Source: Spongiibacter taiwanensis (GTDB lineage Bacteria; Pseudomonadota; Gammaproteobacteria; Pseudomonadales; Spongiibacteraceae). Taken from it: DNA of 64,000 bases. Below are positions 1 through 64,000 of the stretch, piece after piece. Location: positions 3,596,001 to 3,660,000 of the forward strand of contig NZ_CP098455.1 of NCBI RefSeq assembly GCF_023702635.1, in the 5' to 3' direction. Made by a program: the position numbers and the translations under genes. Below the pieces are notes generated by a model. That model searched no databases and had not been told where the DNA came from. It saw only the letters and a program-made list of their open reading frames with translations. Within the stretch, counting starts at the first letter, position 1, and every line of letters begins with the position of its first letter.

Positions 1-2
1 AT

Positions 3-479
3 GAAAATCGTGGTTTGCGCGCTCGCTTGCGCCGGGTGGAGCGCCCGGATGATGCTTTGTTGACGGAGGCTTTCTTTAATTTTCTGGAGTATGTTCCGCC
101 GCGCTGGGCTGAAACAGAACATCTTTACGCGAGTGCGTTGGTTGCCTGTGCCTTGGCTCAAGTAAGGCATAACCAACCTGGGAGAAGTTTTGCTGCTCAA
201 TTAGGCGGCGGTGAAGACGTTGCTGTAATGAGTGATCTCCGTTTTCGGCAGCTGATTAAAAGCCGTACCCCTGAGGAATTCTTTCGCAGGCTGATTCGGG
301 CCATTCGTATGCTCAATGGTGGTGTCAATATTCTTTCCCTTGTTGAGGGCATTCTGCGTTGGTACGACGAATATCAAACAGGTCCCGATCGCAATCCGGT
401 AAACCGGCTCAGTGTGCTATGGGCCAAGGATTATTACCTTCCATCTAACTCATCTACTACTTCAAAAGGAACTGAATAA
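3..479 (+). CDS. casB: Cascade small subunit CasB/Cse2, 5' end cut by window edge
   Basis: This is the C-terminal part of the type I-E Cascade small subunit, two copies of which line the crRNA-target complex and stabilise the displaced strand. The reading frame is open from base 3 without a convincing start. The visible N-terminal residues include an ARLRRVERPDD segment, which matches the family's RxRRxxxxD region, and roughly the first 20-40 residues of the usual 160-200 should lie to the left. A TTG at 15 is therefore not taken as the start. The stop codon overlaps the cas7e start by one base (TAATG), so the two are translationally coupled. The identification rests on weak primary-sequence similarity plus position immediately upstream of cas7e. 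Confidence 0.85.
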   Translation, partial: ENRGLRARLRRVERPDDALLTEAFFNFLEYVPPRWAETEHLYASALVACALAQVRHNQPGRSFAAQLGGGEDVAVMSDLRFRQLIKSRTPEEFFRRLIRAIRMLNGGVNILSLVEGILRWYDEYQTGPDRNPVNRLSVLWAKDYYLPSNSSTTSKGTE

Positions 480-1555
480 TGAGCCGCTTTATCCAGATAC
501 ATCTACTTACTGCATATCCTCCCGCCAATTTGAATCGTGACGATCAGGGGCGTCCAAAAACCGCCAAAATGGGTGGCGTTGATCGTTTGCGTGTTTCTTC
601 TCAAAGTTTGAAGCGCCATTGGCGTACCTCCGAATTGTTTGGGCAAGCGGTGTCTGGCCACTTGGGTACGCGTACCAAGCGACTGGGACTGGGAATTTAT
701 GATCGTCTGACTGAGGCAGGCATAAAGGATAAAAATGCGTTGACCTGGGCAGCCACCATCGCTGGAGAGTTTGGTAAGAATAAAAAGGCGGATAAGAATG
801 ATCCACTTAATGAATTGGAAATTGAACAATTAGTCCATATCGGGCCGGATGAACAGGCCCAAATAGATCAGCTGGTCGCAACACTTATTGAGGAGCAGCG
901 CGCGCCGGAAAAAGGCGAATTGGACTTGCTGCGCGAGACTACCTCTGCGGTGGATATTGCCCTGTTCGGTCGCATGCTGGCGTCAAAGCCAGCATACAAC
1001 ATTGAGGCGGCCTGCCAAGTTGCCCATGCCATTAGTGTGCATCCGGTTGTGATAGAAGATGACTACTTTACCGCTGTTGATGATCTGAATGACGGTCGGG
1101 AAGATGCGGGTTCATCGCATATTGGTGAAACAGGCTTTGCCGCGGGCTTGTTTTATTCCTACCTGTGTATCAATCGTGAACAACTTATTGAAAACCTGAA
1201 TGGGGATGCCGCGTTGGCTAACCGCGCGATCGCGGCATTGATAGAAACGGCGATTAAAGTGCCACCCTCAGGGAAGCAAAACAGCTTTGCCCATCAGGGC
1301 TACGCGAGTTATGTGCTGGCTGAGGCGGGCAATCAGCAACCGCGATCCCTTTCGGTTTCTTTCCTTAAGCCGGTGGAGGTTCGCGGCTTGATTGATAAGG
1401 ATTATCTTACCCAGGCTGTAGATGCCATTCGCCAGCAGTATCAGGGCTTTGACCAGGTGTATGGCCCTTGCGCTGATCGCCGATATGAAATTTGTGTTGG
1501 TGAGCGCCTCGGTGCCATGGGCGAGCTGCTGGACTTTGTGGGTGGAGCCGAATAG
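479..1555 (+). CDS. cas7: Cascade backbone subunit Cas7e (Cse4/CasC)
   Basis: Cas7e is the RAMP protein that polymerises along the crRNA and forms the six-subunit backbone of type I-E Cascade. The 358-residue product opens with the family's signature: MSRFIQIHLLTAYPPANLNRDD, then GRPKTAKMGGVDRLRVSSQSLKR, the conserved N-terminal block of Cse4. Later blocks such as DIALFGRMLAS and the GYASYVLAEA region also fit. Length matches the family (about 350-365 residues). The ATG overlaps the casB stop by one base, and cas5e follows after 9 bp, so the gene belongs to one transcript with its neighbours. Nothing is missing or truncated. Confidence 0.96.
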   Translation: MSRFIQIHLLTAYPPANLNRDDQGRPKTAKMGGVDRLRVSSQSLKRHWRTSELFGQAVSGHLGTRTKRLGLGIYDRLTEAGIKDKNALTWAATIAGEFGKNKKADKNDPLNELEIEQLVHIGPDEQAQIDQLVATLIEEQRAPEKGELDLLRETTSAVDIALFGRMLASKPAYNIEAACQVAHAISVHPVVIEDDYFTAVDDLNDGREDAGSSHIGETGFAAGLFYSYLCINREQLIENLNGDAALANRAIAALIETAIKVPPSGKQNSFAHQGYASYVLAEAGNQQPRSLSVSFLKPVEVRGLIDKDYLTQAVDAIRQQYQGFDQVYGPCADRRYEICVGERLGAMGELLDFVGGAE

Positions 1556-1564
1556 GAGGCGATA

Positions 1565-2338
1565 ATGGATTATCTGCTGTTTCGGCTTTACGGCCCCCTG
1601 GCCAGTTGGGGGAATATTGCCATTGGCGAATCCCGGCACAGCTTTCATGGGCCAACAAAATCTGCGGTGATGGGGCTGGTGGCGGCAGCTCTGGGTATTC
1701 GCCGTGAGGAGGAGTCCCAGCATCTGCGGTTGAATCGCGAGTATCACATGGCGTCAGCCTTGTTCAGCCAAGGCAGTTTGTTGCGGGACTACCACACGGT
1801 GCAGGCACCGGATACTGTAGGAAAATTTACCTATCGCAGTCGTCGAGATGAGTTGGTGATCGGCAAAGACCGTCTGGGTACGGTGCTTTCCAGTCGCGAA
1901 TATCGTAGCGATGCCCTGGCATGGGTGGCTTTGCGTGCAGAGGACGGGGTTCCCTATACCCTTGAGCAGATTGCAGATGGATTGCGAACGCCCATATTTA
2001 CGCTCTACCTAGGGCGTAAGTCCTGCCCGCTGGCCGCCCCGCTTGATCCACAACTTGTTGTTGCTGACGGCTTTGCAGAGGCATTTAAAAAGTATCAACC
2101 CCGTGGGATTTCTCCCGTACTGGAAAGACAGTCAGAGCGTTTTGAGCGGGATGTTCTTTGCCGTGATCAATCGGTGGAGTATTGCTGGGAGGGTAACGTT
2201 GAGGATTTTGGTAGTGAAGGGCGATTGGATAAAAGCCAATTACTCAGTGAGACACAACACGACCGCCTGAACTCCCGGAGACGCTGGCAGTATGCCCCCC
2301 GACAGATTTATCACTACCGTACCAAGGAGGGTGTGTAA
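1565..2338 (+). CDS. cas5e: Cascade subunit Cas5e (CasD)
   Basis: Cas5e is the RAMP subunit that caps the 5' handle of the crRNA in type I-E Cascade. The 257-residue protein begins MDYLLFRLYGPLASWGNIAIGE and continues with RHSFHGPTKSAVMGLVAAALGI, the typical Cas5 N-terminal fold region (PLASWG and PTKSAVxGLxAAALGI). A YHTVQAPDTV segment follows. A strong Shine-Dalgarno (AGGAGG, 1555-1560) precedes the ATG. The stop codon directly abuts the cas6e ATG with no gap, supporting tight translational coupling. Length is normal for the family. Confidence 0.95.
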   Translation: MDYLLFRLYGPLASWGNIAIGESRHSFHGPTKSAVMGLVAAALGIRREEESQHLRLNREYHMASALFSQGSLLRDYHTVQAPDTVGKFTYRSRRDELVIGKDRLGTVLSSREYRSDALAWVALRAEDGVPYTLEQIADGLRTPIFTLYLGRKSCPLAAPLDPQLVVADGFAEAFKKYQPRGISPVLERQSERFERDVLCRDQSVEYCWEGNVEDFGSEGRLDKSQLLSETQHDRLNSRRRWQYAPRQIYHYRTKEGV

Positions 2339-3232
2339 ATGTACCTTTCCCGCGTGACCTTGAAACCCGATATTGGTCAAAACTCACAGTTGGGTCGGCT
2401 TCTGCAATCCAATACCTATGGCACCCATCAACTACTCTGGGATTTGTTTGATCAGGAAAAGCGGGATTTTCTCTACCGGGAGGAAGTCGCGAAGGAGCAG
2501 TTGAAGCAGCACGCTGGAGCAAAAGGTGAGCCCGTTTACTATGTGCTTTCTGTGACAAGGCCCAGAGAAAGCACGCCGCTTTTTACTGTGGAATCCAAGG
2601 AATACCGGCCCCAATTTCAGGCTGGTCAACGCCTCTCGTTTTGCCTTACGGCCAATCCGGTCGTTACCCGCGATAAAAAGCGCTGTGACCTGGTAATGGA
2701 TGAGCAGTTGGTGTTTTTTCGCCAAGCCTGTAAAGAAATTGGGCTGTCGTGCGAGGGAAGCAAAGGCGACCTAAAAAGACGGCTAATGGAAAATCAGCGC
2801 GCATCTGCTGTGACGGACTACTTGTGCAGTTATCTAAGCCAAAGCCGGTGCTTTGCGGATGCTGTGGCGGGGCACAGTGTCGATGTTCTTCTTGGTTTGG
2901 CGACGCAGGAGGCCGTGTCTCGTCGGCTGATTCAGTGGCTGGCGCACAACCCTTCGCGGGATGGCTTGTTTTCTATTGCGGAGCAAGAGGTGGAGGATGA
3001 TGACGGTGATCGAGAGATAACGGTGCCGGTTTTTCAGTGGCAGCGTTATCGAATCCATCCACTACCGCAAAAGGATGCCTCTGCGCGAAAGCAACAGGCT
3101 CGTTTTCTTTCGGTTGATATCTCGGGGGAGTTGATTGTGAAAGACCCGGAAGGGTTTCTTACCATGATTAATAACGGGATTGGTCCGGCGAAGGCATTTG
3201 GCTGTGGCTTGATGCTAATCCGCCCGCGATGA
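2339..3232 (+). CDS. cas6e: crRNA endonuclease Cas6e (Cse3/CasE), enlarged by an internal insertion
   Basis: Cas6e cuts the pre-crRNA within each repeat and stays bound to the 3' hairpin as a Cascade subunit. The start MYLSRVTL, His30 in TYGTHQLLWDLF (position of the E. coli catalytic His20), and the C-terminal glycine-rich loop GIGPAKAFGCGL are all present. At 297 residues it is about 100 longer than E. coli Cas6e (199). The excess lies between KKRCDLVM (about residue 113-120) and FQWQRYR (about 232). It includes a helix-turn-helix-like stretch at about 124-151 (CKEIGLSCEGSKGDLKRRL) that resembles a SAP motif; this is inference. An acidic tract EDDDGD follows at about 219-224. The stop overlaps the next gene's ATG by four bases. 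Confidence 0.93.
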   Translation: MYLSRVTLKPDIGQNSQLGRLLQSNTYGTHQLLWDLFDQEKRDFLYREEVAKEQLKQHAGAKGEPVYYVLSVTRPRESTPLFTVESKEYRPQFQAGQRLSFCLTANPVVTRDKKRCDLVMDEQLVFFRQACKEIGLSCEGSKGDLKRRLMENQRASAVTDYLCSYLSQSRCFADAVAGHSVDVLLGLATQEAVSRRLIQWLAHNPSRDGLFSIAEQEVEDDDGDREITVPVFQWQRYRIHPLPQKDASARKQQARFLSVDISGELIVKDPEGFLTMINNGIGPAKAFGCGLMLIRPR

Positions 3233-4089
3233 CTCAGGAATCAACAAACCCACTCAAGGATGAGTCTATGAAAGCAAAGCTGCAGGTGCTGGAGCAGGAA
3301 ATTGCTACCACAACCAAGGATGGCGTCGAGTACATCAATATCACGGATATTGCGCGTTACAAGAATAGCGAGCGCACAGATGACTTGATTCGAAACTGGT
3401 TGAGAAATCGCAATACCATTGAGTTCCTTGGTATTTGGGAGCAACTCAATAACCCGAATTTTAAACCCGTCGAATTCGACGGGTTTAAAAAAGAGGCGGG
3501 GTTGAACAGCTTTACCCTCACGCCCAAACAGTGGGTAGAGAAAACCGGCGCCATCGGCATTTTATCCAGCCGTGGCCGCTACGGCGGGACCTTCGCTCAA
3601 AAAGACATCGCCTTCGAATTCGCCAGTTGGATCTCCGTCGAATTCAAGTTGTATCTCATTAAGGAGTTTCAACGTTTAAAAGAGCAGGAGTTTCAGCAGC
3701 TTGGCTGGGATATTCGCCGCAATCTGGCCAAGGTCAACTACCTGATTCACACCGACGCCATCAAGGAAAATCTGATCCCGGATACCTTGCTTCCCCAACA
3801 GATTAATGCAGTGTACGCCAGTGAAGCCGATCTGCTTAACGTGGCGTTGTTCGGTATTACCGCCCGCGAATGGCGTGATGCCAATCCTTCTTTAACGGGG
3901 AATATGCGTGACCACGCCAGCGTGCAACAACTGGTGTGTCTGGCCAATTTGGAATCGCTCAATGCCCATTTTATTGATCAGGGGCTGGGGCAGGCTGAGC
4001 GGGTAGTAAAGCTCAACGAGCTAGCAATCCGCCAGATGGGTATCCTGACTTCCAGTCAAAACCCGCTAGTCGAAAAGGGGGAGGAGTGA
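3229..4089 (+). CDS. KilA-N domain putative DNA-binding protein embedded in the cas operon
   Basis: This gene is not a known Cas component. Residues about 34-148 form a KilA-N domain: YINITDIARYKN, IRNWLRNRNTIEFLGIWE, GRYGGTFAQKDIAFEFASWIS and YLIKEFQRLKE are hallmark blocks of this DNA-binding fold, known from phage P1 KilA, poxvirus proteins and many bacterial orphans. Residues about 150-286 are a helical C-terminal half of unknown role. Two starts are possible: ATG 3229, which overlaps the cas6e stop (ATGA), or ATG 3268 behind an AAGGATGAG sequence. The latter gives a more usual N terminus (MKAKLQVL). A perfect 32-nt palindrome lies within the gene at 3459-3490. A 102-bp gap separates it from cas1. 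The domain call is firm; any role in CRISPR regulation is speculation. Confidence 0.88.
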   Translation: MTQESTNPLKDESMKAKLQVLEQEIATTTKDGVEYINITDIARYKNSERTDDLIRNWLRNRNTIEFLGIWEQLNNPNFKPVEFDGFKKEAGLNSFTLTPKQWVEKTGAIGILSSRGRYGGTFAQKDIAFEFASWISVEFKLYLIKEFQRLKEQEFQQLGWDIRRNLAKVNYLIHTDAIKENLIPDTLLPQQINAVYASEADLLNVALFGITAREWRDANPSLTGNMRDHASVQQLVCLANLESLNAHFIDQGLGQAERVVKLNELAIRQMGILTSSQNPLVEKGEE

Positions 4090-4191
4090 GCGAGGGACGA
4101 GCACTGCAGTTACGTCGTTGTCTGAAGGGCTCAACACGGCGGGGTTTTAATCTGGCGCGAGGTCGGTACGGACATAAAAGGAAGCTGTCCA

Positions 4192-5435
<1,244 letters not shown>

Positions 5436-5491
5436 TCGGTAGATTTTTTCATCGCCGATTTGTTCTTTAAAAACAAGCATGTAGACTTAGT
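5436..5491 (+). promoter_or_regulatory. CRISPR leader
   Basis: This AT-rich 56-bp stretch between the cas2 stop and the first repeat is the leader end, where new spacers are inserted and from which the pre-crRNA is transcribed. It contains TTGTTCTTTAAAAACAAGC, which resembles the leader-repeat junction of other I-E arrays. I could not find a good match to the IHF consensus, although IHF assists spacer integration in E. coli and both IHF subunit genes occur in this window. Part of the true leader may extend into cas2. Confidence 0.7.
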
Positions 5492-7780
5492 GTGTTCCCC
5501 ACGCAGGTGGGGATGAACCGATATGGCGGCGTTTTATGTTGCAAATCCCGAGGTGTTCCCCACGCAGGTGGGGATGAACCGCAACCAGCTAAAAATAAAC
5601 CTGTTGCCGAAATGTGTTCCCCACGCAGGTGGGGATGAACCGCAGAAAATCGACCAGCTCTTTGAACAGATTAAGTGTTCCCCACGCAGGTGGGGATGAA
5701 CCGCGTTTGACGAATGGTTTTGTGCTGGGAAGGGGTGTGTTCCCCACGCAGGTGGGGATGAACCGCAAAAACAGAGCAGTATCATCGAATTTCCCCAGTG
5801 TTCCCCACGCAGGTGGGGATGAACCGGCACTTGACGCGAAGAGAAGCAATAACAATAAGTGTTCCCCACGCAGGTGGGGATGAACCGGTATCACCGGCTT
5901 TATCCTGACAGCTTGGAGGGTGTTCCCCACGCAGGTGGGGATGAACCGCCCATTATCAGTGAGAGCCCCATATAGGAAACGTGTTCCCCACGCAGGTGGG
6001 GATGAACCGCCATATTCCCAGCAAAAACAGGAGTTGGGGAGGTGTTCCCCACGCAGGTGGGGATGAACCGTATTCGGTCATCATGCAAATTTGAATGCAT
6101 TTGTGTTCCCCACGCAGGTGGGGATGAACCGGGGGCCGACAACCCAGTATTCGAACGGGGGGCGTGTTCCCCACGCAGGTGGGGATGAACCGCGAACCAA
6201 CAATCAGCAATATCTGTGGGCGCAGTGTTCCCCACGCAGGTGGGGATGAACCGAGTATCGGCATACCTCCGCCGAATTGCTGGAGGTGTTCCCCACGCAG
6301 GTGGGGATGAACCGTGGGGCTGTCGCCTGATGGTACTGAGCCCGCTGTGTTCCCCACGCAGGTGGGGATGAACCGCGGGCGCGGCCTACACGCTGCAATT
6401 TAGCGACGTGTTCCCCACGCAGGTGGGGATGAACCGGCATGTTTGAGGCTATCGCAGCCCTGCAGGGCGTGTTCCCCACGCAGGTGGGGATGAACCGAGA
6501 TAAGCCGGTAGCGGTACGCGGTGCCGGGGGTGTTCCCCACGCAGGTGGGGATGAACCGAGTTAGACGCGATCCATGATCTTTTTGTCGAAGTGTTCCCCA
6601 CGCAGGTGGGGATGAACCGATACCGGCGCACAGTGGGCGGCATTTTGTTGGGTGTTCCCCACGCAGGTGGGGATGAACCGCAATACCAAAACAGCGCTCA
6701 ATCAGAGGTTGCGTGTTCCCCACGCAGGTGGGGATGAACCGGCTTTCGCGTCCCGCTGGTTGATAGCTTCCTGGTGTTCCCCACGCAGGTGGGGATGAAC
6801 CGGTTCCCCCACCAGTTCGCCGGGTTCCCCTCGCGTGTTCCCCACGCAGGTGGGGATGAACCGTACCGGGCGGTCGGTCGGTGGTGGTGGGGTATGTGTT
6901 CCCCACGCAGGTGGGGATGAACCGCGGCAAACATATCGACTACAGGGGCACCTGATGTGTTCCCCACGCAGGTGGGGATGAACCGCTTTCGCGTCAGCTC
7001 AGACGGGCTCAGGTCCAGTGTTCCCCACGCAGGTGGGGATGAACCGAGTTGGGCAGTGTGGTGGCAGACCGCTACTACGTGTTCCCCACGCAGGTGGGGA
7101 TGAACCGCACCTTGGCGGGGTCTTCGCGGAACGCTGCAGCGTGTTCCCCACGCAGGTGGGGATGAACCGCGCTGCAATCGGTTTCGGGCCGTGGTGGCTG
7201 GGTGTTCCCCACGCAGGTGGGGATGAACCGTCCCTACGTCTAACGCGGGCCGACCCATCCCCGTGTTCCCCACGCAGGTGGGGATGAACCGCGTTGGTGG
7301 GCAATACTGGCAATCAGGCTGCGGTGTTCCCCACGCAGGTGGGGATGAACCGCGCACATCGACTGGCTGCTAGGCCCGCACAAGGTGTTCCCCACGCAGG
7401 TGGGGATGAACCGATACCGGCGCACAGTGGGCGGCATTTTGTTGGGTGTTCCCCACGCAGGTGGGGATGAACCGCATTCCCGTCGAAACCTACACGCTAG
7501 GGATCGGTGTTCCCCACGCAGGTGGGGATGAACCGCCGGATTCCCACATTAGCCGGTGGATGCGTTCGTGTTCCCCACGCAGGTGGGGATGAACCGGTGG
7601 CATCGGTGTGGCCAGCAGATTCAGCAGCGTGTTCCCCACGCAGGTGGGGATGAACCGCTACTACATCTACGCAGACCTGAACGGTCAACGTGTTCCCCAC
7701 GCAGGTGGGGATGAACCGCCTTTGTGCTCGCCATCGCCCTGCATCAGCACCGTGTTCCCCACACAGGTGGGGATGAAAAG
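5492..7780 (+). CRISPR. Type I-E CRISPR array, 38 repeats and 37 spacers
   Basis: The 29-nt repeat starts GTGTTCCCCACGCAGG and ends TGGGGATGAACCG, with a CCCCAC/GTGGGG stem typical of the E. coli-type repeat family. I located 38 copies. Spacers are 32 nt except three of 33 nt (5704-5736, 7108-7140, 7719-7751). The last repeat, 7752-7780, is degenerate (G to A at position 12 and CC to AA near the 3' end), marking the leader-distal end and confirming the leader is at the cas2 side. Spacers 19 (6620-6651) and 32 (7414-7445) are identical. Short open frames through the array are repeat artefacts. Spacer targets could not be searched. Confidence 0.99.
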
Positions 7781-7869
7781 TTCGGGTTCAGTTTTTGACC
7801 GTTCTCGGGTCGTGACACTACGAGCGTGTGCATTAGAAACAAAATGGGCCTGTGAACCTGTCGATTTTA

Positions 7870-8643
7870 TTAATGCAATTCAAAATCATCGGCATCCAGT
7901 GCGGCCGGAAAACTCTCCCGGAACGCGGTCAGTTTGGCGCCATCCAGTTCACACTGCAGGGTGACGGCGGCATTGGCCGGGGCGCTTTGCAGGGGCTGGC
8001 CCAGATAATTCAGAACCACGCTGTCGCCGCTGTAGTCATGGCCATTGCCGTCCTGGCCAACCCGGTTCACGCCGATGGTGTAACACTGGTTTTCAATGGC
8101 CCGGGCGGGCAACAAAGTGCGCCATGCGTGAGCCCGGGCGGCGGGCCAGTTGGCGACGTAAATCAACACGTCGTAATCGCCACGGTTGCGCGAAAACACG
8201 GGAAAGCGCAGGTCGTAACACACTTGCAGACAAAAGCGCAGGCCGCGCCAGGGCACGATGACACGTTCTTGTCCGGCGTGGTAATGATGGTGCTCGGCGG
8301 CCATCCGAAACAGGTGCCGCTTGTCGTAATAGCTGACGCTGCCGTCGGGCTCGACCCAGAACATCCGGTTGAAATAGGCGTTGCCGTCGCGGACGGCGAC
8401 CGAGCCGGTGACGGCAGCGTCGAGGCGCGCCGCTTGGGATTTCATCCACGCCAGGGTGGGGCCGTCGCTGGCTTCGGCGATGGTGTCGCTGGCCATGGAA
8501 AAGCCCGTGCTAAACATCTCTGGAAGCACCACCACATCCACGTTCAAAAGGGATGCCATTTGATTGGCAAAGTAGCGATGGTTGGCGTCGGGGTCCTGCC
8601 ATGTGAGGGGCGCCTGGATGGCGCTCACCGTTACAGTCGACAT
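7870..8643 (-). CDS. Omega-amidase YafV family (carbon-nitrogen hydrolase)
   Basis: The product belongs to the nitrilase superfamily branch containing YafV/Nit2 omega-amidases, which hydrolyse alpha-ketoglutaramate and alpha-ketosuccinamate to ammonia and the keto acid. The catalytic triad is visible: Glu42 (VVLPEMFSTGF), Lys108 (YDKRHLF) and Cys142 (QVCYDLRFPVF). The 257-residue length fits the family. The ATG at 8643 is used; the open frame continues upstream but adds unrelated sequence from the neighbouring gene. It overlaps the 3' end of the upstream aminotransferase gene by 13 bp, so the two form an operon. That pairing supports the omega-amidase assignment, since the enzyme removes the product of glutamine-dependent transamination. 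Confidence 0.9.
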   Translation of the reverse strand: MSTVTVSAIQAPLTWQDPDANHRYFANQMASLLNVDVVVLPEMFSTGFSMASDTIAEASDGPTLAWMKSQAARLDAAVTGSVAVRDGNAYFNRMFWVEPDGSVSYYDKRHLFRMAAEHHHYHAGQERVIVPWRGLRFCLQVCYDLRFPVFSRNRGDYDVLIYVANWPAARAHAWRTLLPARAIENQCYTIGVNRVGQDGNGHDYSGDSVVLNYLGQPLQSAPANAAVTLQCELDGAKLTAFRESFPAALDADDFELH

Positions 8644-9779
8644 AGTTTCTCGGCAGCTTGATCTAAGGTGGCGTCTTGTTTGGCAAAACAGAATCGAATA
8701 ATGCGGCTTTGTGGTGGTGTTTGATAAAACACCGACAAGGGGATGGCGGCCACCCCAGCATGCTGAGTCAACCATTGGCAAAATTCAATGTCGCCTAGCT
8801 CACTGATTGCGCTGTAGTCAGCCAGCATGAAATAGGTTCCTGCACTGGGAAGTAATTTTAGGCGGCTGGACGCCAGCGCGGTGGCAAAGCGGTCACGCCG
8901 CTGCTGATAGAAAGCCCCGAGTTGCTCAATGTGCTGCGGCTGGTGGTTGAGCATATCGGCCAGGGCATATTGCGCCGGCGCAAAGCTGGCGAAGGTAACG
9001 TACTGATGAATTTTGCGAAATTCGGTGGTGAGCGCAGACGGCGCAACGCAGTAGCCGGTCTTCCAACCTGTGCAATGAAAGGTCTTGCCAAAGGAGGACA
9101 CGATGAAGCTGCGTTGCGCTAGAGCCTCAAAGCGGTTGGCACTTAGCCGCGGGTGATTATCAAAGACGATATGCTCGTAGACTTCGTCGCTAATCAAAAA
9201 CAGATTGTTGTCGATGACGATCTGCTGAAGCTGCAGCCAGTCGGCCTGACTAAAAACGGTCGCGCTGGGGTTGTGGGGGCTGTTCACGATGATGCAGCGG
9301 GTGCGCGGGTTGATGCTGTCCACGACCTGCTGCCAATCAGGGCGAAAATCGGGTGCCGCCAGCGGAATGTGGCGGCAGTGTCCTCCCGCTAGGGTGACCG
9401 CTGGCTCGTAACTATCGTAGGCGGGGTCGAACACGATCACTTCATCGCCCGGGTTGACCAGCGTGTGTATCGCCACGAACAGCCCTTCTGTGGCGCCGGA
9501 GGTGATGGTGATTTCCCGATCCGGGCAGACCTGCCGCTGATAACTCCGCTTGATCAATTCGGCCAATGCCTGGCGCAACTCCGCCGCGCCACTCATGGGG
9601 GGGTATTGGTTGCGGCCCGCCTGGGCGTGGCGGTTTAAATCGTCGAGCAGGCTTTGGGGCGCCGGAAAATCCGGGAAGCCCTGGGATAAATTCAGGGCAT
9701 TGTGCTCGCTCGCAAGAGCAGACATCACGCTGAAGATGGTGGTGCCCACTTGGGGGAGTTTACTGACAATCTCTGACAT
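8631..9779 (-). CDS. PLP-dependent methionine/aromatic aminotransferase, YbdL/kynurenine aminotransferase type
   Basis: This is a fold-type I class I/II aminotransferase of the YbdL/KAT/glutamine transaminase K group, which transaminates methionine and aromatic amino acids, often with glutamine as partner. Diagnostic blocks are NLSQGFPDFPAPQSLL, the substrate/PLP loop SGATEGLF, NSPHNPSATV, and SSFGKTFHCTGWKTGYCVAP with the PLP lysine. The 382-residue start at ATG 9779 (MSEIVSKLPQVG) is preferred over an upstream in-frame codon at 9809. Its stop lies inside the start of the omega-amidase gene, so they are co-expressed. The exact amino donor cannot be told from sequence. Confidence 0.9.
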   Translation of the reverse strand: MSEIVSKLPQVGTTIFSVMSALASEHNALNLSQGFPDFPAPQSLLDDLNRHAQAGRNQYPPMSGAAELRQALAELIKRSYQRQVCPDREITITSGATEGLFVAIHTLVNPGDEVIVFDPAYDSYEPAVTLAGGHCRHIPLAAPDFRPDWQQVVDSINPRTRCIIVNSPHNPSATVFSQADWLQLQQIVIDNNLFLISDEVYEHIVFDNHPRLSANRFEALAQRSFIVSSFGKTFHCTGWKTGYCVAPSALTTEFRKIHQYVTFASFAPAQYALADMLNHQPQHIEQLGAFYQQRRDRFATALASSRLKLLPSAGTYFMLADYSAISELGDIEFCQWLTQHAGVAAIPLSVFYQTPPQSRIIRFCFAKQDATLDQAAEKLCRL

Positions 9780-9922
9780 GAATTCGGGTTCTGTGGTTTG
9801 GGGCCGCAAGCTGCCATTTTGCGCAGGGCGCGGGTCAGAGTCCAGTAGCGAAGTGGCGTCGGCGAGAGTGCCACCGCGCCATCTTGTAGAGGGAGTTAAT
9901 CGATTGTGAGCGGGCGGTTGGG

Positions 9923-10093
9923 CTACCGCCGGTAGCGGGGCTGGTGTCGGCTGGCCTCAACACGAATCGGCACTAATTGCCCTTCCTGGTAGGGCTCATC
10001 CCGTAGACTTTGCTCCTCGAAACGGACCGACTCGAGGTGGCGACGAACGGCGAGCCGGAGCTCGTGAAGTGTGCGGCGAAGGCGTTCTATCAT
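9923..10093 (-). CDS. Small basic/charged protein of unknown function, 56 residues
   Basis: A short open frame begins at ATG 10093 (MIERLRRTLHELRLAVRRHLES) and is preceded by a strong Shine-Dalgarno (CAGGAGATCG on the minus strand). The first 30 residues should form one amphipathic helix rich in Arg, Leu and Glu, and the tail (PIRVEASRHQPRYRR) is basic and probably disordered. No signal peptide, membrane segment or cysteine is present. The frame stays open upstream to 10303, but that extension looks non-coding. It stands alone, 144 bp upstream of the aminotransferase gene on the same strand. I do not recognise a family; the ribosome site is the main support. Confidence 0.5.
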   Translation of the reverse strand: MIERLRRTLHELRLAVRRHLESVRFEEQSLRDEPYQEGQLVPIRVEASRHQPRYRR

Positions 10094-10559
10094 AAAACGA
10101 TCTCCTGTCAGCAGCCGGGGAAGGTGGCAGTGAATAGTGTTATCCCGGCAAAAATAATATGGCGGTGGCAGTCCTGTGCGCTGTGACTTGCTAGCGCGAA
10201 ACAGGGTTGGCGAAGTGGCCGTCCCGTCTCCCGGGAGGGGGGTAGGGATGCACTCCCATGCAAGCTCGCCCTGCGCGTTAAGCATCACCCGATGACGTAT
10301 CACTCAATATACGTATCACACCTCGGCCCGGATGCACCGCAATTGTTGCAATTTCATGATGCCTATTTTTGCTGTGAAGGGAAATAGCGGTATTCACCGG
10401 GTGTGAGCTCAGCCGCATGCTTTTGCTCCTGATCATCATCAGATTTGCAGGCACGCCGCGCAAGTTGCCCAGCCGTTGACCAAATTGGGTACAATACTCG
10501 CCTTTTTCGCTGCCCCTTTGCTTGCAGCGTCTCCGAATCATGTCACCTGTGAGGCTTTT
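10094..10559. other. Gene-free region with a direct repeat and candidate promoter
   Basis: These 466 bp separate the divergent small gene and the class V aminotransferase gene. I see a 9-bp direct repeat ACGTATCAC at 10295-10303 and 10311-10319, which could be a regulator site. Near the plus-strand gene lies TTGCCC (10465-10470), 19 bp and then TACAAT (10490-10495), a possible weak sigma70 promoter. Nothing else is recognisable. Confidence 0.4.
10465..10495 (+). promoter_or_regulatory. Possible sigma70 promoter for the class V aminotransferase gene
   Basis: TTGCCC at 10465-10470 and TACAAT at 10490-10495 are separated by 19 bp, longer than the optimal 17. The downstream ATG is 65 bp from the -10 element. 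The -10 match is 5/6 and the -35 match 4/6. This is a pattern match only. Confidence 0.35.
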
Positions 10560-11735
10560 ATGCAGATTTCCTCTTTCGTTGCCCCCCAGCGGGTGCTGAT
10601 GGGTCCTGGACCTTCAGATGTCCCCCAGCGGATTCTCGATGCGTTGGCCCGGCCCACCATTGGCCATTTGGATCCTCGCTTTATTGAGCTGATGGATGAG
10701 ATCAAAGCCCTGCTGAAATATGCCTTTCAGACTGAGAACGCGTTGACGTTGCCGGTCTCTGCGCCCGGTTCAGCGGGCATGGAAGCGTGCTTCGCCAACT
10801 TGCTGGAACCCGGCGATAAGGCGGTGGTTGCCGTGAACGGGGTGTTTGGCAAGCGGATGATTGAAAATGTGCAGCGCTGCGGCGCCACTGCGGTGGCGGT
10901 TGATCAGCCCTGGGGCGAGCCTGTTGATCCCGCCGCGGTGGAGCAGGTGTTGGCAGCGCATCCCGACGCGAAAGTGCTTGCCTTTGTGCATGCGGAAACC
11001 TCGACCGGCGCCCTCAGCGATGCCGAAACCCTGTGTGCCCTGGCCAAGCGTCACAACTGCCTGAGTATTGTCGACACCGTGACCTCGCTGGGCGGGGTGC
11101 CGCTGTATGTTGATCGCTGGAAAGCCGATGCGGTGTACTCCGGTACCCAGAAGTGTTTGTCCTGCACCCCGGGGCTGTCGCCGGTAACCTTTAGCGATGC
11201 GGCGGTGGCAGCGATCAAAGCGCGCAAGACGCCCGTTCAGAGCTGGTTTCTGGATATGAACCTGATCCTGGGATACTGGGGGCAGGGCGGTAAGCGCGCC
11301 TACCACCATACCGCGCCGGTGAATGCCCTGTATGGTTTGCATGAAGCCCTGGTTGCTTTGAAGGAAGAGGGGCTCGAAAACGCCTGGCTGCGTCACGCCA
11401 GTATGCATCAGGCCCTGGCGGCGGGTCTGGAGGCCCTTGGAATGCGCTTTGTGGTTAAAGCCGGTGCGCGTTTGCCCCAGCTTAACAGTGTGTATATTCC
11501 CGAGGGCGTTGACGATGCCCAGGCGCGGGCCTTCCTGCTCAGCAAATACAACCTGGAGATCGGCGCAGGTCTGGGCGATTTCGCTGGAAAAGTATGGCGC
11601 ATTGGTCTGATGGGCCATAGCGCCCGGCGGGAGAACATTGAGCTGCTGATCAACGCACTGGCCGACGCCTTTGCCGAACAGGGCAAGACGGTGGATGCCC
11701 AGGCGGCTCTGGCCGCCGTCGCCGGGAGCTTGTAG
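10560..11735 (+). CDS. Class V aminotransferase, alanine-glyoxylate / serine-pyruvate type
   Basis: The 391-residue protein is a PLP enzyme of the AGT/SGAT family, which typically moves the amino group of alanine or serine to glyoxylate. Family blocks are visible: [16 protein letters not shown] near the N terminus, HAETSTGA (about 144-151), [16 protein letters not shown] (about 172-187) and [15 protein letters not shown] with the PLP lysine Lys198. The C-terminal domain with the [12 protein letters not shown] block is complete. The ATG at 10560 is preceded by GTGAGG; the frame extends upstream to 10476, but that would add a promoter-like region. It is monocistronic with a terminator at 11764. 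Substrate preference is inferred only at family level. Confidence 0.9.
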
Positions 11736-11763
11736 CCTCCGGTTGCGCGCCGATTCGGTGATA

Positions 11764-11792
11764 GGGGGCTGCCCACTGGGTGGCCCTTTTTT
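11764..11792 (+). terminator. Rho-independent terminator after the class V aminotransferase gene
   Basis: A GC-rich imperfect hairpin (GGGC-TG-CCC, loop, GGG-TG-GCCC) is followed directly by six T residues, 29 bp after the stop codon. Confidence 0.7.
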
Positions 11793-11934
11793 ATGTCCGC
11801 AGGATTGCTTTCTGTGCCTTTTCTGAAAAGGTGTATCGGCCCTGCCGAGGCGGTGTAGGTATTTTTGGCGATAAGGCAGGTTGGCCGCTATCTGCTACGC
11901 TTTGCCAAAATATGCGGATTGATAAGTTACAACT

Positions 11935-12771
11935 ATGAGTCAAGTTATCGGGCAAATCCGAAGCGATATCATTCGCGCAATCGAAGATGATTCCATCGTG
12001 CTGCCGACCCTCCCGGAGGTCGCCCTTGAGGTGAGGGAGGCCGCCAGCGATCCCGATGTCAGTATCCCTGTGTTGGCCACCATCATTGAGCATGACAGCT
12101 CTCTGGCTGCCCGTATTTTGCGGGTGTCCAATAGCTCGTTGCTGCGCGCCCAGGAGCCGGTGGTGGACGTGAAAACGGCCATCAGTCGAATAGGACTTTC
12201 CTATACCAGCACCTTGGTGACGGCACTGGCGATGCAGCAGATATTTCTGTCGACCAAAGAGAATCTTAATGCCCGGATGCGGGCTTTGTGGGTGCATAGC
12301 ACCGATGTTGCAGCGATCTGCAATACATTGGCGAAGAGCCAGCGCCATCTGAAACCAGAGCTGGCCACGCTGGCTGGAATCATTCACCAGATCGGCGCGT
12401 TACCGCTGCTGAACTACGCTGTAGGTCGGGGGTTTCTGCGAGACCACCCAACCATGCTGGATCAGGTGCTGGTGCAGTTGGCGCCGGAAATCGGCACCCG
12501 GATTCTGGAGTCCTGGGGCTTTGCGCCGGAGCTGGTGAACGTGCCGGTCGATCACTTGAAGTTTGACCGGGAAGTGGACCGGGCGGATTACGCCGACTTG
12601 GTCACCGTGGCCAATCTTCACAGTTACGTCGGCACCCAACACCCTTTTGCATCGGTGAACTGGGCCGACGTGACGGCCTTTGCCCGCCTGGGGCTGCCAG
12701 TCGATCCCGCCGAGGAAGATGCGGGATATCGGGAGCAGATCGAGCGCATGCAGGAAGCCTTGCGGGCTTAA
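11935..12771 (+). CDS. HDOD domain signalling protein
   Basis: The 278-residue protein is a stand-alone HDOD domain, a degenerate relative of HD phosphohydrolases found in bacterial signalling and stress proteins. The core LPTLPEVALEVREAASDPDVSIPVLATIIEHDSSLAARILRVSNS (about residues 22-66) is the textbook HDOD opening, followed by IGLSYTSTLVTALAMQQIF and a GIIHQIGALPLLNY segment in place of a full metal-binding HD site. No GGDEF, EAL or receiver domain is attached. It stands between two terminators and appears monocistronic. Its signalling partner cannot be inferred from the neighbourhood. Confidence 0.9.
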   Translation: MSQVIGQIRSDIIRAIEDDSIVLPTLPEVALEVREAASDPDVSIPVLATIIEHDSSLAARILRVSNSSLLRAQEPVVDVKTAISRIGLSYTSTLVTALAMQQIFLSTKENLNARMRALWVHSTDVAAICNTLAKSQRHLKPELATLAGIIHQIGALPLLNYAVGRGFLRDHPTMLDQVLVQLAPEIGTRILESWGFAPELVNVPVDHLKFDREVDRADYADLVTVANLHSYVGTQHPFASVNWADVTAFARLGLPVDPAEEDAGYREQIERMQEALRA

Positions 12772-12785
12772 TCCCTGGTATTGCG

Positions 12786-12818
12786 AAAAAAGGCGAACAA
12801 ATCTGTTCGCCTTTTTTT
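12786..12818. terminator. Bidirectional Rho-independent terminator
   Basis: A perfect 9-bp stem (AGGCGAACA / TGTTCGCCT) with a 4-nt loop is flanked by A and T runs, so it can serve both the plus-strand HDOD gene and the minus-strand yciK-like gene that converge here. Confidence 0.9.
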
Positions 12819-12834
12819 GTGCGACTTACACCGC

Positions 12835-13596
12835 TTATTTTGGTTGGGCGTCAAACTGTCGGCCATTGACCCCAGCACTGTCATCACTCATCAGATACAG
12901 GTACAGCGGCATGATTTCCTCGGGCGAGGGGTTTGAAGCGGGATTCTCGCCGGGGTAAGCCAGTCGGCGCATCACGGTATTGGTGGCTCCCGGGTTGATG
13001 CTGTTCACCCGAATGCCGTTAAGGCTGAATTCCTCATCCGCCAGAATCTGCATCATCGCCTCCGTGCCAAATTTGGATACCGAGTAGGCCCCCCAATAGG
13101 CGCGGCCCTTTCTCCCCACGCTTGACGAAGTGAATACCAGTGATGCCTTGCCCGCTGCGGCCATCACCGGTAGCAGGGCCTGGGTCATCATAAAGGGCGC
13201 CGTCAGATTGACCTGCAACACCTCTTCCCAGCTGTCTACTGTGGTTTGCGCAAGGGTGCGGCGCTGGCCAAGCACGCTGGCGTTATGGAGCAATCCATCA
13301 AGTCGGCCAAACTCCTGCTCAATGGTATTGGCCAGTTGCTCGTAGTCCTGCATGACGGCGCCGCGCAGGTGCAATGGGTAGATTGCCGCCTGGGGGTGAC
13401 CGGCTGCCTCGATCTCGTCGTACACCGCTTCCAGTTTTTCCACGGTGCGGCCAAGCAGAATCACGTTGGCGCCGTGGGCGGCAAACCGCAGCGCTGCGGC
13501 TCTGCCGATGCCGTCGCCGGCACCGGTCACCAGAATGATTTTGTTTTGCAGACAGGCATCGCCCGGCGTGAAGTCGTGAGGAAGGGTGTCAGCCAC
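12835..13596 (-). CDS. yciK: Short-chain dehydrogenase/reductase, YciK family
   Basis: The 253-residue protein is an SDR oxidoreductase of the YciK group. The NAD(P)-binding motif TGAGDGIGRAAALRFAAHGA (about 24-43), the NAS-type motif LLHNASVLG (about 105-113), the active-site SSSVGRKGRAYWGAYSVSK with Tyr and Lys, and the NPGAT block are all in place. In Pseudomonas the same gene follows mupP and ubiG, and here it is the 3' member of the same minus-strand run, 37 bp after mupP. The physiological substrate of YciK is not established. Confidence 0.92.
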   Translation of the reverse strand: MADTLPHDFTPGDACLQNKIILVTGAGDGIGRAAALRFAAHGANVILLGRTVEKLEAVYDEIEAAGHPQAAIYPLHLRGAVMQDYEQLANTIEQEFGRLDGLLHNASVLGQRRTLAQTTVDSWEEVLQVNLTAPFMMTQALLPVMAAAGKASLVFTSSSVGRKGRAYWGAYSVSKFGTEAMMQILADEEFSLNGIRVNSINPGATNTVMRRLAYPGENPASNPSPEEIMPLYLYLMSDDSAGVNGRQFDAQPK

Positions 13597-13633
13597 TGGT
13601 AAGCCTCGTATCGGTTAAGAATGGTGCTGGGAG

Positions 13634-14308
13634 TCAGGCGATATCGTTTGCCAGCAGTGCGGCAACAATATCGGCCAGTTCAGCGGGTTGATCGACAATG
13701 TAATCTGCCTGCCAGGAAGCGATGTCTTCATCGCTGGAGATATACCCATAGCGGCAGGCGATGGTGGGCATGGCAGCGGCGCGGCCCGCTTCGATGTCGC
13801 GCACGTGATCGCCCACGTAGATGGCCTGTTCAGGTTCGATGTCCAATTGCTCACAGGCCAGCAGCAGGGGCTCTGGGTCGGGTTTGCGACGGCTGACGTG
13901 ATCGGGGCAAATTGCCGGGCCGCAGCGTTTATCGAGGTTTAATGTGGCGAGCAGGGGCAGGGTGAAGCGGGCTGGCTTGTTGGTGACGACGCCCCACTTC
14001 AGGCCCCAGCATTCCAAATCCTCCAGAACTTTGGCCATGCCGGGAAACAGTGTGGTGTGGTCGGCGAGGTTGTCGGCGTAGCGGTCGAGAAATTCGGTCA
14101 GTAGTTCAGCAAATCCGGGGGTGTTTTCATCCTGGGAGAAGCCGAGTTTGATCACGGCGCGAGCGCCGTTGGAGACGTTTTGCCGAACTGCCTCATAGTT
14201 TTGCAGGGGCAGGTCGCGCGCGGCGAGCATGCTATTGAGAACGGTGGTGAAGTCGGACGCCGTATCGAGCAGGGTGCCATCGAGGTCAAATAAAACGGCT
14301 TTGAGCAT
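13634..14308 (-). CDS. mupP: HAD phosphatase, MupP / phosphoglycolate phosphatase type
   Basis: This 224-residue HAD hydrolase has the nucleophile motif FDLDGTLLDTASDF at its N terminus, the Thr/Ser motif GVVTNKP, Lys in SRRKPDPEPLLLA and the acidic motif YVGDHVRDIEAG. Between ubiG and yciK in Pseudomonas, the equivalent gene is mupP, the N-acetylmuramate-6-phosphate phosphatase of peptidoglycan recycling; older annotations call it gph. The assignment as MupP rests on this conserved context, and sequence alone cannot exclude phosphoglycolate phosphatase activity. Its ATG overlaps the ubiG stop by one base (TGATG), indicating coupled translation. Confidence 0.88.
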   Translation of the reverse strand: MLKAVLFDLDGTLLDTASDFTTVLNSMLAARDLPLQNYEAVRQNVSNGARAVIKLGFSQDENTPGFAELLTEFLDRYADNLADHTTLFPGMAKVLEDLECWGLKWGVVTNKPARFTLPLLATLNLDKRCGPAICPDHVSRRKPDPEPLLLACEQLDIEPEQAIYVGDHVRDIEAGRAAAMPTIACRYGYISSDEDIASWQADYIVDQPAELADIVAALLANDIA

Positions 14309-15018
14309 CAGTCGGGCTTCTTGACGTGGATCATGTAGTTCACGTCGACATCCCGCTCGGTCAGCTTGTAGCGCTTGGTGAGGGGGTTGTAGACCATGCC
14401 GGTCATGTGTTCGAGGGAAAGATCAGCCTCGCGCACCCAGCCGGCCAGTTCAGCGGGACGAATGAATTTGCTGAATTCATGGGTGCCCTTGGGCAGCATC
14501 TGCAGTACGTACTCGGCGCCAACAATCGCAAACATAAAGGACTTGGGGTTACGGTTGATGGTGGAGAAATAGAGGTCGCCGCCGGGCTTGCACAAGCTCG
14601 CGCAGGCCCGAATGACTGACGCCGGATTGGGCACGTGCTCCAGCATTTCCAGGCAGGTGACAACATCGTAGGTGCCGGGTTGGTCCTCGGCCATTTCCTC
14701 GGCGGTGGCTTGAAAGTAGTCCACTTTGACGCCGGATTCGAGTTGATGCAGTCGGGCAACGCTCAGCGGGGTTTCGCCCATGTCAATGCCGGTGACTTTG
14801 GCGCCGCGCTGGGCCATCGCCTCAGACAAAATGCCGCCGCCGCAGCCCACGTCCAACACCTTTTTCTCGGCCAGGGGGGAGCGCTGGTCAATGTAATTCA
14901 CCCGCAGCGGATTAATATCGTGAAGGGGCTTGAACTCGCTTTCCCGGTCCCACCAGCGATGGGCCAACTCTTCAAATTTGGCGATTTCGGCGGGGTCCAC
15001 ATTGGAATACTGCTGCAT
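14308..15018 (-). CDS. ubiG: Ubiquinone biosynthesis O-methyltransferase UbiG
   Basis: UbiG performs both O-methylations of the ubiquinone ring using S-adenosylmethionine. The 236-residue protein has the SAM motif [20 protein letters not shown] (about 53-72), [15 protein letters not shown] and [13 protein letters not shown], characteristic of the family. The start [24 protein letters not shown] is the conserved UbiG N terminus, so ATG 15018 is used although the frame remains open upstream. It lies one base after the mtaD stop and overlaps mupP by one base, so mtaD-ubiG-mupP form an operon, as in Pseudomonas. UbiG yields S-adenosylhomocysteine, a potential MtaD substrate. Confidence 0.96.
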
Positions 15019-15019
15019 A

Positions 15020-16348
15020 TCAAACTCCACTAATACGCTGGCGCCAATACTCGGCCTTGGCGGCCAGTTCCTGACTGTCCAACTGGGTGAGGGCGCCATT
15101 ATCCAGCATCCGCTGACCCTTTATCCAGCTATTGCGAACCCGGTGGCTGACATTGCTGTAGACCATCTGCGAGCTGGGCGAGTAGAGGGGCTGCTGGGCC
15201 AGGTCGGTCAGGTCAATGCTGATCAGGTCCGCTTGCTTGCCGACTTCCAGGCTGCCAACCAGGTGGTCGATGCCCAGTGCTTTGGCGCCGTTGAGCGTTG
15301 CGCAGCGCAGGGCCGCCATATCGGGTAGGGCGGTGGCGTCCCCGGCGACCGCCTTGGCGAGCAGTGCGGCGGTGCGCATTTCGCCCAGCAGGTCTAGGTC
15401 ATTGTTGCTGGCGGCGCCATCAGTGCCCAGGGCGACGTTGATACCCGCCCGGCGCATTTTCTCGACCGGCGAAAAGCCGCTGGCTAATTTCAGGTTGGAT
15501 TCGGGGCAATGAATAGCATGGCTGCCATGGGTGGCCAGCAGTGCGACATCCTCATCGCTGACGGCGGCCAGGTGAACGCACTGGGTTCGCGGTGTTAGCA
15601 GCCCCAGGTCTGCCAGACGTTGAATGGGGCGGCGGCCATCCGCGCCTACCGCATCGTCGACCTCGGTTTGGGTCTCGTGCAGGTGAATCTGCACCGGGGC
15701 CTCGGTTTCGGCGCTGAGCATGGCAACCCGACTGAGGGCCGCATCGCCAACGGTGTAAGGTGCATGAGGGCCGAACGCAATGCTGATCAGGTCGCTTTGT
15801 TTGTATTTGTCGCGCAGGGTCAGGCCCTTGGCAAAGTACTCGTCGGGGCCGCTGCCCCAGGCGCAGGGGAAATCGAATATTGGAAACGCGAATTGGGCGC
15901 GCATGCCGATGCGGTGAGTGAGCTCCGCTGCCACCTCCGGGAAGAAATACATGTCGCTGAAACAGGTGGTGCCGGTTTTGAGCATTTCTGCCAGGGCCAG
16001 GGCGGCACCGTCGCGGACAAACTCCTCGCTTACCCAGCGGCCCTCGGTTGGCCAGATATGATCATTCAGCCAGGTCATCAGCGGGTAGTCGTCGGCCATG
16101 CCGCGAAGCAGGCTCATGGCGGCGTGGCCGTGGGCGTTGATGAGCCCGGGTAAAACAATCTGGCCCGGCAGATCGACGCGTTCTTTGGCCACCACGCTGC
16201 GGGCTTGTTCGCTGGGGAGAATGGCCGTGATCACCCCGCCGCTGATGGCGAGGGCGTGGTTCTCCAGAATCGGGTCGCCATCGGTAATCGGCAGTATCCA
16301 GCGAGGAAAAATAAGCGTGTCGGCGACGGTGGGGATGGCCTCGGACAT
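15020..16348 (-). CDS. mtaD: 5-methylthioadenosine/S-adenosylhomocysteine deaminase (TRZ/ATZ amidohydrolase)
   Basis: The 442-residue enzyme belongs to the metal-dependent amidohydrolase family that deaminates methylthioadenosine and S-adenosylhomocysteine. Metal ligands are visible in [18 protein letters not shown], in [12 protein letters not shown], and in [18 protein letters not shown]. The segment [19 protein letters not shown] is typical of MtaD. ATG 16348 is preferred; an in-frame TTG three codons upstream has poor ribosome-site spacing. In Pseudomonas mtnA lies between this gene and gyrA; here only 272 bp of non-coding DNA separates them. The neighbouring SAM-using ubiG fits an SAH-related role. 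Confidence 0.93.
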
Positions 16349-16477
16349 GGGCGACAAAAACTCCAGCTCGGCAAAGGCGCCAGTATACTCAGATTCGGTG
16401 CTGCCCGGGGAAGTGATCGAGCCTTAGCTCCTTGATTTGCCGCGATTTCAAACTGTCTACGGTGGCGATATTCGTGC

Positions 16478-16553
16478 TATGATCGCCGTTTTGTTTTCAC
16501 CCCCGACAGGCGCGTGACAGTCAGTCACGGCAACGCTGGTGGAGTTGGGGGGA
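16478..16553 (+). promoter_or_regulatory. gyrA upstream region with TATGAT element and structured leader
   Basis: TATGAT at 16478-16483 is a plausible -10 element, but no good -35 is present. Downstream, CCCCCGAC (16500-16507) can pair with GTTGGGGG (16544-16551), enclosing a second 6-bp hairpin CGTGAC/GTCACG (16513-16518 with 16524-16529). The transcript would therefore carry a two-hairpin structure about 67 nt before the start codon. There is no T run, so it is not an obvious terminator. Function is unknown; the pairing is read directly from the sequence. Confidence 0.4.
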
Positions 16554-16620
16554 AATGGGTTATCCCCTGTTTGATATGCCGCGCCATCGCCCTGGCCGAT
16601 AATAAGGAAATCTTCCGTTA

Positions 16621-19254
16621 ATGGCTGATTTAGCTAAAGAAATTCTTCCCGTAAATATCGAGGACGAGCTTAAGCAGTCCTACCTTGATTACGCCATGAG
16701 TGTCATCGTTGGCCGGGCCCTGCCCGATGTGCGAGATGGCCTCAAGCCCGTTCACCGGCGGGTATTGTTCGCCATGAGCGAACTCAGCAACGACTGGAAC
16801 AAGGGCTATAAAAAGTCGGCCCGTGTGGTCGGTGATGTAATCGGTAAGTACCACCCCCACGGCGACTCGGCGGTGTACGACACCATCGTTCGGATGGCCC
16901 AGCCATTCTCTCTGCGCTACATGCTGGTTGATGGTCAGGGTAACTTCGGCTCCATCGATGGCGACAATGCGGCGGCAATGCGTTACACCGAAATCCGCAT
17001 GCAAAAGCTGTCCCACGAGCTGTTGGCCGATCTGGAAAAGGAAACCGTTGACTGGGTGCCCAACTACGACGGCACCGAACAAATTCCGGCGGTGCTGCCC
17101 ACCAAGGTGCCCAACCTGCTTATTAACGGCTCTTCGGGCATCGCGGTGGGGATGGCGACCAATATCCCGCCCCATAATCTGGCGGAAGTGGTCAATGCCT
17201 GTTTGGCGGTGTTGGACAATCCTGATATTACCGTCGAAGAGTTGATGGAATTTGTGCCGGGGCCGGATTTTCCCACTGCCGCGATTATTAATGGCCGCGC
17301 TGGCATTGTGGAAGCATATAAAACTGGGCGTGGGCGCATTTATGTGCGTGCCCGTGCCGAGGTCATCAGCAACGAGAAGACCAACAAAGACACGATCATC
17401 ATTACCGAGCTGCCTTATCAGGTGAACAAGGCGCGCTTGATTGAGAAGATCGCCGAGCTGGTAAAAGAAAAGAAAATAGAGGGCATTTCTGAGCTGCGCG
17501 ACGAGTCGGATAAAGATGGTCTGCGGGTCGTGGTAGAGATGAAGCGGGGCGAGAGCGGTGAGGTGGTGCTGAATAACCTCTACGCCCAGACCCAGCTGCA
17601 GAATGTCTTCGGCATCAATATTGTTGCTCTGGTGGATAATCAGCCGCGCATCCTCAATTTGAAGGAGCTGCTGGATTACTTTATCCGTCACCGCCGTGAA
17701 GTGGTTACCCGGCGCACGGTTTACCTGCTGCGCAAAGCCCGGGAGCGGGGACATGTGCTGGAAGGCCTGGCGGTGGCCATTGCCAACATCGACGAGATTA
17801 TCGCCACCATCAAAGCGTCTGCTACCACCCAGGATGCCCGGGATAACCTGATCGGGCGTCCCTGGGAGTTGGGCAGCGTCAGCGCCATGCTCGAACGGGC
17901 GGGTGAGAGCGCCTGCCGCCCGGATGATCTTGAAGAAGGGCTCGGTGTTCGCGACGGCAAATATTATCTGTCGGCGGCCCAGGTGCAGGCCATCTTGGAT
18001 TTGCGCCTGCAGAAACTGACTGGCCTTGAACACGAAAAGCTGTTGGAAGAGTACAAGCTCAAGCTGGACGAGATAGCCGAATACCTGAATATTCTAGGCG
18101 ACCACACCGCTTTGTTGGCGGTGATTCGCGGTGAGCTGCAACAGGTTGTGGCTGACTTTGGCGATGACCGTCGCACCGAAATTGTGGCTTCCCAGCTGGA
18201 TCTGACCCACGAAGACCTGATTCCCGAAGAGGATCGGGTAGTGACCATTTCCCACGGCGGCTATGCCAAATCCCAGCCTCTGGATTCCTACGCAGCGCAG
18301 CGTCGCGGCGGCATGGGTAAGTCGGCAACCGCTGTAAAAGAAGAGGATTTTGTCGAGCACCTACTGGTTGCCAACACCCACGACACCATTTTGTGCTTCA
18401 GCAATATCGGCAAGGTGTACTGGCTCAAGGTGTATCAGATTCCGGTCGCAGGGCGCAATTCCCGGGGGCGGCCGATGATCAACTTGCTGCCGCTGGATGA
18501 CGGTGAGCGCATCACCTCGATTCTGCCGGTGCACGAATATACCGAAGGCTACTTCATCTTTATGGCCACCGAGCAGGGCACCGTGAAAAAGACGCCTCTG
18601 GAGGCCTTCTCGCGGCCGCGCAGTGTGGGGCTTCGCGCTCTTGAGCTCGACGAGGGCGATGTACTGATTGGGACCGCCATTACGGATGGCAAAGACGATG
18701 TCGTGTTGCTCACCAGCGCCGGCAAGGCTGCCCGCTTCCAGGAGGGTGATGTTCGCGCCATGGGCCGGACTGCTCGGGGTGTGCGCGGCGTACGGATGGA
18801 TGACGGCCAGAAAGTGATCGCCATGTTGATCCCGAAAGAGGGTGGCAGGGTACTCACCGTTTCTGAAAATGGCTACGGCAAGCGCACGTCGGTGGAAGAT
18901 TTCCCCTGTAAAGGCCGGGGGAGTCGCGGTGTTATCGCGATGGCAATTACCGAGCGCAACGGCGACCTGGTGGGCGCGGTGCAGGTGTTCGACGGCGATG
19001 ATCTCATGCTGATCACCGATCAGGGCACACTGGTAAGAACCCGCACGGACGAAATTTCCTTGCTGGGTCGCAACACCCAGGGGGTTCGGGTAATCCGTCT
19101 GCGGGAAGATGAGCACCTGGTGGGGGTTCAGCGCGTCGCCGAAGATGATGTGGTGGCCGAGGTTGACGGCGATGCGGGCGGTGATGGTGAGTCCGCCGTG
19201 ACTGCGCCGACCGATGCCGGCGATGGTGATGCCGCACCGACCAGTGATGCCTGA
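16621..19254 (+). CDS. gyrA: DNA gyrase subunit A
   Basis: GyrA is the breakage-reunion subunit of DNA gyrase. The 877-residue protein has the catalytic Tyr122 (AMRYTEIRM) and an intact quinolone-resistance-determining region with Ser83 and Asp87 ([11 protein letters not shown]), the sensitive-type residues. The N-terminal winged-helix/tower domain runs to about residue 520, followed by the beta-pinwheel C-terminal domain containing the GyrA box [10 protein letters not shown] (about 560). The last 35 residues are an acidic, Ala/Asp/Gly-rich tail. The gene has its own leader, with mtaD diverging upstream, and serC is 68 bp downstream as in Pseudomonas. Confidence 0.98.
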
Positions 19255-19277
19255 TCCAGCTCAGGTTGATTATTAAT

Positions 19278-19306
19278 GGGGGGCGATGCTCCCCGGTTTT
19301 CTTTTT
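19278..19306 (+). terminator. Possible terminator/attenuator between gyrA and serC
   Basis: A G-rich arm (GGGGGGC) pairs with GCTCCCC, with one mismatch across a 3-nt loop, followed by GGTTTTCTTTTT. It lies only 16 bp before serC, so it may end gyrA transcripts or only reduce read-through. Confidence 0.5.
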
Positions 19307-19322
19307 GGAGCAGTAAGCAAAC

Positions 19323-20402
19323 ATGACACGACGCTACAATTTCTGCGCGGGCCCGGCGGCCATGCCTGAATCCGTTTTGGCCCAGGCTCGAGATGAAATG
19401 CTGGACTGGCAGGGCAGGGGCCTGTCGGTAATGGAGATGAGTCACCGCAGCGATGAGATGGTGGGTATTGCCACCGAGGCGGAGCAGGATCTGCGCGAAC
19501 TGCTCGGTATCTCTGATGATTACGCAGTGTTGTTTGTCCAGGGCGGTGCCAGCAGTCAATTTGCGGCCATCCCGTTGAACCTGATGGCTGAAGGCCAGAC
19601 AGCGGACTATATCAACACCGGTGAGTGGTCCAAAAAGGCCATCAAGGAAGCCAAGCGCTTTGGTCAGGTCAACGTGGCGGCGTCCTCTGAAGATACGAAT
19701 TTCTCCACCATTCCCGCCTTTGATCGCTGGCAGCTGACCGATAACGCGGCCTACGTGCACTACACCCCAAACGAAACCATTGGCGGTGTTGAGTTCTTCT
19801 GGACACCCGAGGTAGCCGCGCCACTGGTGGCGGATATGTCGTCAACGATTCTGTCTCGTCCTATCGACGTGAACAAATTCGGTCTGATTTACGCCGGTGC
19901 CCAAAAGAACATTGGCCCTGCTGGTCTGACGATCGTTATTGTACGCAAGGATTTGCTGGGTAAGGCGCAAAGCATCACCCCGACCATGCTGAATTACCAA
20001 ACGGCAGCGGACAATGACTCCATGTACAACACCCCGCCGACCATGGCCTGGTACCTGTCGGGGCTGGTGTTCAAATGGCTGAAAAAGCAGGGCGGCCTGG
20101 AAGCGATGGAGATCATCAATCGTCGCAAGGCGGAAAAGCTCTACGGTTATATTGATGGTAGCGATTTCTACAGTAACCCGGTGGAAGTGGCGAGCCGCTC
20201 ACTCATGAATATTCCCTTTGTTCTGGCTGACGCTGCGCTGGATAAAGCCTTCCTGAAAGGGGCAGAAGAAGCGGGGCTGCTGAACCTGAAAGGTCATCGC
20301 TCGGTGGGCGGCATGCGTGCCAGTGTCTACAATGCGGTGCCGGAATCAGCCGTGGATGCGTTGATTCACTACATGAAAGATTTCGCCCAAACCAAGGGCT
20401 AA
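19323..20402 (+). CDS. serC: Phosphoserine aminotransferase
   Basis: SerC converts 3-phosphohydroxypyruvate to phosphoserine in serine synthesis and also acts in pyridoxal phosphate synthesis. The 359-residue protein starts RRYNFCAGPAAMPESVL, has the phosphate-binding block FVQGGASSQFAAIPLN, and the PLP lysine in YAGAQKNIGPAGLT. The C-terminal GHRSVGGMRASVYNA block is intact. A GGAG Shine-Dalgarno precedes the ATG. The stop lies 4 bp before pheA, starting the aromatic amino acid run serC-pheA-hisC-tyrA-aroA-cmk that is conserved in Pseudomonas. Confidence 0.97.
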   Translation: MTRRYNFCAGPAAMPESVLAQARDEMLDWQGRGLSVMEMSHRSDEMVGIATEAEQDLRELLGISDDYAVLFVQGGASSQFAAIPLNLMAEGQTADYINTGEWSKKAIKEAKRFGQVNVAASSEDTNFSTIPAFDRWQLTDNAAYVHYTPNETIGGVEFFWTPEVAAPLVADMSSTILSRPIDVNKFGLIYAGAQKNIGPAGLTIVIVRKDLLGKAQSITPTMLNYQTAADNDSMYNTPPTMAWYLSGLVFKWLKKQGGLEAMEIINRRKAEKLYGYIDGSDFYSNPVEVASRSLMNIPFVLADAALDKAFLKGAEEAGLLNLKGHRSVGGMRASVYNAVPESAVDALIHYMKDFAQTKG

Positions 20403-20406
20403 GACC

Positions 20407-21576
20407 ATGACTGCAGGAAAGGACCACAACGCAGGCAGCGGTGACGCTGGTGAAAAACCGGTGGATCTGAATACCTTGCGTAATCAGATTGATGATATCG
20501 ACAGCCAAATTCACCGGCTGCTCAACCAGCGGGCCCGCTGTGCCCAGCAGGTTGCGGAGGTGAAACTGCGTGAGCACGCCAGTGCGGCCCAATTTGAATC
20601 CAGTGGTGAAAGCAGCAGTTCCCAGCAGCTGCTGTTCTACCGTCCGGAGCGGGAAGCCCAGGTGCTCAAACGGGTCAAAGATGCCAACGAAGGCCCTCTG
20701 GCAGATGACACCGTCGCCTATATTTTTCGGGAAATTATGTCGGCCTGTCTGGCGCTGGAGAAACCGCTGGACGTGGCCTTTCTCGGTCCCGAGGGAACCT
20801 TTACCCAGGCCGCGGCCATCAAGCACTTTGGTCATGCCATCAACAGTGTGCCCAAGGCGTCGATCGATTCGGTGTTTCGGGATGTGGAAGCCGGGCGCTG
20901 TAACTACGGTGTGGTGCCGGTAGAAAATTCCACTGAGGGGATGGTTGCCCTAACCCTGGATGCCTTTATTAATTCGCCGCTGAAAATTTGTGGTGAGGTG
21001 GATTTGCGCATTCGCCTGCAGTTGATGCAAAAGGACGCGGATCAGCAAATCACCAAAATTATTGCCCATCAGCAAGCGCTGGCCCAATGCCGTCGCTGGC
21101 TGGATGCCCATTATCCGGGTATTCCCCGGCAAGCGGTGAGCAGCAACGGCGAGGCCGCAAAAATGGCGGCAGCTGACACCTCCATTGCTGCGGTGGCTGG
21201 AGAGCTCGCGGCAGAGCAATATGGCTTGTCGGTAGTGGCCGGCGATATTGAAGACCTGACCAATAACACCACGCGCTTTCTGATTATAGGCCGGGAAGAT
21301 GTTGCCCCCAGTGGTCGTGATAAAACTTCCATTGTGGTGTCGGCGCGTAATGTTCCTGGCGCGCTGGTGCGTCTGCTCGAGCCCTTTGAGCAGGCCAATG
21401 TCATGCTGACCCGCATAGATACCCGGCCGTCTCGCAGCGAGGCCTGGACTTATCTGTTCTTCATCGAGTTTGAGGGGCATCAGCAGGATGCGGTGATCAC
21501 CGATATTTTGAAGGTGATCGAAACCCACTCACAAACCTACAAAATTTTGGGTTCCTACCCCCGGGCGGCGCTATGA
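20407..21576 (+). CDS. pheA: Chorismate mutase / prephenate dehydratase (P-protein)
   Basis: This bifunctional enzyme makes phenylpyruvate from chorismate. The 389-residue product has an N-terminal chorismate mutase of the AroQ type (LRNQIDDIDSQIHRLLNQRA, about 20-110), a prephenate dehydratase domain (VAFLGPEGTFTQAAAIKHFG and NNTTRFLIIG, about 117-295) and a C-terminal ACT domain. The ACT GALV motif is present (PGALVRLLEPF), but the usual ESRP phenylalanine-binding motif reads DTRP. The linker after the mutase N-terminal helix is longer than usual (a Ser-rich stretch near residues 58-80). Its stop overlaps the hisC start by four bases. Confidence 0.96.
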   Translation: MTAGKDHNAGSGDAGEKPVDLNTLRNQIDDIDSQIHRLLNQRARCAQQVAEVKLREHASAAQFESSGESSSSQQLLFYRPEREAQVLKRVKDANEGPLADDTVAYIFREIMSACLALEKPLDVAFLGPEGTFTQAAAIKHFGHAINSVPKASIDSVFRDVEAGRCNYGVVPVENSTEGMVALTLDAFINSPLKICGEVDLRIRLQLMQKDADQQITKIIAHQQALAQCRRWLDAHYPGIPRQAVSSNGEAAKMAAADTSIAAVAGELAAEQYGLSVVAGDIEDLTNNTTRFLIIGREDVAPSGRDKTSIVVSARNVPGALVRLLEPFEQANVMLTRIDTRPSRSEAWTYLFFIEFEGHQQDAVITDILKVIETHSQTYKILGSYPRAAL

Positions 21577-22682
21577 GCTGTGATCTGATTGGCTTGGCAA
21601 ACAGTGGTGTGCAGGAACTGCACCCCTATCAGCCGGGTAAACCGATCGAAGAACTTGAGCGGGAGCTGGGGCTGAGCGATGTCGTCAAGCTGGCGAGTAA
21701 TGAAAATCCCCTCGGCCCCTCGGCATTGGCCGTGGCCGCTGCCCAGGCTGCTCTGGCTGAGAGCCATCTTTATCCTGACGCCAGCGGGTTTGCCCTGAAG
21801 AAGAAACTGGCGCCCCGCCTGGGTGTGAATGCCAATCAATTGACCTTGGGCAACGGTTCTAATGACGTGCTCGACGTGATTACGCGGGTGTTTCTGGACA
21901 AAGACGGCTCGGCGGTATTTTCCCAGCATGCCTTTATTGTCTACCCCATTTCAGTGAAGGCGGTAGGGGCTCGCGCCATCATTACGCCAGCTCAGGACTG
22001 GGGCCATGACCTCGACGCCATGGCGGCAGCCATCGAGCCCGATACCCGCTTGGTCTTCATTGCCAACCCCAACAACCCGACGGGCACCTGTCTGGCGTTT
22101 TCCGATTTGCGGGCCTTTATGGCAAAGGTGGCTGAGCAGGTGATTGTGGTGCTCGACGAAGCCTATGTGGAGTTTGTCGGCACGGGTCGTGGCGAAGAGG
22201 GGCTGGCGCTGCTTAAGGATTACCCCAACCTGATTTTGACCCGCACCTTCTCCAAGGCATACGGTCTGGCCGGCTTGCGGGTGGGTTATGCGGTGAGTCA
22301 CCCCGATATTGCCGATTTGCTCAATCGGGTGCGGGCTCCCTTCAACGTCACTGTGCCGGCATTGGCAGCGGCGGAGGCAGTGCTGGACGACGAAGATTAT
22401 TTGCTGCGCAGTCAGCAGGTGAATCGTGAGGGTTTGGCCCAGCTGGGTGCCGGGCTCGATACGTTGGGTGTGCCCTACATTCCCTCGGTCGGTAATTTTA
22501 TTGCCATTGAGTTGCCTTGCCCGGCCGCGCCAATTTATCAGGCACTGCTGGAACGTGGCGTTATTGTCCGGCCGGTAGGTATCTATGACATGCCCAATCA
22601 CCTGCGGGTTTCTGTCGGCTTGGCGTCTGAAAATGCCCGATTCCTTGCGGCCCTTGCTGAAGTGCTGGAGGCTCGCTGGTGA
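21573..22682 (+). CDS. hisC: Histidinol-phosphate/aromatic aminotransferase HisC
   Basis: The 369-residue PLP enzyme is of the HisC family. Evidence includes VHELHPYQPGKP-like opening (VQELHPYQPGKPIEELE), KLASNENPLGPS, the LDEAYVEF block and the PLP lysine in TRTFSKAYGLAGLRVGY. Located between pheA and tyrA, it corresponds to Pseudomonas hisC2, which probably serves aromatic amino acid transamination as well as or instead of histidine synthesis; that role is inferred from context. Four-base overlaps join it to pheA (ATGA) and to tyrA (GTGA), so translation is coupled through the operon. Confidence 0.95.
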   Translation: MSCDLIGLANSGVQELHPYQPGKPIEELERELGLSDVVKLASNENPLGPSALAVAAAQAALAESHLYPDASGFALKKKLAPRLGVNANQLTLGNGSNDVLDVITRVFLDKDGSAVFSQHAFIVYPISVKAVGARAIITPAQDWGHDLDAMAAAIEPDTRLVFIANPNNPTGTCLAFSDLRAFMAKVAEQVIVVLDEAYVEFVGTGRGEEGLALLKDYPNLILTRTFSKAYGLAGLRVGYAVSHPDIADLLNRVRAPFNVTVPALAAAEAVLDDEDYLLRSQQVNREGLAQLGAGLDTLGVPYIPSVGNFIAIELPCPAAPIYQALLERGVIVRPVGIYDMPNHLRVSVGLASENARFLAALAEVLEARW

Positions 22683-23575
22683 TCGGCCGACTGTGCATTA
22701 TCGGCCTCGGCTTGATGGGCGGCTCCCTTGCCGCGGCCTTGAAAGCCCAGGGCAAGGTTGGCAGTGTTGTCGCGACCGGGCGGCGAGAGGCGTCTCTCGC
22801 CAAAGGTTTGGAATTAGGGGTGATTGACGAATACACCCTCGACTTGGCTGAGGCCGTCCGCGGTGCTGATATCGTGGTTATTGCGACGCCGACCTTGGTT
22901 GCCGAATCGGTACTTAGCGACCTGGCGCCATTGTGGAATGACACCATGGTGGTTACCGACGTTGCCAGTGTGAAGGGCAATATCCAGCGGGCTGCCGAGC
23001 ATATTTTTGGTGATGTGCCGAGCAATCTTGTTTTGGGCCACCCCATCGCCGGGTCTGAGCAAAGCGGGGTTGAGGCGGCTAGGGCCGGGTTATTTGAAGA
23101 TCACCGCGTCATTTTGACGCCGCTTGCCACAACCCGGCCTGAGGCCGTGACGGCCGTTGAGCAGATGTGGCAGGCCAGTGGCGCCGATGTGGTGTGCATG
23201 CCGGTGGCCGAGCACGACGCCGTGCTGGCGTCGACCAGTCATCTTCCCCATGTGCTGGCCTATACGCTGGTGGACGCCCTGGCCAAAGACGGTAGAGCGG
23301 CAGAGATTTTTCGCTTTGCCGCTGGTGGGTTTCGTGATTTTACCCGCATTGCATCCAGCGACCCCAAGATGTGGCACGATATTGTGCTGGCCAATGCCGA
23401 CGCGGTGCTGGCGGGCATCGATCTGTTTAGTAGTCATCTCAGCGAGTTGCGCCGCGCCATTGAAAATGGTGATGGCGAGGCGATATATAAGGTGTTTGAT
23501 CAGGCGAAGGCGGCTCGGGATGAGCACTTTCTCGGTCAGTATCTCAATGGCCAGTCTGCTGGAAAAAGCGACTGA
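22679..23575 (+). CDS. tyrA: Prephenate dehydrogenase TyrA, separated from AroA by one in-frame TGA
   Basis: TyrA oxidatively decarboxylates prephenate (or arogenate) on the way to tyrosine. The 298-residue protein begins at a GTG inside the hisC stop and has the NAD motif IIGLGLMGGSLAAALKAQGK (about residues 6-25) and the HPIAGSEQSGVEAA block with the substrate His. The C-terminal helical domain with FAAGGFRDFTRIASSDPKMW is complete. The stop TGA (23573-23575) is followed by eight sense codons in the same frame and then the aroA start, so in frame this is a tyrA-aroA fusion interrupted by one stop. In Pseudomonas the two are one protein. Confidence 0.95.
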   Translation: MIGRLCIIGLGLMGGSLAAALKAQGKVGSVVATGRREASLAKGLELGVIDEYTLDLAEAVRGADIVVIATPTLVAESVLSDLAPLWNDTMVVTDVASVKGNIQRAAEHIFGDVPSNLVLGHPIAGSEQSGVEAARAGLFEDHRVILTPLATTRPEAVTAVEQMWQASGADVVCMPVAEHDAVLASTSHLPHVLAYTLVDALAKDGRAAEIFRFAAGGFRDFTRIASSDPKMWHDIVLANADAVLAGIDLFSSHLSELRRAIENGDGEAIYKVFDQAKAARDEHFLGQYLNGQSAGKSD

Positions 23576-23599
23576 GCCCCATTCAGTGAGAACATAATT

Positions 23600-24901
23600 G
23601 TGGAATTTACACTGCAGCCCGGCGGTCGGGTGAACGGGCGTATTCGGGTGCCGGGCGACAAATCGATCTCCCATCGCTCGGTCATGTTTGGCGCAATAGC
23701 CGATGGTGTGACCACCGTCGACGGTTTTCTTGAGGGCGAAGATGCCTTGTGCACGCTGAAGGCCTTTCAGGCGATGGGTGTGAACATTGAAGGCCCCGAC
23801 AACGGTCGTCTGGTCATTCACGGTGTGGGGCGCGATGGCCTCAAGGCACCTGCCGGGCCGTTGTATGTGGGCAATTCCGGTACGTCTATGCGTCTGCTGG
23901 CCGGGTTGCTGGCGGGGCAATCCTTTGATGTCACCATGACCGGTGACGAGTCGCTGAACAAGCGGCCGATGGAGCGGGTGGCAAAGCCGCTGCGGGAAAT
24001 GGGCGCGGTGGTGGAGACTGGCGAGGGTGGTCGTCCGCCGCTGACCCTGCGCGGCGGGCAGCAGTTAAAAGGTATTGATTATGTGCTGCCGATGGCCAGT
24101 GCCCAGGTCAAATCCTGTGTGCTGCTGGCCGGCATCTATGCTGACGGCACCACCTCCACCCTGGAGCCAGCGCCAACCCGGGATCACAGCGAGCGTATGT
24201 TGCAGGGCTTTTCTTACCCCGTGACCGTCGACGGTGCCAAGGCCAGTTTGCAGGGTGGTGGTCGCCTGAAGGGTGTGCATATCGATGTGCCGGCGGATAT
24301 CTCCTCGGCGGCCTTTTTTATGGTTGCGGCCAGTATCACCCCCGGTGCCGAGCTGACGCTGGAGCATGTGGGGATCAACCCGACGCGTATCGGTGTGATC
24401 AATATTCTGCGCGCAATGGGTGGCAATCTGGACGTTGAAAATGAACGTCTGGTGGGCGGGGAGCCCGTGGCAGATATTACCGTGCGCTATGCCGAGCTGA
24501 AGGGCATTGATATTCCCGAGGATCAGGTGCCCCTGGCCATTGATGAGTTCCCAGCGCTCTTCATCGCGGCGGCCTGCGCCAAGGGGCGCACCGTGTTGAC
24601 CGGCGCTGAAGAGCTCCGGGTTAAGGAAAGCGATCGTATCCAGGTGATGGCCGATGGTTTGGTGGCCTTGGGTATTGATGCCCAGCCAACACCCGATGGC
24701 ATTGTGATAGAGGGTGGTGAAATGGGTGGCGCTACCATCAATCCCCACCACGATCATCGCATTGCCATGGCCTTTTCTGTGGCCTCTCTGCGGGCTCATG
24801 ACACAATTTTGATACACGACTGTGATAACGTCGCCACCTCATTCCCGAACTTTGTCGAACTGGCCAAGCAGGTAGGCATTCAAATAGAGAAACGCCCATG
24901 A
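23600..24901 (+). CDS. aroA: 3-phosphoshikimate 1-carboxyvinyltransferase (EPSP synthase), class II type
   Basis: AroA joins phosphoenolpyruvate to shikimate-3-phosphate. The 433-residue protein begins at GTG 23600 ([21 protein letters not shown]) behind a weak GTGAG site. It carries the four motifs used to define class II, usually glyphosate-tolerant, EPSP synthases: GDKS (about 21), SAQVK (about 161), RDHSE (about 193) and NPTR (about 259). DHRIAMAF and LRVKESDR are also present. The gene is in the same reading frame as tyrA with only one stop between them. Its stop overlaps cmk by four bases. Tolerance is a family inference and has not been shown for this protein. Confidence 0.96.
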
Positions 24902-25593
24902 CGGCGCCGGTGGTCACGATTGATGGCCCGAGTGGGTCAGGTAAAGGGACGTTATGTCAGATGCTGGCCCATCAACTGGGGTGGCATCTGCTCGACAGTG
25001 GCGCCTTGTACCGGTTGACGGGGATGGCGGCCGATCAGCGGGGAATTGATTTGGCTGAGGAGTCGGCGGTTGCCGAAATCGCCTCGTCATTAGATGTGGC
25101 GTTCATTCCCGGAGAGCCCGGCGAGCCCACCCGGGTGATCCTTGATGGCGCTGATGTGAGTACAGAACTGCGCAGTGAGCGTAGCGGTGGCCTGGCCTCC
25201 CAAGTGGCAGTGTTGCCGGCGGTGCGTAAAGCCCTGTTGCAGCGCCAACGTGACTTTGCCCAGTTGCCGGGCCTGGTTGCCGATGGCCGGGATATGGGGA
25301 CCGTGGTGTTTCCGCAGGCTGGCTTGAAGGTGTTTCTGACCGCCAGTGCCGAGGAGCGCGCGGAGCGCCGGGCTAAGCAGTTGAAAGCCAAGGGTGAAAG
25401 TGTTAACCTCGGCGCCCTTTTAGGGGAGATCCAGGCTCGGGACGAGCGAGATTCCCAGCGTGAACACGCTCCCCTGAAGCCTGCCGGCGATGCGGTGCAG
25501 TTAGATAGCACTGGTCTGGCAATAGAGGAAGTGTTTCAGCGGGTGCTGACGTTGGTCAGTACCCGTTTTGCCGTGATTGATCAGGGCGATTGA
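24898..25593 (+). CDS. cmk: Cytidylate kinase
   Basis: Cmk phosphorylates CMP and dCMP. The 231-residue protein shows the P-loop [17 protein letters not shown], the CMP-binding segment [10 protein letters not shown], the [15 protein letters not shown] block and the LID region [11 protein letters not shown] with [16 protein letters not shown]. Length is normal. The ATG overlaps the aroA stop (ATGA). rpsA follows after 127 bp with its own leader, the arrangement conserved in many gammaproteobacteria. Confidence 0.97.
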
Positions 25594-25720
25594 TCCGGTT
25601 GTGCGTCGAGTGCAATGCGAACCCAGCTGGCCTTGCACCCGGCATTATGAACTGACCCGCGCAAGCTGGATGTGCGGCGATATGTGGCATCAGCCACGAC
25701 TTAATTTCAGGTAATGACGA

Positions 25721-27397
25721 ATGAGCGAAAGCTTTGCTGAACTGTTTGAAGAAAGTTTAAAAACCATTGATATGAAGCCCGGTTCTATCGTGACCGGTGT
25801 GGTTATCGACATCGACAGCGACTGGGTAACTGTCCACGCTGGTCTGAAATCCGAGGGTGTGATTCCCCGCGATCAGTTTGTTAGCGAGGGCGGTGAGTTC
25901 TCTCTGCAGATCGGTGACGAAGTTCAGGTGGCACTGGAGTCGGTAGAAGACGGCTTTGGTGAGACTAAACTGTCCCGCGAGAAGGCCAAGCGTGCCGAAG
26001 CCTGGAAAACCCTGGAAGCTGCCTACGAAGCAGAAGAAACGGTTACTGGTGTTATCAATGGCAAGGTCAAAGGCGGTTTCACCGTCGACATCAACAGCAT
26101 TCGCGCATTCCTGCCCGGCTCTCTGGTAGATGTACGTCCTGTTCGGGACACTGCCCACCTGGAAGGCAAAGAGCTGGAATTCAAAGTTATCAAGCTGGAT
26201 CAAAAGCGCAACAACGTGGTGGTTTCTCGCCGCGCGGTGCTGGAGAGTGTGAACAGCGAAGAGCGCGAAGCGCTGCTGGAATCTCTGCAAGAAGGCATGG
26301 TGGTTAAGGGTATCGTCAAGAATCTGACCGACTACGGTGCGTTTGTTGATCTGGGCGGTATCGACGGCTTGCTGCACATCACTGACATGGCTTGGAAGCG
26401 TATCAAGCACCCCAGCGAAATCGTTAACGTTGGCGATGAAATTGACGTACGCATCCTCAAGTTTGATCGCGAGCGCAACCGCGTGTCGCTGGGTCTGAAG
26501 CAACTGGGCGAAGATCCCTGGGTTGCTATCAAAACCCGTTACCCCGAGAACAGCCGTGTTAAGGCTCGGGTAACCAACCTGACTGATTACGGCTGCTTCG
26601 CCGAAATCGAAGAAGGCGTTGAAGGTCTGGTGCACGTTTCCGAAATGGATTGGACCAACAAGAACATCCACCCCTCTAAAGTCGTACAAGTTGGCGACGA
26701 AGTGGAAGTGATGATTCTGGATATCGACGAAGAGCGTCGCCGTATCTCTCTGGGTATCAAGCAGTGTCAGCAAAACCCCTGGGATGCGTTCGGTTCACGC
26801 TTCACCAAAGGCGACAAGATCAGCGGTGCGATCAAGTCCATCACTGACTTTGGTATCTTCATCGGCTTGGAAGGCAACATCGACGGTCTGGTTCACCTGT
26901 CTGACATTTCCTGGAATGACAGCGGCGAAGAAGCCGTGCGTAACTTCAAGAAAGGCGACGAGATCGAGACTGTGATTCTGTCTATCGATCCTGAGCGTGA
27001 GCGTATCTCTCTGGGCATCAAGCAGCTCGAAGATGATCCGTTCTCCAACTACGTGTCGCTGAACGACAAGGGCAGCATCGTAACCGGTACGGTTAAAGAA
27101 GTTGATGCGAAGGCTGCCATCATTGTTCTGGCCGATGAAGTGGAAGGCGTCTTGAAGGCTTCCGAAATCAGCCGCGACAAAGTGGAAGATGCGCGCAACG
27201 TGCTGAAAGAAGGTGACAGCGTTGAGGTGAAAATCATCAGCGTTGATCGCAAAAACCGTGGCCTGAGTCTGTCGGTTAAAGCCAAGGACATGGATGACGA
27301 GAAAGAGGCGGTGAAAGCGCTGCGTGAGAACCAAAACGAAGCTGCTGCCACCACCATTGGCGACCTGATCAAGGCGCAAATGGAGAACAAGGACTAA
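25721..27397 (+). CDS. rpsA: 30S ribosomal protein S1
   Basis: S1 helps the ribosome bind and unfold mRNA. The 558-residue protein is essentially the same length as E. coli S1 and has six S1 repeats: two N-terminal divergent ones (starting near [21 protein letters not shown] and [15 protein letters not shown]) and four RNA-binding ones containing [56 protein letters not shown] and a weaker last copy. Codon choice here is visibly restricted (frequent CGT, CTG, GGT), as expected for a highly expressed gene. In E. coli S1 represses its own leader; the 127-bp leader here was not resolved. Confidence 0.98.
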
Positions 27398-27499
27398 TGT
27401 CCTTTTGCGGGCGTCAGTGGATGGCGCCCGTAAGCCTCTGGCTTCTCAGCAAAAAAATGCTAAGCTAGGCATGATGTTGTGAGCAATGGGACCCGTGCT

Positions 27500-27787
27500 A
27501 TGACAAAATCCGAGTTGATAGAGTTGATCGCTGAACGTCAGCCGCAACTGTCTCATAAGGACATAGAATTAGCCGTGAAGACCATTATCGAGCACATGTC
27601 TCAGGTATTGGCAACCGGGGACCGTATTGAGATCCGCGGTTTTGGCAGCTTTTCTCTGCATTATCGTGAGCCGCGTCAAGGTCGCAATCCAAAGACCGGT
27701 GAGACGGTGCAGTTGCCGGGGAAGTTTGTTCCCCACTTTAAGCCTGGTAAAGAATTGCGCGAGCGCGTGAATCAAAGTCTCGAGTGA
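27500..27787 (+). CDS. ihfB: Integration host factor subunit beta
   Basis: IhfB pairs with IhfA to bend DNA at specific sites. The 95-residue HU-family protein begins [23 protein letters not shown] and has the beta-arm [46 protein letters not shown] with the intercalating Pro in RNPKTGE. ATG 27500 gives the conserved N terminus; an in-frame GTG at 27479 would add seven residues. It lies downstream of rpsA, its normal partner. IHF is also the host factor for type I-E spacer integration in E. coli, which may be relevant to the CRISPR locus here. Confidence 0.96.
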
Positions 27788-27829
27788 GACGGCAGGCCAG
27801 GCAGGCTTCATATGGCCTTATTTCTTAAG

Positions 27830-27862
27830 AAACGGTATGGTCTGTGGCTGTACCGTTTTTTT
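27830..27862 (+). terminator. Rho-independent terminator after ihfB
   Basis: AACGGTA (27831-27837) pairs with TACCGTT (27851-27857) and is followed by a T run, 43 bp after the ihfB stop and just before lapA. Confidence 0.75.
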
Positions 27863-27879
27863 ATGCGCGGAAGGAATGC

Positions 27880-28167
27880 ATGGGCTGGATAAAATCGTTG
27901 TTTACGGCTGTGGTTTTGTTGGCGGTATTGGCCGTTGGTGTGCTGTTTACCATCGAAAATGATGTCGCTGTCCCATTGAATGTTCTCGTTGCCGAGCTCC
28001 CAGCGCAGCGCCTGTCGACCTGGTTGATCCTGGCATTTTTCCTTGGGGGGTTATTGGGGATGCTGGCGGCGTCCGTGGCCATGGCGCGGTTGCAAACCTC
28101 CCGCATGGTCTTGAAGCGCCGCCTCGCCAATCTGGAGCAACAACGGGCGGCGGGGGTGAAGGGGTGA
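27880..28167 (+). CDS. lapA: Inner-membrane protein LapA (DUF1049)
   Basis: LapA is a small inner-membrane partner of LapB in the control of lipopolysaccharide synthesis. The 95-residue protein has two transmembrane helices (about 5-25 and 45-68) and the family's TIENDVAVPLNVL segment between them, ending in a charged coiled-coil-like tail (RLANLEQQRA). The ATG at 27880 follows an AAGGA site; the upstream in-frame start at 27844 falls in the terminator and is rejected. Gene order ihfB-lapA-lapB-pyrF matches E. coli and Pseudomonas. Confidence 0.9.
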   Translation: MGWIKSLFTAVVLLAVLAVGVLFTIENDVAVPLNVLVAELPAQRLSTWLILAFFLGGLLGMLAASVAMARLQTSRMVLKRRLANLEQQRAAGVKG

Positions 28168-28294
28168 GGCTGTTGTTGCGCTCGCTCTCGCTATGGGGGT
28201 TTTCTCCTGCACTCACCACGCTCGCCAAAACACAGGTGATTGGCGAGTAAAATAAGAATTGAGCGGCCCCGCTCCGGAGTAACGCACCGAATTT

Positions 28295-29491
28295 ATGGAA
28301 GCCAGCATTACCAATTTTTTGTTGCTCTTTGCTGCGGTGGCGGTTGGGTGGTTGCTCGGGCGCCTGGGTCGGTCGAAGGCGCCTCAATCTGGCGCGCCCC
28401 CTGATGACAGCGCAAGTTACTACAAAGGTCTTAATTTTCTGCTAAATGAGCAGGCGGATGAGGCCGTACTTACCGTCGTCAACGAACTGCCGGTACGACT
28501 TGAAACCCTGCCTACCCATCTTGCTTTGGGGAATCTTATGCGAAGCAAGGGAGAGGTCGAGGCGGCAATCCGGATTCATCAAAACCTGCTGTCTCGGCCC
28601 TCTCTGCCGCGGGAAGAGCTCCACAAGGTGCATCTGGAGTTGGCCAGGGATTATATTTCCGCCGGATTACTCGACCGGGCAGAGCGATTATTGCGGGATT
28701 TGGTTGAAGAGTCCCCGGGTTATCGCAATGAGGCCCTTGAGCACCTCCGTCATATCTATCAAACCGAGAAGGAATGGGAGCAGGCCATCGCTGTTGCCAT
28801 GCGATTGCTGCCCAAGCGCGGATGGTTGCGCAGAGGCAGTGACAAGGGGCCTGTGGCCACTCAAGTATCGCTTTGCCATTACCATTGTGAGATTGTTGAA
28901 CGCCTGTTGCACGAGGGAGACCTGAAAGGGGCCAGGCGCGAGCTGGCCAAGGCCCAGCAATATGAGCCCGGTAGTCTGAGGTTGGGACTGCTCAGCGCGC
29001 AGCTGTCGCTGCAGCAAGGTCGCTCCAGTGAAGCGCTGTCCTGCCTGCAAGACCTGTTGCGCAGTAAGCCAGCCTGGGCGATGCACATCCTGCCGATGTT
29101 CAAGAAGGCCTTTGCCGAGGTGGGTGGCGCAGAAAGTTATATGGATGCGTTGGCGCGCCTCGGCAGTGCAACAGATAGCTCAGCGCTGGCAGTGGAGTTG
29201 GCGGGGAGCATTGCGCGGCTGGAAGGGCGTGATGCCGGACGGGAGTATATCCGTGCCGTCGCAATGCGTCGGCCTACACTGCGTACCTTATCCTGCTGGC
29301 TGGAGCTTTCTGGTGACGAAGTGGGGCCGGCTGCAGCGCAGCTGCGCGAAGTGATTGAGGAAATTTTGGCGACTCGATCGATTTACCAGTGCCGTCAATG
29401 CGGGTTTTCAGGGCGAAAGCTCCATTGGTTGTGTCCTAGCTGTGAGCAGTGGGGTACCATTGCGCCTATTCGTGGTACGCAAGGCGACTAG
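28295..29491 (+). CDS. lapB: Lipopolysaccharide assembly protein LapB (YciM)
   Basis: LapB adapts FtsH for degradation of LpxC and so sets the rate of lipid A synthesis. The 398-residue protein has one N-terminal membrane anchor (residues about 5-23), a long array of TPR helices (about 45-340) and a C-terminal rubredoxin-like metal site with Cys366, Cys369, Cys380 and Cys383 ([10 protein letters not shown] ... LCPSC). All of these match the YciM architecture. It lies between lapA and pyrF, as in E. coli. The stop is 5 bp before pyrF. Confidence 0.95.
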
Positions 29492-29496
29492 TTTTT

Positions 29497-30210
29497 ATGG
29501 CCGTTTCCTCCCCGTTGATTGTCGCGATCGACTTTCCCCAGCGCGACACCATTAACCAGCTTGTTGATCAGCTCGACCCTTCCGCATGTCGTTTAAAGGT
29601 CGGCAAGGAACTGTTTACCCGGTTTGGGCCGGAGATCGTCAATGATTTTCACCGCAAAGGGTTTGAGGTCTTTCTTGATCTGAAATTTCACGATATTCCC
29701 AATACCGTAGCGGCGGCAGTTCGGGCGGCAGCGGATTTGGGTGTGTGGATGGTGAACGTTCACGCCAGTGGTGGTCGCGCGATGATGGTGGCGGCAAAGG
29801 ATGCGCTGGCGGACTACGGTGCCGACGCGCCGTTGCTGACCGCGGTGACCATCTTGACCTCTATGGCATCGACCGATCTGCCAGAAATTGGGGTGGATCG
29901 TGCGGCAGATCAACAGGTGTCTTTGCTGGCAGGGTTGGCGGCGGACTGTGGCCTCGATGGCGTGGTGTGTTCCGCCTGGGAGGCAGAGACTTTGCGCCAG
30001 CAGTGCGGTGCGAGCTTTGCGCTGGTCACGCCAGGGATTCGTCCAGCAGGCAGCGGGCGGGGGGATCAGCAGCGGGTGGCGACACCCAGTGAAGCGATGG
30101 CCAAAGGAAGCCATTATCTTGTTGTTGGTCGGCCGATCACCCGGAGCGACAACCCGCTAGCAGTGGTGCAGGCAATTAACCAAGACCTCCAACTGAATAA
30201 CAATAAATAA
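29497..30210 (+). CDS. pyrF: Orotidine 5'-phosphate decarboxylase
   Basis: PyrF makes UMP in pyrimidine synthesis. The 237-residue protein begins [17 protein letters not shown] and contains [15 protein letters not shown], the catalytic [11 protein letters not shown] block (Asp-x-Lys-x-x-Asp) and the phosphate-binding VTPGIRP and VVGRPITRS segments. ATG 29497 is used because the sequence before it is the 3' end of lapB in another frame. It lies 5 bp after lapB. All active-site motifs are present. Confidence 0.97.
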
Positions 30211-30277
30211 CACCGCCTTTTGTAAGCTGCAAGCCAGTTCAACAATGCAATAATTTGCCAATCGAGTGAATTGACTG

Positions 30278-30296
30278 GTATCGATAAAATCGATAC
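30278..30296. repeat. Inverted repeat between pyrF and the DHH gene
   Basis: GTATCGAT (30278-30285) and ATCGATAC (30289-30296) form a perfect 8-bp inverted repeat with a 3-nt spacer in the 200-bp gap. The downstream sequence is only moderately T-rich, so it could be a weak terminator for pyrF or a regulator site for the next gene. Confidence 0.45.
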
Positions 30297-30410
30297 TGAG
30301 TATTTTTATATCCCGTTTTACTTGTTGTAGTTAAGTCATTAGCATTTTCGAAATTTCGGATAATGCGCACAATTGCAGCAGAATCCTGGTAAGGGAGCGC
30401 TAGGCGGTTT

Positions 30411-31382
30411 ATGAAGTATTTCGATGTGTTCAATGGCGATGCCGATGGAATTTGTGCGCTGCTGCAATTGCGGCTGGCGGATCCCCGTGACAGCGAGCTA
30501 ATCACCGGGGTAAAGCGAGATATTTCGCTGGCCAAACAGGTTAAGGCCAAGGCGGGCGATAAGGTCACTATTCTGGATGTGTCGCTCGATAAGAATCGGG
30601 ATGCGGTCGTTGAGCTCCTCGGCGCAGGTGCTGAAGTCTTCTATGTTGATCATCATTTCGCTGGCGATATTCCTGATCACAGCGCATTGACGACGCGCAT
30701 CAACACGGCCTCAGATGTATGCACGGCGCTATTAGTGAACGGCTATTTGAAGGGGCAGTTTGCGTTGTGGGCGATCGTGGGCGCATACGGTGACAACCTG
30801 CGCCAAAGCGCCGCGGCACTGGCAAAAGGGCTCGATCTCGACGAAGCTCAGCTAACGGCGTTGGAGAATTTGGGTATCTATCTTAACTACAACGGTTATG
30901 GTGCCAGTCTGGACGATCTGCACTTTCATCCGGCGGAGCTTTATCGGCAACTATTGCCGTTCCCCAATCCGCTGGAATTTATGGCGGTTACCGGCGGGGC
31001 CTTTGAGAAGCTCGAGACCGGCTACAAAAATGATATGGCGGCCGCGGCACAGCTCCCGCCCGCTGAGGCCGACCAAGTAAGCGCAGTGTATATCCTGCCA
31101 AACGAACCTTGGGCGCGCCGGGTCAGTGGTGTCTATAGCAATGACTTGGCCAATGACAACCCGGATCGAGCTCATGCGGTGCTAACCGAAAAAGCCGACG
31201 GAAACTACCTGGTGAGCATTCGTGCGCCCCTAAATAACAAACAAGGTGCAGATGAGTTTTGCCGTCAGTTCCCTACTGGGGGCGGCCGCGCTGCAGCAGC
31301 GGGAATCAATGATTTGCCGGCAACAGGCCTTGCCGACTTTATGTCCCGCTTTGCGCAGTTTTATGGGGCCCTCGCGAGCTGA
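30411..31382 (+). CDS. DHH/DHHA1 family phosphoesterase
   Basis: The 323-residue protein belongs to the DHH superfamily of metal-dependent phosphoesterases. The N-terminal NGDADGIC motif, DVSLDKN, and VDHHFAGDI (the DHH motif) supply metal ligands, and the C-terminal DHHA1-like domain has the GGGRAAAAGIN motif. Family members cleave nanoRNA, cyclic dinucleotides, pAp or polyphosphate, and this one cannot be assigned. It is followed after only 5 bp by an SLC13/RCK transporter gene, suggesting co-expression. No nucleotide cyclase is seen in the window. Confidence 0.88.
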   Translation: MKYFDVFNGDADGICALLQLRLADPRDSELITGVKRDISLAKQVKAKAGDKVTILDVSLDKNRDAVVELLGAGAEVFYVDHHFAGDIPDHSALTTRINTASDVCTALLVNGYLKGQFALWAIVGAYGDNLRQSAAALAKGLDLDEAQLTALENLGIYLNYNGYGASLDDLHFHPAELYRQLLPFPNPLEFMAVTGGAFEKLETGYKNDMAAAAQLPPAEADQVSAVYILPNEPWARRVSGVYSNDLANDNPDRAHAVLTEKADGNYLVSIRAPLNNKQGADEFCRQFPTGGGRAAAAGINDLPATGLADFMSRFAQFYGALAS

Positions 31383-31387
31383 GCGCC

Positions 31388-33160
31388 GTGTTTACCCTTG
31401 ATGCCTGGATCACCCTCGCCGTTATCACCGCCTGTTTCGGTGCGCTGATCTTTACCCGCCGTCCGGCGGATATGGTTTTGTGTGGCGGTGTCACGATCTT
31501 GCTGTTGTTGGGCGTGCTCACGCCCGCCGAGGCACTGGTCGGGATGTCCAATGAAGGTATGGTCACGGTGGGTGTGCTCTTTATTGTCGCCCAGGCCTTG
31601 TCTGAAACCGGGGTGGTCAGCTGGATCTCAAACAATATCCTGGGTCGGCCCAAGTCCGTTTCTGCTGCCCAGTGGCGGCTGATGGCGCCCGTGGCGGCGT
31701 TCAGCTCAGTGTTAAATAACACCCCGGTTGTGGCGATGATGGTGCCGGCGGTTAGAGACTGGGGTAAGCGCAACCGTATCTCCGCGTCAAAACTGATGAT
31801 CCCGCTAAGTTATGCCGCCATCATCGGTGGTACCTGCACCCTGGTGGGGACCAGTACCAACTTGGTGGTAAACGGCATGCTGATTAATCAGCTGCCAGAA
31901 TCCGCCTTGGGAATGTTTGATTTAGCCTGGGTGGGTTTGCCCTCGGCGCTGATCGTTATGCTGGCAACGGTGATCTTGGGCCGCTGGTTGTTGCCCGACC
32001 GCAGTGGCCAGGTTGAGCGCTTTGAGGACACCCGCCAATACATCGTCGAAATGCTGGTAGAGAAGGGGAGCCCGATTGTTGGGCAGTCCATTGAAGGTGC
32101 CGGGCTGCGGCAATTGCCGGGCATGTTTCTGATCGAAATTGTTCGCGATAACCGCATTTTGTCTGTTGTTGCGCCGGAAGAGGTGTTGTTGGTCGAGGAT
32201 CGTCTGATCTTTGCTGGTGATGTGCGTTCGGTGGTCGACCTCAAAAATATTCACGGCTTGAAGCTCGCGGAAGATCAGGACTTTAAAATTGGCGGAAATA
32301 ATGAGTCTCGATGTCTGGTAGAGGTGGTGGTAGGTCCCACCTTTCCCCAACTCGGGCGGCCAATTAAAGAGATGCGCTTTCGCAACAAGTATGGCGCGGC
32401 AATCATCGCGATCTCGCGTAATGGTGAGCAATTGAAGGGGCGGATCGGCGATGTTGAGCTGGAGCCCGGTGATACGCTTCTGCTTGAAACCCACGACGAG
32501 TTTGTTCGCAACCAGCGCTACTCCAAAGATTTTCTGTTGGTCAGCGAGATAGAGAACTCTCGTCCGGTCCGTCATGAGCTGCGCATTCGCGCTGCCTTGA
32601 TCATGCTAGGTATGGTTGCTGTTGTTGCGATTGGCTGGTTGAGTATGATCAAGGCAGCGTTCGTGGCGGCCGGATTGATGGTTGTTACCCGCTGCATTCG
32701 AGCCAGCGATGCTCGGCGCAGCGTAGATTGGCAGGTATTGTTAGTGATTGCTGCCTCTATTGCTCTGGGCGGGGCGTTAGAAAAAAGCGGCGCGGCGTCG
32801 GTTATCGCGAATTTATTGGTGGGTGCTGCCGGTAGCTCTCCTATGCTGACCCTGGCAGCGGTATTTTTGGTGACAGCGTTGTTTTCGGCTGTGATTTCGA
32901 ATCTTGCTGCGGCAGTGATTGTTTTCCCGATTGCCCTGGCGGCCAGTGCCCAGCTCGATGTCAGTGTGGTGCCGTTTGCGGTGACCTTGATGATGGCCGC
33001 ATCAGCCAGCTTCGCGACCCCAATTGGCTACCAGACGAACTTGATGGTCTACGGTCCTGGGGATTACCGCTTCTCTGATTTTCTTAAAATTGGCACGCCG
33101 CTAACGCTGATTGTTGGTGTGGTGACGGTGGTGATTGCGCCGATGGTTTGGCCATTCTGA
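31388..33160 (+). CDS. SLC13-family anion/sodium symporter with RCK_C (TrkA-C) domains
   Basis: The 590-residue membrane protein has the divalent anion:Na+ symporter layout: an N-terminal block of helices with SSVLNNTPVVAMMVP and GGTCTLVGTSTNLVVNG, a cytosolic insert at about residues 210-390 with two RCK_C-type domains (IVEMLVEKGSPIVGQSIEGAGLRQLPG and LVEVVVGPTFPQLGRPIKEMRF), and a second membrane half ending in ASASFATPIGYQTNLMVYGPG. The GTG at 31388 is the start. Substrates in the family include sulfate, dicarboxylates and others, and none is implied by context. The gene is 5 bp downstream of the DHH phosphoesterase gene. Confidence 0.9.
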   Translation: MFTLDAWITLAVITACFGALIFTRRPADMVLCGGVTILLLLGVLTPAEALVGMSNEGMVTVGVLFIVAQALSETGVVSWISNNILGRPKSVSAAQWRLMAPVAAFSSVLNNTPVVAMMVPAVRDWGKRNRISASKLMIPLSYAAIIGGTCTLVGTSTNLVVNGMLINQLPESALGMFDLAWVGLPSALIVMLATVILGRWLLPDRSGQVERFEDTRQYIVEMLVEKGSPIVGQSIEGAGLRQLPGMFLIEIVRDNRILSVVAPEEVLLVEDRLIFAGDVRSVVDLKNIHGLKLAEDQDFKIGGNNESRCLVEVVVGPTFPQLGRPIKEMRFRNKYGAAIIAISRNGEQLKGRIGDVELEPGDTLLLETHDEFVRNQRYSKDFLLVSEIENSRPVRHELRIRAALIMLGMVAVVAIGWLSMIKAAFVAAGLMVVTRCIRASDARRSVDWQVLLVIAASIALGGALEKSGAASVIANLLVGAAGSSPMLTLAAVFLVTALFSAVISNLAAAVIVFPIALAASAQLDVSVVPFAVTLMMAASASFATPIGYQTNLMVYGPGDYRFSDFLKIGTPLTLIVGVVTVVIAPMVWPF

Positions 33161-33265
33161 TAGGGCTGGCCTGGTGGTGTGGTTGTCTGTCGAGATGTCA
33201 GGATGGCCGGCACGATGGGTCATAGCTTATCGGCGGGGTTTGTGTAGGGGCGTGTTAGAAGTGGA

Positions 33266-33607
33266 TTAGCCCTGACAATTCCGCTTGGCCAGGGTCTTGC
33301 CAATCTGATTGGTCGCTAAATCCTTTGCGTCGGAGACGTAAACGGTCACAGCCTGGCTTGCAAAGCCGAAGTGATTCAATTTTTCGCACGCCATCTTAGC
33401 GGTGGTTTTTGCCGAGACCACTTCCTTTTTTACCCCCAACACCAGTGCATCATGGCGCAACCAAAAGGCATGGGTGATGGGTTGTCCGGTCAAGCCCAAA
33501 AAATATTTTGCTACCTTTTGATGGGCGGTACTGAAATCGGGTGTCTGGGCGATGGTGGCATCGGCCAGCAGGAGGAGGGTCAGGGCGGTGGTGGCAATGT
33601 TCTTCAT
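33266..33607 (-). CDS. Small secreted protein of unknown function
   Basis: The 113-residue product starts at ATG 33607 with a Sec signal peptide (MKNIATTALTLLLLADATIA), giving a mature protein of about 93 residues with two cysteines (MACEKL and AKRNC) that could form a disulfide. It contains Lys/Thr-rich segments and no recognisable motif. The frame is open upstream to 33649, but that adds residues before the signal peptide and is less likely. It stands alone, convergent with the SLC13 gene. I do not recognise a family. Confidence 0.6.
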   Translation of the reverse strand: MKNIATTALTLLLLADATIAQTPDFSTAHQKVAKYFLGLTGQPITHAFWLRHDALVLGVKKEVVSAKTTAKMACEKLNHFGFASQAVTVYVSDAKDLATNQIGKTLAKRNCQG

Positions 33608-33721
33608 TGGTGCTCGTCTCAAAACTCTAAGCAAGACTAGCGTGATCATTGGTAACGAAGCAAAGAAATCTTGCTAAGCGATGCGGCGGTTTAAATGCTG
33701 CTGCACCAGTATCCGTGCAAC

Positions 33722-33756
33722 AAAAAAAGCCCCGAAGCGCTAGCTTCGGGGCTTTT
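33722..33756. terminator. Rho-independent terminator after tRNA-Asn
   Basis: A perfect 10-bp stem (GCCCCGAAGC / GCTTCGGGGC) with loop GCTA is flanked by A and T runs. It lies 7 bp beyond the 3' end of the minus-strand tRNA. Confidence 0.9.
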
Positions 33757-33762
33757 CATGTT

Positions 33763-33838
33763 TGGCTCCGCCTGCTGGGCTCGAACCAGCGACCCAATGA
33801 TTAACAGTCATTTGCTCTACCAACTGAGCTAAGGCGGA
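33763..33838 (-). tRNA. tRNA-Asn (GTT)
   Basis: The minus strand folds into a 76-nt tRNA with acceptor stem TCCGCCT/AGGCGGA, anticodon stem AATGA/TCATT around loop CTGTTAA (anticodon GTT), a T arm GCTGG/CCAGC, discriminator G and an encoded CCA. The CTGTTAA loop is identical to E. coli tRNA-Asn. Confidence 0.97.
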
Positions 33839-33863
33839 ACAGCTTCATCAGCTGAGGCCGCGC

Positions 33864-33892
33864 ATATTAATGATGTTTCCCGGGAGCGTCAA
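33864..33892 (-). promoter_or_regulatory. Promoter of tRNA-Asn
   Basis: On the minus strand TTGACG (33892-33887) and TAATAT (33869-33864) are exactly 17 bp apart, with the tRNA beginning 26 bp past the -10 element. Confidence 0.7.
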
Positions 33893-34017
33893 GCCCTGCT
33901 CGGGGATTTTGTGGGATTTATGGTTTTTCCTGTTTTATCTGAGGCTTAGCGGTTTTTGAGATCGCCGCTTTCAGCGAGTAATATGGCGGATTACCTTGTC
34001 CTTGAAAGCGCATTTTT

Positions 34018-36045
34018 ATGAGCAAAGCCTTCAAAGTGGTTTCCAAGTTTGAGCCCGCCGGGGACCAGCCAAAAGCGATCGCGGGGCTGGTGGAAGGGGT
34101 GAGGGCCGGGCTTCATGCGCAAACCTTGCTGGGGGTGACTGGCTCGGGGAAGACCTTCAGTATCGCGTGCGTGGTAAAAGAGTTGCAGCGGCCAACCATC
34201 GTTATGGCCCCGAACAAAACCTTGGCCGCCCAGCTCTATGGCGAGTTCAAGGAGTTCATGCCTGAAAACGCGGTGGAGTATTTCGTTTCCTACTATGACT
34301 ACTATCAGCCCGAGGCTTACGTTCCCGCCTCTGACACCTTCATCGAGAAGGACGCCTCGATTAACGACCATATCGAGCAGATGCGGCTTTCCGCCACCAA
34401 AGCGCTGATGGAGCGCTCCGATGCCATCATTGTGGCATCGGTGTCGTCTATTTATGGTTTGGGTGATCCGGAGCAGTATTTCAAGATGGTGCTGCATTTG
34501 GTTAGGGGCGAGCAGATCGATCAGCGCAAACTGCTGCGCCGCCTCGCTGAACTCCAATACACCCGCAACGACATGGCATTTCAGCGCGGGACCTATCGTG
34601 TGCGTGGGGATGTGATTGATATCTTTCCCGCGGAGAGTGATAAGAATGCGGTGCGGGTTGAGCTATTCGACGACGAAATCGAAACCATTACCAGCTTTGA
34701 TCCGCTCACCGGCGAGTCCTATGGCAAGTTGCCCCGGGTGACCATCTACCCCAAGAGCCATTATGTGACTCCCAGGGATACCCTGCTGAAGGCTGTCGAT
34801 AAGATCGAGGAAGAGCTGAAACAGCGGCTGGATCAATTGCGTGGCAACGATTTGCTGGTGGAGGCTCAGCGTCTTGAGCAGCGTACCCGCTACGATCTTG
34901 AGATGATCCGCGAGCTGGGGTACTGCAACGGCATCGAAAACTACTCGCGTTACTTGTCGGGCCGCGAGCCCGGCGAGCCGCCACCGACCCTGTTTGATTA
35001 TCTGCCGCCCGATGCCCTGGTGGTTATCGACGAATCCCATGTCACGATTCCCCAAATCGGTGCCATGTATAAGGGCGATCGTTCGCGCAAGGAGACGCTC
35101 GTTCAGTACGGCTTTCGTTTGCCGTCGGCCTTGGATAATCGGCCGATGAAATTTGAGGAGTGGGAGCGATTGGTGCCCCAGCTCATTTTTGTGTCGGCGA
35201 CGCCGGGCCCCTATGAGGAAGAGCGGGCAGCGAGAACGGTAGAGCAGGTGGTGCGCCCGACTGGCTTGGTAGACCCTGAGGTAGAGGTGCGGCCGGCTAC
35301 CACCCAGGTTGATGATTTGCTCTCGGAAATTCATTTGCGAGTCGCTGCGGGGGAGAGGGTGCTGGTGACCACCCTGACCAAACGGATGGCCGAGGACTTG
35401 TCCGAGTATTTGGATGAGCACGGTGTAAAGGGGCGGTATTTGCACTCCGACATCGACACGGTCGAGCGGGTGGAGATTATACGAGACCTTCGTTTGGGTA
35501 AGTTTGATGTGCTGGTCGGCATTAACTTGCTGCGGGAGGGGCTCGATATGCCGGAGGTGTCTCTGGTAGCCATTCTTGATGCAGATAAAGAGGGCTTTTT
35601 GCGTTCGGAGCGCTCGCTGATTCAGACCATTGGTCGAGCGGCAAGGAACCTCAATGGCAAGGCCATTCTCTACGGTGACAATATTACTGGTTCGATGCGT
35701 CGCGCTATTGATGAGACGGAGCGGCGCCGGGCGAAGCAGATGGCCTTCAATGCCGAGCATGGCATTGTTCCAAAAGGGGTAACCAAGTCCATCGCGGATA
35801 TCTTGGATGCCGGTGCCGTTCCGGGTGCCAAGGGTGGCAAGCGTCGCGGTGAGCAGCGCAAAGTGGCTGAGCCCAGCGGTGATTACCTGCTACAGGCCGA
35901 GTCTATGTCGCAGGAGGAGCTGGTCAAGCTGATGAAAAAACTGGAGCAGGAGATGCAGGCCCACGCGAAAAACCTGGAGTTTGAGGCGGCGGCCCGCGTT
36001 CGGGACAAGCTCGTCGAGATCAAGCAAAGAATGTTCGTCAATTGA
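34018..36045 (+). CDS. uvrB: Excinuclease ABC subunit B
   Basis: UvrB verifies DNA damage in nucleotide excision repair. The 675-residue protein has the Walker A motif GVTGSGKTF (about 39-47), the beta-hairpin region [34 protein letters not shown], and helicase motifs [14 protein letters not shown] and [12 protein letters not shown]. The C-terminal UVR domain ([28 protein letters not shown]) binds UvrC. No LexA-type operator is visible in the 120 bp upstream, and the ribosome site is weak. Length is normal. Confidence 0.98.
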
Positions 36046-36047
36046 GG

Positions 36048-36076
36048 TTGTGCTGGATTGAGGGCCTGATTATAAT
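36048..36076 (+). promoter_or_regulatory. Promoter of tRNA-Val
   Basis: TTGTGC (36048-36053) and a consensus TATAAT (36071-36076) are 17 bp apart. The element starts directly after the uvrB stop and lies about 85 bp before the mature tRNA; a second -10-like TATACT at 36142 is closer but has no -35. Confidence 0.5.
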
Positions 36077-36161
36077 GCGCGTCCTTCGGCAGCCGTGGCG
36101 GTCTTTGGTCGCTACGCAAACCACTGCGATGCAGGGATAGATATACTGCCAGAACAAATTT

Positions 36162-36238
<77 letters not shown>

Positions 36239-36246
36239 AATCGCTA

Positions 36247-36270
36247 CGCCCGCAATCTGCGGGCGTTTTG
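36247..36270 (+). terminator. Terminator after tRNA-Val
   Basis: CGCCCGC and GCGGGCG form a perfect 7-bp stem with a 5-nt loop followed by TTTTG, 8 bp after the tRNA. Confidence 0.75.
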
Positions 36271-36449
36271 CTTTGTGATAGGGCGGTATTCATACCCGGT
36301 CTTTTTCAGGGGCTGGCATTTTGACCGATGCTTGCAGCGGCTTGTTTCAGGATAGATAATGCTGGCCCACTTCAGGTTGCCTCGCCGGGCGCCTGCCAAA
36401 ACAAACACGTGGCCTATCGTAGGGGTCACCACTGGAATAAGGATTTGAT

Positions 36450-38378
36450 ATGCCCCGCATAACCCTCCCCGATGGTAGTCAGCGCAACTTCGATAAGCCG
36501 GTCTCTGTGTTTGAGGTCGCTGCGGATATTGGCCCTGGATTAGCCAAGGCAACGCTGGGTGGCCGGGTAAACGGTGAGCGTCGTGACGCCTGCGACGTGA
36601 TCAGCGACGATGCCGAATTGACCCTGTTTACCCCTAAAGATCCCGATGGTCTTGAGATCATCCGTCACTCCTGTGCCCACCTTTTAGGGCATGCGCTGAA
36701 GCAGCTCTGGCCAGAGGCCAAAATGGCCATCGGTCCCACCATTGATAGCGGCTTCTATTACGATATCGATCTGGATCACACTCTGACCGAAGAGGATCTG
36801 GACAAGCTGGAATCGCGGATGAAAGCGTTGGCCGCGACCGGTTATGAGGTGATTAAAAAGAAGGTGTCCTGGGATGAGGCCAGAGCGGCCTTTTCGGCTC
36901 GCGGCGAGACCTACAAAATTGAAATCCTGGAGCGCGATATCGCCCGGGACGATCAGCCTGGCCTGTATCACCACGAAGAATATGTGGATATGTGTCGGGG
37001 CCCCCATGTCCCCAATATGAGCTTCTGCAAGCATTTTAAATTGCTGCGGGTCAGTGGCGCCTATTGGCGGGGCGACTCAAACAACAAAATGCTCCAACGG
37101 ATATACGGCACTGCCTTCGCTGACAAAAAGCAGCTTGCTGAGCATTTGAAGGTCATGGAAGAGGCCGCGAAGCGGGATCACCGCAAGGTTGGCAAAAAAC
37201 TCGATCTGTTCCATATGCAGGAAGAGGCACCGGGGATGGTGTTTTGGCACCCAAAAGGCTGGAGCATTTATCAGACCATCGAGCAGTACATGCGCGGCAA
37301 GCAGCGCGAGCAGGGCTACCGTGAGATCAAAACCCCCCAGGTAGTCGATATTTCGTTGTGGGAGAAGTCGGGTCACGCCGATAAGTTCAGCGATGGTATG
37401 TTTCGCCTGTCGGCAGACGAGCGCGAATTTGCCGTTAAGCCGATGAATTGCCCTTGTCACGTTCAGGTATTTAACCAGGGTTTGCGAAGCTACCGGGATT
37501 TGCCGCTGCGCCTGGCCGAGTTCGGCAGCTGTCACCGCAACGAGCCGTCCGGCTCACTGCACGGCATTATGCGGGTGAGAGGCTTCGTCCAGGACGATGC
37601 CCATATTTTCTGCACCGAGCAGCAAATCCAGGAAGAGGTCGCCCAGTTCATCGATTTTCTTCACGACGTCTATGCCGACTTTGGTTTTAGCGAGGTCATC
37701 TATCGACTGTCGACTCGGCCAGAGCAGCGGGTAGGCAGCGATGCCGACTGGGATCGCGCCGAGCAGGCCCTGGCGCTGGCGCTCGACAGCAAGTCACTGC
37801 CCTGGGAAGAGCTGCCGGGCGAAGGCGCGTTCTATGGGCCGAAAATCGAATTCTCTCTCAAAGACTGCATCGGCCGCGTTTGGCAGCTGGGCACCATTCA
37901 GGTGGATTTCTCCATGCCCGGCCGCCTTGGCGCGCAATATGTGGACGAGGCGGGCGAGCGCAAAACCCCGGTGATGTTGCACCGCGCGATTCTGGGATCC
38001 TTCGAGCGTTTTATCGGAATTCTGATCGAACATTACGAGGGCGCCTTTCCGCTGTGGCTGGCACCCGTTCAGGCGGTAGTCTGTAATATTACCGACAAGC
38101 AGGCGGATTTTGTTGGCAATGTTCGGGATTTCCTGCAACAACGGGGGTTTAGGGTCGATGCGGACTTGAGAAATGAGAAAATCGGCTTTAAAATCCGCGA
38201 GCACACAATTCAGAAGGTACCGTACCTGTTTGTCGTCGGTGACAAAGAGGTGGAAACGCAAACGGTAGCCGTACGTGCACGTAGTGGCGAGGACCTGGGT
38301 TCACTTTCCCTTACTGATCTAGCAGAGCTTCTCGCTGAAGGCGTGGCCAATCGTAGCCGCGCAAACCCGGAGAATTAG
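36450..38378 (+). CDS. thrS: Threonyl-tRNA synthetase
   Basis: ThrS charges tRNA-Thr and edits misacylated serine. The 642-residue protein contains the N-terminal TGS domain ([20 protein letters not shown]), an editing domain with [16 protein letters not shown] and CRGPHVPNM, the class II catalytic core with zinc ligands ([10 protein letters not shown] and later His), and the C-terminal anticodon-binding domain. AAGGA lies before the ATG. No T-box is visible in the 180-bp leader. The stop is followed after only 2 bp by the ATT start of infC, so the two are cotranscribed. Confidence 0.98.
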
Positions 38379-38380
38379 CA

Positions 38381-38917
38381 ATTAAACGCGAAAACGCAAA
38401 AGGGCGCGGTAAAAGAGCGCTGATTAACGACGAAATTGAAGCCCGCGAAATTCGGTTGATTGACCAAGAGGGCACCCAGGTTGGCATCGTCTCCCTTGCC
38501 GAAGGGTTGAAGGCGGCGGAAGAAGCCGAGCTGGATTTGGTTCAGATTGCAGACTCAGACCCAGTCGTCTGCAAAATTATGGACTACGGCAAACATGTTT
38601 TCGAAGCCAAGAAGCAGCAGGCTGCGGCTCGAAAAAACCAGGTTCGGACCCAGGTCAAGGAAGTCAAATTCCGGCCCGGGACGGATGAAGGGGATTATCA
38701 GGTAAAACTGCGCAACCTGATACGTTTCCTTGAGCACGGGGATAAGGCCAAGGTAACCCTGCGTTACCGCGGTCGTGAGATGGCCCACCAGGAATTGGGC
38801 TTGCAGTTGCTACAGCGAGTGGAAGCAGACCTCGCTGAATACGGCGCTGTTGAGCAATTTCCAAAAATGGAAGGTCGTCAGGCAACCATGGTTATCGCCC
38901 CCAAAAAGAAAAAGTAG
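38381..38917 (+). CDS. infC: Translation initiation factor IF-3, ATT start
   Basis: IF-3 proofreads the start codon and keeps ribosomal subunits apart. The 178-residue protein begins at the rare codon ATT at 38381 (reads [27 protein letters not shown]), 7 bp after GGAGA. This start is chosen because IF-3 genes of gammaproteobacteria conserve a non-canonical ATT, and because the first ATG-type codon in frame, near 38456, would cut off conserved N-terminal sequence. Blocks [37 protein letters not shown] and the MVIAPKKKK end are typical. In E. coli the ATT allows IF-3 to repress its own translation. Confidence 0.95.
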
Positions 38918-38968
38918 CGAGCTCTTTGGGCCTACTTAACTGAAAAATGCAATGCGGAGTATCTAACG

Positions 38969-39163
38969 ATGCCAAAAGTAAAGATCCACAGCGGGGCGGC
39001 AAAACGCTTCAAGAAGACCGGTAGCGGTTACAAGCGTAAGAGCGCTCACAAGAGCCACATCTTGACCAAGATGACCACCAAGCGTAAGCGTCAGCTGCGC
39101 GGCACCAGCGCTGTCCATAAGTCGGACAAAGTATTGGTTGACCGCATGTTGCGCGCCATCTAA
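38969..39163 (+). CDS. rpmI: 50S ribosomal protein L35
   Basis: L35 is a small basic protein of the large subunit. The 64-residue sequence [20 protein letters not shown] ... [22 protein letters not shown] is unmistakable. It lies between infC and rplT, the conserved operon, where in E. coli L20 represses rpmI-rplT translation through an mRNA structure; such a structure was not tested here. Confidence 0.98.
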
Positions 39164-39194
39164 GCCCAGTCATCAAGATTAAGAGGATTACCCT

Positions 39195-39551
39195 ATGCCC
39201 CGCGTAAAACGTGGTGTGACCGCTCATCGCCGTCACAAGAAAATTCTGAAACAAGCTAAAGGCTACTACGGTGCGCGCTCGCGGATTTACCGCGTTGCCA
39301 AGCAGGCCGTTATCAAAGCTGGCCAATACGCTTACCGTGACCGTCGGGTTAAAAAGCGCACCTTCCGTGCCCTTTGGATCACCCGTATCAATGCGGCTTC
39401 TCGTGCCAATGGCCTGAGCTACAGCCGCCTGATTGCCGGTCTGAAAAAGGCGGATATCGCACTGGATCGCCGTGTGCTGTCTGATATTGCCGTTCATGAT
39501 AAAGAGGCGTTTGCCAGCATCGTTGAGCGTGCGAAAGCAGCCCTGGCCTGA
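39195..39551 (+). CDS. rplT: 50S ribosomal protein L20
   Basis: L20 is a primary 23S rRNA-binding and assembly protein. The 118-residue sequence starts [20 protein letters not shown] and includes [29 protein letters not shown], all family blocks. An AAGAGGA site precedes the ATG and the gene is 31 bp after rpmI. A terminator hairpin follows before pheS. Confidence 0.98.
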
Positions 39552-39594
39552 TCTTTCTCTGCTGCCCCTCGGCAGCATTGAAAAACGCACGTTG

Positions 39595-39630
39595 AATAGG
39601 GAAAGAGCCCGGGCTCTTTCCCTATTTTGT
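39595..39630 (+). terminator. Terminator/attenuator between rplT and pheS
   Basis: The segment GGGAAAGAGCCCGGGCTC with its continuation is a perfect palindrome that folds into a stem of at least ten base pairs, followed by TATTTTGTTT. I looked for a Phe-rich leader peptide like E. coli pheM and found none. Confidence 0.75.
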
Positions 39631-39681
39631 TTGTACCCCTGTTATTGAAAGCGGCGCCCTGCGCGACGATCAACGCACTAG

Positions 39682-40707
<1,026 letters not shown>

Positions 40708-40745
40708 GCCGGCTATTGGGTGCCTACAGAATTCAAGGATAAGCA

Positions 40746-43109
40746 ATGAAATTCAGTGAACAGTGGTTGCGGGAGTGGGTTGAGCTCGGTGTCGACACCG
40801 AAGACTTGGCCGCCCAGCTCACCATGGCGGGTCTTGAAGTGGATGCCATTGAGGCGGTCGCAGGGCAGTTTTCTGGCGTAGTCGTGGCCCAGATCATCTC
40901 TGCTGAACCGCATCCCGATGCCGAGAAATTGCAGGTGTGTCAGGTCAGCGATGGCGCAGAGACGCTGCAAATCGTGTGCGGTGCCGCCAATGCCCGCCCT
41001 GGCATCAAAGTGCCACTGGCCAAAATCGGCGCGGTTTTGCCTGGTGATTTTAAAATCAAAAAAGCGAAATTGCGGGGTGTGGAATCTTTCGGGATGCTCT
41101 GCGCTGAGCAGGAGTTGGGCCTGGCCGAGCAGTCCGATGGCTTGTTTGAGCTTCCTGCAGATGCCCCGGTCGGCGAGTGTGTGCGCAGCTACCTTGATTT
41201 GAATGACAGCGTGATTGAATTGGGTTTGACTCCCAATCGCGCCGACTGTCTGAGTATTCGCGGTGTCGCCCGGGAAGCTGCGGTGCTCAACGATATGCCC
41301 TTCGTCGATCACGGCAGCGCCAGTGTGCCGGTGACCACCGATGACATTTTCCCCATCGATATTCAGGCGTGGGACGATTGCCCGCGCTATGTGGGCCGGG
41401 TGATTCGCAATGTCGATGTCAGTCAGCCCAGCCCACTGTGGCTGCAGCAAAAGCTGAAAAGAGCAGGGCTGCGCAGCATCGATGCTGTGGTCGACGTGAC
41501 CAACTTCGTGATGCTGGAGCTGGGCCAGCCCATGCACGCCTTTGATCTGGCCAAGCTAGACGGCGGCATTGTGGTTCGTAAGGCGTCGGCTGGCGAAAGC
41601 CTGGCCCTGCTGGATGGCCAGACCATCGAGTTAAAAGAAGGCAGCCTGGTGATTGCAGATCAGAGCAAACCCTTGGCGCTGGCGGGCATTATGGGCGGCG
41701 AGGCGTCGTCAGTGACCGATACTACGGCGGACCTGTTTTTGGAGGCGGCGTTCTTTGCACCGGCGATGATTGCTGGGCGGGCTCGGAGTTACGGGCTCCA
41801 CACCGACTCGTCCCACCGCTTTGAGCGTGGCGTGGATTACCAGTTGCCCGTTCGTGCGATGGAGCGGGCAACTGCACTGATCACAGAAATCTGTGGCGGT
41901 GAAGTCGGCCCGGCGGTTGAAGTGGATGGCGATACGCTACCGGTGCCGCCACGTATCCTCCTGCGCGAGCAGCGTATCGAGAAAGTCTTGGGGATGGCGC
42001 TGCTGCCGAAGGATGTGGAGACCATTCTCACTGGGCTGGGGATGGCCGTGGAGCGCTGCGAGCATGGTTGGCAGGTTGTACCGCCAAGTTGGCGGTTTGA
42101 TATTGCCATCGAAGTGGATCTGCTCGAGGAACTCGCGCGGATCTACGGCTATAACAAACTCCCGGTTCGTCCAGTGCGCAGCGATTTGCAAATCAAGGCG
42201 GCACCAGAGTCTCGACGGCCGCTGACTAAAGTGCGTCAGCAGCTGCTCAGCCGCGGTTATCAGGAATTGATTACCTACAGCTTTATTGACCCGGCGGTGC
42301 AAGCGGAATTCGATGATCGCTCGGCTGTGGCGTTGCGAAACCCTATCTCCAGCGACATGGCGGTGATGCGCACCTCGCTGATGCCGGGGTTGATTAAAGC
42401 TGCCCAACACAACAGCAAGCGCCAGCAAAGCCGACTGCGTTTCTTTGAAAGTGGTCTGCGCTTCGTTGCGGGCGAATCGAGCACTGCTCAAACTCCGGTA
42501 CTGGCCGGTCTGATTACCGGTCGTCGTCACCCCGAGAATTGGAGCGCCGATGGCGAATTGGTCGATTTCTATGATTTGAAAGGAGACATAGAGAGCCTTT
42601 TGAGTCACAGCGGCAAGCCGCTGAGCTTTTCACCCGCCCAGAACAAAGGCCTGCATCCCGGTCAGTGTGCCGAGGTTTTGCTCGACGGTGATGTTGTTGG
42701 TGTCATTGGTGCACTCCATCCCTCGCTGCAGCGAAAATTTGACTTTGCAAACCCCGTCTATCTATTTGAAATAACAGTAGATGCAGTAGCCATCCAGCGT
42801 GAGATTTCCTTCCGGGAGCTGTCTAAATTCCCCGAGGTGCGCCGAGATCTTTCGGTTCTGGTTGATCGGCAGGTGCCCGCACAAGCCGTTTTGGATACCG
42901 TTCGCGGCACCGCGGGGGCTTACCTTGTCAACTTGAAGCTTTTTGATATTTACCAAGGTAAAGGCATTGATCCAGAACGAAAAAGCCTGGCGCTGGGCTT
43001 GACGTTCCGAGAATCATCGCGCACCCTTAACGAAGAAGAAGTCAATCAGAGTGTCGAAGCAGTGGTCCTTCGGTTGAAGGAGGCCTTCGGCGCCACGTTA
43101 AGGAACTAA
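40746..43109 (+). CDS. pheT: Phenylalanyl-tRNA synthetase beta subunit
   Basis: PheT carries the editing and tRNA-binding modules. The 787-residue protein has an N-terminal tRNA-binding EMAP-like domain (VVVAQIISAEPHPDAEKLQVCQV, about 40-150), the B3/B4 editing domain, B5 domains, and a C-terminal ferredoxin-like anticodon-binding domain (FRELSKFPEVRRDLSVLVDRQVPA). Length is normal. It ends 3 bp before ihfA, the conserved pheST-ihfA arrangement. Confidence 0.98.
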   Translation: MKFSEQWLREWVELGVDTEDLAAQLTMAGLEVDAIEAVAGQFSGVVVAQIISAEPHPDAEKLQVCQVSDGAETLQIVCGAANARPGIKVPLAKIGAVLPGDFKIKKAKLRGVESFGMLCAEQELGLAEQSDGLFELPADAPVGECVRSYLDLNDSVIELGLTPNRADCLSIRGVAREAAVLNDMPFVDHGSASVPVTTDDIFPIDIQAWDDCPRYVGRVIRNVDVSQPSPLWLQQKLKRAGLRSIDAVVDVTNFVMLELGQPMHAFDLAKLDGGIVVRKASAGESLALLDGQTIELKEGSLVIADQSKPLALAGIMGGEASSVTDTTADLFLEAAFFAPAMIAGRARSYGLHTDSSHRFERGVDYQLPVRAMERATALITEICGGEVGPAVEVDGDTLPVPPRILLREQRIEKVLGMALLPKDVETILTGLGMAVERCEHGWQVVPPSWRFDIAIEVDLLEELARIYGYNKLPVRPVRSDLQIKAAPESRRPLTKVRQQLLSRGYQELITYSFIDPAVQAEFDDRSAVALRNPISSDMAVMRTSLMPGLIKAAQHNSKRQQSRLRFFESGLRFVAGESSTAQTPVLAGLITGRRHPENWSADGELVDFYDLKGDIESLLSHSGKPLSFSPAQNKGLHPGQCAEVLLDGDVVGVIGALHPSLQRKFDFANPVYLFEITVDAVAIQREISFRELSKFPEVRRDLSVLVDRQVPAQAVLDTVRGTAGAYLVNLKLFDIYQGKGIDPERKSLALGLTFRESSRTLNEEEVNQSVEAVVLRLKEAFGATLRN

Positions 43110-43112
43110 GGG

Positions 43113-43418
43113 ATGACGTCTCTGACCAAGGCCGAAATGGCTGAACGGCTGTACGAAGAACTTGGTTTGAATAAACGAGAGGCAAAGGAGCTGGTCGAAT
43201 TGTTTTTCGAGCAGATTCGCCACTGTTTGGAAAATAACGAACAAGTTAAAATATCCGGGTTTGGCAATTTTGATCTTAGGGACAAGAGCCAACGCCCGGG
43301 CCGCAACCCCAAAACCGGTGAAGAGATACCCATCTCTGCCCGCCGCGTGGTGACCTTCCGGCCCGGCCAAAAGTTGAAATCCAGAGTAGAGGACTATGCT
43401 GGAACCAAGCCACAATGA
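43113..43418 (+). CDS. ihfA: Integration host factor subunit alpha
   Basis: IhfA is the partner of IhfB. The 101-residue protein begins [36 protein letters not shown] and has [43 protein letters not shown], the IHF-alpha beta-arm sequence. It lies 3 bp downstream of pheT, its usual position, and its last 23 bp overlap the next gene in another frame. Confidence 0.97.
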
Positions 43419-43752
43419 TGAACTGCCCCCCATCCCGGGCAAGCGGTATTTTACGATCGGCGAAGTCAGCGAACTCTGCTGTGTAAAACCCCATGTCCTG
43501 AGATATTGGGAACAAGAGTTCCCCCAACTTGCGCCGGTTAAGCGCCGGGGTAATCGCCGTTACTATCAGCATCAGGATGTGCTGATGATTCGCCAGATTC
43601 GCAGCCTCCTCTATGAGCAGGGCTACACCATTGGTGGAGCCCGTCAAAGAATGTCCGGTGACACGGCGAAAGACGAGGCTTTGCAGACCCGTTTGGTCAT
43701 CAAGCAGATGCTCGGTGAATTGGAAGAATTGCTAAAGTTTTTAAAAAGATAG
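43396..43752 (+). CDS. MerR-family transcriptional regulator
   Basis: The 118-residue protein has an N-terminal MerR-type helix-turn-helix ([30 protein letters not shown], about 16-45, then [19 protein letters not shown]) and a C-terminal helix (residues about 90-118) that likely dimerises. It lacks an effector-binding domain. The start overlaps ihfA by 23 bp, and the same gene follows ihfA in Pseudomonas. Its targets are unknown. Confidence 0.9.
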
Positions 43753-43753
43753 C

Positions 43754-43782
43754 TTCACAGTTTCAAAATCTTGGGGTACTAT
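43754..43782 (+). promoter_or_regulatory. Promoter of tRNA-Pro
   Basis: TTCACA (43754-43759) and TACTAT (43777-43782) are exactly 17 bp apart; the tRNA begins 14 bp later. The -35 differs from consensus at one base. Confidence 0.75.
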
Positions 43783-43796
43783 GCGCACCCTGATTT

Positions 43797-43873
43797 CGGG
43801 GCGTAGCGCAGTCTGGTAGCGCACCACACTGGGGGTGTGGGGGTCGCAGGTTCAAATCCTGCCGTTCCGACCA
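43797..43873 (+). tRNA. tRNA-Pro (GGG)
   Basis: A 77-nt tRNA with acceptor CGGGGCG/CGTTCCG (two G-U pairs), anticodon stem CCACA/TGTGG around loop CTGGGGG (anticodon GGG), T arm GCAGG/CCTGC with TTCAAAT, discriminator A and encoded CCA. Confidence 0.96.
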
Positions 43874-43883
43874 TTATTTAAAA

Positions 43884-43907
43884 AGGCAGCCAATAGGCTG
43901 CCTTTTT
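43884..43907 (+). terminator. Terminator after tRNA-Pro
   Basis: AGGCAGCC and GGCTGCCT form a perfect 8-bp stem around AATA, followed by a run of T, 10 bp past the tRNA. Confidence 0.9.
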
Positions 43908-44175
43908 CATATCCGGGTATCCGCTATTTATCTGTTGCTTATTCACCACCGCCTGATAATGCGTAACTGACCATCACCGCAATTATCCGATCTAATCCTG
44001 CCGCTTCATTTTAAATAACCGCCCCTTTATTTGGCCGTTAAGCGTGAACTGGTTCTCGTGACGGGCAGGGATTTGTTACGTATCATCCTAGTTCTTGTTT
44101 TGGCGGTGATGTGCCATTGGGGTGGTTCTCACAGTCGAAGATAAAAAATAGTGTTTTCTATCTGGAGAAAGGTAA
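43908..44175. other. Non-coding region before the repeat-protein gene
   Basis: Apart from the terminator at its left edge, I see no gene or clear promoter in this 268-bp AT-richer stretch. The right end carries a GGAGAAAGG ribosome site for the next gene. Confidence 0.4.
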
Positions 44176-45072
44176 ATGAACAAACGTATTTTGACGGCCT
44201 CGGTATTAGCAGGCTCCTTGACGGCAGCAATGGGTTCTCATGCCCAGGTTCCCGGTCTGGACGCATTGCCGATTGGTGCGTTAACCAGTGTTGATTTGCT
44301 CGGCAGCTTAACGGGCGGTTTCTCTGGCGGCTTGCCAGGTCTTGATGGTCTACCTGGCCTCGACGGTTTGCCCGGTCCCGATGCTCTTTTGGTGCTGATT
44401 CCCTCTGATGGCATTCCCGGTCTGGACGCACTCCCTGGCCTGGATAGCCTCCCAGGTCTGCCTGGTGGCGGTGGCGGAGTAGGCCCTGATGCGTTGCTTG
44501 CTTTGATTCCGTCTGATGGCTTGCCCGGTTTTGATGCGCTTCCAGTGGATATTCTGGGAGCGATTACCGGCGGTGGTAGTGCACCTGGCTTGGACGGATT
44601 GCCGCTTGATGCGGGACAGGATGCCCTTGAACAACTCACCAAAACAATTGATACCGCAGCCCATGACGCTGCCGGCAAAAAAGGCGTAACTGATCAAGTT
44701 ACTGATTTTGTCGACGCGCTGCCAAGTGGCGACGCCGATAAGATCCAAGCTGAAGGTCTTGCGATCGGCGATGAAGTGATGGTGTTGGTAGAACACTTGC
44801 AGGCCAACCTGACCGCCTTTGGCGGTGGTGGCGACCTGCCAATTCCAGGCCTGGATGCTTTGCCCGGATTGGATGGTCTCCCCGGTCTTGACAGCCTGCC
44901 AGGTCTGGATGGCCTGCCAGGCTTGGATGCTTTGCCCGGCGCTGACGCACTGCTGGTCCTGATCCCGACTGACGGTGGCTTGCCCGGTCTGGATGGCTTG
45001 CCCGGCCCCGACTTGCTGTTGGCCCTGATCCCAACTGACGGAATTCCTGGCCTGGACGCCTTGCCGCTGTAA
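44176..45072 (+). CDS. Secreted acidic hexapeptide-repeat protein (PGLDxL repeats), unknown function
   Basis: The 298-residue product has a Sec signal peptide (cleavage likely after SHA, residue 23). Two repeat zones (about 24-150 and 236-298) are built from tandem hexapeptides of the form LPGLDG/LPGLDA/LPGLDS; I count 13 exact PGLD units plus variants PGPD, PGFD and PGAD. Four copies of a second unit, D-[AL]-LL-[VA]-LIP-[ST]-DG, interrupt them. Between the zones lies a non-repeat helical segment (about 150-235). The mature protein has no Cys, Trp, Tyr or Arg and is very acidic. It ends cleanly with a repeat. It has a strong ribosome site and its own terminator. I recognise no family; a surface or matrix protein is plausible. 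Confidence 0.8.
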   Translation: MNKRILTASVLAGSLTAAMGSHAQVPGLDALPIGALTSVDLLGSLTGGFSGGLPGLDGLPGLDGLPGPDALLVLIPSDGIPGLDALPGLDSLPGLPGGGGGVGPDALLALIPSDGLPGFDALPVDILGAITGGGSAPGLDGLPLDAGQDALEQLTKTIDTAAHDAAGKKGVTDQVTDFVDALPSGDADKIQAEGLAIGDEVMVLVEHLQANLTAFGGGGDLPIPGLDALPGLDGLPGLDSLPGLDGLPGLDALPGADALLVLIPTDGGLPGLDGLPGPDLLLALIPTDGIPGLDALPL

Positions 45073-45103
45073 TGGCCTGATCCTTGTAACAGTGTTCCCG
45101 CTG

Positions 45104-45136
45104 AAAAAGCCAGTCTCGAGAGAGGCTGGCTTTTTT
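45104..45136. terminator. Bidirectional terminator
   Basis: GCCAG-T-CTC and GAG-G-CTGGC form a near-perfect stem around GAGA, flanked by A and T runs, between the convergent repeat-protein and Lrp-type genes. Confidence 0.88.
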
Positions 45137-45139
45137 GCG

Positions 45140-45616
45140 TTAAAGCTGGGTGTGTAAGGGAAGCTCTGTGCTGTTTTTTATCTCGGTGACGGCAATGTGG
45201 GAGTGAATTTCGCCGATCATTGGCAGCAACAATAGACGATCTCGCACGAAATTTTCATAGCTGCGAATATCCCTGACAATAATTTTGAGCATGTAATCCC
45301 AAGTGCCGGTCATGGTGTAGCACTCGACCACTTCATCGAAATTCCTGACGGCGGCCTCGAACTCCAGCAGATTTTGTCGGCCTGCCGTCGTCAGATTGAT
45401 GGTGGTGAAGGCGACCACATCCATCCCGAGTTTTTGCCGGTTGAGGATGGCGACGCGCTTTTGCACGAAGCCCTCTGATTCGACGCGGTGAATGCGTCGC
45501 CAGCAGGGAGATTGGGACATGCCGACGATATCGGCAATTTCCGTAGATGTTTTGCTGGCGTCGTGCTGCAGGATACCGAGGATTTTAATGTCCTGCCGGC
45601 TAAGTTGCTCGGTCAT
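45140..45616 (-). CDS. Lrp/AsnC family transcriptional regulator
   Basis: The 158-residue protein has an N-terminal winged helix (LSRQDIKILGILQHDASKTSTEIADIVGMSQSPCWRRIHRVESEGFVQKRVAIL, about 5-58) and a C-terminal RAM ligand-binding domain (VECYTMTGTWDYMLKIIVRDIRSYENFVRDRLL). Both are typical of Lrp/AsnC feast-famine regulators. The ligand and targets are unknown. It lies on the opposite strand between the secreted repeat protein and the OmpA-like/transporter pair. Confidence 0.93.
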   Translation of the reverse strand: MTEQLSRQDIKILGILQHDASKTSTEIADIVGMSQSPCWRRIHRVESEGFVQKRVAILNRQKLGMDVVAFTTINLTTAGRQNLLEFEAAVRNFDEVVECYTMTGTWDYMLKIIVRDIRSYENFVRDRLLLLPMIGEIHSHIAVTEIKNSTELPLHTQL

Positions 45617-46158
45617 GATGGCTGTGCTCCGCTGTAGCTCTGGTGCGATCTCTTATGCGTATTAAACTAAAAAATCGGCCAGCATACGCAATTATGCATG
45701 GTGAACTGACTTTTTATTTCGCATTCGTCGACACCTGGGTCTAATGCATGGTTTGAGTTTTGGCTCGAACAGGTGGCGAGGTGCGCAATAGCCTACTCAA
45801 TCCACGTATCGGGTTGCTGATGAGCAGTCTGCATTGGGCCTATGCGGGTGGGGCGCGGATTCGTTGCTCATGGCTGGTGCCGCGCTCGGCCAGACGTAGC
45901 GGCTATTTGCACCGAATCGTCTGCGGGAAATTTGGGCACTAATGCGGCAAATATCAGAATTTGGGTCCTTGTCAGGCGCCTGATATAGAAATGGCCATGC
46001 CTTTGTGACAGGCTACGATAAGTTGGGAAAGGTTTGAAAAGACTGATATTTTCTCTAACGATATAAGTTTACCGCTATGCGACACTGGCATTAACCTGTG
46101 TCGCATTGGGCCGGTGTCTGAACCGGCATGACAATCCGTTGAAACTTGGGAACTGGTT
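45617..46158. other. 542-bp intergenic region with two inverted repeats
   Basis: This region separates divergent genes for the Lrp-type regulator and the OmpA-like protein. Near the regulator, TGCGTAT and ATACGCA form a 7-bp inverted repeat about 21 nt apart (45655-45690), possibly an autoregulatory site. Near the other gene there is a 9-bp inverted repeat at 46077-46106, listed separately. The 60-codon frame at 45760 has no ribosome site and is not called. Confidence 0.45.
46077..46106. repeat. Inverted repeat upstream of the OmpA-like gene
   Basis: ATGCGACAC (46077-46085) and GTGTCGCAT (46098-46106) are perfect inverted repeats with a 12-nt spacer, followed by a second small stem CCGG...CCGG (46111-46126). 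They lie 53-82 bp before the TTG start, so they may be a regulator operator or a 5' UTR hairpin. Confidence 0.55.
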
Positions 46159-47151
46159 TTGAAATTTGCGAAGTGGAGAGTATGGCTAGTACTTGCACTC
46201 GCGGTGGCCTCTGGGCCGCTGCGGGCGCAAGGCATGCTCCCAGCTTTGCTTGGCGAATCGGTGGGATTGAGTCTGAACACCGGTGTGCTCGATATTTCGC
46301 TGCTGGCGGACCAGCCGGAGAGCCAGGGGTTGCTCTCGGTAGATCTATTGAGTGGCGATGGTCTGCTGAGCGTTGGTGTTAGTGGTCAGGATATTCTTCT
46401 GCTGGGGGCACCGAGCCAGGGGATGTCTGTGGGTATGGATACGCTGGCACCCTTGGTCGACCTGATTGATACCGATCAGGCGGCAGTCATCGAGTTTCTT
46501 GAAGATACCGCCCTGTCAGGCGATCTCGAGCCGACGGTGCTCACCGTTTCGCTTCCGGGGGTCAATATCAGCAATGAGCCCGAAACGAAAACGGTCGATA
46601 ATCGGGGAGATCAGCTCAGCAGTGCCAATAGCGGCAGCGGTGTTTTTGGCAACCGGCTGAAGATGGCGGGTGCTTGCCGGGATCGTGACCGGGACAGTGT
46701 TTGTGATGAACTAGATCAATGTCCAGACTCACCCCCCAACGCAGTTGTGTTACCCTCCGGCTGTCATTTTGACCCTTCTAAGCCGCTGGAGCTCAAAGGT
46801 GTTCAGTTCGCAGTTGATACCGCCTTGCTTACCGAGGCCTCGACCGAGATTTTGGTTCAGGTGGTGAAAATCCTGGCGAAGCTCGATGGCCAGTTGGTCG
46901 AAGTCGCCGGCCACACCGATGATACCGGCACCGAAGGCTACAACTTCCGCCTCTCCAGAGAGCGGGCAGAGGCGGTGAGGGCATTTCTGGTTAGCCGGGG
47001 CATTTCTGCAGATCGACTCGTGGCCAAAGGCTACGGTGAGTCTCAGCCCAAGGTCAGTGTTGAGGGGCTCTCTGGCGCGGCGCTTGAAACTGCCCGGTCA
47101 CAGAATCGGCGGGTGGAGTTACGAATGATAAAATCGGGCCTAAACCGATAA
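46159..47151 (+). CDS. OmpA-family protein with thrombospondin type 3 repeat
   Basis: The 330-residue protein starts at TTG 46159 and has a signal peptide (MKFAKWRVWLVLALAVASGPLRA). Residues about 24-160 are Leu/Gly/Asp-rich and of low complexity (SVDLLSGDGLLSVGVSGQDILLLGAPSQG), similar in style to the repeat protein at 44176. Next come TSP3-type Ca-binding motifs (RDRDRDSVCDELDQCPDSPPNAV, about 173-196) and a C-terminal OmpA domain (about 208-325) with GHTDDTGTEGYNFRLSRERAEAVRAFL, which binds peptidoglycan. The N-terminal beta-barrel of true OmpA is absent. A transporter gene follows after 23 bp. Periplasmic peptidoglycan anchoring is the likely role. Confidence 0.85.
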   Translation: MKFAKWRVWLVLALAVASGPLRAQGMLPALLGESVGLSLNTGVLDISLLADQPESQGLLSVDLLSGDGLLSVGVSGQDILLLGAPSQGMSVGMDTLAPLVDLIDTDQAAVIEFLEDTALSGDLEPTVLTVSLPGVNISNEPETKTVDNRGDQLSSANSGSGVFGNRLKMAGACRDRDRDSVCDELDQCPDSPPNAVVLPSGCHFDPSKPLELKGVQFAVDTALLTEASTEILVQVVKILAKLDGQLVEVAGHTDDTGTEGYNFRLSRERAEAVRAFLVSRGISADRLVAKGYGESQPKVSVEGLSGAALETARSQNRRVELRMIKSGLNR

Positions 47152-47174
47152 AATTTGCAAAAGATGGAGAACGC

Positions 47175-48917
47175 ATGGCCATAGATTTACCGCCTATCAT
47201 CCCACCTCAGGCGTCGACCGCGGCGAAAATTGAGAATTACGCTGCCCTGAATTCGGCCAATGTGATTGAGCGTGACTTGGCTGGCTATACCCTGCGGATT
47301 ACCGGGAACAAGTACCTCAGCGACGAACAGATTGACACGATCATGTCAGCAGCGCAGACGCCGGCCCAGGCCGTGAATGCGCTGAACAATGCCTACTACC
47401 AGCTCGGCCACTTGCTGGTGACGGTGTACTTCGCACACCGGGACAACCTCATCTTTGCCCATGTGGTGAACGGTAAGCTGAAGGCGATCAAAGCCCCGGA
47501 CAAGATCAGTCGTTATTTTGAACCGCTGGTCGGTGACGAGGACCTGACTCGGGCTGAGTTTGATGAGCGCCGGGTACTGGCGGATATCGATGCAAAGCGC
47601 CACGGTGTCGACTACACCATGAGCTATCAGCTGGAGTCTGACCCCGAAGCCTTTACGCTGGTGTTTACCGGCAGTGAGGATGACGAGCACGATCCTACCA
47701 AGGTAAGTGCTGGACTTAACAACCTGGGCAACCGCTTCCTTGGACGCTACTTTGCCAATCTCGGCTTGACCCACGACTTTAGCAGCGGCGTCGAATTCAA
47801 GTTTAATTATGACCGGGCCATCACCCAGTGGGGTGAAACCAACGGCGGGGATTACTACAACGGTTACACTGCCAAGCTGGATTCGCCAACGCCCTGGGGG
47901 CTCTATGGCATAGAGGGACGGTATGTAGAGTATGCCCGGGATGTTGCGCTGCAGGTCCCGGTCAGCAACACCGAGCAAGGCGGGGGCGCGAGCGCCGGTC
48001 CGCTGAGTGACTGTCTGTCGTTGTTGTCTGGCCTATGTGACGGCTTAAATGGGGTTCTCGGTATTTTATTGCCGGGGGAGGAGGGCGCCAACGATGATGG
48101 TACCGTCTCGACCAGGCAGGTGCTGGTCGGGCTGGAGTCTGAAGCGTATTCAGTCGCCCTTAGCGGCGAACAGATCCTTGCCAGTGACAGCTACTATCGT
48201 CTGACCCTTTCTCAGAGCCTGGAGGCGTCGGAAAACACCATTGAAGTTGAGGGGCTGGGTACGCTTCTCGACGAGCCTCATTCGACTGCCGAAGTGGGTT
48301 TGAAATACAACCGGATTCTGCGTGTCGGAGGCGTGCCAACCCAGATTGTCGCTCAGGGTTTTGCGGTGGCTGGCTTGAGTTCGGACTCGGGTACTCTCGG
48401 CACAGATGATAATGAGGGCACGGTGGCTATTGGTCGCCGCAGCGCCGAATTCCTGATTCTGAAGCCGCGCTTTACCGCCAAAGTGTCAGTGCTTGATTGG
48501 GCCTCTTTGAATTTGCAGACCATTGCCCAGTTTAGCGACGATACTCAATTGCCTTTGCAGCAGCAGTTTGTGCTAGGCGGCAGTAGCCTTAGTGCGTACC
48601 TGCCGGGGGTATTGATTGGTGACTCCGGCAGTTACACCAAGCTGAGCTTTGCCGCGAATGGCTTGCCGGCCCTGGGCATGACACTCAAACCCTCGGTCTT
48701 CCTGGAGCACGGCCAGGCCTGGTTCGGAGATGCCAGGGGTGAAGCGGGGCAGACTCGACAAATCGTCGATGCCGGTGTCAGCCTGTCTGCGTCCTGGGGC
48801 GATATCTTGACTACCGATCTGGTCGCTGCAGTTCCGGTGGATGATCGCAATATTGACAGTGAGCAGCTCGAGCAGTCAGAGGTCGACTTTTACTGGAATG
48901 TAAAACTGTCGTTTTAG
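47175..48917 (+). CDS. ShlB/FhaC-type POTRA and beta-barrel protein (two-partner secretion transporter), no visible signal peptide
   Basis: The 580-residue protein resembles TpsB outer-membrane transporters that export large TpsA substrates. It has a POTRA-like domain (about 38-115, YTLRITGNKYLSDEQIDTIM ... YYQLGHLLVTVYF), a second region to about 190, then a 16-strand-type barrel region with LGGSSLSAYLPGVL and a terminal aromatic (WNVKLSF). The start at ATG 47175 follows GGAG and gives MAIDLPPIIPPQ, which is not a signal peptide, and I see no in-frame upstream start that would add one. An unusual Leu/Gly-rich loop with two cysteines sits at about 285-300. No large TpsA gene is in the window. 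Confidence 0.8.
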   Translation: MAIDLPPIIPPQASTAAKIENYAALNSANVIERDLAGYTLRITGNKYLSDEQIDTIMSAAQTPAQAVNALNNAYYQLGHLLVTVYFAHRDNLIFAHVVNGKLKAIKAPDKISRYFEPLVGDEDLTRAEFDERRVLADIDAKRHGVDYTMSYQLESDPEAFTLVFTGSEDDEHDPTKVSAGLNNLGNRFLGRYFANLGLTHDFSSGVEFKFNYDRAITQWGETNGGDYYNGYTAKLDSPTPWGLYGIEGRYVEYARDVALQVPVSNTEQGGGASAGPLSDCLSLLSGLCDGLNGVLGILLPGEEGANDDGTVSTRQVLVGLESEAYSVALSGEQILASDSYYRLTLSQSLEASENTIEVEGLGTLLDEPHSTAEVGLKYNRILRVGGVPTQIVAQGFAVAGLSSDSGTLGTDDNEGTVAIGRRSAEFLILKPRFTAKVSVLDWASLNLQTIAQFSDDTQLPLQQQFVLGGSSLSAYLPGVLIGDSGSYTKLSFAANGLPALGMTLKPSVFLEHGQAWFGDARGEAGQTRQIVDAGVSLSASWGDILTTDLVAAVPVDDRNIDSEQLEQSEVDFYWNVKLSF

Positions 48918-48923
48918 GCGGTA

Positions 48924-50258
48924 TTAGCGGGGCAGGGTGAGAACAAAACGTGCCCCGCCCAATGTTGCCGAAGCGGTGATGCTGATATCAGCGTTGTAGC
49001 TTTCAATAATGTCTCTCACCACGGCCAGACCAATTCCCTGGCCAGCGCCATACTGATCTCCCCGCTGACCTCTCTGTAACAACGTATCGCTTTTTTCTTC
49101 CGGTATCCCCGGGCCGTCGTCCTCGATGGCCAATTCAACGCGGGTGTCTGAAACAGAGGCGGAGACAGTCACTCTGGCCTGGCAGGCTTTGCAGGCGTTG
49201 TCTAAAAGATTACCAAACAGCTCCATACTGTCTTGCTCGTCAATCGCAATCCGCAGGTCGTCGGCAACATTCACCGTCAACTGAATCGACTTGTCTCGAT
49301 GCACCTTGACCAGAGTGGCGCCCAGGCGGTGCAGCAGGGGAGCTAGATCTACCTTGCGGAGCAGGCCGTGTTGGCCGGTACCCACCGCCCGTTGCAGTTG
49401 GTAGGCCACAATATTTTCCATGCGCTGGAGTTGTTCGCGCCGGTCATGGTGGCTCAGGTCCTCGGCGCGCAGCACGGCCAGTGGTGTTTTCAGGCTGTGG
49501 GCAAGATCGGCTAGGGTATTGCGATACCGCTCGCGCTGCTTTTGCTCTTTCTCCAGCAGCTGGTTCAGGTTTTCGGTGACACCGTGCAGCTCTCGCGGGT
49601 AGGCATCGTCGAGGGCGATTTTGTCGCCTCGCTCCAGGTCTGCCAGGTCCTGGGCAAGCTTTCGTAGGGGGCGCAATCCCCAGTACAGAATGATGGCAGA
49701 GAGAACGATGGCGAACACCAGTACTGATCCGAGCCAGATTGCGAGCTGTTGCCGAAAGCGATTGAGCTCCCCCAGCAGGGTAGTTTTGTCAGAGTAGATA
49801 GAGAACAGCAGCGGGGTTTCGCCGCCGTTGTCGTTTTCCCAAATGGCCAGATAGCGATAATTGAAGTGGGGTTTGTTGTTGATGCTAACGCTGGTGATGA
49901 TCGCTTGGCCGGCCCGCTGAGGCACCTCAGCAGCGGGTAGCTTCAGGCTTTCGGAGGACAATGAACGCCACAGTGGTTTGCCGGTGTCGCTGGCAATGGT
50001 GGCGTAGAGTCCCGAACGAAATTGGGTGAAGCGTGACTCCTGCAGTCGCTCACTCATCACCAGGTGCCCTTCCTGCCATTCGATGCCGCCCAGCAAGCCA
50101 AAAAACTGCAGGCGCAGGCGGTCGTATTCGGCTTTCAGCAGGCTGCTGGTGTGAGCGCGATCAATGGCGACGCCCGTGAGGGCGAGCAAGAGAGGGAAGG
50201 TCGTCAAACTGGCGACCAGTAGCCGCCGCGTGATTGAGCCGGGGCGTTTTCGCGGCAT
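48924..50258 (-). CDS. PhoQ-like sensor histidine kinase
   Basis: The 444-residue inner-membrane kinase has two transmembrane helices (about 11-33 and 173-194) enclosing a periplasmic sensor, a HAMP segment, the HisKA H-box with His254 (LADLAHSLKTPLAVLRAE), and the HATPase domain: N-box FGNLLDNACKA, G1 EDDGPGIP and G2 GAGQGIGLAVV. The periplasmic domain lacks the acidic patch known from E. coli PhoQ, so the signal is not implied. Its ATG overlaps the response regulator stop by one base (TGATG). Confidence 0.92.
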   Translation of the reverse strand: MPRKRPGSITRRLLVASLTTFPLLLALTGVAIDRAHTSSLLKAEYDRLRLQFFGLLGGIEWQEGHLVMSERLQESRFTQFRSGLYATIASDTGKPLWRSLSSESLKLPAAEVPQRAGQAIITSVSINNKPHFNYRYLAIWENDNGGETPLLFSIYSDKTTLLGELNRFRQQLAIWLGSVLVFAIVLSAIILYWGLRPLRKLAQDLADLERGDKIALDDAYPRELHGVTENLNQLLEKEQKQRERYRNTLADLAHSLKTPLAVLRAEDLSHHDRREQLQRMENIVAYQLQRAVGTGQHGLLRKVDLAPLLHRLGATLVKVHRDKSIQLTVNVADDLRIAIDEQDSMELFGNLLDNACKACQARVTVSASVSDTRVELAIEDDGPGIPEEKSDTLLQRGQRGDQYGAGQGIGLAVVRDIIESYNADISITASATLGGARFVLTLPR

Positions 50259-50944
50259 CAGGTATCTTGCAGGGCCGGCAATTCAAACCGATAGCCACGG
50301 CCGCGCAGGGTGGCGATGGGTTTCAGTCGGTTATCGGGGTCGATTTTTTTACGAAGTCGGGCAATAAACACCTCGATGACATTACTGTCCCGGTCGAAAT
50401 CCTGGTCGTAGAGGTGTTCGGTTAGCTCTGTTTTTGAAACCACTTGACCACTGCGCAGTGCGAGATATTCCAGTGCGTTGTACTCGAATGCAGTGAGGTC
50501 GAGGGGCTGGCCCTCGACTTCTGCCCGTTTAGCGCCGGTGTCGATCTGCAAGCCGTTAAATCGCAGCTTCGGGCTGGCAAAACCGGCTGAGCGGCGAATC
50601 AGGGCGTTGGCGCGGGCCAGAATTTCTTCAAACTGGAAGGGCTTTGTTACATAGTCATCGCCACCCGCCTCGAGCCCGGCGACCTTGTCCTGCCACATCC
50701 CCCGGGCCGTTAAAATCAGCACAGGGAAGTTACGGTCTTCATCTCGCCAGCGCTGAATGACTGTCATTCCGTCGAGTTTCGGTAGACCCAAATCGACGAT
50801 GGCCAGGTCGTAATCGTATTCGCGGCCGAGATACAGCGCCTCTTCGCCATCGCTGGCCGTGTCGCAGGCAAAGCCCTTGGCGGTAAATTGCTTTTGCAGA
50901 TCAGCCAGCAACAGGGCTTCATCTTCTACTATTAATAGGCGCAT
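50258..50944 (-). CDS. PhoP-like OmpR-family response regulator
   Basis: The 228-residue protein has a receiver domain with phosphoacceptor Asp51 (LAIVDLGLPKLDG), Lys in DYVTKPF, and a C-terminal winged helix (LTAFEYNALEYLALRSGQVVSKTELTEHLY ... VIEVFIARLRKKI). VLTARxxWQDKVxxLxAGxDDYVTKPF matches the PhoP pattern. It is expressed with the PepSY gene upstream (15-bp gap) and the kinase downstream. Confidence 0.94.
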   Translation of the reverse strand: MRLLIVEDEALLLADLQKQFTAKGFACDTASDGEEALYLGREYDYDLAIVDLGLPKLDGMTVIQRWRDEDRNFPVLILTARGMWQDKVAGLEAGGDDYVTKPFQFEEILARANALIRRSAGFASPKLRFNGLQIDTGAKRAEVEGQPLDLTAFEYNALEYLALRSGQVVSKTELTEHLYDQDFDRDSNVIEVFIARLRKKIDPDNRLKPIATLRGRGYRFELPALQDT

Positions 50945-50959
50945 AGAGGTTTGTTCTCG

Positions 50960-51271
50960 TTAATCATCGATGATGACGTTTTTTATTTTGCCGTTGTCCT
51001 GAAGAATGCGAACTTTGTAAGCCACGCCATTGCCGGTTTGCACTTGGCGCACACTGACTGCCCGACCGCCGTAGCGGCGCTCGGCAATCGACACGGCCTC
51101 CCGGGAGGAAAGGGTGCTTCTGAGTTGGCTGGGGCGCAGTTGCGTGTCTTCAACACCAGGGCGATTAAGCAAACCACCACCGCCGCCTAAGCCCAGCGGA
51201 TTGGCTAGCGTTGGCTGGATGGCCAGGGCAACAACCGCTGTCAGCAATAGCCTGTATTTCAGTTTCCGCAT
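50960..51271 (-). CDS. Secreted PepSY-domain protein
   Basis: The 103-residue protein has a signal peptide (MRKLKYRLLLTAVVALAIQPTLA), a Gly-rich linker and a C-terminal PepSY domain (about 54-103, SSREAVSIAERRYGGRAVSVRQVQTGNGVAYKVRILQDNGKIKNVIIDD). PepSY domains often modulate periplasmic protease or kinase activity. Being the first gene of the operon with a PhoP/PhoQ-like pair, it is a good candidate for a periplasmic modulator of that kinase; that role is inferred. Confidence 0.88.
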   Translation of the reverse strand: MRKLKYRLLLTAVVALAIQPTLANPLGLGGGGGLLNRPGVEDTQLRPSQLRSTLSSREAVSIAERRYGGRAVSVRQVQTGNGVAYKVRILQDNGKIKNVIIDD

Positions 51272-51536
51272 TCTAAAGAATCGTGCCCTTTATCGAGTTG
51301 TGCTGCCGTAGTTTAGCGCTGTCCGGCAGTATAAATCATGCTCCGGATTCATGCTGCTGGCCTCGATTCATCCTTGCCGCCGGCTGGCAGCCGTTAACGC
51401 CGATCAAATCGGCTACACTGCAAATGAGTGAGGCATCGCACTGCCTCAAAGATTATTGCCAGTGAGCTGAACTAAGGCTTAACCATTATGTTTAGCTGTG
51501 AGGATGAGCCCGCTGAGATAACGGAGTTTTGTGCCA

Positions 51537-52160
51537 ATGAAACTATACACCTATGATCCTGCTCCCAACCCCCGGCGTCTTGCACTGTTTCTCAAGCATA
51601 AGGGAGTGGCAATCGCCAGTCATCAGATTGATCTTCTGAAGGGTGGGCAGTTCGAGGAATCCTTTTTGCGCTTGAATCCGCGGGCCACGGTGCCCACCTT
51701 GATCCTCGATGATGGCAGTGTGCTAGCCGACACGCTTGCCATTTGCTTTTATCTGGACACCCATCACGAGGGAATATCGCTCTTTGGCCAAACTGAGCTG
51801 GAAAAGGCGCAAGTGCTCGGCATGTGCCACCGCATTTTCAGCGATGGCTTTATCCCGGTTGCAGAGATCCTGCGCAACACGCACCCCAACTACGCCAACA
51901 AAGCGCTGCCGGGAACCGATCCGGTGGCACAGATCCCGGCTCTGGCAGAGCGGGGCGGTCAGCGTATTGAACGGTTTTTTACCGACATGGACACCTGGCT
52001 GAGCAGCCGCCAATTCTTGGTGGGCACCCAACTGAGCCAGGCTGATATTGACCTGCTGGTAGTGGTCGATTTTGCCGGCTGGGTAAAACGCCGCCCGCCG
52101 GCATCATGCACCGCGCTAGCGGCGTATCTTTCGCAGGTGCGCGAGTTACTCGGCGAATAG
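51537..52160 (+). CDS. Glutathione S-transferase family protein
   Basis: The 207-residue protein has an N-terminal thioredoxin-fold domain (KLYTYDPAPNPRRLALFLKHKGVAI ... NPRATVPTLILDDGSVLADTLAICFYLD) with the cis-Pro in ATVPTL and the Asp-Ser-like DT glutathione contact, and a C-terminal helical domain. ATG 51537 is used; an in-frame GTG two codons earlier is also possible. It diverges from the PepSY operon. The substrate is not predictable. Confidence 0.9.
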   Translation: MKLYTYDPAPNPRRLALFLKHKGVAIASHQIDLLKGGQFEESFLRLNPRATVPTLILDDGSVLADTLAICFYLDTHHEGISLFGQTELEKAQVLGMCHRIFSDGFIPVAEILRNTHPNYANKALPGTDPVAQIPALAERGGQRIERFFTDMDTWLSSRQFLVGTQLSQADIDLLVVVDFAGWVKRRPPASCTALAAYLSQVRELLGE

Positions 52161-52209
52161 ACAGCGGCAGACCGTAGTGCGCCCCATGGTGCGATGCTGC
52201 TCGTGCTGG

Positions 52210-52494
52210 TTAAAGGCCAATGTAGACTCGAATACGGCCAGTGCTGTGACGATGGCCGCAATATCGGCTGTGCTCGTGATAGCGGTAGTAGCGGCCGGGC
52301 GCTTCGTAGTAAACGTGATCACCGTAGTGATGCCGGGGTGCGTGGCGATATTGGTGTTTGAACTTGTGGTGCTTGTGATGGTGGCCGGTGTCCCAACGAT
52401 GGTCGTAGCGGCGATAATCCCGGTCGCCGTGCGCATTCGCAACACCTGCAGCAAAGAAACCGGCAAGCAAAATACTGGCAATTTTGAGTTTCAT
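52210..52494 (-). CDS. Small secreted histidine-rich protein
   Basis: The 94-residue protein has a signal peptide ending at VANA (residue 21) and a 73-residue mature part with 16 His, many Tyr and Arg, including HHHKHH. A single cysteine is present. ATG 52494 has a strong AGGAGG site; an upstream in-frame codon is discounted. The composition suggests periplasmic metal (Zn, Ni or Cu) binding, but no family is recognised. The next gene on the same strand lies about 190 bp upstream. Confidence 0.75.
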   Translation of the reverse strand: MKLKIASILLAGFFAAGVANAHGDRDYRRYDHRWDTGHHHKHHKFKHQYRHAPRHHYGDHVYYEAPGRYYRYHEHSRYCGHRHSTGRIRVYIGL

Positions 52495-52687
52495 GTCACT
52501 GCCTCCTGAGTTGATCATGGAGGTCAATTTGCACAATATCGGCTTTACCGATGCTGAACAGACAAGGCGGGAGGGCGCGAGGGTCTGGGGGCGAATTCAA
52601 GCGGTGTTATGGGTCTTGGCGGGAGCGACGCAACACAAGGCCCCGGTAAAGGGCGCCTTGTGTTGGCTCAGTAGGCAGGATAGAGGG

Positions 52688-53512
52688 TTACTTTGCTTCT
52701 TCTTTTTTCCCCGGCCACTTTTCCATTTTGATCAGCGGGTGCATTGCCAACTCAATGCCTTCCTCAATGTAATTCTCCCGGCTGAGAATGCGCTTCTTGC
52801 GCACGAAACTTTTCTCGGATCGGCGCTTGTCGATTGCATACAAGGTGTCGATGCCGCCGCGGCTAGAGAATAGCGGTGCGCCGTCGAGGGAGTAGAGGGT
52901 GGTCATCAAACTCGCGCCTTTAATGATTTGGGTCCAGTCAAATTCCACTGAAACCGTGTCAGCGCTGCCTTCGGTGGCGGGCTCACGGGTAATTCCGTAC
53001 CACTGGGCGTTGTGGGTCATTCCCGGGCTATGCTGCACATCGTGTTCAATGAGGTCGGTGAACAGTACGGCGTCAGCTTTGCCTTCTTCTTTGAGTTGGG
53101 TGAGGGTCGCTGCCATCACCAACTGCCAGCCGCGGGCGTCGATCTTGCCGGTGGTGGGGTCGTAAAAATCGCCGTAGGTCAGAATGGCTTTGCGCCAGGC
53201 ATTTTCAAAGTGATGGTTGGGGATGATTTCGTAGCCGTTTTTCTCAAGGTAGCTCTCTACCATGCCATCGACCTTGGGAACTGAGTCACGTAAGATCGAG
53301 CGCGTTGGCTCGCCGCTAACATTGACCGTCGCAATGATCAGCTTTTTGGGCGGGTTTTTCTGCAGCGCTTCCTTGTTGATGTAGTACTCGTAGGTGGTGG
53401 GGTTATAGCGCACGGAAGAGCACGCTTGCAGGAGGACTGCCGCGAGGAGGCAGCACATCAGCGTCGTAATTTTTTGCACGGGCACACCATTGTTATGAGT
53501 TTGGCCCCGCAT
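52688..53512 (-). CDS. Predicted lipoprotein of unknown function
   Basis: The 274-residue protein carries a lipobox (AAVLLQACSS, Cys at about residue 31), so it is probably an outer-membrane-directed or periplasmic lipoprotein. The mature part has KKLIIATVNVSGEPTRSILRDSVPKV and a Trp/Tyr-bearing middle (QWYGITREP), and ends in a basic, Lys/Glu-rich tail. ATG 53512 lacks a clear ribosome site, and a GTG at 53479 just before the signal peptide may be the real start. No family is recognised. It is divergent from the hydrolase gene, 20 bp away. Confidence 0.8.
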   Translation of the reverse strand: MRGQTHNNGVPVQKITTLMCCLLAAVLLQACSSVRYNPTTYEYYINKEALQKNPPKKLIIATVNVSGEPTRSILRDSVPKVDGMVESYLEKNGYEIIPNHHFENAWRKAILTYGDFYDPTTGKIDARGWQLVMAATLTQLKEEGKADAVLFTDLIEHDVQHSPGMTHNAQWYGITREPATEGSADTVSVEFDWTQIIKGASLMTTLYSLDGAPLFSSRGGIDTLYAIDKRRSEKSFVRKKRILSRENYIEEGIELAMHPLIKMEKWPGKKEEAK

Positions 53513-53532
53513 TCTAGCAATCGGAAAATAGC

Positions 53533-54336
53533 ATGAGAAGAGAACTTGCCACCGGTACCGTTACCCTGCATGCCGACACCAGTGGCTCAGGTGACGAGAC
53601 AGTGGTGCTGTTGCATGGGCTGTTCGGCAGCAGCAGTAATTTAATGGCTCTGGCGCGCAGCCTGGAGCCGTTTTTTACCGTTGTGCGAATGGACCTGCGC
53701 AACCACGGCAAATCGGCTCACAGCGACAGCATGGCGTTGCGCTCCCTGGCGAAAGACGTCTGCGCAAAACTCAATGAAATGAATATCGACGCCGCCCATC
53801 TGGTGGGGCATTCCCTGGGCGGCAAAGTGGCGATGGAAATGGCGCTGGCCTTTCCGGCGCGAGTGAAGCGGCTGGTGGTCGCTGATATTGCCCCAGTGGC
53901 CTATGGTCGCGGGCACGATCAGATTTTTGCCGGATTGTTCGCGCTGGACCTGCGCAACCTTGAAAGTCGGCAGCAGGCCGACCGGGAGCTCGAAGCCTCA
54001 GTGCCGGAGCTGGCGATCCGCTCCTTTCTGCTGAAAAATCTGATTCGAGCCGACGGGGGCGGCTGGGCCTGGCGAATGAACCTGACGGCCTTGGCTGAGG
54101 ATTATGACGCCATTCGGGCTGCCCCAGAAGCGGGTGTCTTCGACGGGCCGACGTTGTTTATCCGCGGTGGTGCCTCCGATTATGTTCTCGATGAGCACCG
54201 AGTCCTTATTCAGCGGCAGTTTCCCCAGGTAGAAATTCAAACAGTGGCCGAGGCAGGGCACTGGTTACACGCGGAAAAGCCCCAGGTCTTTAACGAAATG
54301 GTGTTGCAGTTTTTGCGCGGTCACGGCAATTTTTGA
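53533..54336 (+). CDS. Alpha/beta hydrolase (YbfF-like esterase)
   Basis: The 267-residue protein has the alpha/beta hydrolase fold: oxyanion-hole motif VVLLHGLFGSSSNL (about 24-37), DLRNHGKS, the nucleophile elbow VGHSLGGKVAMEMA (about 91-104) and the C-terminal catalytic His in AGHWLHAEKP. These resemble the esterase YbfF. It starts 20 bp from the divergent lipoprotein gene. The natural ester substrate is unknown. Confidence 0.92.
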   Translation: MRRELATGTVTLHADTSGSGDETVVLLHGLFGSSSNLMALARSLEPFFTVVRMDLRNHGKSAHSDSMALRSLAKDVCAKLNEMNIDAAHLVGHSLGGKVAMEMALAFPARVKRLVVADIAPVAYGRGHDQIFAGLFALDLRNLESRQQADRELEASVPELAIRSFLLKNLIRADGGGWAWRMNLTALAEDYDAIRAAPEAGVFDGPTLFIRGGASDYVLDEHRVLIQRQFPQVEIQTVAEAGHWLHAEKPQVFNEMVLQFLRGHGNF

Positions 54337-54400
54337 AAGCCGTCATGGCGAGGTCATAAACTTACGATAAAACCTGGGCGGCCATTTGCCGGAGACCAGC

Positions 54401-55276
54401 ATGATTAACAGCATTACCGAGTCCTTATACGCCGATCAGCCCGAGGGGACCCTCTATCACTACACGTCGTTTGGCGGCGTACTCGGCATTGTTGGCAGTC
54501 AGGTCCTATGGGCCAGTGATATTCGCTACATGAATGATTCTGCGGAGTTGCGCCACACTGCTGACCTGGTGAAAACCGAGGTCACCGCGCGAATTGCCGC
54601 AGGTCATGATCACCCTCAGTTGTTAAATGCCTTTCTCGATTGGGTTGCCCATCGCATCACCAATGGCCATATCCTGTTTGGTGCCTCATTCCGTTCCCAC
54701 GGCAATCTGCTCAGCCAGTGGCGAGGCTACAGTGCCGTGGGCAAAGGGGCCAGTCTGGGCTTTGACGCCGACTATGTGTCGACCTGTGCCAATGAACAGG
54801 CTTTTCGTCTGGGGCGATGTGTTTACGACAGTGAAGAGCAGAGCGAGCTCATCGGTCAGATTGTCGACGCTGTTGAGGGCTTGGCCGGTCGCGCCGGGCT
54901 ATTAGAGGGGCCGGTGCCTGGCGATGCCTACCCGCCGCTATTTCAGCAGCTGGAAACGGATTTGTTGCGCATTGCTGCCATTCTTAAACATCCCTCCTTT
55001 GAAGAAGAGCAGGAGTGGCGACTGGTCTCGCCGGTCGTCTCCGACTTTAAGGCTGCCCCGGTGTACTTTCGCGAAGGGCGCAGCATGCTGGTTCCTTACA
55101 TGAAATTCTCGCTGATGTGTCGGGATTACCAGCAAATGCAGATGGAGCACGTTTATCTGGGGCCAACGCCAAATATCAGTCTGTCGATGAACTCCATGAA
55201 AATGTGCCTGGCCAAGCACGGTATTCGCCCGGCCAGGGGGATCGATTATTGTCAGATTCCCTACCGGCAACGTTAG
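54401..55276 (+). CDS. DUF2971-type protein
   Basis: The 291-residue protein shows the DUF2971 pattern: YHYTSFGGVLGIVGSQVLWASDIRYMNDSAEL near the N terminus (about 19-50), SFRSHGNLLSQWRGYSAVGKGASLGFD (about 99-125) and EEEQEWRLVSP (about 204-214). ATG 54401 follows a GGAG site. Such proteins are of unknown function; some occur near defence genes, which is inference only. Here it stands alone between housekeeping genes, 64 bp after the hydrolase. No catalytic motif is evident. Confidence 0.8.
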   Translation: MINSITESLYADQPEGTLYHYTSFGGVLGIVGSQVLWASDIRYMNDSAELRHTADLVKTEVTARIAAGHDHPQLLNAFLDWVAHRITNGHILFGASFRSHGNLLSQWRGYSAVGKGASLGFDADYVSTCANEQAFRLGRCVYDSEEQSELIGQIVDAVEGLAGRAGLLEGPVPGDAYPPLFQQLETDLLRIAAILKHPSFEEEQEWRLVSPVVSDFKAAPVYFREGRSMLVPYMKFSLMCRDYQQMQMEHVYLGPTPNISLSMNSMKMCLAKHGIRPARGIDYCQIPYRQR

Positions 55277-55342
55277 CGCACCTCTGATTATTTTGGCGAT
55301 AGTTCAGGCTCAGATGCTTTAGCCTTGACTGTGCTCTTGCCG

Positions 55343-56134
55343 CTAACGCGCGAGGCTGTCGTTCCAGTCAAATCGCGCCAGCAGCGCGGAGTAGAGCACA
55401 TCCAAGGGGGCACGGATGGTCAGCGGGGTATCGGTCTCTGGGTGGCTGATGGTGAGGCTTTCGGCGTGGAGTAACAGGCGCGGGCAGTCCAATTGACTGG
55501 CAAAATAGCGATTGTGTCGCCCGCGGCCGTGTTTGGCATCGCCAATGATGGGGTGGGAAATATGTTTCATATGTCGGCGCAGCTGATGGCGTCGGCCCGT
55601 GAGCGGCCGCAGCCGAACCAACGAGTAGCGTGAGCTGGGGTAGGTTTCGATCATCACGGGTAGTTCGGTTTGTGCCAGGCACTCATAGTCGGTTATCGCT
55701 GTTTGGGCAGCCACTGGCTGGCTGCCCGGCGGACGATCTTCCTCCTGTAAGGCATGGTCTATCCTGCCGCTGCGTGGGCAGTAACCGCGGACCACCGCCA
55801 AATAGGTCTTGCGCACAGCACTCTCATTCGCACTCTGATTGGCCTGAAATTGCAGGCTGACTTGCTGGGCGACGGTTTTGGACAGGGCAAATAGCAGGAC
55901 GCCGGAGGTGGGTTTGTCGAGCCGGTGTAGCGGGTAAACCCGCTGACCTAATTGGTCCCGTAGCAGCTGCAGCGCAAATCGGGTCTCGTGCCGGTCGATC
56001 GGGCTTCGGTGTACTAGCAGGCCCGCAGGTTTGTTAATGGCCACCAGGTCACGGTCGTGGTAGAGAATGTCGAGTGTATCTGGCGATGCCGTTTCTTGCG
56101 CCGACCCAGTGCCTTCAGTATTGGCCTCCGTCAT
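55343..56134 (-). CDS. truC: tRNA pseudouridine synthase TruC family
   Basis: The 263-residue protein is a RluA-type pseudouridine synthase. The catalytic Asp lies in PLHRLDKPTSGVLLFALS (about 71-88) and VRLRPLTGRRHQLRRHMKHISHPIIGDAKHGRG is conserved. This pattern, with AINKPAGLLVHRSPIDRHE, points to TruC, which modifies U65 of tRNA in E. coli; the exact target here is an inference. Its ATG overlaps the ytfJ stop by four bases, so the genes are coupled. Confidence 0.9.
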   Translation of the reverse strand: MTEANTEGTGSAQETASPDTLDILYHDRDLVAINKPAGLLVHRSPIDRHETRFALQLLRDQLGQRVYPLHRLDKPTSGVLLFALSKTVAQQVSLQFQANQSANESAVRKTYLAVVRGYCPRSGRIDHALQEEDRPPGSQPVAAQTAITDYECLAQTELPVMIETYPSSRYSLVRLRPLTGRRHQLRRHMKHISHPIIGDAKHGRGRHNRYFASQLDCPRLLLHAESLTISHPETDTPLTIRAPLDVLYSALLARFDWNDSLAR

Positions 56135-56712
56135 TCTGCGGCAGAAGACCCAGTACTGCGCTCGATTTCGGTGTTGAGCGCCGACATGATGGCCGTCACC
56201 TCCTGCTCGCTAATGCCCCCTTCCTGGAAGTAGCTAATGTTGCCCTCAGCACTGACCAGAATGACTGCCACGCCTTCCCCAGAGAGTTGCCAATCCTGAC
56301 GCACCGCACCGGTCTTATCTGCAATTAAGCTGGCCTCGGGGTGTTCGCGTTTATTTTCGCCCAGTTTTGACAGCACCAACCCCCGCGTGCCCCACAGCGC
56401 GTCGTTGAGATTGACCACACTGACCGATTGGAAACTTCCCTCGGCAAAATCGGCCGCTTCCAGCGCCGCTTTCAGGGGGGCGATGATTTGCTCGGACGAC
56501 AGCCGGGCTGCCATGTGGAAGATCAACGCCGGACTGCCAGCAGTGATTTGCTCGCTGTTCCAGGGCCGGTACACCACCGCATTGTCCTGCAGAATAAGCT
56601 CGCCGGGCTCGGGGACCTGGGTGACTGGCAGGGTGTCGCCAATGTTGAAGGCATAGCTCGGAGAGGCAATCAGCAGTAGGAAGAGGACGGTCGGCAGAAA
56701 TCGAAAGGCCAT
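56131..56712 (-). CDS. ytfJ: Periplasmic YtfJ family protein
   Basis: The 193-residue protein has a signal peptide (MAFRFLPTVLFLLLIASPSYA) and a thioredoxin-like YtfJ domain with IGDTLPVTQVPEPGEL and the redox-like DDALW-type segment (NLNDALWGTRGLV). It lacks a CxxC motif, as in the family. YtfJ has no known function. ATG 56712 is used; a longer frame begins at 56724. It is coupled to truC. Confidence 0.85.
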   Translation of the reverse strand: MAFRFLPTVLFLLLIASPSYAFNIGDTLPVTQVPEPGELILQDNAVVYRPWNSEQITAGSPALIFHMAARLSSEQIIAPLKAALEAADFAEGSFQSVSVVNLNDALWGTRGLVLSKLGENKREHPEASLIADKTGAVRQDWQLSGEGVAVILVSAEGNISYFQEGGISEQEVTAIMSALNTEIERSTGSSAAE

Positions 56713-56915
56713 CGCAATGTACATCGGCAGTGGAGGTGGTGAGATGGTATCACGTTGGTACCGGTGGGCAGTGGCTCAGCGGCCAGGCTAAGCACCGGAT
56801 TTGGGTCAATACCATTAGCGGGCTGGCCGGTTCTTGAATCTGGCTGGAGCCAAACAAGGAGCGCGGGCAACAGGTCTGGGGTTCTCGTTTGGCAGCCTGG
56901 GCGTTGCGCCTCCGC

Positions 56916-57323
56916 CTATTCCTGCCAGTGCAGGATGATGCGTCGCTTTCCGGCGCTGCGGCGATGTTCCCATAGATAAATACCCTGCCAAGTGCCCAAT
57001 GCCAACTCGCGGTCGACGATGGGAATGGACAGTGAACTCGCTGTTAAGGCGGCCTTGATATGGGCCGGCATGTCGTCGGGGCCCTCTAAGGTATGGGTGT
57101 AGAGTGGGTCATTTTCGGGGACCAAACGATTGAGCCAGCGCTCCAGATCCCGCTGGGCGGAGGGGTCATAGTTCTCTTGAATCAACAGGCTGGCAGAAGT
57201 GTGCTGGATAAACAGGGTGCAGAGCCCCTGGCGGGGTAATTGTGCGCCCAGCACCTGGTGAATCTGCGTGGTGATACTGTGCAGACCCTGGCCGGGGACG
57301 TTGATATCGAGTGTGGCAATCAT
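56916..57323 (-). CDS. yjbQ: YjbQ family protein (UPF0047)
   Basis: The 135-residue protein has the YjbQ core: CTLFIQHTSASLLIQENYDPSAQRDLERWLNRLVPE, HTLEGPDDMPAHIKAALT and IPIVDRELALGTWQGIYLWEHR. The conserved His and Glu could bind a metal; a thiamin phosphate synthase-like activity was reported for a homologue. The role here is unknown. It is monocistronic. Confidence 0.93.
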   Translation of the reverse strand: MIATLDINVPGQGLHSITTQIHQVLGAQLPRQGLCTLFIQHTSASLLIQENYDPSAQRDLERWLNRLVPENDPLYTHTLEGPDDMPAHIKAALTASSLSIPIVDRELALGTWQGIYLWEHRRSAGKRRIILHWQE

Positions 57324-57637
57324 GGCGCTAGTCTCTTGGCGGAGGGCAATATTTCATCGGTGTTGCCAATGGTGCGTTAATACCAGCCTAAGAATGCGCA
57401 TTTTAGACCAATAATCCTGGGTGGCGCGCCGCATTCATTGACGGCCACCACAACGAATATCGCCTCAAATAGGGCAAAGCTTATTCTCTCCGTGATCGCT
57501 ATCCAAGCCTTGAGGTGCTCGCTTCGGGGGTTGCTCGCTGGCAGTGGCAGCACGGCATGGGTTTTTAGCCGCTGGAAACTCCTGGAGGATTCCAAAGTCG
57601 TAGCTGCCATCACAGAGACTTTTCGGAGAAGCTGCCA
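57324..57637. other. Non-coding region between yjbQ and the EF-hand gene
   Basis: The 314 bp between the divergent genes contain overlapping short frames on both strands without ribosome sites. I see no clear promoter, hairpin or RNA. The right end has GGAGAAG just before the next ATG. Confidence 0.4.
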
Positions 57638-57949
57638 ATGCCTGCCTTATTGCGTGTGCTGTGTTTGTCGTTATTTCCCTTGATCAGTATCGCTTCGCCC
57701 TTCAATAGCGAGCCCGCAGAGGTGGATAGAGAGCAGCAGCTCGAGCGGGCCAAAGATGCAAAGAATGCGGTTTTTACTGCGCTTGATAGTGATGGCAACG
57801 ATCAGCTGACCCGAGAGGAGGCTTCCCTTGAGTTGTCTCTGAGCCGGGATTTCGATGATTTCGACCACAATGGCGATGGTGTTGTGGATCGTCAGGAGTA
57901 TCTGAGAGAGCGTCACGCCGCTGAGTCGAATATTGAAGAAGTGCAATAA
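57638..57949 (+). CDS. Secreted EF-hand calcium-binding protein
   Basis: The 103-residue protein has a Sec signal peptide (MPALLRVLCLSLFPLISIA) and two canonical EF-hand loops, DSDGNDQLTREE (about 50-61) and DHNGDGVVDRQE (about 75-86), with the expected Asp/Asn/Glu ligands. It is preceded by GGAGAAG. The region between is Glu/Leu-rich helix. Calcium binding is a firm motif-level prediction; its partner is unknown. Confidence 0.88.
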   Translation: MPALLRVLCLSLFPLISIASPFNSEPAEVDREQQLERAKDAKNAVFTALDSDGNDQLTREEASLELSLSRDFDDFDHNGDGVVDRQEYLRERHAAESNIEEVQ

Positions 57950-58085
57950 TACCAATTCAGGAACTAACAACCCGAAAGTCCGCTCCGAAGAAATGAACGA
58001 CGCAGAATCAATTATTTTTCTGCAGAAACTCGGCGCCGAACCGGTATCTCGGTTCGGCGGGAATCATTCAGGGAGAAACAGACTT

Positions 58086-58658
58086 ATGCGTTCCACAATG
58101 AAAAAAATGTTGATTGTATGTGCCGCATCAAGTGGTGCTGTGTTTGCAACTTCTTCGGCCATGGCCGCGCCGGAAGCACCTAACCTGTACGTCGGTGCCA
58201 ATTACGGTGTTTACAAGGATCGTGGCGGCGATTTTGACGAAGATGACGATTTCAAAGAGTTTCTCGTAGGCCTGCAATTCAACTCCTTCCTCGCCGTTGA
58301 GGGGAGCTACCTCGATTTTGGTTCATTTGGCGGTGATGTAGGCAAAGCCGATATTGACGGCTATGACCTGGCGATTGTTGGGCGCCTGCCGGTTACCGAT
58401 AGCTTTAGTCTGTTTGCGAAGGCCGGTCAGTTGTTCTGGGACGCCGATGTTCGCGTGGCGGGCTTAAAGGATAGTTATGATGGTGACGAACCTTTCTTTG
58501 GTGTTGGTGCTGATTTCTATGTGACCAATAACCTGGCGGTGGTCCTTGAGTACGATCGCTACAAAATCGATTTGGAAGACTCCAATTTGCCCGGCCCGGG
58601 GTCAAACTTTGAGGGCGATATGGATACCTTCAAGGTAGGTGCGCGACTCGCGTTTTAA
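58086..58658 (+). CDS. Outer-membrane beta-barrel protein
   Basis: The 190-residue protein starts at ATG 58086 behind GGGAGA and has a signal peptide ending about SAMA. The mature part alternates polar and hydrophobic residues as in OmpA/OmpW-type eight-strand barrels (LYVGANYGVYKDRGGDF, FLVGLQFNSFLAVEGSYLDFG, LAVVLEYDRYKID) and ends in a C-terminal Phe (VGARLAF), the barrel-assembly signal. An upstream open frame is discounted. No closer family assignment is possible. Confidence 0.88.
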   Translation: MRSTMKKMLIVCAASSGAVFATSSAMAAPEAPNLYVGANYGVYKDRGGDFDEDDDFKEFLVGLQFNSFLAVEGSYLDFGSFGGDVGKADIDGYDLAIVGRLPVTDSFSLFAKAGQLFWDADVRVAGLKDSYDGDEPFFGVGADFYVTNNLAVVLEYDRYKIDLEDSNLPGPGSNFEGDMDTFKVGARLAF

Positions 58659-58746
58659 GTCGCTAACCCAAGGGGTAGTGAGTTAGCTGCCCCGCCTTTT
58701 ATGCCTGGGTTACATCGATGATACCTGCGATGTAACCGCGCCCCTT

Positions 58747-58790
58747 GCCAACCAATGTGTTCTCCCCCATCCACATTGGTTGGCTTTTTT
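58747..58790 (+). terminator. Rho-independent terminator after the beta-barrel gene
   Basis: GCCAACCAATGTG and CACATTGGTTGGC make a perfect 13-bp stem with a 12-nt loop, followed by six T residues. Confidence 0.92.
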
Positions 58791-58864
58791 AGTTCCCAAT
58801 CTACAAGAGCGAGTTTGGCTCTGCGCCTGTTTATTAACCGCCCAGAGTTTGTCAGGCCGTGTTG

Positions 58865-59695
58865 TCAGTAGGGCGGGTGGCTGCCCGGTAGCTTGGCACC
58901 GCAGTGTTTGCAATACACTGCGTCCTTCTCGTGACCATACTTGTTGCAACTCTGGCATTGGCGCCGGCTGATCTGGCGCTGGCTCTCCCGAATAAATTCC
59001 GCACTCAGAATGCCAGTGGGAATGGCAATGATCGCGTAGCTGGTGACCATGGCCAGTGCTGCGACGGCCTGTCCCAGCGGGGTGCCGGGGGCAATGTCGC
59101 CGTAGCCTACCGTGGTGACCGTGACAATGGCCCAGTAAATACTGCGGGGCAGGCTGGAGAAACCGTTTTGTGGCCCTTCGATCAGGTACATCAGCGAGCC
59201 GAACACCACCACAAGGGTTACCACAGCCACCAAAAAAACAGAGATCTTATGGCGCGATGCTTCCAGCGAGCGGAGCAATACCTGGGCTTCACTCATATAG
59301 TGAAACAGTTTGAATATGCGGAATATGCGCAGCACCCGGAAAATTCGAATGACCAACAAATGCTGGGCGCCGGGCACAAAAAAGGCCAAATAGGTAGGCA
59401 GCACTGCTATCAGGTCAACAATGCCATAGAAACTGAAAATATAGGCTCGGCGATTGGGTGAACAGTAAATCCGTGCGACATATTCAGCGGTAAAAAGCAC
59501 CGTAAAGGCAACTTCGGCGGCAAATAGCCAATGGCCATACTGATCGTTGATGCTGGCGACCGAGTCGAGCAGCAGGGCGAGGACACTGGCGAGGATGACA
59601 ATAATCAGAACAACGTCAAAGTTGCGACCGGCGCCGGTTTCGGTGCCAAATATCACCCGGTGCATCCGCGCCTTGACGGTTTCCTGTTCCGTCAT
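58865..59695 (-). CDS. Voltage-gated potassium channel (Kv type) with a C-terminal zinc ribbon
   Basis: The 276-residue membrane protein has a six-helix Kv layout. S4 carries regularly spaced positive residues Arg117, Arg120, Arg123, Arg126 and Lys129 (VIRIFRVLRIFRIFK), and the selectivity filter is TVGYGD at 195-200. The cytosolic C terminus ends in a four-cysteine zinc ribbon: Cys247, Cys250, Cys262, Cys265 (CQSC ... YCKHC), an uncommon addition. ATG 59695 is used; it overlaps the bioA stop by four bases. K+ selectivity is inferred from the filter. Confidence 0.92.
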   Translation of the reverse strand: MTEQETVKARMHRVIFGTETGAGRNFDVVLIIVILASVLALLLDSVASINDQYGHWLFAAEVAFTVLFTAEYVARIYCSPNRRAYIFSFYGIVDLIAVLPTYLAFFVPGAQHLLVIRIFRVLRIFRIFKLFHYMSEAQVLLRSLEASRHKISVFLVAVVTLVVVFGSLMYLIEGPQNGFSSLPRSIYWAIVTVTTVGYGDIAPGTPLGQAVAALAMVTSYAIIAIPTGILSAEFIRESQRQISRRQCQSCNKYGHEKDAVYCKHCGAKLPGSHPPY

Positions 59696-60999
59696 CTGGC
59701 GGATTCCTGTTCGACTACGGCCACCATTTGGCGGCACAAATACGCTAAATCTTCGTCACTGATAATGTAGGGCGGCATGGTGTAAATGAGTTTGCCGAAG
59801 GGCCGAATCCATATGCCGGCATCGACAAAGCGCTTTTGGATACTGGCCATACTGACGGGATGTTCCATTTCGATGACCCCGATTCCGCCAAGGCAGCGCA
59901 CTTCTTTCACACCCGGTAGCTCTCGGGCTGAAGCAAGACCGGCCTGCAAACCACGCTGAAGCCGGGCAATGTTGCGCCGCCAGTCGTCACTCAACAATAG
60001 ATCGATACTGGCATTGGCCACGCTGCATGCCAGCGGGTTTCCCATAAAGGTGGGGCCATGCATGAAAACACCCGCTTCCCCCTCGCAGATGCCTACGGCA
60101 ATTTCCTCGGTGCACAGGGTGGCGGCGAGGCTGAGGTAGCCGCCGGTCAGGGCTTTGCCCACGCACATGATGTCCGGGCTGATGCCGGCATGATCACAGG
60201 CGAACAGCTCGCCGGTACGGCCGAACCCTGTCGCAATCTCGTCGTGAATCAACAACACGCCAAACTCATCACACAGGCCCCGTAACAGGCGAAGATAGTG
60301 GGGGGAATAGAAGCGCATTCCGCCCGCGCCCTGCACAATCGGCTCCACGATCACGGCGGCTAATTCATCGTGATGCTGTTCCAGCAGCGTCTTTATCGGC
60401 GCCATATCCGCATCGGTTGCCGTCTCGTTGAAGGCGACATTAGGCGAGGGCGCAAACAGGTGTTGCGGCAGCACTTCGCTGAACAGATGATGCATGCCGG
60501 TAACCGGGTCGCAAACGGCCATGGTGGCAAAAGTGTCGCCGTGGTAGCCGCTGCGCAAGGCCAGCAATCTGGATTTGGCTTTTTTGCCCTTGGAAATCCA
60601 GTATTGCAGGGCCATTTTGATCGCCACTTCTACCGCCACGGAGCCTGAGTCAGAAATAAATACCCGGCGCAGTGGTGCGGGGGTGATGTCGACCAGGCGC
60701 TTGCCAAGACTGGCAGCCGGTTGGTGGGTCAGCCCGCCAAACATCACATGGGACATGTTGGCGAGTTGATCGGTGGCGGCTTTGTTGAGCACGGGGTGAT
60801 TGTAGCCGTGAATGGCCGACCACCAGGAAGACATGCCGTCGACCAGCGTGCGACCATCGGCTAACTGCAGGCGCACACCCTGGGCGGATACCACCGGAAA
60901 AATATCCGGGCGTTGCAGTGCCGAGGAGTAGGGGTGCCAGATGTGTTGTTCGTCCCATTGTTGCCATTGTGCCGCGCTGGCGTTTTGATAGTCCGACAT
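59692..60999 (-). CDS. bioA: Adenosylmethionine-8-amino-7-oxononanoate aminotransferase
   Basis: BioA transfers the amino group of SAM to KAPA to make DAPA in biotin synthesis. The 435-residue protein has HIWHPYSSALQRPDIFPV, MSSWWSAIHGYNHP, and the PLP-binding lysine in MCVGKALTGGYLSLAATL, all BioA-specific. The other bio genes are not nearby. It lies divergent from fumC and its stop overlaps the channel gene. No BirA-type operator was seen in the 135-bp divergent region. Confidence 0.96.
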   Translation of the reverse strand: MSDYQNASAAQWQQWDEQHIWHPYSSALQRPDIFPVVSAQGVRLQLADGRTLVDGMSSWWSAIHGYNHPVLNKAATDQLANMSHVMFGGLTHQPAASLGKRLVDITPAPLRRVFISDSGSVAVEVAIKMALQYWISKGKKAKSRLLALRSGYHGDTFATMAVCDPVTGMHHLFSEVLPQHLFAPSPNVAFNETATDADMAPIKTLLEQHHDELAAVIVEPIVQGAGGMRFYSPHYLRLLRGLCDEFGVLLIHDEIATGFGRTGELFACDHAGISPDIMCVGKALTGGYLSLAATLCTEEIAVGICEGEAGVFMHGPTFMGNPLACSVANASIDLLLSDDWRRNIARLQRGLQAGLASARELPGVKEVRCLGGIGVIEMEHPVSMASIQKRFVDAGIWIRPFGKLIYTMPPYIISDEDLAYLCRQMVAVVEQESAR

Positions 61000-61134
61000 T
61001 GCTCCCTCCTGTGAAGCGGCAAGTTTATCAGTTGTCGACCCGGGAGGGGGAACAAGCGCGGTCGCCAGCAGTCAGGCTAAAGAGCCTGAGTGTTCCGGGA
61101 CGAGAATGAGCCGAATCTGGGATAGGAGAAAACC

Positions 61135-62499
61135 ATGGGGTTTCGAGTAGAGCAGGACAGCATGGGCGACGTTCAGGTGCCGGAATCGGCCCTCTATGGC
61201 GCCCAAACCCAACGGGCCGTCGACAATTTTCCCATCAGCGACCTTACGCTGCCGCATACGTTTATCCACGCGGTGGTGCGCATCAAGCGCTGTGCCGCCA
61301 TGGTGAATGCCGAGGCCGGATTGCTGGATGCCGACATCTACCAGGGAATCAGTTTGGCAGCGGAACAATTGCTAGCCGGGGAGCACGCAGATCAGTTTCC
61401 AGTTGATGTATTTCAAACGGGTTCTGGCACCAGCACGAATATGAATGTGAACGAGGTGCTGGCAAGCCTGGCCTCGCGGCATTGCGGTCGCCCGGTGAGC
61501 CCCAATGATCACGTCAATATGAGTCAGAGCAGTAACGATGTGATCCCCACGGCGATTCACCTGAGCAGCACGATTGCGCTGACCGACGCGCTCCTGCCGG
61601 CGCTGGAGCATTTAGAGGCAGTCATCCAGCGCCGGGCTGACGAGTTTTCGTCGGTGATCAAGACCGGGCGCACCCATTTGATGGATGCCATGCCCTTGAG
61701 CCTGGGACAGGAGCTGGGGGCGTGGCGCAGCCAGCTGGCCAAAAATCGGGTGCGGCTACAGAGCTTGCTGCCCCAGTTGTGCCAGCTCTCCCAGGGTGGC
61801 ACGGCAGTCGGCAGTGGTGTTAACGCGCCCCCGCTGTTTGCCGAGAAGTTCTGCACCGCCATCAGCGCTGATACCGGCATTAACTTTGTCAGTAACGGTT
61901 CGCTGTTCGAGGGCATTGCCAGCCAGGATACCGCGGTGGCACTGTCGGGTCAGTTGCGTACCCTGGCGGTGACGCTGATGAAAATCAGCAATGATCTTCG
62001 CTGGATGAACAGCGGCCCGCTGGCGGGCCTCGGTGAAATTCAGCTGCCGGCGCTGCAGCCCGGCAGTAGCATCATGCCGGGTAAAGTGAATCCCGTCATT
62101 CCCGAAGCGGTGGCAATGGTCGCCGCCCAAGTGATGGGAAATGACGCGGCCATTGCGGTCGCGGGGCAGTCGGGCAATTTTCAGCTCAATGTGATGTTGC
62201 CCCTCATTGCTCATAATCTGCTGCAAAGTATCGGGCTGCTTGCCAGCGGCATGACCGTGCTGGCAGACAAGGCAATGGCGGATTTTCAGGTGAATCAGTC
62301 GCGCCTTGATGAGGCCTTGGCCCGCAACCCGATTCTGGTTACTGCCCTGAACCCCAAAATTGGCTACCTGAAGGCAGCGGATATTGCCAAACGAGCTTAC
62401 CAGGAGGGGCGCCCAGTGTTGGATGTGGCGGAAGAGATGACCGAATACTCCCGGGCGGAACTGGCCGAGATACTCGACCCAGCAAAGCTGGCGCGTTAG
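61135..62499 (+). CDS. fumC: Class II fumarase
   Basis: FumC hydrates fumarate to malate without an iron-sulfur cluster. The 454-residue protein has SALYGAQTQRAVDNFPIS, TGSGTSTNMNVNEVLA, KTGRTHLMDAMPLSLGQE and the signature GSSIMPGKVNPVIPE. AGGAG lies before the ATG. Length is normal. Its stop overlaps the end of tesA by four bases on the opposite strand. Confidence 0.96.
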   Translation: MGFRVEQDSMGDVQVPESALYGAQTQRAVDNFPISDLTLPHTFIHAVVRIKRCAAMVNAEAGLLDADIYQGISLAAEQLLAGEHADQFPVDVFQTGSGTSTNMNVNEVLASLASRHCGRPVSPNDHVNMSQSSNDVIPTAIHLSSTIALTDALLPALEHLEAVIQRRADEFSSVIKTGRTHLMDAMPLSLGQELGAWRSQLAKNRVRLQSLLPQLCQLSQGGTAVGSGVNAPPLFAEKFCTAISADTGINFVSNGSLFEGIASQDTAVALSGQLRTLAVTLMKISNDLRWMNSGPLAGLGEIQLPALQPGSSIMPGKVNPVIPEAVAMVAAQVMGNDAAIAVAGQSGNFQLNVMLPLIAHNLLQSIGLLASGMTVLADKAMADFQVNQSRLDEALARNPILVTALNPKIGYLKAADIAKRAYQEGRPVLDVAEEMTEYSRAELAEILDPAKLAR

Positions 62500-63164
62500 G
62501 GGTGATTGTCGCTGAGCAACGTTAGCACTGCGGGGGTGACCAGATCGCGAATCACCGGCTGAGCCTCGGCGGTCGGGTGAATGCCGTCGGATTGCATCAG
62601 AGCCGGATTGGTTGCTACTCCCTCGAGCAAGAACGGCACCAGGGGCAGCTCGTGCGTCTTGGCGAGCTGGACGTAAATCTGGTGGAATTGCTCGGTATAG
62701 CGGCGACCATAGTTGGGCGGGATATGCATCCCCACCAGCAGGACCTGGGCGCCTTCTGCCTGCCCGAGCTTGATCATCTTCTCCAGGTTCTGACGTATGC
62801 TGGCTATTGGGTAGCCGCGCAGGCCATCATTACCGCCAAGCTCAATGATCAGCAGATCAACCTCATTCTCTGCTAGCAGGGCCGGCAAACGTGCCAGACC
62901 GCCAGCGGTGGTTTCGCCACTGACACTGGCGTTTTTCAAGACCGCCGCCTCAGGGAATTGTTTGGCCATAAGTTCTGGCCAGCTGGCTTCCTGGGGAATG
63001 CGATAAGCTGCGCTCAGGCTGTCGCCGAGTAGTAAGACGGTGTCGGCCCGGGCCCAGCCGGTACAGAGCATCAACAGGAGCAGCGCCCCTCGCAGGGCTT
63101 TACTGATCGGGGTGTGCCGGGAAATGCGGCGCCCCGGCAGCAACCAAAGGAAAATAGTGTTCAT
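62496..63164 (-). CDS. tesA: Acyl-CoA thioesterase I / arylesterase TesA
   Basis: The 222-residue protein is an SGNH-family esterase. A signal peptide precedes mature LLLGDSLSAAYRIP with the Ser nucleophile, GGNDGLRG, and the catalytic DGIHPTAEAQP block. It lies divergent from ybbA, as in E. coli. Its start codon abuts the ybbA start codon with no intervening base. Confidence 0.94.
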   Translation of the reverse strand: MNTIFLWLLPGRRISRHTPISKALRGALLLLMLCTGWARADTVLLLGDSLSAAYRIPQEASWPELMAKQFPEAAVLKNASVSGETTAGGLARLPALLAENEVDLLIIELGGNDGLRGYPIASIRQNLEKMIKLGQAEGAQVLLVGMHIPPNYGRRYTEQFHQIYVQLAKTHELPLVPFLLEGVATNPALMQSDGIHPTAEAQPVIRDLVTPAVLTLLSDNHP

Positions 63165-63833
63165 ATGATCGCGGTGGAAAATCTCGTCAAGACGGTGGTA
63201 TCCGGGCAGCAGCCCCTGGAAATATTGAAAGGCTTGAATACGGAAATCAAGGCGGGACAGAGCATTGCCATTATTGGCCCCTCAGGTGCGGGTAAATCCA
63301 CCTTGCTCGGCTTGTTGGCGGGTCTGGATACACCAACCGCCGGCCGGGTGATGATCGACGGTCACTCCCTCAGCGACATGAATGAGGATGAGCGCGCTGA
63401 TTTGCGCTCGCGCTATGTGGGCTTTGTGTTTCAGTCCTTTCAATTATTGCCAGGGCTGACGGCGCTGGAAAACGTCATGCTACCCCTGGAACTCAAGGGT
63501 CAGACCAATGCGACCGAGGTGGCAACGCGGTATTTGGCAGAAGTGGGCTTGAGCGAGCGCCAGGCACACTATCCTCGACATTTATCCGGGGGTGAGCAGC
63601 AGCGGGTGGCCCTGGCCCGGGCATTCGCGGTGCAGCCGCAAATACTGTTTGCCGACGAGCCCACCGGCAACCTCGATGCCGCCACCGGCGAGCATATTGT
63701 CGAGTTGATGTTTCGCATGAACCAGCAGTCGAGCACTACGCTGGTGTTGGTGACCCACGAATTGGCGCTGGCTCGGCGTTGTGACCGGGTACTTGAATTG
63801 CGCAACGGTCAGCTAACCGAGGGCCCGGCCTGA
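63165..63833 (+). CDS. ybbA: ABC transporter ATP-binding protein YbbA
   Basis: The 222-residue ATPase of the MacB/LolD branch has Walker A IGPSGAGKSTLL, the signature LSGGEQQRVALARA and Walker B ILFADEPTGNLDA. It is paired with the next gene, an FtsX-type permease (1-bp overlap), and is divergent from tesA, the E. coli tesA/ybbA-ybbP layout. Translation from ATG 63165 is preferred over the upstream start at 63114, which would cover tesA's 5' end. Confidence 0.93.
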   Translation: MIAVENLVKTVVSGQQPLEILKGLNTEIKAGQSIAIIGPSGAGKSTLLGLLAGLDTPTAGRVMIDGHSLSDMNEDERADLRSRYVGFVFQSFQLLPGLTALENVMLPLELKGQTNATEVATRYLAEVGLSERQAHYPRHLSGGEQQRVALARAFAVQPQILFADEPTGNLDAATGEHIVELMFRMNQQSSTTLVLVTHELALARRCDRVLELRNGQLTEGPA

Positions 63834-64000
63834 TGTTGCTGCTTGCCCTGCGCAATGTGCGGCGCGGTTGGCGCGGCGGTGAGCTAGCTCTGCTGGCCCT
63901 GTCGCTGGTATTGGCCGTGGCCATTGTCAGTGGCATTGCCGGCTTTTCCCAGCGATTGCAGAGCGCGATGGGCGAACAAAGCCAGCATTTTCTGGCGGCC
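63833..64000 (+). CDS. ybbP: ABC transporter permease YbbP, N-terminal fragment
   Basis: Only the first 56 codons are inside the window. They read MLLLALRNVRRGWRGGEL, then a transmembrane helix (LALSLVLAVAIVSGIAGF) and QRLQSAMGEQSQHFLAA, as expected for an FtsX/MacB-family permease. The ATG overlaps the ybbA stop (TGATG). The rest of the gene lies beyond base 64000. Confidence 0.85.
   Translation, partial: MLLLALRNVRRGWRGGELALLALSLVLAVAIVSGIAGFSQRLQSAMGEQSQHFLAA

Follow-up and report, generated by a model that had tools for sequence, protein, structure and literature searches.

The principle of an operator located within a reading frame is already known. In the case of C.Kpn2I, the site lies inside the protein's own gene, and the bound protein stalls elongating RNA polymerase, as set out in the cited part of the report (PMC6237814). 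Among proteins with a KilA-N-like domain, the prophage protein BstA has a cognate DNA element that overlaps its gene, according to excerpts of its description (PMC8585504), and the passages of a review cited here tie the KilA-N protein CreP to CRISPR-Cas (PMC12737573). In addition, the family PDC-S22 has been listed as a defense candidate. In the parts of the literature covered, no description was found of a KilA-N protein with a co-evolving palindrome in its own coding sequence in CRISPR-Cas operons. Likewise, no report pairing KilA-N with restriction-modification and hsdS, or with DdrC, was found, and KilA-N appeared in none of the listed literature matches on autorepression and operators. 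The window, by which we mean the whole 64,000-nucleotide stretch of Spongiibacter taiwanensis DNA that was analyzed, holds a KilA-N gene of the PDC-S22 family inside a type I-E cas operon, with a perfect palindrome within its reading frame.

Results

The KilA-N gene and its operon

The features of the locus are as follows (window coordinates).

3..479, plus strand: cse2, cut by the window start (Cas profile matches)
479..1555, plus strand: cas7e (Cas profile matches)
1565..2338, plus strand: cas5e (Cas profile matches)
2339..3232, plus strand: cas6e (Cas profile matches)
3229..4089, plus strand: KilA-N / PDC-S22 gene, 286 aa (ORF, Pfam, and PADLOC), start perhaps at 3268
3376..3396, plus strand: codons of residues 50-56 (TDDLIRN), the core-predicting stretch, within the model helix 50-59
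3459..3490, no strand: 32-bp perfect palindrome (16+16 bases) inside the ORF, proposed operator of the KilA-N protein
4192..5124, plus strand: cas1e (Cas profile matches), proposed to be under the roadblock
5127..5435, plus strand: cas2e (Cas profile matches), proposed to be under the roadblock
5494..7780, plus strand: I-E CRISPR array of 38 repeats, the last degenerate (repeat finding)

The order is thus cse2-cas7e-cas5e-cas6e, followed by the KilA-N gene, then cas1e-cas2e, and then the I-E array. An earlier, sequence-only reading of this DNA had placed a KilA-N gene between cas6e and cas1e within an I-E operon, and the ORF, the Pfam and PADLOC matches, and the flanking genes bear this out. 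The 286-aa product matched the Pfam KilA-N profile (PF04383) over residues 25-152 (E = 4.7e-21) and the PADLOC profile PDC-S22 over residues 15-278 (433 bits), the sole family listed at E ≤ 0.01 in the PADLOC scan; PHROG 2657, annotated as "transcriptional regulator," was a further match. The same reading had described a 4-base overlap with the cas6e stop, which is real for the longest ORF, but the true start may be 3268 rather than 3229, since the alignment of most homologues begins at Met14 (position 3268), an AAGGA stretch lies immediately 5' of that Met codon, and residues 1-14 are of low confidence in the AlphaFold model. A start at 3268 would leave approximately 35 bp between cas6e and the KilA-N gene.

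The AlphaFold model (mean pLDDT, 88) places residues 50-59 in one helix and residues 80-89, largely encoded by the palindrome, in another. In structure comparisons with the model, the N-terminal domain resembled the DNA-binding domains of Mbp1 and PCG2 and the C-terminal helices resembled DdrC, both with moderate Z scores, and by the predicted fold these proteins would be among the closest known likenesses of the KilA-N protein. A profile search of PDB sequences with the protein gave no match at E ≤ 0.1. Two side observations concern the neighboring elements: the array spacer beginning ataccggcgcacagtgggcgg... is present twice (window 6620-6651 and 7414-7445), and Cas6e (window 2339-3232, 297 aa) has a weak SAP-like match at residues 128-152 (E = 0.0014), below Pfam's cut-off.

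The palindrome is maintained as DNA

At 102 homologous loci, bases at distances 1-16 from the center were complementary in 66-101 of 102 loci, and complementarity beyond the palindrome was found at 11, 16, 34, and 3 of 102 for distances 17, 18, 19, and 20, respectively. The 30-nt core of 98 distinct sequences held 1335 of 1470 complementary pairs versus 866±14 (largest of 1000 runs, 913) under a null in which synonymous codons were resampled by each gene's own usage, which rules out chance or codon bias as the source of the palindrome. Taken individually, 91 of the 98 sequences reached p ≤ 0.01 and 95 reached p ≤ 0.05. The best other codon-boundary center scanned had 6.6 of 15 pairs versus 13.6 of 15 at the palindrome.

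The palindrome persists in different phyla despite variation in its bases and in the amino acids encoded there, the peptides of its variants being FKPVEFDGFK, FKVIEFDDFK, FKVLEFEDFK, FNSLEFEGIK, FNYGEFAIIK, and others. At codon 82, GAA was used in 93 of 93 cases (expected, 52.5), even though a hairpin would leave its third base unpaired, and codon 83 was TTC in 90 of 94 (expected, 37.8); the control codons 65, 66, 129, 130, and 131 exhibited no such excess. The mismatches at pairs 4-9 comprised 12 G-T, 13 A-C, and 18 others. When all 16 pairs were counted, the 161 mismatches included more G-T (51) than A-C (34), the excess lying chiefly at pairs 14-15, and the predicted RNA fold of the palindrome is strong (z = -4.9). 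As most of the evidence indicates, selection acts on the palindrome as double-stranded DNA; a partial role in RNA may exist as well, given the G-T excess at the outer pairs and the well-folding RNA. The idea of an in-frame palindromic insertion element was set aside, as the variants stand at one position and co-vary with the protein. One homologue, L108, had a palindrome in neither the ORF nor the leader.

In two lactobacillal homologues without an internal palindrome, the palindrome was located just 5' of the start codon. Matches occurred in 15 of 350 genomes of the Lactobacillaceae, and 12 copies were examined (L353, L359, and L361-L370), not counting the fragments L371-L377. In 11 of the 12, at least 10 of the first 12 pairs of a leader-region palindrome were intact, and the twelfth copy, L361, had an imperfect one. 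The center of these leader palindromes is TCGAWWTCGA, a palindrome that was found in the ORF of none of the 12 copies. An unrelated AT-rich 10-of-12 match occurs in L362 near the usual place of the ORF palindrome. The distance from the leader palindrome to residue 40 is 116-151 nt in the 11 copies; for L367 and L368, whose longest ORF starts 5' of the palindrome, the leader location was assigned from this distance.

A short stretch of the protein predicts the palindrome core

The palindrome core co-varies with the presumed recognition helix of the KilA-N domain. For 110 distinct protein-site pairs, we compared all 7-residue windows from residue 20 that did not overlap the palindrome-encoded stretch, with relatedness handled by an identity cut and a cross-lineage test, without a phylogenetic model. 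The stretch of residues 50-56 performed best, giving the exact 4-bp core in 50% of 107 tests with neighbors at most 65% identical, versus 11% for the median stretch. When trained on ORF sites, it gave the exact core for 7 of 11 leader sites; the next unrelated stretch reached 5.6 and the median was 12%. Where core base 4 is G (78 sites), residue 55 was R or K in 72; where it is A or C (32 sites), in none. Residue 51 was mostly D/N with C at core base 2, K/R with G, and A/G with T.

All 36 I-E loci (described below) fit one code, in which CCCG goes with DD..R (17/17), CCCA with DI..G (4/4), GTCC with AH..G (3/3), and GTCA with G...G (11/11, two with an imperfect right arm); TCCG goes with DD..R at one locus, where the right arm is imperfect. 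All 16 pairs are intact in 21 of the 36. These sequence patterns suggest that the KilA-N protein very probably binds the palindrome of its own gene.

The KilA-N gene has a conserved place in some I-E loci

Relatives were collected by a single-protein search, which is biased toward close relatives, with one genome per species (94 found, 80 kept). I-E cas genes adjoined the KilA-N gene in 35 of the 80 (34 of the 35 first-listed relatives, L032-L066, together with L107), which gives 36 loci when the window is included. In all 36, cas1e is the next gene after KilA-N, its match beginning 815-963 nt after the start of the KilA-N match. The effector operons differ among these loci and form two groups by Cas7e identity to the window protein (32-37% versus 48-63%), and the corresponding identities were 74-86% for KilA-N and 64-86% for Cas1e. 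In L038 and L051, cse1 instead of cas6e lies directly 5' of the KilA-N gene. The pairwise distances of KilA-N correlated modestly with those of Cas1e (Spearman, 0.36), with values of 0.28 for Cas2e and 0.11 for Cas7e.

In a midpoint-rooted tree of 118 KilA-N sequences, the 36 I-E copies grouped in a single clade (39 tips; support, 0.88) together with three others: L015, whose neighbors are as in the cas3-KilA-N-cas4 locus L067; L071, a type I-F locus in which the KilA-N gene follows cas6f; and L052, where the contig carries a broken KilA-N copy and has no I-E cas match nearby. A one-off insertion without a conserved position, the case that the sequence-only reading had set against its own proposal, does not hold in view of the constant place directly before cas1e and the single clade. 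Separately, a BRO-N domain gene (L067:11486-12352) lies between cas4 and cas1 of the cas3-KilA-N-cas4 locus.

Among I-E cas loci, a minority have the KilA-N gene, as a conserved accessory. Across 369 genomes of the class, it stood beside cas1e in 1 of 30 cas1e matches over the cut-off, the one being the window's own, and some PDC-S22 match was present in 28 of the 369. A full-length copy was found only in the own genome among 21 genomes of the family, with a weak partial match in one other. In the loci chosen among the 80 for Pfam neighbor analysis, more distant homologues lay in type I restriction-modification operons (hsd genes), by MmeI, jetD, or integrases, by a BREX-like or similar helicase-methylase pair, or by unrelated genes, and lone copies beside housekeeping genes also exist in these chosen loci. 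On the conjugative plasmid pS44-1 of Aeromonas salmonicida (L114), a PDC-S22 gene has IS26 copies and genes for resistance to macrolides and aminoglycosides in its vicinity. Stops inside the aligned frame were observed in nine homologous stretches (L042, L046, L052, L056, L062, L086, L099, L100, and L102), in L042, L046, and L056 confined to the part of the match preceding residue 10 and in the other six lying deeper; judging from the deeper in-frame stops, some KilA-N copies are broken.

Palindromes elsewhere in the genome and on phages

Within three mismatches of the 24-bp or the 32-bp query, the own genome contained one site, the palindrome in the KilA-N ORF. The sequence-only reading had suggested a DNA-binding regulator of the cas operon, the array, or spacer acquisition; the protein does look like a DNA-binding regulator, but no site was found at the cas promoter, leader, or array within three mismatches. 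Regulation of the cas promoter or array by KilA-N is not supported, the genome being without a second site at this threshold, although more degenerate sites may exist.

In virus contigs, the exact 24-mer occurred in 17 stretches, one of them within a KilA-N gene, and two altered 24-mers and the GTCA type had no exact copy there. The 18-mer core was found in 45 IMG/VR stretches, several from closely related phages, and a KilA-N domain was missing from 43 of the 45 records with the CCCG core, which may be fragments. At least 120 virus sites had the TCGAATTCGA center; among the 120 listed, 51 were perfect palindromes, versus 6 palindromic sites of 32 for a control center. Of these 51, 7 were in KilA-N genes and the other 44 were orphans, 22 of which were terminator-like, and terminator use may explain part of the phage copies. 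The KilA-N core repertoire (20 types) covered 36 of the 44 orphan sites and 11 of the 17 orphan core types among these listed matches; when the core letters were permuted 5000 times, the repertoire covered 5.5 types on average and never more than 10, short of 11 in every permutation.

A 30-mer query matched 158 records of named phages, 37 over at least 80% of its length, and in six satellite phages among the 37 the match was the phage's own KilA-N gene. An altered 30-mer query matched 8 records (4 over at least 80%, two being KilA-N genes), and a GTCA-type query matched 36 (4 over at least 80%). A KilA-N domain was found in none of the 11 named phage or plasmid records with orphan sites that were searched whole (12 fetched; TPW22 left out). 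In lactobacilli, a CCCG-type site within one mismatch was present in 12 of 350 genomes, comprising two KilA-N leaders, one site by a KilA-N remnant, and nine orphans in genomes without a PDC-S22 match. Six of the nine orphans adjoin an integrase (five by PHROG match and L387 by likeness to L386), and the neighbors of the remaining three are a terminase gene, an acetyltransferase gene, and a member of an unknown phage family. From the phage copies, a function in addition to autoregulation may be suspected, whether as decoys, tags, or titrators.

Several further observations were made at these sites. In L384, L386-L390, L346, and L356, which are phages, prophages, or plasmids, an integrase gene adjoins the orphan palindrome. 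The L354 orphan (approximately 3001-3040), on a Lactobacillus curvatus plasmid with phage genes, resembles the L353 and L110 KilA-N leaders in having the flank GTTCGTGTTC next to its palindrome, which looks like the capture of a leader element. A phage ORF at L123:3301-3639, which we take to resemble DUF1064 proteins, contains the exact 24-mer in its reading frame, where it specifies the peptide KPVEFDGF, perhaps by chance or convergence.

Discussion

On balance, our data favor the KilA-N protein being a sequence-specific DNA-binding autoregulator whose operator would be the 32-bp palindrome in its own ORF. The protein, probably a dimer, would bind this palindrome within its own reading frame, with residues ~50-56 of the KilA-N domain reading the variable core. 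The bound protein might then block RNA polymerase arriving from upstream in the cas operon, a roadblock that could limit expression of both KilA-N itself and the adaptation genes cas1-cas2 that follow it. This cap could be lifted if replicating DNA entering the cell brought further cognate sites that titrated the protein away. The idea of a roadblock rests on the position of the palindrome and on the precedent of C.Kpn2I, which belongs to another protein family. If correct, the model would add a recurrent regulator at the adaptation genes of CRISPR-Cas operons, some of type I-E and one or more of type I-F. It would also represent a case of dual coding, in which the operator, lying in the reading frame, determines amino acids and evolves together with the protein recognizing it. 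Through the helix-to-base code, the binding specificity of an uncharacterized candidate defense family would become predictable, and the PDC-S22 family would be tied to palindromes already present on many phages.

Autoregulation alone leaves the orphan phage palindromes unexplained, and because these lie on phages and prophages mostly without a KilA-N gene, a titration sensor or a self-immunity element resembling that of BstA has some claim to attention. As a sensor for CRISPR adaptation, the protein on its own palindrome would throttle cas1-cas2 until palindrome-bearing phages drew it off and opened spacer acquisition, each lineage having its own protein-palindrome address in the helix-to-base code; conversely, the phage copies might be counter-defense tags. 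We regard this extension as possible yet rather unlikely. A similarly small likelihood is given to an abortive-infection defense analogous to BstA and aba, in which the KilA-N protein would inhibit foreign DNA, the palindrome would serve as a self-immunity element, and the orphans would protect phages. The description of BstA itself, the candidate status of PDC-S22, the CCCG core on phages without KilA-N (in both the IMG/VR and the named records), the coverage of orphan core types by the KilA-N repertoire beyond any permutation among the matches listed, and the additional leader sequence shared by the L354 orphan are consistent with such a defense. However, aba consists of direct repeats and not a palindrome in the cited description (PMC8585504), the GTCA type, which ranks second in frequency among I-E loci, is without an exact copy in virus contigs, and half of the orphan sites among the matches listed are terminator-like.

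The autoregulator could also be a mobile passenger, a self-regulated gene settling in operons and mobile elements with no CRISPR or restriction role. Homologues beside hsd genes, MmeI, jetD, integrases, and unrelated housekeeping genes fit this notion, as does the lack of KilA-N at 29 of the 30 sampled I-E cas1e loci, but the CRISPR copies form one clade and keep their place before cas1e over differing effector operons, which makes a mere passenger improbable. By analogy with CrePA, the gene might encode a toxin that is silenced by Cascade with a crRNA-like guide and released upon Cascade inhibition. Although CreP is likewise a KilA-N protein tied to CRISPR-Cas, the gene here lies in the cas operon with no promoter-like match of its own (none within 2300-5500), no repeat copy was found outside the array at up to three mismatches (more degenerate ones may exist), and the palindrome and its code are no part of the CrePA model as the review describes it; we therefore consider this very unlikely. 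Least probable of all is an RNA hairpin or terminator-like element in the mRNA. The well-folding RNA, the G-T excess at the outer pairs, and the terminator-like flanks of many phage copies speak for it, but the central pair is conserved in spite of being unable to pair in a hairpin, pairs 4-9 have no G-T excess, the palindrome co-varies with a protein helix, and no terminator-like match was found at the palindrome (3459-3490).

Comparison with known systems

The autoregulator proposed here belongs by profile to PDC-S22 (433 bits), which is a candidate only; the cited part of PMC12813430 gives its co-occurrence with other systems and contains nothing on a palindrome or mechanism. It has in common with CrePA a KilA-N protein tied to CRISPR-Cas, but the CrePA toxin gene is repressed at its promoter by Cascade with CreA, according to the passages cited from the review (PMC12737573), whereas the KilA-N gene here is located inside the cas operon. 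The resemblance to BstA, compared by description only, extends to a KilA-N-like protein, a short DNA element overlapping its own gene (cognate in BstA and putatively so here), a prophage setting, and variants each with its own element, as given in excerpts of the report (PMC8585504). In these excerpts, aba is a 63-bp element that spans the gene start and contains direct CCCGCC repeats, and defense activity is demonstrated for BstA (PMC8585504), whereas for the KilA-N protein such activity would be putative. In the cited part of its report, C.Kpn2I is a Type II restriction-modification controller close to XRE proteins, with neither a KilA-N domain nor CRISPR, and its motif is found where the ORF begins or immediately upstream of it; its site in its own coding region and the stalling of RNA polymerase by the bound protein are what is proposed for the KilA-N protein as well, and it likewise belongs to a defense system (PMC6237814).
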